Assembly (NCBI GenBank): GCA_001783185.1
Contig: MFQY01000002.1
Span: 1 to 35,356 of the forward strand
From: Candidatus Magasanikbacteria bacterium RIFOXYC2_FULL_40_16
GTDB lineage: Bacteria > Patescibacteriota > Patescibacteriia > Magasanikbacterales > UBA922
Length of the DNA stretch: 35,356 bases
Direction of reading: 5' to 3'
Positions 1-35,356 of this stretch are shown piece after piece. Each line of letters opens with the position of its first letter. Position 1 is the first letter of the stretch. The notes beneath the pieces were generated by a model, which saw only the letters and a program-made list of their open reading frames with translations, was not told where the DNA came from and did no database searches. The translations under genes were made by a program, and so were the position numbers.

Positions 1-93
1 CTGGCGCGCACCATCGCGGACTTAAACGCCAAAGATAAGATTGAAACTCCGCACATCGCCGAAGCGCTTCAATACCGGATGAAGACGGAGTAA
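1..93 (+). CDS. C-terminal end of Mg-chelatase-like ATPase (ComM/YifB family), truncated by window start
   Basis: Frame 1 reads LARTIADLNAKDKIETPHIAEALQYRMKTE*, typical C-terminus of ComM/YifB proteins. Confidence 0.75.
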   Translation: MARTIADLNAKDKIETPHIAEALQYRMKTE

Positions 94-133
94 ATCCAGC
101 ACCACCCCGTTGTACAGCGGGGTGGTGCTGGAT
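94..133. repeat. Palindromic repeat family P, copy P1 (short form)
   Basis: atccagcaccaccccg-ttgtacag-cggggtggtgctggat, perfect 16-bp arms; abuts the stop codon of the preceding CDS. Confidence 0.85.
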
Positions 134-170
134 AAAAAAAGTCCGCCAGAGGTCTTGCAACATGGCGGAC
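134..170 (-). terminator. Intrinsic terminator of the 210..719 gene
   Basis: gtccgcca...tggcggac stem with A-run at 134-140 (U-run on minus strand). Confidence 0.6.
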
Positions 171-209
171 GAAAGCAGATAGTCTGCTCAGTTCTTGGAG
201 GGCTTACCC

Positions 210-719
210 CTAGAATTCTATCCCCTTCCCGAAAATCGGAGAGTCGCCCGACGAGGCATCCTTTTCGCCTCTGTTTTTCTGCGTCTTGGCAGGCGGTGTG
301 GGTGGGTCCTCATCTTCCCACCTCTCGCAGGGCTGAAGTTTGCCCTGACGAAGAAGGGAGTATGCCCCCCGAAGTTGATCCACATCCGGGGCGGAAGCGC
401 TAACCTCCTGACACTCCACACAGTCCCCAGGACCCTTGGATTTGACCCCTGTCTTCACCATGAGCTCTACCTCGCAATGACGGTAGAGACCCTCGGTCCG
501 AAACCCTCTGTAGATGGTCTCCCGGATCGTCACTCTCTCAACAATTTCTTGCGGGACAGAAAGATCTGGCGCCGCCGGGTCAATGATATCCCAATACAGT
601 GAGACATACGGCTTGCCGGTACGGTTGTCCAATTCTACCCCTACTCTGAGAATCCCCTGCTTCTTGAGATCCTCCAGTTTCTCTACTGCGTCAGGCCTCA
701 ACCAGATGTATATCGACAT
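210..719 (-). CDS. Hypothetical protein (small orphan gene, SD class)
   Basis: Start chosen at MSIYIWLRPDAVEKL because of upstream GGAAGGAGACGACATG; TTGACA-N17-TATTTT promoter upstream; terminator downstream. Confidence 0.7.
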   Translation of the reverse strand: MSIYIWLRPDAVEKLEDLKKQGILRVGVELDNRTGKPYVSLYWDIIDPAAPDLSVPQEIVERVTIRETIYRGFRTEGLYRHCEVELMVKTGVKSKGPGDCVECQEVSASAPDVDQLRGAYSLLRQGKLQPCERWEDEDPPTPPAKTQKNRGEKDASSGDSPIFGKGIEF

Positions 720-794
720 GTCGTCTCCTTCCACCCTCAGGATTCCGTGGCAGTTTAATTACTACCATCGTTCCATCGTTAGTGGACTTACAAA

Positions 795-813
795 AATACC
801 ATATTGTGGTATT
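795..813. promoter_or_regulatory. Operator-like palindrome in the promoter of the 210..719 gene
   Basis: AATACCA-TATTG-TGGTATT between the minus-strand -35 (TTGACA) and -10. Confidence 0.5.
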
Positions 814-837
814 CTTGTCAACATCCTGTACAACCTA

Positions 838-865
838 AAAATTCCTCCCAATCGGGAGGAATTTT
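838..865 (-). terminator. Intrinsic terminator of the M23 peptidase gene
   Basis: aaattcctcccaatcgggaggaatttt. Confidence 0.65.
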
Positions 866-896
866 AACTTTAATCTATAATCTTAAATCTGCCAAC

Positions 897-2255
897 TTAC
901 CTGATATACTGCAAAGGATTCACCCGTGAACTGCCAACCCGGACTTCAAAGTGAATATGCGATCCGGTGGATCGGCCGGTTGAACCCATTTCCGCGATTG
1001 TTTGTCCCTGTACCACTTCCTCACCAACATCCACATATAATTGGCTGGCATGGCCATATAAAGTGGAAACTCCACCACCGTGGTCAATTATAACATAACA
1101 ACCATAGCCACCGTTCCAACCACATTGCGAACGGGTAACTGTCCCCGCGCGAGAAGCGTAAAGCGGAGTGCCGACCGGACCGGCAATATCAAGTCCGGTA
1201 TGACGCCAACCATAATACTGGGAAATTCTTCTGACTGTTGTCGGCCAAATATAACGGGAACCGGCCGGAGCCGTAATTGACGGCGGAGGCGCCGCGACCG
1301 AACTGTAAGACGAACTATATGAAGAGTAAACCGGAGCCGGTTTTTCCCCATTTGGAATTACCAGCATTTCTCCCACGACAATATCCGCTCCGCCCTCTTG
1401 TAATTTATTAAACTTAACCACATCTTCCGTTTTCGCGCTATAAAGACCGGCAATTTTAGAAACATTGTCCCCTGATTTAACTTTGTGTAAAACTCCATCA
1501 ACCGGCAAAATCGCCAGCTTGTCGCCGGGACGAATATAGGAACGGGAAGTCAAATTATTCGCCCACAATACTGTAAGGACATTAAGTCCATACTGTTGAG
1601 CAATTTGTCCCACCACTTCTCCGGATTGAACTGTATGATAAATAATTTCGTTTCGTTTTTGCGTGGTTGACCCGGCGCTTGGCAATTCCGACCCCGGCAA
1701 AATGCTTGGCTTATTAAGCGCGGTGCCCCCGGCGCTAATGCCAACAATATCTTGAGCCTCAGCAATTGGCTGGCTGGCGCTTATCCCCGGGGTTTCCAAA
1801 ACAACCGACCCTTCTCTCCAGCTTCTGGTTTCTCTTTGTGGCAACTGTTGCAAATCAATTTCAACTTCTTCAACGCTAAAATCCTGATCGCCCGGACCGA
1901 CCAATGTATATAATAAAGTCTCTTGACCGTGAATTTTCTCCGTGGTTTTGGTGTATAAATTACTGTGCGGAACCATAACCACCACCGCGATAACAAAAAT
2001 TACAATCTGCAAAGCCCAACGCTGTCCAAAAAAATCAATAAACCTGACTTCTTTTGATATATTAAGGTGTTTAAACAACCTCTTTTTTATAACAAAAAAC
2101 CCTTTATACAACAAAAAGCCTATTGTCCGGCTATAAAGCGTGTAAACCTTGCTCAATAACTTGATTGACTTAAACAAAACAACCACAAGAGCGCGTTTTA
2201 CATAAATCAAACCGCGTAAAAAATATAACAAAGCCTTTAGTCCGATTCTTTTCAT
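897..2255 (-). CDS. LysM-domain M23 family metallopeptidase, membrane anchored
   Basis: Two LysM-like segments (YHTVQSGEVVGQIAQQYGLN; HKVKSGDNVSKIAGLYS), C-terminal M23 motifs (HTGLDIAGPVGTPLYA, GSHIHFEVR), N-terminal TM; start at MKRIGLKA likely. Confidence 0.88.
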   Translation of the reverse strand: MKRIGLKALLYFLRGLIYVKRALVVVLFKSIKLLSKVYTLYSRTIGFLLYKGFFVIKKRLFKHLNISKEVRFIDFFGQRWALQIVIFVIAVVVMVPHSNLYTKTTEKIHGQETLLYTLVGPGDQDFSVEEVEIDLQQLPQRETRSWREGSVVLETPGISASQPIAEAQDIVGISAGGTALNKPSILPGSELPSAGSTTQKRNEIIYHTVQSGEVVGQIAQQYGLNVLTVLWANNLTSRSYIRPGDKLAILPVDGVLHKVKSGDNVSKIAGLYSAKTEDVVKFNKLQEGGADIVVGEMLVIPNGEKPAPVYSSYSSSYSSVAAPPPSITAPAGSRYIWPTTVRRISQYYGWRHTGLDIAGPVGTPLYASRAGTVTRSQCGWNGGYGCYVIIDHGGGVSTLYGHASQLYVDVGEEVVQGQTIAEMGSTGRSTGSHIHFEVRVGSSRVNPLQYIR

Positions 2256-2352
2256 TTGATTATATTTAAGAAAGCACCCTATGGTGCTTGTATCAGCATA
2301 CCATATTTTCCGGTTTTTTGGAAGAAGCAACCGGATTTAACCGGCCGACAAT

Positions 2353-2383
2353 AAAAAACGGCGTTGTCCAAGACAACGCCGTT
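2353..2383 (-). terminator. Intrinsic terminator
   Basis: aacggcgttgtc-caa-gacaacgccgtt with A-run on the left. Confidence 0.65.
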
Positions 2384-2399
2384 GGTATTCCCCTCTCTT

Positions 2400-2768
2400 T
2401 CAAACAATCAGCAAATCGCTGTAAGCCTCGGTATTGCGGTCAAGGTTCCGCTCCAAAACAACTACGGGGATTTCTCCGCCATCATCGTCTATCGCGAAAA
2501 AGCAACAGTCTTCGCGCCTGACCCCGACTCGGATGATTTTCTCGTAAATAGATTTACGATAAATCCGGCAAATCCCCTCGCCCTCTTGAACGCAAACCAG
2601 GCGAAAACTCGGCCTATTGGTACGAATTTCCAGCACCCAGATTTTTCTCCAAAAAACCGTTGCCAGCAAGATGTAATTCCACCATCTGGATTTGTGTGTG
2701 TAAGGGTCCCCTTTGATAATGACACCCTCGCCCTTAACTTTCTTCAAATCAAATTTTTTCCAAAACAT
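2400..2768 (-). CDS. Hypothetical protein (SD class)
   Basis: Start at MFWKKFDLKKV with GGGGAGAACGCAATG SD; terminator downstream; TTGACA upstream. Confidence 0.65.
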   Translation of the reverse strand: MFWKKFDLKKVKGEGVIIKGDPYTHKSRWWNYILLATVFWRKIWVLEIRTNRPSFRLVCVQEGEGICRIYRKSIYEKIIRVGVRREDCCFFAIDDDGGEIPVVVLERNLDRNTEAYSDLLIV

Positions 2769-2849
2769 TGCGTTCTCCCCTTTTTGCTTGTTTGTATAGT
2801 ATAGTGTATACAAATCTCGGAATTTGTCAACCCTATTGAAGTAATCCGT

Positions 2850-2880
2850 CCCGATATGAAATCGGGATAAGGTGCCCTTA
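2850..2880. repeat. Hairpin repeat family Q, copy Q1
   Basis: cccgatatgaaatcgggataaggtgccctta. Confidence 0.55.
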
Positions 2881-3018
2881 TAATCCGTAAATCGTCCCGA
2901 CTAAAGTCGAGGATCCTCGATTGTTCACAATCGGGATAACTTGTAATTGAAAAGTTGGTTGGATTAACCCTGAATGAGTCTGGAGATGGCTATTCCCTTA
3001 CAATCCCATGTTGTTCCC

Positions 3019-3154
3019 TGTCATTGCGAACACGCAATTTTCTCCCCCTACCATGGGGAGGGAGAGGGGGTCTTCTTTTGTCATCCCCCCGCTGTAAGGG
3101 AACACTTACCCCGATTTTACATCGGGGTACAGCGGGGAGGGATCTTTCAAATAA
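3019..3154. repeat. Composite palindromic intergenic repeat (tgtcattgcgaa... plus Q2 hairpin)
   Basis: tgtcattgcga start, ccccgctgta...tacagcgggg outer stem and taagggaacacttaccccgattttacatcggggta inner hairpin. Confidence 0.55.
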
Positions 3155-3258
3155 CAAAATCACCCCAATTTTATAACAAAGCTATAATATTTTACGACAC
3201 AAGAATTGTGCTAAAATATATCAATATTATCAATTTATACTAAAATTTTAAGCAAAAT

Positions 3259-3274
3259 TGTTTCACGTGAAACA
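3259..3274. promoter_or_regulatory. parS-like ParB binding site
   Basis: TGTTTCACGTGAAACA, exact match to the canonical parS palindrome. Confidence 0.85.
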
Positions 3275-3302
3275 ATTCACCTACCAGGTCCATGATTTTT
3301 GT

Positions 3303-3378
3303 GTCATCTTGAACCCTTATTCAATTTGTGTGAAAAATCCCATTTTTTCAGGAGATCCCTCGACAAGCTCGGGATGAC
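3303..3378. repeat. Palindromic intergenic repeat (gtcatcttga...gggatgac)
   Basis: gtcatcttgaac...gagatccctcgacaagctcgggatgac; same style as 15308..15405. Confidence 0.5.
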
Positions 3379-3466
3379 GAAATGAAATTATCTAGTTTTT
3401 TGTTACCCCGACTAAGTCGGGACTCGCAATGACAGTCCGGTGTTCAAAAACGACAAAAATAAAAAC

Positions 3467-3482
3467 TGTTCCATATGAAACA
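3467..3482. promoter_or_regulatory. Degenerate parS-like site
   Basis: TGTTCCATATGAAACA, two differences from TGTTTCACGTGAAACA-type consensus in the core. Confidence 0.45.
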
Positions 3483-3531
3483 ATTTTATAAAAACCCAAC
3501 TTTTAACCGGTTGCTAAACTGGATTTTACCT

Positions 3532-3561
3532 CTGTTTGTATACACTAGTGTATACAAACAG
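3532..3561. promoter_or_regulatory. 30-bp perfect palindrome, candidate operator
   Basis: CTGTTTGTATACACTAGTGTATACAAACAG equals its own reverse complement. Confidence 0.75.
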
Positions 3562-3571
3562 CTATAAATAA

Positions 3572-3587
3572 TGTTCCACATGAAACG
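3572..3587. promoter_or_regulatory. Degenerate parS-like site
   Basis: TGTTCCACATGAAACG directly next to the recombinase stop codon. Confidence 0.5.
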
Positions 3588-4514
3588 TTACTGCAACGGA
3601 CTCTTTATCCCTTTTAACCCCATATTGGTCACTTTGGTATATATTTGCGTGGTTCTAATATTGGCATGGCCCAGTAATTCCTGAATATACCTGATATCTG
3701 TGCCGTTCTCTAACAGGTGTGTAGCAAAGCTGTGTCTTAACGAGTGAAAAGAGGCGTCTTTCTTAATTCCCGCCCTATGAAGATTATTCTCAAAGATCTT
3801 TTGGGCTGATCGCAAAGATAGCGGGCCCCCGCGTTCACTGGCAAAGACAACCGAATCCCCGGTCTTATCTTTTATTGATTCCTCAAGCTCGATTTTTATC
3901 TTCTCGGGGAATACGGTAATCCGGTCCTTTTTACCTTTGGCATCCTTGATATGAAGGGTTAAATTGCCTAAATCCACATCTTTCACGCGCAAGTCAATCA
4001 CTTCGCTAACCCGCAGACCGGCGCCATAGGCAAGGGATAATAATAGTTTATGTTTCTTATTAACGGTTAACTCCAGAATCCGACCAACTTCTTCACGGGT
4101 CAAAACAACCGGAAGCTTTTTGTTTCTTTTCGCCATCCGGATATCGGCCCTCATTTTTTCTCCGGTTAGGTTGTTATAGAAGAACTTTAGGCTGTTTATA
4201 CTCAAATTAATGGTCTGGGGGGAATAATCACGCTCTTTTTTAGCTAAAATGAAGTTTTTTATACTCTCCGGGTCCATTTTTTCCAAATTTTCCTTTTTAT
4301 CCAGCACCTTCCCGGAATATCTCATGGTTTGTTGCGAGGATGAATGGATTTGATAATTTTTATTCCTATGAGGTTCAATATCTTGTAAGAAGGTGCTGGA
4401 TTTATAGTCCAAATACTCAGATATATAATGGAGGTAGGTTTTGATAGTCTTACTACTATAATTGCGGATCTTTAACTCGCGCTCGGTCGTATTTAATAAT
4501 TCTTGCTTGTTCAT
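3588..4514 (-). CDS. Tyrosine recombinase/integrase (XerC/D-IntI-like) with an in-frame palindromic-repeat insertion
   Basis: Catalytic residues visible: GAGLRVSE (R), KGKKDR (K), HSLRHSFATH (H..R), LLGHAN (H), IYTKV (Y); N-terminal SAM-like domain interrupted by about 35 aa encoded by repeat P2. Confidence 0.92.
   Translation of the reverse strand: MNKQELLNTTERELKIRNYSSKTIKTYLHYISEYLDYKSSTFLQDIEPHRNKNYQIHSSSQQTMRYSGKVLDKKENLEKMDPESIKNFILAKKERDYSPQTINLSINSLKFFYNNLTGEKMRADIRMAKRNKKLPVVLTREEVGRILELTVNKKHKLLLSLAYGAGLRVSEVIDLRVKDVDLGNLTLHIKDAKGKKDRITVFPEKIKIELEESIKDKTGDSVVFASERGGPLSLRSAQKIFENNLHRAGIKKDASFHSLRHSFATHLLENGTDIRYIQELLGHANIRTTQIYTKVTNMGLKGIKSPLQ
4299..4401 (-). repeat. Palindromic repeat family P, copy P2 (long form, 103 bp) inside the recombinase CDS
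   Basis: atccagcacctt...aaggtgctggat; aligns over its full 103 bp with P3 in opposite orientation. Confidence 0.85.
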
Positions 4515-4545
4515 AGGGGTATGATATAATGTATTTAATTAATAA

Positions 4546-4648
4546 ATCCAGCACCTTCCTACGGAGTATTAAACCCCACAGGAAGAATGATTTTTATGCC
4601 CATTAACCCCAGTAGTAAGCTACGGAGTATTCTGGGAAGGTGCTGGAT
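4546..4648 (+). repeat. Palindromic repeat family P, copy P3 (long form, 103 bp)
   Basis: atccagcaccttcctacggagtatt...ctacggagtattctgggaaggtgctggat. Confidence 0.85.
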
Positions 4649-4816
4649 AAAAACATTATACCATACATACGTTAAATACACCAAATAGGGGATATTTAAC
4701 GTATTGTTTGCGTATAATCACTAGTTGAGCAAAATTTCGCTTCACGAAATTTTTCTCAATGGCCGGTGGGAACCGCCTGTCGGACGAAGCGAAACTTCGC
4801 CCAACAGTCGGCTATA

Positions 4817-4872
4817 CGAAATTTTTCCCCTGACAAAAGTCAGAACAAAAACTATCGCATAGCCGCCGGCCA
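4817..4872. repeat. 56-bp dispersed repeat A, copy A1
   Basis: cgaaatttttcccctgacaaaagtcagaacaaaaactatcgcatagccgccggcca; contains ctgac-aaaa-gtcag hairpin. Confidence 0.85.
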
Positions 4873-4917
4873 GTATACGATATTGAAACATCGCATACAC
4901 GCGAACGTTCTGCAAAA

Positions 4918-4935
4918 TCGAGTTTTTTAAAGCCC
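4918..4935. repeat. Left inverted repeat flanking the HIT-like gene
   Basis: tcgagttttttaaagccc, reverse complement of 5432-5449. Confidence 0.8.
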
Positions 4936-4966
4936 TTAAAAAGAAAAATATCATTTATATATATTT

Positions 4967-5440
4967 ATGGCTCAAATTTATCAAACCCAAAACTTCATTG
5001 TTGAGGCCGTCGAACAACCACACATTACTCGCACTGATGGTGGCCACCTAAAGATTTACCCAAAAGAAAAGCTCGTTGATCGTACGCAACTTTCGCCCAA
5101 ACTGGCAATTGAGTTGATGCGTCTAACAATGTTGGTCGGCGAAGCAATGAAAATCGGCCTCAACAATCGCGGTATAGATGTTGGTAGGATTAACTATCAA
5201 GACAACGGAAACTGGAGCGTCTTTAAGCCCGAAGGTCCATATTTGCATATTCATTTATATGGTAGAGCGAAAAGTGCTACAATTCAAAAGTGGGGTGACG
5301 CTTGCCAGTTTCCTCACCGCGAAACAGGCTTTTATGATAAATTTGAGCCATTAAATGATGATGATATTTTAGAGATTCAAAAACAGATTGATGTTTTGTC
5401 ACAGCAAGAGAAATATCAATCTTCTGTGTGGGGGCTTTAA
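4967..5440 (+). CDS. HIT-like domain protein
   Basis: GGHLKIYPKEKLVDRTQLS and PYLHIHLYGRA resemble the HIT fold and HxHxH motif. Confidence 0.65.
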   Translation: MAQIYQTQNFIVEAVEQPHITRTDGGHLKIYPKEKLVDRTQLSPKLAIELMRLTMLVGEAMKIGLNNRGIDVGRINYQDNGNWSVFKPEGPYLHIHLYGRAKSATIQKWGDACQFPHRETGFYDKFEPLNDDDILEIQKQIDVLSQQEKYQSSVWGL

Positions 5441-5449
5441 AAAACTCGA
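5432..5449. repeat. Right inverted repeat flanking the HIT-like gene (includes its stop codon)
   Basis: gggctttaaaaaactcga. Confidence 0.8.
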
Positions 5450-5597
5450 CTCAAGCCCTTCGGGTCGCAGAACACGGTATATCTGGCTCAGAAATATGAC
5501 GCATTTAAGGTTTATTGTTTGTCATATTTCTTCGACCCATATCTATGCTCTTTCTATATTCAACTAATTTTGTAGCGAGCCTAGACATCAGATATAC

Positions 5598-5653
5598 CGA
5601 AATTTTTCCCCTGACAAAAGTCAGAACAAAAACTATCGCATAGCCGCCGGCCA
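5598..5653. repeat. 56-bp dispersed repeat A, copy A2 (identical to A1)
   Basis: Identical 56-mer to 4817..4872. Confidence 0.85.
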
Positions 5654-5716
5654 TTATGTGAAATGCTGAAGGAAAAAAGGTGTCAGCACATCGCACAACA
5701 CCGAATATCTGGTTAC

Positions 5717-5741
5717 ACAGAAAAGAAAATCACAAATATTT
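5717..5741. repeat. Left arm of inverted repeat around the 57-aa gene
   Basis: acagaaaagaaaatcacaaatattt, perfect reverse complement of 6140-6164; a second 21-bp arm pair lies at 5755-5775/6107-6127. Confidence 0.8.
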
Positions 5742-5782
5742 GAAAATTTAAATTGCCCTTTTTTGAAATTTTTTTAAAAAAA

Positions 5783-5808
5783 GCCCCAGCGTAAAAATTG
5801 CTAGGGCG
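5783..5808 (-). terminator. Intrinsic terminator of the 57-aa gene
   Basis: gccccagc...gctagggc with A-run. Confidence 0.55.
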
Positions 5809-5838
5809 TAAATACTACATTGTGAATCTGGAATGGAA

Positions 5839-6012
5839 TTACGACGCTTTCACGCCTGCTCCTTGTCCAGCTACAATTTTTGTGGCCTGCTCCTCGTTAA
5901 AGCCTGCCTTCATCAGGGCGTCGTATGACTTTTTCATAAGGCGCGCCCCAATCTCAAAGAGCTCATCATTTTGTTCCATTTCCCGCATCATTTCGATCAG
6001 TTGTTCAAGCAT
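5839..6012 (-). CDS. Small hypothetical protein, 57 aa (SD class), not in the supplied ORF track
   Basis: Minus strand MLEQLIEMMREMEQNDELFEIGARLMKKSYDALMKAGFNEEQATKIVAGQGAGVKAS*; preceded by AAGGAGGAGTATCATG. Confidence 0.75.
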   Translation of the reverse strand: MLEQLIEMMREMEQNDELFEIGARLMKKSYDALMKAGFNEEQATKIVAGQGAGVKAS

Positions 6013-6139
6013 GATACTCCTCCTTTGTGGTTGTGTTTCTCAGCTCAACAATTGGCTGGATAATAAAACATAGCATATTTCAGATAAAAAGTCAAGCACG
6101 GGAGTCAAAAAAATTTCAAAAAAGGGCTTATAATAAGGA

Positions 6140-6164
6140 AAATATTTGTGATTTTCTTTTCTGT
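6140..6164. repeat. Right arm of inverted repeat around the 57-aa gene
   Basis: aaatatttgtgattttcttttctgt. Confidence 0.8.
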
Positions 6165-6481
6165 TCCACCCAAATTGCGCTATGATAAAGCAAAGTTTGG
6201 TGATATAATCAAAATAGGTGAATGTTTAAAGTTTTAGCCAATGAACACAGGCGCAACTTCAGATATTCGGAAACGTTATCGGAAATAAATTATTTTTTTC
6301 TTTTATTTTTTTCTTTTTGATAACAATAATGAAGGGGGCGGATACGAATGTGATTGACGTGATTGAGGGGAATTAGGTATCCCCCGACTAAGTCGGGGGA
6401 CGATTTATTTTAAAAAATATCATCCAATTTATTTCAAAATATGATCATTTTTTGGGCTAATATATAATCAAAAAGGCACTA

Positions 6482-6526
6482 TTGACAAATAGTATACTCA
6501 TACGGTATACTACTTACAAGTATACT
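6482..6526 (+). promoter_or_regulatory. Promoter with three GTATACT repeats upstream of the DUF234-type ATPase
   Basis: TTGACA-N18-TATACT; GTATACT at 6492, 6505 and 6520. Confidence 0.55.
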
Positions 6527-6548
6527 AATTAAGTTAAGTACTACATAT

Positions 6549-7988
6549 ATGCCTTTTATCAACCGCCAACAAGAATTAAAGACACTTAACGAAAAATGGC
6601 GATCCAATCTTGCCCAGTTTTTTATTATTTACGGCAAACGACGCGTTGGTAAAACCGAACTTATCAAACAATTCATCAAAGACAAGCAGGCAATATACTT
6701 TTTGGCTGACAAACGCACGACCGCGGATCAATTACGAGAGTTGGGCCAAATCGTTGGTAGTTATTTTAAAGATGAGATATTAATCAAGAACGGCTTTGGC
6801 GACTGGATAGAGGCATTCTCATATTTAAAAACCAAAACAACCGACACATCTTTGGTTTTGGCGATAGACGAATATCCATATCTCACTGAAAACGACAAAT
6901 CAACCAGCTCTCTTTTTCAAAAGGGCTGGGATGAATATTTAAAAAATACTAAAATATTTTTAATCTTGTCCGGATCAAGCATTGCCATGATGGAATCGGA
7001 AACATTGAATCAAAGCGCGCCCCTGTTTGGTCGCCGCACCGGTCAAATTTTAGTTGATCCACTAAATTTTTCTCAATCACGAAAATTTTTCCCGGAAAAG
7101 AGTTTTTCTGATTTTTTAAATATTTATACCATTACCGGTGGAATGCCCGCGTATCTTAAGCAGTTTGAAGGCGGCGGCGAAATGCCCGAAGAAATCAAGA
7201 AAAAGATTTTCAACAAAACCGCTTTTTTATATAATGAAGTGGAATTCACCCTAAAAGAAGAACTGCGCGAAACCAAAAACTATTTAGCGATTTTGCGCGC
7301 GATTGCGTTGGGGAAAAGAAAGCTAAGTGAAATCGTTAACGAGGTTGGGCTGGATAAAGCCACCACGAATAAATATATTTCCGTAATGATAAATTTGCGT
7401 CTGGTGGAACGCGAGGTACCGGTAACCGAAGATAAACCCGACAAATCGCGCCGGGGTTTATATAAAATTTCTGACAACTTTTTTGTTTTCTGGTTTCAAT
7501 ACATTTTTCCCTACAAAAGTTATTTGGAAATGGACAACTACGATTATGTGCTGGAGAAAATGTTTAGCGGATTAAAATATGACGACAATATAAATTCCGG
7601 TTTTAAGAGTATCACCGCGCAAGTTTACGAACGGGTCGCGATTGAGTTACTAGTTACTTGGCAAAATAAAATTTTTGCATTTGAACGAGTGGGTCGCTAT
7701 TGGGATAGCGATTTGGAAATTGATGTGGTGGGCTTTAGTACGTCAGAAAAGAAAATAATTTTTGGCGAGTGCAAATGGTCGGAAAAACCGGTGGGAACAA
7801 ATATTTACGAAGAGCTAAAAAAGAAGGCAGCCGAAGTGGACTGGAATAAAGACGACAGAAAAGAATACTATATTTTATTCAGTAAGAGTGGATTTACGGA
7901 GGAGATGGTAAAAATAGCGAAGATTGATGGGGTGTTTTTGGTGGAGAAGGATGTTTTGGTAGCCAAAGGCGCTTCACAGGAGAAATAA
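6549..7988 (+). CDS. AAA ATPase, archaeal/bacterial ATPase with DUF234-like C-terminal nuclease-type domain
   Basis: N-terminal FINRQQELKTLNEKW, Walker A YGKRRVGKTEL, LAIDEYPYL, C-terminal EIDVVGFSTSEKKIIFGECKWSEKPVG. Confidence 0.85.
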   Translation: MPFINRQQELKTLNEKWRSNLAQFFIIYGKRRVGKTELIKQFIKDKQAIYFLADKRTTADQLRELGQIVGSYFKDEILIKNGFGDWIEAFSYLKTKTTDTSLVLAIDEYPYLTENDKSTSSLFQKGWDEYLKNTKIFLILSGSSIAMMESETLNQSAPLFGRRTGQILVDPLNFSQSRKFFPEKSFSDFLNIYTITGGMPAYLKQFEGGGEMPEEIKKKIFNKTAFLYNEVEFTLKEELRETKNYLAILRAIALGKRKLSEIVNEVGLDKATTNKYISVMINLRLVEREVPVTEDKPDKSRRGLYKISDNFFVFWFQYIFPYKSYLEMDNYDYVLEKMFSGLKYDDNINSGFKSITAQVYERVAIELLVTWQNKIFAFERVGRYWDSDLEIDVVGFSTSEKKIIFGECKWSEKPVGTNIYEELKKKAAEVDWNKDDRKEYYILFSKSGFTEEMVKIAKIDGVFLVEKDVLVAKGASQEK

Positions 7989-8008
7989 TTTTTTGTTTTT
8001 TGGACATT

Positions 8009-8036
8009 AAAAAAAGCCTACTCCGAAGAATAGGCT
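8009..8036 (-). terminator. Intrinsic terminator
   Basis: aaaaaagcctactccgaagaataggct. Confidence 0.6.
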
Positions 8037-8058
8037 GTGTGTTTGCTGAAAGTGATTG

Positions 8059-8310
8059 TTAGTAGTGTGCCCAGCAATCATTTTCCTCATCGTAGACCCA
8101 ACCAAGTTTTGCCATCCGAACCACTTCTTCTTCGGGCATCTGTATGACTGTTTTGTCAAAATTGCTTGCCCAAATGATATCGTGACCAAATTGTGGCATA
8201 ATATTTTCCTCGTATTTTGCGAGGATTTGTAGTCCGTGCATTACAACATTCTTTTCGGAAAAATCGAAATCATTTTCCTCAATAAGATCCTTGGCTCTTT
8301 CGATGTCCAT
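8059..8310 (-). CDS. Small hypothetical protein (SD class)
   Basis: MDIERAKDLIEENDFDFSEK...; SD AAGGAGGAGCTTATG. Confidence 0.7.
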   Translation of the reverse strand: MDIERAKDLIEENDFDFSEKNVVMHGLQILAKYEENIMPQFGHDIIWASNFDKTVIQMPEEEVVRMAKLGWVYDEENDCWAHY

Positions 8311-8497
8311 AAGCTCCTCCTTTTGAACGGTATTTGTGCCCATTTATAGCAACAGTACAGTATGGCAGAAAATAGGGCTTATGTCAAGAGGAGCCAAAAA
8401 ACAAAAAATTATTTCTTTTGGGCTCAAAAAAATGGAACATCGCAGAAAACCGAATATGAGGTTCAAAAAATTTGCACAATTATATTAACAAGGAAAG

Positions 8498-8552
8498 CAA
8501 ATTTTTCCTCTGACAAAAGTCAGAACAAAAACTATCGCACAGCCGCCGGCCA
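8498..8552. repeat. 56-bp dispersed repeat A, copy A3 (diverged)
   Basis: caaatttttcctctgacaaaagtcagaacaaaaactatcgcacagccgccggcca, about 3 differences from A1/A2. Confidence 0.8.
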
Positions 8553-8723
8553 TTAGCTGAAATACTGCTTTTAGATGATAAGGTTCCATAATATGATTTT
8601 CCACAAACGAACCACCAAACCATATTAAAGACATTATTCCATAAATTTTTTTATATATATCATGCAATTTAACTCTAATAATCGTGAAATTAGCCACTTT
8701 TTACATAGATTTTCACGGTTATC

Positions 8724-8752
8724 TTGACAAAATAGTAAAAATAGTGTATAAT
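8724..8752 (+). promoter_or_regulatory. Consensus promoter of the Fic gene
   Basis: TTGACA-N17-TATAAT. Confidence 0.65.
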
Positions 8753-8779
8753 ATAGGTATTATTCACTGTTAATAATAT

Positions 8780-9664
8780 ATGCCAAAAACATTACATATT
8801 TTCAATATAATATCACAATTAAGAGAGAGGTTCTATACTGCGGCTATTGGAAAACAAGAGCTTTTAAAATTACTTAGTGAATCCGAAGTAGCTGAACAAG
8901 TATACAACTCTAACGCTATCGAAAACAGCACACTAACATTGGAAGAAACCGAAAAAATACTTTTACAAATAGATCTGGACCGATACATCACTGAACGAGA
9001 AATGTTTGAGGCAAAAAATTTAGCGCGGGTGGTGTCGTATATTGATCAAAGGGCCAAAGAGCAGGAACTTACTCCTGAAGTGATTTTGTCGCTTCATAAA
9101 ATGTTGATTGCGAATATTCGTGATGATATTGCCGGCAGATTTAGAAAAGACAATGAATTCGTGCGTGTTGGCAGCCATATTGCTCCCAACCCCAACGAAG
9201 TGGTTGGCCGCATGGAAAAAATGCTATCCGAATATAATGCCACGAGTCATGAGAATATAATTAAAAGAATTGCGAAGTTACATTTGGCTTTTGAATACAC
9301 TCACCCGTTTTGCGACGGTAATGGCCGTATTGGACGTGTTATAAATAATTATTTATTAATTCGAGAAGGATTTGTGCCAATAAACATCAAATTTATTGAC
9401 AGAAACAAATACTACGAAGCATTTAGAGAATTTGATGCCAACGGCACGACTGTTATAATGGAAGAGATAGTCGGTAAGGCGCTTACTAATAGTTATTATA
9501 AACGACTTGCGTATTTGAAAGGCGCGCAAATAATGACACTCGCGGAATATGCGAAGGTGAATAAAATATCACATTCTAATTTGATCAACAAAGCTACTCG
9601 CCAAACAATAGAAGCTTTTTTAGAAAAAGGCGTGTGGAAAATTGGCGCCACACAAAACAAATAA
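8780..9664 (+). CDS. Fic family protein (probable AMP-transferase) with N-terminal inhibitory motif
   Basis: HPFCDGNGRIGR Fic motif; SNAIEN matches the (S/T)xxxE(G/N) inhibitory helix motif. Confidence 0.9.
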   Translation: MPKTLHIFNIISQLRERFYTAAIGKQELLKLLSESEVAEQVYNSNAIENSTLTLEETEKILLQIDLDRYITEREMFEAKNLARVVSYIDQRAKEQELTPEVILSLHKMLIANIRDDIAGRFRKDNEFVRVGSHIAPNPNEVVGRMEKMLSEYNATSHENIIKRIAKLHLAFEYTHPFCDGNGRIGRVINNYLLIREGFVPINIKFIDRNKYYEAFREFDANGTTVIMEEIVGKALTNSYYKRLAYLKGAQIMTLAEYAKVNKISHSNLINKATRQTIEAFLEKGVWKIGATQNK

Positions 9665-9832
9665 TCAAAAAATTTACATCACATGACAGCATATATGCGG
9701 TTCCGCTTCGCTTCACCCATATACCGTCGTTCACAAGCGACAGGACATCACATATCGGCATACGTTATCTGAAATTTTATTTGCCCTTAAAATTTATTTT
9801 TTGATGGCCCTTTTTTGAAATTTTTTAAAAAA

Positions 9833-9862
9833 ACCGTCGTAACTCATAGAGTTTACGACGGT
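9833..9862 (-). terminator. Intrinsic terminator
   Basis: accgtcgtaa...tttacgacggt with A-run. Confidence 0.65.
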
Positions 9863-9888
9863 GATTACTGGCCTGCTTAGTGCTGACG

Positions 9889-10089
9889 CTAGGCGATGTT
9901 TTTTCTGACAATCTCGAGATTGGAAGCGAGGATTTCTTCCTTAACATCATCATCGATATCGTCCCATGCGTTGTCTAGTCCACGGCGACCAAACAGATCA
10001 TCGAGAACGGCGAACAGGATTTTTTTGGCAGGGTCGGTCGGTTTTGCCTCGTAGTATTTCTCAAATTCCTCAAGTAGCGATTCTTCCAT
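9889..10089 (-). CDS. Small hypothetical acidic protein (SD class)
   Basis: MEESLLEEFEKYYEAKPTDPAKK...; SD AAAAGGAGAACAGACATG; TTGACA-N17-TATGCT upstream. Confidence 0.7.
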   Translation of the reverse strand: MEESLLEEFEKYYEAKPTDPAKKILFAVLDDLFGRRGLDNAWDDIDDDVKEEILASNLEIVRKNIA

Positions 10090-10374
10090 GTCTGTTCTCC
10101 TTTTCGATTTTTTTGTAACTAGACGCCAAAATTAGCATCAAATTAGCATAACAGAAAACAGTAAGCCTGTCAAGCCTACGCAAAAAAAGATACAACCGAA
10201 TTCAAGTCAACTGAAACCACTAATATGGTAAAATCATGGAATAACCATAGCTAGTGGAAATATGCTAAATGATATACTGTTGCGCAATTTAAAAAATAAT
10301 TTTATTTGCTTGCTCATCCAAATTTGACATAATTTTTAAAATTTTATATAATTTAAGCATAAAAAAATAAATTT

Positions 10375-10593
10375 ATGCGTAAAATAGATTTAAAATCAGT
10401 AGTGTGGAAAGAGGGAAAATATTACATTTCTCAATGTTTGGAAGTGGATGTTTCCAGTTATGGAAAAACTAAAAAAGAAGCCCTCACAATGCTTCAAGAC
10501 GCGTTATCTTTGTATTTTGAGGATATTCCTTTTCCTAAAAAAACTGAAGTAAAAAGACCAGCCATCGCCTCGGTTACTCTTCAATATGTCTAA
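10375..10593 (+). CDS. hicB: HicB-like antitoxin
   Basis: WKEGKYYISQCLEVDVSSYGKTKKEALTMLQDALSLYFED, HicB partial RNase H fold; overlaps the downstream HicA ORF. Confidence 0.85.
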   Translation: MRKIDLKSVVWKEGKYYISQCLEVDVSSYGKTKKEALTMLQDALSLYFEDIPFPKKTEVKRPAIASVTLQYV

Positions 10594-10804
10594 ACCATAC
10601 CCCCTGCGGTTAATTATAAAGGTCCTTAAAAACAAGGGCTTCTTTTTTGTTTCACAAACAGGTTCGCATGCCAAATATAGAAAAAAAGGAAATCCCGTTC
10701 TTACCGTTATTATTCCAATCCATGGTAATGAAGTGCGCCCAGGCACTTTTAGGTCTATTTTACGCCAAGCAAATTTAAAAGAAGAGGATTTTGAGAAAAA
10801 ATAA
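10586..10804 (+). CDS. hicA: HicA-like mRNA interferase toxin
   Basis: LKNKGFFFVSQTGSHAKYRKKGNPVLTVIIPIHGNEVRPGTFRSILRQANL. Confidence 0.9.
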   Translation: MSKPYPLRLIIKVLKNKGFFFVSQTGSHAKYRKKGNPVLTVIIPIHGNEVRPGTFRSILRQANLKEEDFEKK

Positions 10805-10859
10805 ATCAAACACCGGATAACCCAAGCCCAATAAAATATTAATTTTTAACCAAAAAAAT

Positions 10860-11078
10860 ATGCTCAAATCAATCGCTTATTACCAAATCCTCGGCCAACC
10901 GCTGACAGTAATCCTCGGCATTCTCACGCTGATTTTTCTCTTGTTTGCCGCTTCGGTTTCCATTATGAATAAAAAAGGTATCACCAAAATCCCTTTCCAA
11001 TGGCACCCGCGTTTGGCGGCTGTTGCCATAACTTTGGCGATTTTACACGGGTTGCTGGTATTTTTAGCCCGTCTTTAA
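10860..11078 (+). CDS. Small membrane protein
   Basis: Two hydrophobic segments, MLKSIAYYQILGQPLTVILGILTLIFLLFAASVSIM... Confidence 0.6.
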   Translation: MLKSIAYYQILGQPLTVILGILTLIFLLFAASVSIMNKKGITKIPFQWHPRLAAVAITLAILHGLLVFLARL

Positions 11079-11095
11079 ATAAATAACAAAATTTT

Positions 11096-11506
11096 ATGGA
11101 ACAAAAAGCCAAAAGATTCGTTTATTGGACGCCGAGAATCTTATCAATAGTTTTTATATTATTTCTCGCGCTGTTTTCGTTGGACGTTTTTGACGGAAAT
11201 TATGGATTTTGGGGGACGGTATTGGCGTTATTTATGCATAATATCCCTGTATTCATACTATCTATTATCTTATGGATATCGTGGAAGCGGGAAATCGTGG
11301 GCGGAATCGCTTTTATTCTCGCCGGGCTTTTGTACACCGGGCTTACTTTATCAAATGTAATTAAAACCGGTTTTGAGTGGTATTACCTGGCTTGGATCGT
11401 CCAAATCTCCGGAATCGCTTTCTTTATCGGTATTTTATTTCTCGTCGGCTGGTTTAAAAAAAAAGACACGGACAGTCCGCCGTCCGAACCGCCAGCCGTC
11501 ATATAA
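11096..11506 (+). CDS. Four-TM membrane protein of unknown function
   Basis: Four hydrophobic segments in MEQKAKRFVYWTPRILSIVFILFLALFSLDVF... Confidence 0.7.
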   Translation: MEQKAKRFVYWTPRILSIVFILFLALFSLDVFDGNYGFWGTVLALFMHNIPVFILSIILWISWKREIVGGIAFILAGLLYTGLTLSNVIKTGFEWYYLAWIVQISGIAFFIGILFLVGWFKKKDTDSPPSEPPAVI

Positions 11507-11511
11507 ATTGT

Positions 11512-11560
11512 TTGACAGGGTTTTTATCTTATGTTATTATTGTAATACAATGTATTACAA
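11512..11560 (+). promoter_or_regulatory. Promoter plus operator palindrome of the RHH/RelE module
   Basis: TTGACA-N17-TATTAT followed by TTGTAATACA-A-TGTATTACAA (11540-11560). Confidence 0.65.
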
Positions 11561-11575
11561 TTTATATCTAATCAT

Positions 11576-11791
11576 ATGCGTCAAGTACTAAATATATCCT
11601 TACCCGACACCATGGCCAAAACCGTTAAAAAAGCCGTTAAAATGGGTAACTACGCCTCCACCAGCGAATTTTTCCGCCATCTATTAAGAGACTGGCAAGA
11701 AGGCAAACTTCTGGCTGAATTAAATGAAAGCCGGTTGGAAATAGCCCACAACCGAGGAATCGTCTTAAAATCATTAAAAGATTTAAGGTAG
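11576..11791 (+). CDS. Ribbon-helix-helix (ParD/CopG-like) antitoxin
   Basis: MRQVLNISLPDTMAKTVKKAVKMGNYASTSEFFRHLLRDW. Confidence 0.85.
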   Translation: MRQVLNISLPDTMAKTVKKAVKMGNYASTSEFFRHLLRDWQEGKLLAELNESRLEIAHNRGIVLKSLKDLR

Positions 11792-11804
11792 TCCAAAATA
11801 ATTT

Positions 11805-12065
11805 ATGGACATTATTTATAGTTCAAAATTCGCCAGGGAATATAAAAAATTGCCAAAAAATATTAAAACATTGGCTGAAGAGCAGGAAAAAATATTTCGT
11901 AAAGACCCTTTTGATTCAAGACTGAAAACCCATAAACTAAACGGTAAACTTACCGGATTTTTATCTTTCTCCATTGCCTACAAATACAGGATCATATTTG
12001 AATTGACCAAAGACAAAAAGACAGTATACTTCCATTCCGTTGGGGATCATGATATTTATCAATAA
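11805..12065 (+). CDS. RelE/ParE-family toxin
   Basis: MDIIYSSKFAREYKKLPKNIKTLAEEQEKIFRKDPFDSRLKTHKLNGKLTGFLSFSIAYKYRIIFEL. Confidence 0.88.
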   Translation: MDIIYSSKFAREYKKLPKNIKTLAEEQEKIFRKDPFDSRLKTHKLNGKLTGFLSFSIAYKYRIIFELTKDKKTVYFHSVGDHDIYQ

Positions 12066-12092
12066 ACAAATAATTCAATAATTTAAAAAAAT

Positions 12093-12833
12093 ATGCAACT
12101 AAAAGACAAAGTGGCAATCGTGACCGGCGCGAAGCAGGGCATCGGACTGGGCATCGCTATGGCTCTGGCCAAAGAAGGGTGTAATGTCGTTATCAGCGAT
12201 ATTGAACAAGCCGGTTGTGAAACCGCTGCCGCCGAAGTGGAAAAACTGGGAGTAAAAACATTGGCGGTCGCTTGCGATGTCTCGCAAAAAAAAGCGGTGG
12301 ATAATTTAATCGCCAAAACCGTAAAAAAATTCGGCAAACTGGATATCTTGGTCAATAACGCGGGGATTTTCCCTTTTGTTCCTTTTGTTGATATGAAAGA
12401 AGGGGACTGGGACAAAGTGCTGGATGTAAACTTAAAAAGCATATTCTTGTGCTCGCAGGCGGCGGTGAAAGAAATGAAATCGGGCGGGAAAATAGTCAGT
12501 ATCTCATCAATCGCGTCTTTGGTTGGTTTTGAGGGGTTGGTTCATTATTGCGCGTCCAAAGGCGGAGTGAACGGCATGACGAGAGCCTTGGCGTTGGAAC
12601 TGGCCGGAAAGAAAATCAATGTGAATGCAGTCGCGCCGGGCGCGATTGAAACTCCGGGAGCGACAGGCGCGATGACCGCAGATATGAAAAAGGGGACAGT
12701 TGCGTCTATCCCGTGGAAACGCATGGGCACGCCCGACGATATCGCCCAAGCCGTGGTATTTCTGGCTTCGGACAAAGCGGACTATATCACCGGACAAATA
12801 TTGGCGGTTGATGGCGGTTGGACTTCCCGTTAA
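12093..12833 (+). CDS. SDR family oxidoreductase (FabG-like)
   Basis: TGAKQGIGLGIA, NNAG, YCASKGG, PGAIETP, GQILAVDGGWTSR motifs. Confidence 0.92.
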   Translation: MQLKDKVAIVTGAKQGIGLGIAMALAKEGCNVVISDIEQAGCETAAAEVEKLGVKTLAVACDVSQKKAVDNLIAKTVKKFGKLDILVNNAGIFPFVPFVDMKEGDWDKVLDVNLKSIFLCSQAAVKEMKSGGKIVSISSIASLVGFEGLVHYCASKGGVNGMTRALALELAGKKINVNAVAPGAIETPGATGAMTADMKKGTVASIPWKRMGTPDDIAQAVVFLASDKADYITGQILAVDGGWTSR

Positions 12834-12860
12834 AAATTAACTCATATTAAACTTCTACTC

Positions 12861-12980
12861 TGTCATTGCGAGGCCTTTAGGCCATCGCCCCCCGACTAAG
12901 TCGGGGGATAAGTGTTCCCTTACAATCCCCAAAACAACGAGATTACTACATCCCGACTTGAGTCGGGACTCGTAATGACA
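12861..12980. repeat. Composite palindromic intergenic repeat containing Q3
   Basis: tgtcattgcgagg...cctcgt-type ends (ctcgtaatgaca) with nested cccccgactaagtcggggg hairpin (Q3, 12888..12922). Confidence 0.6.
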
Positions 12981-13062
12981 GGCATAAATAAAGTTTATTT
13001 TTAGCTAAATTTAGTTAAGAATTTACATAAACTCACCACAAGTTCAATTAAAATATAAAATT

Positions 13063-13452
13063 ATGTTTAAAGAATTCAAAGAGTTTGCCCTCAAAGGTAA
13101 TGTCACGGACATGGCGGTTGGTATAATTATCGGCGCCGGATTCGGTAAAATAGTCACTTCGCTGGTTAATGACGTGATTATGCCCCCCATCGGGTTTTTA
13201 CTGGGCGGAATTAATTTTTCCAAATTTGTCATCACTCTGAAAAAAGCGACGGAAACAAGCGAGGCTATCACCCTGAATTACGGTCTGTTCATCAATACGG
13301 TAATTGATTTTATCATTGTCGCGTTCGTGATTTTTATCGTGATTAAACAATTAAACAGAATGAAGAAAAAAGAGGAAGACAAACCGGTTGAACCGACCGA
13401 AGAAATCTTGCTCCTGCGGGAAATACGGGATCAGTTGAAGAATAGGGGGTAA
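13063..13452 (+). CDS. mscL: Large-conductance mechanosensitive channel
   Basis: [49 protein letters not shown]. Confidence 0.95.
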
Positions 13453-13541
13453 AAATTTCTAATCACGTGTTCACCCACAAAAAAATTGCCTAAACCTGAG
13501 ATATTTAATATACTTGTTATATAAATATTTAATATACTTCT

Positions 13542-13946
13542 ATGAAAAAAACAATATCAATCGTCGCCGCCACAATATGTTTAATCATCGGTTATGTTTT
13601 AGGAAATTTTGTTCCTCTAAATCAACTGGGGTTTAATCTCTTTACAAAACTTGACCCGGGAATCAAAGGGGATGCCATATTGGAAGTGACTTTAATTATG
13701 GACAATGGCCTGCCCTTAGAAAATGTGGAGGTGGATTTGGCCGATCAACCCGGCGCGCCACCCGCCGGCGGAGTCGCTATAACCGACCAAAACGGATTGG
13801 CGGTTTTTAATGTAAAACCGGGCAAGTACTTTGTTTTCTTCAATGACAATAATTTTCCTAAAAATGTAAAAAGTCCCGAACTGCAACCGGTTGAAGTAAA
13901 ATCTGGAGAAATAAATAAAATAGAAATACTGATGACTCTTAAATAA
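13542..13946 (+). CDS. Membrane-anchored protein with prealbumin/carboxypeptidase-regulatory-like domain
   Basis: N-terminal TM and LENVEVDLADQPGAPPAGGVAITDQNGLAVFNVKPGKYFVFF. Confidence 0.65.
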   Translation: MKKTISIVAATICLIIGYVLGNFVPLNQLGFNLFTKLDPGIKGDAILEVTLIMDNGLPLENVEVDLADQPGAPPAGGVAITDQNGLAVFNVKPGKYFVFFNDNNFPKNVKSPELQPVEVKSGEINKIEILMTLK

Positions 13947-14078
13947 TTAATGATTATGTTACGAAAAAACAGCATCTAACTCTCGCAAGGTAAAAACTGC
14001 CCTTATTGACATTTCGCCTAAAAACGGCTATGGTAAAGATAATCGGGCAAATTATTTTGAGCAATACAGGAGGGGAAA

Positions 14079-14366
14079 ATGAAAAAAACAGAGATGAGAA
14101 CCGATACAACCTATCTGCTGTGTCCGGAAAGACGATGTGTTCTGTTTTGGGACACAAACTCGCCAATTCCGTGCGAAAGCCGGTGTCCTTTCCAGGATAA
14201 ACTGGTAAAAATGATAGTCTGCACCGGTTGCCATGAACTGATTGAGTTGCCGGGCAACCACAACCACCTTTGCCGGGTTGACCATGATTGTCTAGATGGC
14301 GCTCGCATCTCAAATTTCCAGAGAATTGGTGGAAAATATGTTATAACATACGAAAAACCGAGATAA
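14079..14366 (+). CDS. Small Cys/His-rich hypothetical protein (SD class), possible zinc-binding
   Basis: SD CAGGAGGGGAAAATG; TTGACA-N17-TATGGT; CPERRC, CTGCHELIELPGNHNHLC. Confidence 0.65.
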   Translation: MKKTEMRTDTTYLLCPERRCVLFWDTNSPIPCESRCPFQDKLVKMIVCTGCHELIELPGNHNHLCRVDHDCLDGARISNFQRIGGKYVITYEKPR

Positions 14367-14381
14367 TTTGCCCGGTTTTTC
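14354..14381 (+). terminator. Intrinsic terminator
   Basis: aaaaaccg...cccggttttt. Confidence 0.5.
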
Positions 14382-14395
14382 TATTTAAAAAAAAG

Positions 14396-14425
14396 ACGGC
14401 GGCTCCCCTGATGGGTTGCCGCCGT
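14396..14425 (-). terminator. Intrinsic terminator
   Basis: acggcggc...gccgccgt with A-run. Confidence 0.65.
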
Positions 14426-14443
14426 TTGTCGTGCGTATTCTCC

Positions 14444-14704
14444 TTATCCGCAAGAATGACGGGCATTCACACGGACACAGTTGAGGACGCGCACCGCCTC
14501 TGTCTCATGGAAGCTGTCCCTCAGCTCCCGACAGAAGCTGGCCTTGAGGTAGACACAGCCTTCACGTAGGAAAGTGGGGGAATTCTGGAGATCCCCGATA
14601 TACTCGCTCACGGGAACCGTTACAGTTTCCCCCATATCAACGGTAAAGGTACACCAGCCATCCTCCGCCAAAACCAACACTTCTTTCTTCGTCTTTTCGG
14701 CCAT
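14444..14704 (-). CDS. Small hypothetical protein (SD class)
   Basis: MAEKTKKEVLVLAEDGWCTFTVDMGETVTVPVSEYIGDL...; SD AAGGAAGGATAGATATG; TTGACA-N17-TATATT. Confidence 0.7.
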   Translation of the reverse strand: MAEKTKKEVLVLAEDGWCTFTVDMGETVTVPVSEYIGDLQNSPTFLREGCVYLKASFCRELRDSFHETEAVRVLNCVRVNARHSCG

Positions 14705-14852
14705 ATCTATCCTTCCTTGTTGTGTTAAAGTTTACATCTTCCAGACGACTAAATAATATAATCCAAAAACAAATTTTTGTCAACCCCCTTTTTTTTGGCA
14801 AAAAATTGTTTACATGCTAAAATAAAAAGACTTATTAAGTAATCATAAATAT

Positions 14853-15254
14853 ATGAAAGGATTCAACGCCAATATAGAGAAAGAAACTTTGGAAAACGAA
14901 AATTTCCGCAAAGTGCTATACACCTCAAAACACAGTCAGCTGGTATTGATGAGTTTGCGACCGAACGAAGAAATCGGGATGGAAGTCCACCCGGACAATG
15001 ACCAATTTTTCCGATTTGAAAAAGGGCAGGGAAAATGTATAATAGACGGGAACGAGTATGAATTGGCAGACGGGTCGGTTATTGTAGTACCGGCCGGGGC
15101 GGAACACAATATTATAAATGTGTCGGATTCGGAAGATTTAAAACTCTACACGATTTATTCACCGGCCCACCACAAAGACGGAATTGTCCGCGCCACCAAA
15201 GCCGAGGCTGAAGCCAATGAAGCGGAGTTTGATGGCCTGACGACAGAATCATAA
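14853..15254 (+). CDS. Cupin domain protein
   Basis: HPDNDQFFRFEKGQGKCIIDGNEYELADGSVIVVPAGAEHNIIN. Confidence 0.9.
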   Translation: MKGFNANIEKETLENENFRKVLYTSKHSQLVLMSLRPNEEIGMEVHPDNDQFFRFEKGQGKCIIDGNEYELADGSVIVVPAGAEHNIINVSDSEDLKLYTIYSPAHHKDGIVRATKAEAEANEAEFDGLTTES

Positions 15255-15307
15255 TTATTTAAATGTAAGAATTAACAGCGTTATATATAATTCTGAAATT
15301 TTATTTT

Positions 15308-15405
15308 GTCATCCCGACCAAGTCTTCGACTTGGAGGGATCTCATTATAAAATGCTCTATAGCGCGAAATACGGCGCTGAGATTCCTCGACAAGCTCGGA
15401 ATGAC
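15308..15405. repeat. Palindromic intergenic repeat (gtcatcccga...ggaatgac)
   Basis: gtcatcccgacc...gagattcctcgacaagctcggaatgac. Confidence 0.55.
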
Positions 15406-15493
15406 GTATTGGATGGTTTCCAGAAAAGTATAAACAACGCTCATGATTCTTACAATCTAAATATTTTAATTATAATTTTAATCTTAAATAAAT

Positions 15494-15967
15494 ATGAGCC
15501 ACGCGGAAAATAGGGGAGACTACTTTGATTTTAAAGCCCCGAGAACTCCCGAAGAAGATGACACCAAAAAAACCGGAGATTGGTCAACAAGTTTTGGCCG
15601 AGAAGATTCCAGCGTGTCCGGAGAAATAAATAAAAAACTTTCTCCTGACAAAGAATTAACTCAACAAATCGATATTAGAGATATTCCTCTAAATCCCCCA
15701 AAAAAAGAAAAGGTAGTATTTTTAGATATGAACCCAAAAAATCCGAAAAGATTGGAGGACTGGTTTACTTTTGTTAAGCTTCAAGGCTGGGGAGAATTGT
15801 TAAAAAATGAAACCGTGGAAAGATTAAAAATGTCAAACGAAGAAATATCCCTTAATGAATTAATCAAAGAACTAGAAAAAGCAATCCATGAATCAAAAGT
15901 GGAATTAAAAGTATTAAATCTGATAGGGGAACTGCGTAAGGTTAGAGACGATTTACAAAAAAAATAA
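15494..15967 (+). CDS. Hypothetical protein
   Basis: 157-aa ORF followed by a strong terminator at 15978-16006. Confidence 0.6.
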   Translation: MSHAENRGDYFDFKAPRTPEEDDTKKTGDWSTSFGREDSSVSGEINKKLSPDKELTQQIDIRDIPLNPPKKEKVVFLDMNPKNPKRLEDWFTFVKLQGWGELLKNETVERLKMSNEEISLNELIKELEKAIHESKVELKVLNLIGELRKVRDDLQKK

Positions 15968-15977
15968 AGACAAAAAA

Positions 15978-16006
15978 ACCCGCTCAGATTCTTGAGCGGG
16001 TTTTTT
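15978..16006 (+). terminator. Intrinsic terminator
   Basis: aacccgctcagattcttgagcgggtttttt. Confidence 0.8.
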
Positions 16007-16010
16007 ATTT

Positions 16011-16052
16011 ATCCAGCACCTTACTAAAATACCTCACAGGAAGGTGCTGGAT
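16011..16052. repeat. Palindromic repeat family P, copy P4 (short form)
   Basis: atccagcaccttactaaaatacctcacaggaaggtgctggat; abuts rpsT stop codon. Confidence 0.85.
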
Positions 16053-16310
16053 TTATTTTGCTTTGGAGGCTCTTTTTGCCAAACGGGAAAGTTTCCGGCT
16101 GGCGGTTTTCGCTTTGATAACGCCTTTTTTGGCGGCTTTATCAAGTTTCTTCTGAGCTAAACGCAATTCCTCTTTCACATCTTTTTTAGCTTCCAATTTT
16201 TTAACAACTTCTTTAATGGCTTTCTTAGCGGCATCTCTTACCGTTTTATTGGCCAATGCGTGTTTTCTGGCTTGTCTTAAAGCTTTCTTGGCGCTTTGTT
16301 TAATAGGCAT
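16053..16310 (-). CDS. rpsT: 30S ribosomal protein S20
   Basis: MPIKQSAKKALRQARKHALANKTVRDAAKKAIKEV. Confidence 0.93.
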   Translation of the reverse strand: MPIKQSAKKALRQARKHALANKTVRDAAKKAIKEVVKKLEAKKDVKEELRLAQKKLDKAAKKGVIKAKTASRKLSRLAKRASKAK

Positions 16311-16409
16311 AAAGTTTTTAAATCCGAAATTCGAAGCACGAAATCCGAAATAATTTTAAATATTAAAATTTTTGAGAGCTTGTAAAGTATATCTTATATT
16401 TATTTTTTT

Positions 16410-16527
16410 GTCAACCCCGTCACCTTTCTGAAAAAGTTTTGAATTTTCCAAAGTATAAAGACGAAGTCGCCTCACGGCTTTGTTTTTGTGCTACCCATTA
16501 CCTATGCCAGAATAGTGACGGGGTCAA
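16410..16527 (-). repeat. MITE-like element S, copy S1; left end supplies the rpsT -35 box
   Basis: gtcaaccccgtcacctttctg...ccagaatagtgacggggtcaa; matches S2 along its length in opposite orientation. Confidence 0.75.
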
Positions 16528-17609
16528 TCCGCCTCCGGCCCCTCAATCTTCAACGGCTCAATACCGGCTCTTTCGCCCTCCGTGATTTTTTCCACATCCT
16601 TATCCACCTTCGCCAGTTCTTTATAAGCGGTATTGTAATGGTTCACAGTGGTGCCCAGACTGCCCCCCAGTTTTTTCATAAACTCTTCATACGCCCGGAT
16701 ATGTTTGCCAAGCGATTCTACATCTTTGCGAATGCTTTTCGCGCCTTCTTCAATTTTAAGCGCGCGCAGACCCTGTAAAACGGTCTGTAAATAAGCGGCA
16801 AAAGTTGTCGGCGAAACAATCACTACCTTTTTCTGAATAAAAGCATAATCAATCAAATCCCTGGTGTTCACTTTCACGGCTCCGACTTCATTAACCAACA
16901 AATCATAATAAATCGCTTCGGACGGAATAAACATAAAAGCGAAATCCAGCGTGCCCTCTTTTGGTTTTATATATTTGGATGTTTCATCAATCCTTTTTTT
17001 CAAATCGTTTCTAAACTCCTTTTCCAGCAAGACGCGGGCGTTGTCATCTTTCTCCTCATTTATTTTCTGATAATTTTCCAAAGAAAACTTGGCGTCAACC
17101 GGAATAATTCCGTCTTTCGTGAATATAACCGCGTCAACCGTGTCTCCATCTTTGAAAGAATATTGCAAACGAAACGCATTGGGCGGAAGAATATTTTCCA
17201 ATACCAACCGCAACCCGGCCTCGCCCAGATTACCGCGCTGTTTTTGGCTTTTTAAAACTTTTTCCAAATTGCTCAACTGCTCGGAAAAACCGATTACCTG
17301 CTGATTGGTCTTGTCCAAACTGGTTAATTTTTCCGTGATCTCTGTTATTATTTTTGAGCTCTGTCCGTGCTGTTCACGAAGAGTCTTGCTTATATCCTGT
17401 TGAGTCTCAAACATCGTCTTGTTGGTTTCAGACATTTTTTGTTCAAAAGCGCGATTTAGCTCCTGCATCTGGTTTTGAAGCATCATAAAAAGGTTTTGTT
17501 CCCCCTCTTTTGGCTTGTTTTGCTCGGTAATTTTCTTATACATCAGATAACTTAAAATAAGCGCCCCAATCAGGCCGACCGATAAGAAGATTAATAGGTA
17601 TGTTTGCAT
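16524..17609 (-). CDS. rmuC: RmuC family DNA recombination protein
   Basis: N-terminal TM and coiled coil, QRGNLGEAGLRLVLENILPPNAF, FAFMFIPSEAIYYDLL. Confidence 0.92.
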   Translation of the reverse strand: MQTYLLIFLSVGLIGALILSYLMYKKITEQNKPKEGEQNLFMMLQNQMQELNRAFEQKMSETNKTMFETQQDISKTLREQHGQSSKIITEITEKLTSLDKTNQQVIGFSEQLSNLEKVLKSQKQRGNLGEAGLRLVLENILPPNAFRLQYSFKDGDTVDAVIFTKDGIIPVDAKFSLENYQKINEEKDDNARVLLEKEFRNDLKKRIDETSKYIKPKEGTLDFAFMFIPSEAIYYDLLVNEVGAVKVNTRDLIDYAFIQKKVVIVSPTTFAAYLQTVLQGLRALKIEEGAKSIRKDVESLGKHIRAYEEFMKKLGGSLGTTVNHYNTAYKELAKVDKDVEKITEGERAGIEPLKIEGPEAD

Positions 17610-17690
17610 ACTTGATTTTTTATTTAAAATAGTGTAGAATTGGTGGTATTATATCATAAAAAACGGCTTGTTCAACCCCTCGTAAACCAA

Positions 17691-17735
17691 AAGCCCTCGT
17701 AGTTTAAGGGTACCTTATCCCGCCGTATGGCGGGG
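17691..17735 (+). pseudogene. tRNA 5'-like remnant joined to Q-family hairpin Q4
   Basis: gccctcgtagtttaagggta resembles the adjacent tRNA-Arg 5' end gcccttgtagctcaacggata, then ccttatcccgccgtatggcgggg. Confidence 0.45.
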
Positions 17736-17788
17736 CAACGGTCAATTTCTGGCAAAACAAAGCGGGAGGAGAAACCTTTGAATGAAAA

Positions 17789-17863
17789 GCCCTTGTAGCT
17801 CAACGGATAGAGCAAACCCGTCCTAAGGGTGAGATAGGGGTTCAATTCCCTTCGAGGGCACCA
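17789..17863 (+). tRNA. tRNA-Arg (CCT), CCA encoded
   Basis: Acceptor gcccttg/cgagggc, anticodon loop gtCCTaa, T-arm aggggttcaattccctt, 3' CCA. Confidence 0.85.
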
Positions 17864-17895
17864 CGAAAAACTTTAACTTATAACAAGCTAAATAC

Positions 17896-17969
17896 GGGCC
17901 TATAGTAAAGTGGTATTACGCGGCATTCGCATTGCCGAGTCCAGGGTTCGACTCCCTGTAGGTCCACCA
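17896..17969 (+). tRNA. tRNA-Ala (CGC), CCA encoded
   Basis: Acceptor gggccta/taggtcc with G3:U70, anticodon loop ttCGCat, 3' ACCA. Confidence 0.8.
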
Positions 17970-18018
17970 ACAAAATCCAAAACTGTATAAATTTAGCAGA
18001 AAGTGAGACGGAAGGGTT

Positions 18019-18072
18019 TAAGGGCACCTTATCCCCCGACTTAGTCGGGGGGCGACTCCCTGTAGGTCCACC
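18019..18072 (+). pseudogene. Q-family hairpin Q5 fused to a duplicated tRNA-Ala 3' end
   Basis: taagggcaccttatcccccgacttagtcgggg followed by gcgactccctgtaggtccacca, the last 21 nt identical to the tRNA-Ala 3' end. Confidence 0.6.
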
Positions 18073-18077
18073 AAAAA

Positions 18078-18105
18078 AAACATCCCGATTCAGTCGGGAT
18101 GTTTT
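18078..18105. terminator. Bidirectional terminator-like hairpin
   Basis: aaacatcccgattcagtcgggatgtttt. Confidence 0.6.
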
Positions 18106-18134
18106 AGTTTATGCCACCTAAAATATAAAAATTA

Positions 18135-20144
18135 TTATAAATCATTACCTTTCTTTAACTTATTTATTTCCAATACTAAACTATTCGCTTTTCGGATCTC
18201 GTTTTGCGTGTTATCAAGCTCTGTCCTTAATCTCACTGCCTCATTATTTCTTTCTTCCATTTTATCTTCAAGCGCCTTTAACTTTCCTTTTTTATCCCAA
18301 ACCAATGATTTACCTTTTAATTTTTCAATTTCTTCCGCGATTATGTCAATTTCTCTATCTATTTTATCCAAATCAAAAGCCAGCTGTGTTTTTTCTTTCT
18401 CTTTTTTTTCTACCCCCGCGCTAACAACTATATAAATATAATTAAGAGCTTCCCTGGCGGAATTGGGTTGTTGGTCGCGATAATCTTTCTTTGTTAGTTC
18501 CAAAATTTTATCGCGATCTCCATTTAACACAGCAACTTTCTGGGAAAAATTAATATTTTTTTCAAAAGACCCGCTCCTTGATTTTTCCCTGTCGCCTCTA
18601 TTTTCAGTTTCTTTTAATTTTTTCTCTACTTCTGTCTTTTTCTCTCCAAATTCATATTTCCATTTTTTCGGAGGAGAGAGACTTTCTATTTTAATTGAAA
18701 GCTGTCGGATATTATTTTTTCGATCGTTTAAAACTTGCTCCAATACCCGATCATAGCTGACAGACGCATCTTTAGCATCCCGCGCTATACGTAAAATATT
18801 TTTTTGAATTTTATTAATTTCTTTTTCAATTTCTCCCAAACGATCAACAATATTTTTTAATTTTTTATTATCTAAATCTAAACTGTCGGGGTCAACCATG
18901 ATTTGCCCCACTTCTCTCTCAAACTCCGCCAATTCCTGTTTTTTCTTGATATAATCCGCATAGAGTTTTTCTGTTTCTGCCCTAGATTGGTCCAGTTTAT
19001 TTGTAAACGCAAGTTCAAAGTCAGCTTCCAAACCATTAATTAATTTTTCAGCTTCGTCTGAAAGATTATCTAACTGAAAGGCCGACTTTTTTAAACCCTC
19101 AAATTCTTCTAAAAAAGCCCATACCATATCTTTTTCTTTCTTCCCCGTTCTTCGGTCTTCCTTGTCATTCATCTCCCTTTCTTTTTCATCCAATTCCAAA
19201 AGTTCCGACAATTCTTTGGGGGGTAATTCATTCTTTCTTGAATACTTAGTTTTTAATTTAGCGCGTCTCAACCGTTCCTCCGTAAACCACAAAACAAGTT
19301 CATCCCTTCTTTTGCCTTCAGCCACTGTCGCAACGCTTATCACCGTCTCTAAATCTCTACTGGCAACAATAGCCTCATCCATCGCCATGGTTATCACCGC
19401 AAGAGAAATATCCTTACCTTTGAAATTTAACGCTTGCGCTAACTCTGCCTGGGTTATAGGCACATTGGCAACCGCATCTGATAATTTTTGTCTAAGCGCG
19501 GTATCTTTCACAGTACCAAGCTTTTTGATTTTCGCAGATTTTACAACCCTCTCCGCTTCTTGTATCTGTTGAGAAAATTCTACCGGCAAAATTTTACCGG
19601 ATAAATAATCAGCTATTACTTGTTCTTTAACTTTTTCCTCGCCTCCCAGCGCCAAAAAGCAATAATCCGCCGTATAATCAATAACTTTCTCCGGAAGATA
19701 AACAAGCGCGGCCTCAATTTTTTGCGCTTCAACATTTTCTTTTTCCGCGATATTAAGAAGAATTTCTTTTGTCTTTTTTTTCTTCTCAGGCAATCTCTCT
19801 CCGGGTTTATTTTTTTCTTCCTCTGCGTCTTCTTTCATCTTTGCAAATTGCTTTTTCTTTTCCTCAATCGCAGGAAGTATTATATCGGCATATATTTTCT
19901 CCCCCACAGCTTCCTTTTGATTCTCAAGCATCCTAATTTCATCTTCTATCAAATCTGCCTGTCCTTTTGTTTCTTCATCTTCACTTCTTGAAACGGAAGA
20001 CAAATTACGCATTTTATCACCAATCCTTTCCCCCGTCTTTTTTCTAATAGATCTGGGTACGGACAACTTTCCCCCTGCTTCCATTAATTCGCCCTCGGGC
20101 GCATTGTTCAAATTACTAATAAATTGTTCCATTTTTTTGCCCAT
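18135..20144 (-). CDS. Large coiled-coil hypothetical protein
   Basis: 669-aa ORF rich in E/K coiled-coil segments; no recognised domain by eye; start could also be 20132. Confidence 0.8.
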   Translation of the reverse strand: MGKKMEQFISNLNNAPEGELMEAGGKLSVPRSIRKKTGERIGDKMRNLSSVSRSEDEETKGQADLIEDEIRMLENQKEAVGEKIYADIILPAIEEKKKQFAKMKEDAEEEKNKPGERLPEKKKKTKEILLNIAEKENVEAQKIEAALVYLPEKVIDYTADYCFLALGGEEKVKEQVIADYLSGKILPVEFSQQIQEAERVVKSAKIKKLGTVKDTALRQKLSDAVANVPITQAELAQALNFKGKDISLAVITMAMDEAIVASRDLETVISVATVAEGKRRDELVLWFTEERLRRAKLKTKYSRKNELPPKELSELLELDEKEREMNDKEDRRTGKKEKDMVWAFLEEFEGLKKSAFQLDNLSDEAEKLINGLEADFELAFTNKLDQSRAETEKLYADYIKKKQELAEFEREVGQIMVDPDSLDLDNKKLKNIVDRLGEIEKEINKIQKNILRIARDAKDASVSYDRVLEQVLNDRKNNIRQLSIKIESLSPPKKWKYEFGEKKTEVEKKLKETENRGDREKSRSGSFEKNINFSQKVAVLNGDRDKILELTKKDYRDQQPNSAREALNYIYIVVSAGVEKKEKEKTQLAFDLDKIDREIDIIAEEIEKLKGKSLVWDKKGKLKALEDKMEERNNEAVRLRTELDNTQNEIRKANSLVLEINKLKKGNDL

Positions 20145-20214
20145 ATTTTTGTATATATGCTAAAAACTCACTACTAATATAATACACTCTTTTTCTTTTT
20201 TTTCAAAACCTATT

Positions 20215-21183
20215 TCAAACACAAACTTTAGCGGCAAAAATATCCAAAAGTGTTTCTTCGTCTCCTTGACTGGTCTTAATCTGAATATCCAGCTCAAGCA
20301 ACCCGGCGTACACCTCTTTTAATTTCTCCATATTATAATGCCGGATCAACGGCAAAGTCTTTTTTACCACAAACGGATGCAGGTTTAATTTCTTAGCCAA
20401 ATCATTGCTGTTGGTATCGCTCTGGCGTTCAAACAAATCCCTGATTTCCAACATTATTCTGAACTGCCGTAAAATCATGGAAAAAATAAACTGCACATCT
20501 TCGCCTATTTTATATTGTTCCTGAATCATTTTAAAAACCTGTTTTTCTCTTTTGCCAACTATCGCGTCAACCAAATTAAAAATACTGTCATCGGCTCTTT
20601 CGTCCAAAAAAAGCTGAGCATCGCCCGCGGTTATTTCCTTGCCCTCGCAATAAGAAATCAATTGATTAATTAAAGAATTCAAATACCAAGTATCGCCCTT
20701 GCTCTCGGTTGCTAAATATAAAATGGCGTTATTATCAATTTTACCGCCCCCGGCTTCAACCTCTTCTTTTATCCAATTATTCAAATGCACCCCTTTCAGC
20801 TCGTCAAATTGAACGCAGAACTTGCCTTTTTTAAACAAAGCCAATAAATCCTTGCCCATTTTTGTTTTAAAAGCGTCAATGCCTTCCCAAAAAATTACCA
20901 CGCTTGCTTCCGGCAGGCTGTTCTCTTTTATTTTTTTCATTATTTCATTTTGCAAACCTTCATTTTTACTGACAAGAAGATTTTTAAGAACAGTCATTCG
21001 TTTTTCCGCCAAAAACGGCTGGGCCATTATCTGTCCCATAACATCAACCCTTTCGTTATCTTGGCAATCCAAAACAACCGTATTTAATTTCTGCGGGTCT
21101 CTTTCTTTGATAAATCTTTTGATATTGTCAGACAGATATTTCCGGCTCCTGAACGTGTCTTTTCCGTAGATAAAAATATACAT
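20215..21183 (-). CDS. holA: DNA polymerase III subunit delta
   Basis: MYIFIYGKDTFRSRKYLSDNIKRFIKE..., VVIFWEGIDAFKTK, IFNLVDAIVGKREKQ, LHPFVVKKTLPL. Confidence 0.9.
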   Translation of the reverse strand: MYIFIYGKDTFRSRKYLSDNIKRFIKERDPQKLNTVVLDCQDNERVDVMGQIMAQPFLAEKRMTVLKNLLVSKNEGLQNEIMKKIKENSLPEASVVIFWEGIDAFKTKMGKDLLALFKKGKFCVQFDELKGVHLNNWIKEEVEAGGGKIDNNAILYLATESKGDTWYLNSLINQLISYCEGKEITAGDAQLFLDERADDSIFNLVDAIVGKREKQVFKMIQEQYKIGEDVQFIFSMILRQFRIMLEIRDLFERQSDTNSNDLAKKLNLHPFVVKKTLPLIRHYNMEKLKEVYAGLLELDIQIKTSQGDEETLLDIFAAKVCV

Positions 21184-21321
21184 AATATGACTTAAAACCT
21201 GAAACCTGAAACCTGAAACTGCTTATTATCTGTTCCAGCCAAAGGCTGATCCGCCTTTGGCGGAAAATGTTACATGATTAACCGTTATTCTATCATTTTT
21301 ATAAAAAAATTGTAAACGGGG

Positions 21322-21350
21322 TTGACAAACCTTTTTGTTTATGATACTAT
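21322..21350 (+). promoter_or_regulatory. Promoter of candidate sRNA/leader
   Basis: TTGACA-N17-TACTAT in ggggttgacaaacctttttgtttatgatactatat. Confidence 0.55.
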
Positions 21351-21357
21351 ATCCCTC

Positions 21358-21479
21358 GTCTTAAGACCCTCCGCTACTAGTGTGGAGGAAGGAAAGCCAG
21401 GGTTTGAGAGCCCCTCCTCTCTCGATCCCACCAACGCTTTCCGGGCGGCTGTGCACATGCGCAGTCGCCCATTTTTTTT
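21358..21479 (+). ncRNA. Candidate structured sRNA or transcribed leader with C-rich apical loop and intrinsic terminator
   Basis: Hairpin CCTCC/GGAGG (21368-21388); GGAAAGC...GCTTTCC (21391-21442) with GAGAG-CCCCTCCT-CTCTC apical hairpin; terminator gggcggctg...cagtcgcccattttttt (21443-21479). Confidence 0.55.
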
Positions 21480-21530
21480 ACTTGTGCTATGATAAACACA
21501 GTTTTTAAACCACTTGGAGGATAACTTTTC

Positions 21531-21812
21531 ATGAGGAAAATTCGTCTTTCTTCCAGCCGGCCATCTTTCTCAATGCGAGTGAACTCAAACCTGCCTTCGG
21601 GCAAACCAAAAAAGAAGGATTCTATCGCAAAAAAGAAAGACAGAGCGAGAAGAAAAAGAATGCGGGAACGGGCAAAGGCCGAAAAAAAGAGGGCGCAAGC
21701 CAATGCCAGTCCCCTAACTGAAGAGGAAAAGAGGGAAAGGGCGCGAGCCAACCTAAAACCGCGCCTGAAGAAGGCCGACTACCAAAGCAGGGCCTTCGGG
21801 TTTTGCTACTAG
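21531..21812 (+). CDS. Small highly basic hypothetical protein (SD class)
   Basis: MRKIRLSSSRPSFSMRVNSNLPSGKPKKKDSIAKKKDRARRKRMRERAKAEKKRAQ...; SD TTGGAGGAT; terminator at 21829. Confidence 0.65.
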   Translation: MRKIRLSSSRPSFSMRVNSNLPSGKPKKKDSIAKKKDRARRKRMRERAKAEKKRAQANASPLTEEEKRERARANLKPRLKKADYQSRAFGFCY

Positions 21813-21828
21813 ACCGGCGACGGTCAAC

Positions 21829-21857
21829 AAAGAGGGTGCCTCGGCATCCTCTTTTTT
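21829..21857 (+). terminator. Intrinsic terminator
   Basis: agagggtgcctcggcatcctctttttta. Confidence 0.7.
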
Positions 21858-24543
21858 ATTTGATTTCACCCCAGCTTTTATTTATCCCCACTTCAACCGC
21901 AATCGGCACATTTAATTTTGCCACCGACTCCATTGCCTTTTTTACCAATTCAGCCACTTCTTCTTCTAAACCTTTTTTAACTTCCAGGACAATTTCATCG
22001 TGGACTTGAAGTATCATTTTTATATCGTCTTTTTTCTTGTGTTTTTCCAGTTTTTCGTCCACATCAATCATCGCCATTTTCATTAAATCGGCCGCCGTGC
22101 CTTGAATCGGCATATTTATCGCCATTCTCTCGCCGGCATTGCGCAACTGAAAATTTTCCGACATCAATTCCGGAATATAACGGCGACGGCCAAATAAAGT
22201 TTCCACATAGCCTTCTTCTTTGGCAAACTTTAGTGTTTGGTCAATATATTTTTTTACGCCAGAAAACTGTTTAAAATATTCTTCAATAAATTTCTTCGCC
22301 TGCCATTGCGGTATGCCGGCGCGCCAAGACAAACCATACGCGCCCATACCGTAAAGCACGCCAAAATTGACTTCCTTAGCCGCGTAACGCATTTCGCGAG
22401 TCACATCTTTAAGTTTCACATTGTTTATTATGGCCGCGGTCGCTTTGTGGACGTCCTCGCCTTTCTCAAAAATCTCAATTAATTTTTTATCCTTTGCCAG
22501 AGAAGCCACTGTCCGCAATTCAATCTGCGAATAATCGGCCGACACCAAAATATTGCCCTTGTCAGCCACAAACGCTTTGCGGATTTCGCGCCCCATCTCC
22601 GTTCTGATAGGAATATTCTGTAAATTCGGGTCCGAACTGGAGAGCCGTCCCGTCGTCGTGACCGCCTGATTAAAAGTGGTATGTATTCGTCCGGTAGTTT
22701 TATTTACCAGCCCGGGCAAGACATCAATATATGTATTGCGTAATTTTTCTATCTCGCGAAACTCCTCAATCAAAGCAATAATCGGATGCGCGCCTCTTAA
22801 TTTTTCCAATTCGGCGGCGGCGGTGGAATAACCGGTTTTCCCTTTTTTAATCCCTTCAGCCGGCAAATCCATTTTCTCAAACAACACTTCCCTAAGCTGG
22901 GTGGACGAAGCGACATTAAAATCCTCTCCCGCTTCCTTGTGAATAGCGGAAACCAGTTTTTTCAGACGACTGCCTGCTTCTTTGGAAAGCGCCCCCAACC
23001 TTTCGTCGTCCACGGCCACTCCGTTCAATTCCATCTTCGCCAAAACCCTAATCAATCTCATTTCCACTTTTTCAAATAAACCCAAATCTTCCACCTCTTT
23101 AAGGCCAACTGTAAACTTTTTTTCCAACAAGTCAACATACCCAAGCTGGTCGGCGAGAATCTGCGGGTCAATCCCGAATAAACTGACTTGCGTGTCAACC
23201 TCGGGCAATTCTTTATTTAATTCCCTGATTACCAACCCTCTCAACCCGTGCGAACGGGTGCTTGAATTAATCAGATAAGAAGCAATCATTATGTCAAATA
23301 ATTTATTTTCCACTTCAATACCCTTCAACAGTAAAACCTTTATAATTTGTTTCAAATTGTGTCCGACAAGCGTCTTGTTTTTATCGCCAAAAATCTTGCC
23401 CAGCTCTTTTTTATTTTTCTCGTCTATTTTTTTCCAGTCAACATAATATGAATTGCCCCCGAACAAAAACACCAGCCCCAAAAACTCATCTTTCATCACA
23501 TCCTGGCCGGCCAACGATTCCGCGCAAATAATTTTTCCTTCCTTCTCCGCTTTTTCCAAAAAATCCGCGAAATTATTTTTATCAATCAACCTGACTTTTT
23601 TGCCAGCGCTATTTTTTTCCGCTTTTTCCGGGAAACTGACGGCTTTGCCAAACCCCGGCACTCGCTTTAGCAAAGAAAAAAATTCCAATTTGTGAAACAG
23701 GTCTTTTATTTTCGCTTCGTCAAAAGGATTGACAGCGCAATCTTTCAAACTGAATTTCAAATCCTTGATATCGGTACAAATTGTGGCCAGCTCTCGGCTC
23801 ATCAGCGCGTCTTTTTCCCCTGATTTTACTTTTTCAATCACCCCCGGCTTAAATTCGCTCAACAAAACAGAATTCTTCTTTTTAATATCTTTATATATTT
23901 CTTCAACCCCGCCGATTTTGGCTATCAACAATTTGGCGGTCTTCTCGCCGATGCCTTTTATCCCCGGGATATTATCCGAACTGTCCCCGCGCAATGATTT
24001 ATAATCCACCACTCTTTCCGGACCAAAACCGTATTTTTCTTTAACGCCTTTGGCATCAAACAAAACCGTATCCGTAATTCCTTTTCGCAACTGAAAAACT
24101 TTGACTTTATCATCAACCAACTGGAGCATATCCATATCGCCGGTCACGATAATTGTCTCCAAATCTTCTTTTTCCAGTTTTTTAACAACCGTACCGATGA
24201 CATCATCCGCCTCGTAGCCCTTCTGTGTATAGATTGGGATATCAAACGCTTCCACAACTTTATAGCAAATTGGGATTTGGTCATACAAATCCTGATCCGC
24301 TTTCACGCGTTTACCTTTATAGTCGGCATAAACTTTGTCGCGGAAAGTCCCTCCGCCCACATCAAAACTGACTGTAAGATAATCCGGCTTTAAATCATTG
24401 ATTACTTTAAGTAACATTGAAGTAAAACCATACACCGCGTTCACCATACTACCGTCCTTGGCAGTCATTGGGGGTAGGGCATAATACGCCCGGTGGACAA
24501 TGGCATTGCCATCAATGATTATAAATCGTTTTTTGTTGCTCAT
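21856..24543 (-). CDS. polA: DNA polymerase I
   Basis: 5'-3' exonuclease domain (IIDGNAIVHRAYYALPP), polymerase motifs DPNLQNIPIRTEMGREIRKAFV, SADYSQIELR, QVHDEIVLEV; start at MSNKKRFI. Confidence 0.95.
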   Translation of the reverse strand: MSNKKRFIIIDGNAIVHRAYYALPPMTAKDGSMVNAVYGFTSMLLKVINDLKPDYLTVSFDVGGGTFRDKVYADYKGKRVKADQDLYDQIPICYKVVEAFDIPIYTQKGYEADDVIGTVVKKLEKEDLETIIVTGDMDMLQLVDDKVKVFQLRKGITDTVLFDAKGVKEKYGFGPERVVDYKSLRGDSSDNIPGIKGIGEKTAKLLIAKIGGVEEIYKDIKKKNSVLLSEFKPGVIEKVKSGEKDALMSRELATICTDIKDLKFSLKDCAVNPFDEAKIKDLFHKLEFFSLLKRVPGFGKAVSFPEKAEKNSAGKKVRLIDKNNFADFLEKAEKEGKIICAESLAGQDVMKDEFLGLVFLFGGNSYYVDWKKIDEKNKKELGKIFGDKNKTLVGHNLKQIIKVLLLKGIEVENKLFDIMIASYLINSSTRSHGLRGLVIRELNKELPEVDTQVSLFGIDPQILADQLGYVDLLEKKFTVGLKEVEDLGLFEKVEMRLIRVLAKMELNGVAVDDERLGALSKEAGSRLKKLVSAIHKEAGEDFNVASSTQLREVLFEKMDLPAEGIKKGKTGYSTAAAELEKLRGAHPIIALIEEFREIEKLRNTYIDVLPGLVNKTTGRIHTTFNQAVTTTGRLSSSDPNLQNIPIRTEMGREIRKAFVADKGNILVSADYSQIELRTVASLAKDKKLIEIFEKGEDVHKATAAIINNVKLKDVTREMRYAAKEVNFGVLYGMGAYGLSWRAGIPQWQAKKFIEEYFKQFSGVKKYIDQTLKFAKEEGYVETLFGRRRYIPELMSENFQLRNAGERMAINMPIQGTAADLMKMAMIDVDEKLEKHKKKDDIKMILQVHDEIVLEVKKGLEEEVAELVKKAMESVAKLNVPIAVEVGINKSWGEIK

Positions 24544-24622
24544 ATTGATATTATATACTTTACATCTTATCACACTAAGGGGTTGAAAAAAAGATGTAAT
24601 TATGATATTATCTTCCTAACAT

Positions 24623-24697
24623 GGTACGGTAGCCAAGCGGTAAGGCGAGGGTCTGCAAAACCCTTATACGCGGGTTCAATTCCCGCCCGTACCTCCA
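24623..24697 (+). tRNA. tRNA-Cys (GCA), CCA encoded
   Basis: ggtacgg/ccgtacc acceptor, anticodon loop ctGCAaa, U73 discriminator, CCA. Confidence 0.9.
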
Positions 24698-24803
24698 ATC
24701 AAGACTTCCGCCTATATATTATGGACAAAAAAAACTTTCTATGTTAAGGTTGACTATACAGGTAAATTTTGACAAATCATTACTTTAAACAAGGAAGGTC
24801 GCC

Positions 24804-25109
24804 ATGGTTACAATTTATTGGGAAAAAGTTATCAGACGCTTTTTTCCGGAAGCGCAAAATCTCTCCGAAGATTGGAACGCTAAAACTGTTTCCTTTGATA
24901 TCCTCCCCACCGTGGAAAACATCAATCTTAATATTGATTACAAAACCATGGAAAAACTCAAGGTCTCTTTCGGCCCAAAAATCGGCTACCGATTTGAGAT
25001 AAGATCGGCTGGAGAACTCGGTAGCAGTATGGGCACCAAAACAAAAACAACCGGCGCAATCCTAAAAGTAATAATATTGGATGTCAAATTCCCCGCAATG
25101 CCTGAATAG
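24804..25109 (+). CDS. Small hypothetical protein (SD class)
   Basis: SD AAGGAAGGTCGCCATG; MVTIYWEKVIRRFFPEAQNLSEDWNAKTV. Confidence 0.65.
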   Translation: MVTIYWEKVIRRFFPEAQNLSEDWNAKTVSFDILPTVENINLNIDYKTMEKLKVSFGPKIGYRFEIRSAGELGSSMGTKTKTTGAILKVIILDVKFPAMPE

Positions 25110-25134
25110 TTATTTACAATTTAAGGAGAGTTTG

Positions 25135-25731
25135 ATGCCAATTGAGCTGAAAAAAGTTGTTTTGAACAATCTCTTGGACGCGTGGGAGATACCCACCGCC
25201 ATCATCATCAGCCAGTCCAGAAGGATCGCGACCGATTGTTTTCTGACAATCGAGGAAGGCGAGACCATTTTGGAAACACTAACCACAACCGGAGATGCTT
25301 CGCTTGAAGAAGCGGACAAAATCCGGCAGATGATGTCTAATCTTGGCTTGTTTGAAAACAGGCTGGAATTGTTCAAGCGCGTCGTTGAACTGGCCGAAGA
25401 AGCCAAAGGTCAGTATGACCTAAACGACTACACTTTCAAAATCTGCGAGGGCAACCCCGGTTGCACTCCGCTCAAACACGGCGCCATCTTTGACAATTCC
25501 GCCAAGCAATATCTTGGCGAAGACATTCTGACTTTTTACAACGCGATTGACACCATCAATCACTTTGTCGGGCGTCTCCGTTTTTCCACCGGCCAAGCGG
25601 CCGTTCTTCTGAAAGAAGTAATGATGGAAGACATCGCCTTGAATAAAGAAGAGAGTGAAAGGCGTTATCGCGCTTTGTCAAAAGAAGTTAGAAACAGTCA
25701 TGAAGAACTGTTTTACAAAAAAAATAACTAG
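25135..25731 (+). CDS. Hypothetical protein (SD class)
   Basis: SD TTAAGGAGAGTTTGATG; MPIELKKVVLNNLLDAWEIPTAIIISQ; terminator at 25745. Confidence 0.7.
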   Translation: MPIELKKVVLNNLLDAWEIPTAIIISQSRRIATDCFLTIEEGETILETLTTTGDASLEEADKIRQMMSNLGLFENRLELFKRVVELAEEAKGQYDLNDYTFKICEGNPGCTPLKHGAIFDNSAKQYLGEDILTFYNAIDTINHFVGRLRFSTGQAAVLLKEVMMEDIALNKEESERRYRALSKEVRNSHEELFYKKNN

Positions 25732-25744
25732 GAGCATAGGGGAT

Positions 25745-25775
25745 AGGCCGCCCGTTGAATAACGAGGCGGCCTTT
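25745..25775 (+). terminator. Intrinsic terminator
   Basis: aggccgcccgttgaataacgaggcggccttttc. Confidence 0.65.
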
Positions 25776-25822
25776 TCATTTAAAACAAAAACCCCCGGCA
25801 ATCAGCCAAGGGTTTTTATTAT

Positions 25823-26377
25823 TTAGTTTGAAGCGATTTTCCATTTGCTTCCGCCGTAATACTCCAGTTTCAAGTATTTCACACCAAAGATTTTTGCTTC
25901 TTCTTTGGTTGGCATCCAGATATCAATTCGGCCGTAGCCATATCTCCTGTTCATTCTATCATGAACAACAAAGATTTTTTCGCCATACAATTCCGGAATC
26001 TTGATTTGAGCCCCCAAAGGAAGAAAGTTGGCAGCAATGGTATTGCCTTCGCCAAATCTCTCATAGTGAGCGCACAAGTCATAACCATCGGCCGGAATAC
26101 ACGGAGTGCTGTCAGTCTGGGCCGGGTCGCTGGAATAAGCGGTGGCCACTACCCAAATAGTCTGCAAAGGCGCGCGGTCTTGGGCAACCGGAAAAGAAGC
26201 TTTTTCAATTTCCGCCATATTTGTCCAAAACGGAAAAACCAATAAAGCTATAGAAGACATCACCAATCTGCCCTTTAGACAATGGATAAAAGCCTTCTTG
26301 TTGAATTTTTTGCTAATCTTAGCTACTTTTTTAATCATACCTTTGGCTTTCCCTTTGATAATGTTTTCTATTTTCAT
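25823..26377 (-). CDS. 3D (Asp-Asp-Asp) domain protein, membrane anchored
   Basis: VVATAYSSDPAQTDSTPCIPADGYDLC...IAANFLPLGAQIKIPELYGEKIFVVHDRMNRRYGYGRIDIWM. Confidence 0.85.
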   Translation of the reverse strand: MKIENIIKGKAKGMIKKVAKISKKFNKKAFIHCLKGRLVMSSIALLVFPFWTNMAEIEKASFPVAQDRAPLQTIWVVATAYSSDPAQTDSTPCIPADGYDLCAHYERFGEGNTIAANFLPLGAQIKIPELYGEKIFVVHDRMNRRYGYGRIDIWMPTKEEAKIFGVKYLKLEYYGGSKWKIASN

Positions 26378-26394
26378 ATAATTTTGCTTTATTT

Positions 26395-26440
26395 ATCCAG
26401 CACCACTTTTGGCTAGCTTTAGCAAAAAGTGGTGCTGGAT
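26395..26440. repeat. Palindromic repeat family P, copy P5 (short form)
   Basis: atccagcaccacttttggctagctttagcaaaaagtggtgctggat. Confidence 0.85.
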
Positions 26441-26660
26441 TTAGCCAAATCTTTCCGTCTTAAATCAAAATCCTAGGATATACCTAGGAGATTAAGACTT
26501 GACTTTAAAACAAAATAGTATAGCATATTATAACGCATTTGTCAATGCTTGCAAGCGATTCTTCCACAGCCCCTGTTGGAGCTTATCGGGATTTAAAAAA
26601 AGGGAAGACTGTGATAAAATAGCAGTTATGAAACTAATTTTAGAAAGAACCTAAATACTT

Positions 26661-29600
26661 ATGCCTATTCCACCACTCAAAAGACGGACTTACGGTTATA
26701 TAGACGAAAAATCAGAGAGAAAAACCATCACTCACGGCGAAAAGCCCACCAAAAACGCCCGACGCAATCGGATGAAAGATTTTTTACCAAATCCTATTAT
26801 CCGGGCATTGGTTTGGTTGATTTTATTACCTTTCAAAATAGTTTGGTGGATTTTACGCGCCTTTTTCCGTTTATGGAAAAAATTACCGCAAATGACAGAA
26901 GAAGCAAAAAAAGAACTTCAACGAAAAATCATTATTTTTTTTGTATCCCTGGCAATTTTTGGTATGCTCGGCATAACAGTATTAGTGGCGTGGGCGAGCC
27001 GAGATTTGCCTGACCCGGACCGCCTTACCGACCGCCAAGTCGCCGAAAGTACAAAAATATACGACCGCACCGGCAAACACTTGCTTTATGAAATCTTTAC
27101 CGACCAAAAAAGAACCATGGTTGATTTGGAACAAATCCCGGACTTACTGGTCAAAGCGGTCATCGCGACTGAAGACACCGCCTTTTACGAACACAATGGA
27201 ATCCGCCCTTTGAGTATTTTGCGTTCCGTTGTTTATGGAGTTATTGGAAAAAGCCGTTTGGGCTCTGGCGCGTCAACTCTGACTCAACAGCTGGTAAAGA
27301 ATGCTATTTTGACAAATGAAAGAACTTACACCAGAAAAATAAAAGAAATTATTTTGTCGGTCCGTCTTGAACAAAAATATTCCAAAAATCAAATTCTAAA
27401 AATATATTTTAATGAGATTCCTTACGGCTCAACCAATTATGGAATTGAATCCGCCGCGCAAAGTTATTTTAATAAAACCGTTTCCGACCTCAACTTAAAC
27501 GAAATCGCCATTCTCGCCGGCCTGCCAAAAGCGCCATCCAAATACCTTACCGACCATTACGCGCTCAAACTCCGCCGTAATTTTGTTTTGGAAAGAATGT
27601 TTGAGGAAGGTTATATCACGCGCGAAGAAGCGGATGAAAATCAAGCCAGAGAAATTGAACTGGCTCAAGATCTTGGCTCAATCAAAGCCCCCCATTTTGT
27701 TTTGTATGTAAAAGAAAAACTGGTGGAAAAATACGGCGAACAATTGGTGGATACGGGCGGGTTAAAAGTCATAACTTCTCTTGATTGGGAAAAACAACAA
27801 ATGGCGGAAACTATTGTTAAAGAAGAAAGCGAAAGATTATTTGAAGACGCGGGCGTCAACAATACCTCGCTAGTTGCCATTGACCCAAAGACCGGCCACA
27901 TTTTGGCGATGATTGGCTCGCGAGATTTTTTTGATGATGAAATAGACGGCCAATTCAATGTCGCCACGCTCGGCCTGCGCCAGCCCGGCTCATCTTTCAA
28001 ACCGATAGTTTATGCCGCGGCTTTTGAAAAAGGCTACACGCCCGGCACGGTTTTATTTGATGTGGAAACAAACTTTGCAGTTTCCGGAGATGCTTATGAA
28101 CCAAAAAATTATGACCTGCAAGAACATGGTTTAGTTACAATGAGAAACGCTTTACAAGGTTCTTTAAATATCCCGGCGGTTAAAACTTTATATTTAGTCG
28201 GTGACCAAAAAGGAGTGGAGTTCGCGGAAAGACTCGGCTATACCACTTTGAGCGAAGGCGATTTTGGTTTATCGCTCGTGCTTGGCGGGGGAGAAGTAAA
28301 ACTGCTTGACCATGTCAGCGCTTATGGCGTATTCGCGAACGAGGGTGAACGCTACCCTCCGGAAAGTATTTTGCGCGTGGAAGATAATAATGGAGAAATA
28401 CTTTATGAATGGAAAAAAGAAAAAGGGGAAAGGGTGGTGGAAAAAGAAATCGCCGCGACTCTTTCCGATGTATTGAGCGATGACGCCTCGCGCGCCTATG
28501 TTTTCGGCGCCGGTGGCGTGTTGACTTTGCCCGGCAGACCAGTGGCAGCTAAAACCGGAACTACAAACAGCTATATTGATGCTTGGACAATCGGCTATAC
28601 ACCCAGTCTTGTCGCCGGAGTTTGGGCCGGCAACACCGACAATACCCCGATGAAACAAGGACACGGGGGAAGTAATGTAGCCGCGCCAATTTGGAACAGA
28701 TTTATGCGCGAAGCCTTGGCCGGCACTCCGGCGGAACAATTCCCCGCGCCCCCGCCAAATGACGCGGAAAAACCGGTTCTGCGCAGTTCAGGAGGATCCG
28801 GAATCACCTTGCTGATTGATAAAGTTACCAATAAACTCGCCACCAGTTCCACTCCGCCATCATATATTATTGAGAGAACTTATGTTCCTCCGCATTGTAT
28901 TTTACATTATGTAAACAAGGACGATCCGCGCGGACCGGTGCCTGAAGACCCGGCGCAAGACCCCCAATACACAATTTGGGAAGAAGCGATCCAAGATTGG
29001 ATAAGAAGAAACAAAGAAGCCAATCCCAACTGGGAAATCAGTTTTGAAGAACCGCCCAGCGAATACGATGATACTCATTCTTTGGAAATGGTTCCAACTC
29101 TTATGGTCGTTTCCCCGACACCAAGCAGTACACTCTCCACCAGACAAATTGATACTGACATCCGTGTATCAGCCCCGCGAGGCGTTACCAAAGTCCAATA
29201 CAAAATTGATGAAAAATTCGTTGGCACAATCACCAGCCATCCTTTCAATTTAAATTATTACGCGCGCGATTTACAAAACGGCGATCATACTTTGTATATT
29301 GTTGTGGAAGATGATGTCGGCAATCAACTCCAAACCAGCGTGCCATTTACTCTTCAAGCGGGGACTGAACCGGCGGGAGTTTTTTGGGCGGAAAAAAGTA
29401 TATTCCTGCAAAAAAGCGACTTCCCGCGCACTCTTTTCTTAAACCCGTTCAAACTCAGCGAAATTAAGGAAGTGAGAATCTACAAACAACAAATGGTTGA
29501 GGGTGGGCGAACACTTATCGGTTCAATTGATAATTTTTCCAATTTATTTAACAACCAAATAACTTTTAGCCTCAACGAACCTTTGGATTCCGGCTACTGG

Positions 29601-29675
29601 CAAATCGTCGCGGAAGTGGTATTAAAAAACGGCAGTCGGCGAGACAGCGATTTCGCTTCAATAACAGTAAATTAA
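26661..29675 (+). CDS. Class A penicillin-binding protein (transglycosylase/transpeptidase)
   Basis: EDTAFYEHNGIRPLSILRS, GASTLTQQLVKNA, QPGSSFKPIVYAAAFEKGYTPGT, AAKTGTTNSYIDAWTIGYTPSLVAGVWAGNTDN. Confidence 0.95.
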   Translation: MPIPPLKRRTYGYIDEKSERKTITHGEKPTKNARRNRMKDFLPNPIIRALVWLILLPFKIVWWILRAFFRLWKKLPQMTEEAKKELQRKIIIFFVSLAIFGMLGITVLVAWASRDLPDPDRLTDRQVAESTKIYDRTGKHLLYEIFTDQKRTMVDLEQIPDLLVKAVIATEDTAFYEHNGIRPLSILRSVVYGVIGKSRLGSGASTLTQQLVKNAILTNERTYTRKIKEIILSVRLEQKYSKNQILKIYFNEIPYGSTNYGIESAAQSYFNKTVSDLNLNEIAILAGLPKAPSKYLTDHYALKLRRNFVLERMFEEGYITREEADENQAREIELAQDLGSIKAPHFVLYVKEKLVEKYGEQLVDTGGLKVITSLDWEKQQMAETIVKEESERLFEDAGVNNTSLVAIDPKTGHILAMIGSRDFFDDEIDGQFNVATLGLRQPGSSFKPIVYAAAFEKGYTPGTVLFDVETNFAVSGDAYEPKNYDLQEHGLVTMRNALQGSLNIPAVKTLYLVGDQKGVEFAERLGYTTLSEGDFGLSLVLGGGEVKLLDHVSAYGVFANEGERYPPESILRVEDNNGEILYEWKKEKGERVVEKEIAATLSDVLSDDASRAYVFGAGGVLTLPGRPVAAKTGTTNSYIDAWTIGYTPSLVAGVWAGNTDNTPMKQGHGGSNVAAPIWNRFMREALAGTPAEQFPAPPPNDAEKPVLRSSGGSGITLLIDKVTNKLATSSTPPSYIIERTYVPPHCILHYVNKDDPRGPVPEDPAQDPQYTIWEEAIQDWIRRNKEANPNWEISFEEPPSEYDDTHSLEMVPTLMVVSPTPSSTLSTRQIDTDIRVSAPRGVTKVQYKIDEKFVGTITSHPFNLNYYARDLQNGDHTLYIVVEDDVGNQLQTSVPFTLQAGTEPAGVFWAEKSIFLQKSDFPRTLFLNPFKLSEIKEVRIYKQQMVEGGRTLIGSIDNFSNLFNNQITFSLNEPLDSGYWQIVAEVVLKNGSRRDSDFASITVN

Positions 29676-29693
29676 AAAATTATAGTGTGGAGC

Positions 29694-29835
29694 TTGACCC
29701 CATCACCATTCTGGCAGGGGTTGGAAATTAAACAAAAATAAAGCCGTAAGAGCCTGCCCCGCTGGACAGCGGGGCGACTTCGTCTCCGCGCTTTGGTAAA
29801 TTCAAAAACTTATTCAGAAAGGTGACGGGGTTGAC
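29694..29835 (+). repeat. MITE-like element S, copy S2 (carries an extra 24-bp hairpin)
   Basis: ttgaccccatcaccattctggca...cagaaaggtgacggggttgac; insertion gcctgccccgctggacagcgggg relative to S1. Confidence 0.75.
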
Positions 29836-29904
29836 TTTTTTCCGTTTTTAGGTTAGTCTAAAAACGGTTTTTGTTTTTCGCAACCCAAACAATGGAGCGC
29901 TAAA

Positions 29905-30300
29905 ATGAGTACCCCGTTCCTCACCCACGAAAAAGTCCATGGTATTTACCGCGCCTGTTTGTCAAACGGTTTTGATGACACAAAATCGTGTAAGACAGTT
30001 GAGTTGAATAAAAAAAGAGTGGCGATGTCGGAGTTCCGGCTTCGCATCAATACCCCCATCATCAGGGATATGCTCCTCCAACTGCCTGAGTCGTTTCTGG
30101 AAACCATAGACGAAAAAGGTGCCCCAATCAGTAAAGCGACGATAGACAAAAATGGTCGCCTCTGGACAATCCTTTTTTCCTATGTGGAAGAACTCTGTAT
30201 GCTCGGCTTGGGAATCGGTATGGTCAAAATCGTTCCGGCGGAAACAGGAAACCCCCGCCAGATCAATATTGTTATCAACCAACAACACGGCCGTTGCTAA
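29905..30300 (+). CDS. Hypothetical protein (SD class)
   Basis: MSTPFLTHEKVHGIYRACLSNGFDDTKSCK...; TGGAG upstream of ATG. Confidence 0.65.
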   Translation: MSTPFLTHEKVHGIYRACLSNGFDDTKSCKTVELNKKRVAMSEFRLRINTPIIRDMLLQLPESFLETIDEKGAPISKATIDKNGRLWTILFSYVEELCMLGLGIGMVKIVPAETGNPRQINIVINQQHGRC

Positions 30301-30314
30301 AGAAAGGCAAAGAG

Positions 30315-30692
30315 ATGGACAAACTTACGCGTGAAACGCCCCACCAGTCTGACAAGTCCGATAATAGACTCTTCATGTTGGTGGTCGCCGGCTTCGTCAT
30401 TGGTTACCTGTCCGGCGGGGTGCTTATACACTCCCTTGACACAACAAGCCACATGCTGCACCATATCAACTCCGCTTCTCTCACAGAAGAAGTGACGCCC
30501 AAACAACCGGAAGAAGTAGCTAATGACAATCTTGGCGGTTGTCACGTCTACCCCGGGCAACGAGTGACCCTATGTTTGGACAATAACCACGACAGTTTCT
30601 GCGACGACGACGGGGGCCGTTGTCTTGGCAGTAAAAATTATTCTTCCTGTTACAAATTTGGGAGATACACCACCACGGTAATCTGCCGGTAA
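30315..30692 (+). CDS. Single-TM protein with Cys-rich/EF-hand-like C-terminus
   Basis: TM LFMLVVAGFVIGYLSGGVLI; GGCHVYPGQRVTLCLDNNHDSFCDDDGGRC; SD-like AAAGG. Confidence 0.6.
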   Translation: MDKLTRETPHQSDKSDNRLFMLVVAGFVIGYLSGGVLIHSLDTTSHMLHHINSASLTEEVTPKQPEEVANDNLGGCHVYPGQRVTLCLDNNHDSFCDDDGGRCLGSKNYSSCYKFGRYTTTVICR

Positions 30693-30719
30693 AAAACAAA
30701 AACAACGCAAAAAGGAGAA

Positions 30720-30744
30720 AAAACCCCAGCCGTAGCTGGGGTTT
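30720..30744. terminator. Terminator hairpin between convergent genes
   Basis: aaaccccagccgtagctggggttt. Confidence 0.65.
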
Positions 30745-30762
30745 CATTTTTTTAATAGATTT

Positions 30763-31884
30763 TTACTGCCTAATCGGCATAACAATATACAAATAATCTT
30801 TTTTGCCTTTTTCTTTTAAAATACACGGCGCGTCAGAACTGTTCACCCCGAATTCTATTTCCCCGCTAATTTGTTGCAAACCATCCAATACATACCGATG
30901 GTTTAGTAAAATTGAATTTTCCTCACCCGTGATATCCGCGTCAACTTCCGAGTTATATTCGCCGGTTTGCGTATTGGTGGAAGACACTGCCACGGTCTTG
31001 GTATCAACGCTCAAATCAAATGAAACCGCATTGATGCCGGCCGATGTGAACAGACTGGCCGCTTTTATCGCTTTGACCATTACTTCGGAAGGGAACACAG
31101 CCACTGTTTTAAAACTTTCCGGAATAATCTGCGCGTAATCCGGATAATTTCCTTCTACCAACCGAGAAGTCATTTCAAAACCATTGTAACGAATGGCGAT
31201 TTGGCTCTCACTAACCCAAACCCGAACATTTTTTTCACTTTCTGAATCTTTTGATAAACTTAATAAACGAATAATTTCATAAATCGTTCTGGCGGGAGCA
31301 ATCGCTTTTATTTCATTTTCACCTTGTTCCACTCCAACTCTGGCTTCCGCGAGCCTGTACGAGTCTGTAGAGGCCAACACGAGGCCTTTGTGTCTCGCTC
31401 CGAAGAATTCCATATGAACACCGGACAACTCTGGCCTGATTTCATTTTTTGAAGCCGCGACCACGGTTTTGGAAAGCGCGTTCTTAAAATCAGCCGCCAA
31501 AATCGTATAAACATTTTTTTCATCTATTTCCGGAACAACAGGAAACTCTTCCGCAGGCATACCCTTTATTTTTGTGCTGGAACCAATGCATTTAACCACC
31601 AATTCATTTTCTTCTAAGAAAAATTCAATTTGGGAATCAGATAATAAATTAACATAATCAAGAAGAGTTTTTGCCGGAACAGTAAAAGAGCCTGGTTTAT
31701 CAACCTTGGCGCGCAAATTCGCCTTAATCGCCATTTCTAAATTGGTCGCGACGATTTCCACTCCGGAATCACTGGCGTTAATAAGCACATTCATTAAAAT
31801 TGGCAAATGTCCTTGTCGACTGGCAAGCGGACAAGTAAGATTTAATACTCGGCTTATATTCTCCTTTGTACAAGTAAATTTCAT
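30763..31884 (-). CDS. dnaN: DNA polymerase III subunit beta (sliding clamp)
   Basis: MKFTCTKENISRVLNLTCPLASRQGHLPILMNVLI...YLYIVMPIRQ; start at MKFTC. Confidence 0.95.
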   Translation of the reverse strand: MKFTCTKENISRVLNLTCPLASRQGHLPILMNVLINASDSGVEIVATNLEMAIKANLRAKVDKPGSFTVPAKTLLDYVNLLSDSQIEFFLEENELVVKCIGSSTKIKGMPAEEFPVVPEIDEKNVYTILAADFKNALSKTVVAASKNEIRPELSGVHMEFFGARHKGLVLASTDSYRLAEARVGVEQGENEIKAIAPARTIYEIIRLLSLSKDSESEKNVRVWVSESQIAIRYNGFEMTSRLVEGNYPDYAQIIPESFKTVAVFPSEVMVKAIKAASLFTSAGINAVSFDLSVDTKTVAVSSTNTQTGEYNSEVDADITGEENSILLNHRYVLDGLQQISGEIEFGVNSSDAPCILKEKGKKDYLYIVMPIRQ

Positions 31885-32169
31885 ATGATTATTTATGCAC
31901 AATTAAATGTTTAACAATACATTATTTATATATATTTATATTTAGTTGTAGTAGTAGAGCGGTGAGTTCTGTTGATAAGATTTTTTTTGGGCTGGGTTGA
32001 GAAAAAATTTTTGTTTTTTTATTCACTTTTTGTTGGTGCATGAAATGTTGTGTAATTGTGTATAAGATTGATTGTTGATTTTTGCTGTGCATAACCTCTA
32101 ACTTATCAACAATTTTTTTTCTACTTAATAACCGCTTATACCTTATTTATTAACAGTATATTCAGCGAG
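31885..32169. other. oriC: Putative replication origin (oriC) between dnaN and dnaA
   Basis: AT-rich; DnaA-box-like TTATGCACA (31893), TGTTGATAA (31970), TGTGTATAA (32057), TGTGCATAA (32086), TTATCAACA (32103); TAGTTGTAGTAGTAG (31943-31957). Confidence 0.75.
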
Positions 32170-33552
32170 TTATACACTTCTTTCCTCATAAAGCCGTTGT
32201 TTAATTGCGTCCAACTCTTGTTTTAGTTTTGGGTCTTTTTCCAACTCAGTGCTGACTTTTGTGTGCGCGTGCATTGCGGTGGTATGGTCGCGTCCGCCGA
32301 GCTCGGAGCCGATTGCCGGGTAAGACATCTTTAATTCTTGGCGGAGAATATACATAATGATTTGCCTGGGGCCGGATAATTTTTTCTCTCGACTCTTGCC
32401 CATTATATCTTCGTTGGATATGCCATAGAAATCGGCTACATCGGCGATGACTTCGCGCGGGGTTTTTGTCTTTTTGATACTTTTGTTTTCAAAGGTGGCA
32501 AGCACGGATTTGATTGATTCTTTGGTTGGGGCAAAATTTTTGAGCTGGTGATAAGCGATAATTTTATTAAGAGCGCCCTCAAGCTCGCGGATATTGCTTT
32601 CTATCGCCTCGGCGATTAACTGTGTTAGATTAAGGTCAAGAACGAATCTTTTTTCTTGGCATTTGGTCTGTAAGATGGCGACGCGGGTTTCCATGTCAGG
32701 AAAAGAAATGTCGGCGATCATTCCCCATTCAAATCGGCTTCGCAGCCTGTCCTCAAGAGAAGGAATGGCTTTGGGTGGGCGGTCGCTGGTTAGCACCACT
32801 TGTTTGCCTTGTTGGTGTAATTCGTTGAAAGTATGAAAAAATTCTTCTTGGGTTTGTTCTTTCCCCCCGATAAACTGAATATCATCAATCAAAAGCAGAT
32901 CAACCCCACGGTATCGCTCTTTAAACTCTTTGGCCCGGCCTTCTTTTACAGCAGAAACGAATTCATTGGTGAATTTTTCCGAACTTACATACAAGATTTT
33001 CAGATTGGGGTTGTTTTTAACCATGGCGTGTCCGACTGCTTGTAAAAGGTGGGTTTTCCCCAGTCCGACTCCGCCATATATAAATAGAGGATTATAGGCT
33101 TCACCAGGTTTTTCCGCTACTGCTTGAGCGGCGGCGTGCGCCAGCTCATTTCCTTTACCAACAATGAAAGATTCAAAGGTATATTTTGGGTTTAAGCCGA
33201 ATTGACTTATCATTTGTGCCGGTCTGGGTGAATAAACCGGGTTTCTTAGGCTGGAAATTATTGGTTGAGACTTGGAAGTACACTCATATTCCTCAATACT
33301 TTTAACATTTTCCACCTTGTAATCTATTTTTTTGACCGGTTTGCCCGTAACCCGCTCCAATGACCTGATAATATCGGTATTATATTTTTTTTCCATCCAA
33401 CTTTTGGTAAAAGTGTTGGGGACGCAAATTATGACGTGCCCATCATCAAAACTGGCGACGCCGGTATTATGAAACCAGGTGGTAAAGTTAGCTTTTGAGA
33501 CTTTTAATTCAAATTCCGCGAGTACAGCCTGCCAAACCTCGTTATTTGTCAT
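32170..33552 (-). CDS. dnaA: Chromosomal replication initiator protein DnaA
   Basis: YNPLFIYGGVGLGKTHLLQAVGH, LLIDDIQFIGGKEQTQEEFFHTFN, GGRDHTTAMHAHTKV; start at MTNNEVWQAVLAEFE. Confidence 0.97.
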   Translation of the reverse strand: MTNNEVWQAVLAEFELKVSKANFTTWFHNTGVASFDDGHVIICVPNTFTKSWMEKKYNTDIIRSLERVTGKPVKKIDYKVENVKSIEEYECTSKSQPIISSLRNPVYSPRPAQMISQFGLNPKYTFESFIVGKGNELAHAAAQAVAEKPGEAYNPLFIYGGVGLGKTHLLQAVGHAMVKNNPNLKILYVSSEKFTNEFVSAVKEGRAKEFKERYRGVDLLLIDDIQFIGGKEQTQEEFFHTFNELHQQGKQVVLTSDRPPKAIPSLEDRLRSRFEWGMIADISFPDMETRVAILQTKCQEKRFVLDLNLTQLIAEAIESNIRELEGALNKIIAYHQLKNFAPTKESIKSVLATFENKSIKKTKTPREVIADVADFYGISNEDIMGKSREKKLSGPRQIIMYILRQELKMSYPAIGSELGGRDHTTAMHAHTKVSTELEKDPKLKQELDAIKQRLYEERSV

Positions 33553-33687
33553 AGAAGATTTATTTATAGAATTTAGGGAAAATAGCCCAAAATTTGAGAA
33601 AATAGCACTATTTTTAGAGAATAATTCCATTTTAGCACAGTTCTGTAAAACAAAAAATGGCTTAAAATAGCCAAAAAGTGAGTAAGG

Positions 33688-33716
33688 TGGGGATAAACTG
33701 GGGATAATGGGGATAA
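33688..33716. promoter_or_regulatory. Three TGGGGATAA repeats upstream of dnaA (DnaA-box variants)
   Basis: TGGGGATAA at 33688, 33699 and 33708; reverse complement TTATCCCCA is one mismatch from TTATCCACA. Confidence 0.55.
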
Positions 33717-33846
33717 TATTTGAAAATATTGTGTAAAATAAGGGTTTTTTGCCAAAATTAATTTTGATGGCAGTTTTATAAAACATCAAATATTGACAGC
33801 GGTGTATTTTTATGTTATTTTTATTTTGTCCAACAAGGAGGACACG

Positions 33847-34284
33847 ATGAACGAAGAAAAAAAGTGGTCTGACCTTTATAAGGGTATTTCTCTGAATCCT
33901 GTGGATCTTCAGCCCGATTGTGATGTCGAGGACTTTCTTGAACGTATGGTTCTCGGGGAATACTTTTCTTTCTCCATATTCTACTTGGCAGACGGGGAGG
34001 GCATGGAGCTGGTGTATTGCCCGAAACAACTCCTGATGCGCATCGTTCAGGCAAAAGTGGTAACCGAGTTCACCAGTAAACCCCAACTGGAAATTCTTTT
34101 TAGCACATTTGGCGAGAATCAGCCCGAAGGCGTGGCGCACGCGGTCAACACTCTAATCTTGGAGTATGACGACGGCGGGGCCTTTTTCTGTGAGAACTTA
34201 CCGAAAAGCATGTTTGATAACAGAGGTTTGTCTGCCGAAAGGTTCGCTGACAAGATCAGGAAATGGAGTGGGGGAGACGGCTAA
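33847..34284 (+). CDS. Hypothetical protein (SD class) between dnaA and rpmH
   Basis: TTGACA-N17-TATTTT, SD AAGGAGGACACGATG, MNEEKKWSDLYKGISLNPVDLQPDCDVEDFLERM. Confidence 0.7.
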   Translation: MNEEKKWSDLYKGISLNPVDLQPDCDVEDFLERMVLGEYFSFSIFYLADGEGMELVYCPKQLLMRIVQAKVVTEFTSKPQLEILFSTFGENQPEGVAHAVNTLILEYDDGGAFFCENLPKSMFDNRGLSAERFADKIRKWSGGDG

Positions 34285-34334
34285 GATGAAGGGGGCGTTG
34301 TCGTTTTCTTAGTCGATCATTGTGTGTCAGAATA

Positions 34335-34367
34335 AGCTGCCCGTCGGATTCGCCGGGCAGTTTTTTT
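34335..34367 (+). terminator. Intrinsic terminator
   Basis: gctgcccgtcggattcgccgggcagttttttt. Confidence 0.8.
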
Positions 34368-34457
34368 ACCCTTGACAAATTTATAACTTTATATTATACT
34401 TCTCATATTCAAATCGCCTTTAGGCTGTTTAAGCCTCAAGGCCAAGCAAAATATTTT

Positions 34458-34637
34458 ATGGCAACTAAAAGAACTTATCAGCCTAAAAAGCGTAAGAGAG
34501 CAAAATCTCACGGCTTCCGTTCCAGAATGGAGACAAAAAACGGAAGAACTGTTTTGAAAAGACGCCGCAATAAAGGCAGAAAAAAGCTTACGGTCAGCGA
34601 CGAAAAGACCGGCAAGCGAACAAAAAAGACTAGATAA
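34458..34637 (+). CDS. rpmH: 50S ribosomal protein L34
   Basis: [46 protein letters not shown]. Confidence 0.95.
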
Positions 34638-34639
34638 CC

Positions 34640-34667
34640 AAAAGTTCCCCAAAAAGGAACTTTTTTG
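34640..34667 (+). terminator. Terminator-like hairpin
   Basis: aaaagttccccaaaaaggaacttttttgg. Confidence 0.6.
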
Positions 34668-34726
34668 GTATAATACTCATAAATTTAGACAGATACACAT
34701 AAATTAAGACGGATTTAAAAAGAATT

Positions 34727-34792
34727 TAATCTGTTTAAATTTATAATAACTAATCTGTTTAAATTTATAATAACTAATCTGTTTAAATTTAT
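34727..34792 (+). repeat. 24-bp tandem repeat (2.75 copies) upstream of rnpA
   Basis: taatctgtttaaatttataataac x2 then taatctgtttaaatttat(g). Confidence 0.9.
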
Positions 34793-35168
34793 GATTCCGC
34801 AAGATTATCGTTTAAAAAAAATGAAAGACTTTGAAATCCTTTTTAAAGAAGGACGGTTTTTTGACGGGGGAATTTTTACCGCCAAAGTTTGGAAAATAGA
34901 CGAGAAAAAATATCCGCGCCGCAAGTATTTGGAAGACGACTTGAAGATTGGGTTGGTAGTTGGTTTGAAAGTAAGCAAGAGCGCGGTAAAAAGAAATCGT
35001 TTGAAAAGGCAGATGCGCGAGGTTGTCCGATTGGAATTGAAAGACGGAAAATTAAAGAAAGGATTTATGCTGGCGATAATCGCCAAGCCGTCCGCTTTGG
35101 GGAAAGATTACGCGGAAATTGAAAAAGGAATTGTGGAAATTTTTAGGAAAGCGAAACTTTTTATTTGA
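34791..35168 (+). CDS. rnpA: Ribonuclease P protein component
   Basis: RLKKMKDFEILFKEGRFFDGG...KIGLVVGLKVSKSAVKRNRLKRQMREVVR. Confidence 0.92.
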   Translation: MIPQDYRLKKMKDFEILFKEGRFFDGGIFTAKVWKIDEKKYPRRKYLEDDLKIGLVVGLKVSKSAVKRNRLKRQMREVVRLELKDGKLKKGFMLAIIAKPSALGKDYAEIEKGIVEIFRKAKLFI

Positions 35169-35169
35169 T

Positions 35170-35356
35170 ATGGGCGTGATTAGAAGAACCAGGCAGTTTA
35201 TTTATTACGCCAGAATTCCGGCGATAATTGCGATTGATATTTACCAGAGATTATTTTCTCCGGACCATAGTTTTTGGGCGAAGCATCTTTATCCGGAAGG
35301 TTTTTGTCGATTCAAGCCGTCATGCAGTATGTATGGCAAAGAAGCGATAAAAAAAT
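35170..35356 (+). CDS. yidD: Membrane protein insertion efficiency factor YidD, truncated by window end
   Basis: IAIDIYQRLFSPDHSFWAKHLYPEGFCRFKPSCSMYGKEAIKK. Confidence 0.88.
   Translation, partial: MGVIRRTRQFIYYARIPAIIAIDIYQRLFSPDHSFWAKHLYPEGFCRFKPSCSMYGKEAIKK

Follow-up and report, generated by a model that had tools for sequence, protein, structure and literature searches.

The small RNA (sRNA) sX13 of the Xanthomonadaceae is 115 nt long, and its gene is located downstream of polA and is followed by a hypothetical ORF (PMC3771888). Its phylogenetic range is narrow, its stem-loops carry C-rich apical loops (4C/5C, UCCCCCU), and it acts independently of Hfq (PMC3771888). According to the same authors, Spot 42 and alpha-r7 are also located at polA, and alpha-r7 has C-rich loops; they ask whether sRNAs are present at the polA locus of other bacteria too (PMC3771888). 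In the Rhizobiales, SmelA075 and SmelA099 present CCUCCUCCC in hairpin loops as an anti-Shine-Dalgarno (anti-SD) sequence, and the loops are kept while the stems vary (PMC3927594). In the case of PmaR, the C-rich loop is the seed, and the targets are mostly outside the ribosome binding site (PMC6234868). The C-rich loop of GsrN is also the seed; the target sites are G-rich, and katG is activated (PMC5869019).

The window, which means the whole stretch of 35,356 nucleotides that was analysed, belongs to an ultra-small Magasanikbacteria species with a genome of 0.97 Mb in 65 contigs. The gap between holA and polA is 672 bp, and two plus-strand units are located inside. The upstream neighbour holA (20215–21183, minus strand) encodes DNA polymerase III delta (Pfam delta subunit). 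The downstream neighbour polA (21856–24573, minus strand) is convergent and encodes DNA polymerase I (Pfam DNA_pol_A). The unit at 21322–21479 is on the strand opposite to both flanking genes, and its elements, all on the plus strand, are arranged in the order promoter P1, small 5' hairpin, hairpin 1, hairpin 2 and terminator. P1 (21322–21350) is a near-consensus promoter, TTGACA-N17-TACTAT, identified by its sequence and its counterpart in the sister species described below. The -35 element TTGACA is at 21322–21327, the -10 element TACTAT is at 21345–21350, and a TG is present one base 5' of the -10 element. The sRNA is predicted to be transcribed from 21357 to 21479 (about 122 nt), with the start presumed to be 7 nt past the -10 element; the prediction is based on the z-score of the fold and on a syntenic, structurally similar unit in the sister species.

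According to the folding, hairpin 1 (21368–21388) has 7 bp and the loop UACUAGU, and hairpin 2 (21391–21442) consists of an outer 7-bp stem, a GGG/CCC segment and an inner 7-bp stem. The apical loop of hairpin 2, assigned from sequence and fold, is the 8-nt CCCCUCCU at 21411–21418. Six of its eight positions are C, and it is the likely seed. The intrinsic terminator (21443–21479) is folded as a 12-bp stem with the loop ACAU (21443–21470), followed by A and U8 up to 21479. The original prediction had described this promoter, the terminator and two hairpins between them, the larger of which shows the 8-nt loop, and all of these features were confirmed. A listed frame across the unit (21322–21492) begins within the promoter and passes through the terminator, and no ORF was assigned. 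The unit thus has what a stand-alone sRNA gene shows, namely its own promoter, an intrinsic terminator and no ORF.

The region 21353–21480 (128 nt) gave a minimum free energy (MFE) of -61.2 kcal/mol with z = -6.9, and none of 200 shuffled sequences was equally stable. The MFE structure accounts for 62% of the ensemble. As a terminator alone yields a good z-score, the terminator was left out of the fold test; the z-score is then -4.0, and that of hairpin 2 alone is -3.7. CCTCC is present in 1 of 310 hairpin loops of the window, compared with 0–2 in shuffled sequences. Therefore, the loop sequence by itself is unremarkable.

The sister species, Candidatus Magasanikbacteria RIFCSPHIGHO2_01_FULL_33_34 (contig MFPS01000006.1), was the sole genome of the same genus compared, and its HolA is 72% identical. 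The holA–polA interval of the sister shows the same series of promoter, hairpin, C-loop hairpin, terminator and small basic ORF. The sister unit (L021:1291–1406, minus strand), recognized by synteny and structure, has its promoter at the same place (TTGACA-N17-TATCAT, likewise with TG). A hairpin occupies the position of hairpin 1, but its stem and loop differ. The loop of hairpin 2 is UCCCCCC, with C at six of seven positions, and a terminator of 11 bp and U8 is located at the equivalent position. The sister RNA, folded independently of ours, shows the same architecture, with z = -4.0 without the terminator. A blastn-type search gave no sequence link between the units of the two species. With the single-sequence covariance model R1, a score of 27.1 bits (E ~2e-5 in 39 kb) was obtained for the sister unit.

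The covariation was evaluated using an alignment of the two sequences fitted to the structure, from which the unalignable hairpin 1 was left out. In this alignment, standard pairs make up 98.6% of the cells, and both partners have changed in 10 pairs. In the control, in which the pairing partners were slid by 1–3 columns, 39–44% were paired and 0–1 changed pairs were observed. In the GGG/CCC segment and inner stem of hairpin 2, six of the ten pairs have two-sided changes in the sister, and all ten are still paired. As only two species carry the unit, the covariation comes from one sequence pair. Conserved structure in relatives, proposed as a check along with the original prediction, is therefore observed in one sister species, where the fold is kept with compensatory changes and the sequence is almost wholly different. 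The promoter, the C-rich loop and the terminator are kept while the remaining sequence drifts. The structure is retained with a drifting sequence, and thus the pattern is as under selection on an RNA.

These data also bear on the explanation that the promoter, hairpins and terminator have no RNA function and are the remnant of an inserted cassette. The unit occurs in one genus only in the data compared, and its primary sequence is poorly kept, as would be seen with such a remnant. However, in spite of two-sided changes at 10 pairs the stems are still paired, and the drift has spared the promoter, the C-rich loop and the terminator, so that a cassette remnant is quite improbable. As the sister has the same order and structure, we regard the unit as very likely a genuine, apparently non-coding RNA gene that evolves rapidly. 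The anatomy, the predicted stability, the synteny, the structural conservation and, in two species, the C-rich loop are established. We are confident that the RNA gene is real, new and lineage-restricted.

A DNA search against 145 relatives gave no homologue, and the short matches were due to chance or to terminator pieces. In 14 other relatives with polA beside holA, the unit is absent at this place; the gap there is short, or it contains another ORF or other sequence. A model search of 145 genomes gave no further credible copy; as its strict filters missed even the sister unit, absence elsewhere is unproven. One R1 match, in genome G061, was the end of an ORF and its terminator, and it was rejected as a false positive. 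Neither HolA nor the loop pattern was found in viral contigs, nor was the unit found in phage records. Apart from the sister, which was already known, the contig scan gave only a contig filed under Firestonebacteria and a distant locus. The Firestonebacteria contig (L052, MFGS01000168.1) encodes a HolA 48% identical to ours, and it is perhaps mis-binned. In the polA–holA place of another relative (genome G026, L034:477–1500, minus strand), a long and GC-richer leader (GCGTCCCTGCG...) precedes an ORF. The leader has no Rfam match at the gathering level, and the ORF has a secretion-like start (MKRLLLLLLAMALAVAVAAP).

No Rfam family matched our unit at the gathering level, in agreement with the earlier view that the RNA is unrecognised. 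The best sub-threshold match was suhB/mmgR (RF00519), with 20.4 bits (cut-off 41), and this family was not matched in the sister unit. Both RNAs have a UCCUCC-type stretch and, after it, a terminator hairpin, whereas the low score and the non-standard pairs in the first stem separate our unit from suhB/mmgR.

A divergent housekeeping RNA, SRP RNA or 6S RNA, was also considered. Using the Rfam SRP (including large SRP) and 6S models, none was detected in this genome or in the sister (G000 and G001). The bacterial small SRP RNA (RF00169) was detected in none of 68 genomes (G000, G001 and 66 relatives of the same family and order), with the controls detected; a hidden one could be anywhere. In the units of both species, however, the SRP and 6S models had no match up to E = 10, which answers the comparison with these models suggested at the outset. 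By inspection, it has no conserved apical tetraloop, SRP helix 8 or 6S-type central bubble. None of the 14 relatives has the unit here, and even within the genus the sequence has not been conserved. Because SRP and 6S RNAs were undetected elsewhere in both genomes too, the argument is taken from the absence of these motifs in the unit, and a housekeeping RNA is very improbable. In these genomes, the SRP and 6S RNAs may be either very divergent or lost.

The nearest known parallels to the RNA are sX13, Spot 42 and alpha-r7, the anti-SD RNAs of the Rhizobiales, PmaR and GsrN. The RNA resembles sX13 in its similar length, the polA neighbour, the nearby small ORF, the C-rich apical loop and the narrow range. 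Unlike sX13, it has one C-rich loop instead of three, it is encoded on the other strand than polA and separated from it by the small ORF, and no sequence relation was found. As in the case of Spot 42 and alpha-r7, of which the latter has three stem-loops with C-rich apical motifs, the RNA gene adjoins polA, and this is observed in both species. In contrast, Spot 42 requires Hfq, it belongs to a different phylum, and our unit does not match it in Rfam. Families of the sX13, Spot 42 and alpha-r7 type gave no Rfam match to E = 10 in either species. Because of the opposite strand, the single C-rich loop, the lack of a model link and the relatives, most of which are without the RNA, no homology to the polA-locus sRNAs is claimed. 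The polA location may be a coincidence.

With SmelA075 and SmelA099, the RNA shares a hairpin loop that could serve as an anti-SD, in this species only. Those RNAs have 3–4 hairpins and several copies per genome, whereas one hairpin and one copy are present here. The anti-SD loop sequence is replaced by UCCCCCC in the sister, which places the RNA outside that family. As in PmaR and GsrN, the C-rich loop is predicted to be the seed, whereas no sequence relation to them was found. The C-rich apical loop of the class that includes RNAIII, sX13, GsrN and PmaR is present in both species. In a non-exhaustive word search of the open literature, no description of a trans-acting sRNA from the candidate phyla radiation was found; the kind is known from other bacteria, and in this group the search found no report. 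The structural support from two species provides a concrete RNA to seek in metatranscriptomes, and it adds a case to the question of whether C-rich-loop sRNAs are located at the polA locus of other bacteria (PMC3771888).

The other unit in the gap is a small basic ORF of 93 aa with a pI of 11.5 (21531–21812, plus strand, from the ORF list). Its promoter P2 (21485–21493, plus strand), read from the sequence as an extended -10 element TGCTATGAT with no clear -35 element, is located directly after the terminator U-tract, and the equivalent in the sister is TTGTGATATACTAAA. The SD sequence TTGGAGGA of the ORF (21514–21521, plus strand) is identical in the sister, where the ORF in the same place encodes 75 aa with a pI of 12.0. 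The 21531 ORF has no Pfam match, its protein gave no BLASTP alignment with the sister protein, and no relatives were found in the genome contig search.

The unit could be a cis-acting leader or attenuator of this ORF, whose expression would then depend on terminator read-through or on the C-loop binding to the SD. The order RNA, terminator and ORF is kept in both species together with the identical SD, and the loop pairs with the 21531 SD over 5 bp (-9.7 kcal/mol). However, the corresponding loop–SD duplex in the sister is reduced to -5.7 kcal/mol. In both species, an extended -10 promoter of the ORF itself is located past the terminator. Furthermore, the terminator is near-perfect, no anti-terminator is visible, and a single structure dominates the ensemble, as described above (62%). 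With a conserved promoter belonging to the ORF itself and a loop–SD match that the sister has not retained, cis control is less likely, and the attenuation of 21531 put forward in the original prediction is disfavoured; we consider it unlikely.

The neighbouring basic protein might instead be a chaperone or partner of the RNA, and the two genes would then form a ribonucleoprotein unit. An RNA gene is located beside a small ORF of pI 11.5–12.0 in both species. However, the two proteins do not align, the 21531 ORF is without relatives in the contig search, and many small orphans of the window are independent units. Such a ribonucleoprotein unit is improbable. In the sister, a GGGGGA just past the stop codon of the basic ORF (L021:991–1034, minus strand) pairs with the loop of its own sRNA (-12.8 kcal/mol).

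In this genome, GGATCACCTCCTTT is the end of the 16S tail. Therefore, SDs can work in this genome, and the loop mimics the anti-SD. Among the start regions of the window, eight small genes have an SD (5839–6012, 8059–8310, 9889–10089, 14079–14366, 14444–14704, 21531–21812, 24804–25109 and, weaker, 29905–30300), compared with about 27 without one. The genes of this SD set are orphans for the most part. As had been claimed, the exact complement of the loop, AGGAGGGG, is the SD of the 14079 gene (14068–14075). The duplex of the loop with this leader is a full 8-bp match of -16.6 kcal/mol; of the 35 start regions compared, it leads the next by 6 kcal/mol. The claimed partial complementarity to other SDs was found as duplexes over shorter stretches, with -10.4 kcal/mol for 5839–6012, -10.4 kcal/mol for 8059–8310 and the above value for 21531. 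With the exception of 14079, the 16S tail scores similarly to the loop on those SD genes; any CCUCC loop pairs with any SD. Genome-wide, AGGAGGGG is located before ATG at 5 sites, compared with 2 in the reversed-pattern control, and 2 of the 5 resemble SD genes (14079 and C11:9269); the excess is weak, and no conserved target was found. The enrichment of G5A before ATG is alike in both genomes, including the one with the other loop, and is thus uninformative.

The sister loop UCCCCCC is C-rich but a poor anti-SD, with only -5.7 kcal/mol against its own downstream SD. Therefore, the specific anti-SD role is supported in this species only; the anti-SD loop of the original prediction holds here, whereas its exact sequence is not conserved. 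The earlier proposal that the RNA specifically regulates the orphan class as an anti-SD is doubtful. The conserved property is an open C-rich loop rather than CCUCC. Such C-richness agrees with the broader group of C-rich-loop sRNAs; on this basis, pairing in trans with G-rich leaders is preferred, and we give a trans-acting C-rich-loop regulator of this kind an even chance.

In the mechanism that we propose, a non-coding RNA of about 122 nt would have a strong promoter and a terminator of its own. Hairpin 2 would keep the C-rich apical loop open as the seed, and the loop would pair in trans with G-rich stretches of mRNA leaders, here including strong SD sites. The best candidate target is the AGGAGGGG site of the orphan 14079–14366, where the pairing would block ribosome entry. 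We infer the transcription, the trans action, the SD blocking and the target; SD blocking is the likely outcome in this species. A broader idea, to which we give little weight, is that in a genome where most genes have no SD the RNA silences, as an anti-SD, the SD-bearing minority of small orphans. Its place downstream of polA would then mean that the pattern of Spot 42, alpha-r7 and sX13 also holds in the candidate phyla radiation, and that this locus has housed C-rich-loop sRNAs repeatedly or since very early times. The 14079–14366 gene and the gene at C11:9269 (L056 of G000) both encode short, Cys-rich, zinc-ribbon-like orphans, and they have the identical leader AGGAGGGGAAAATG.
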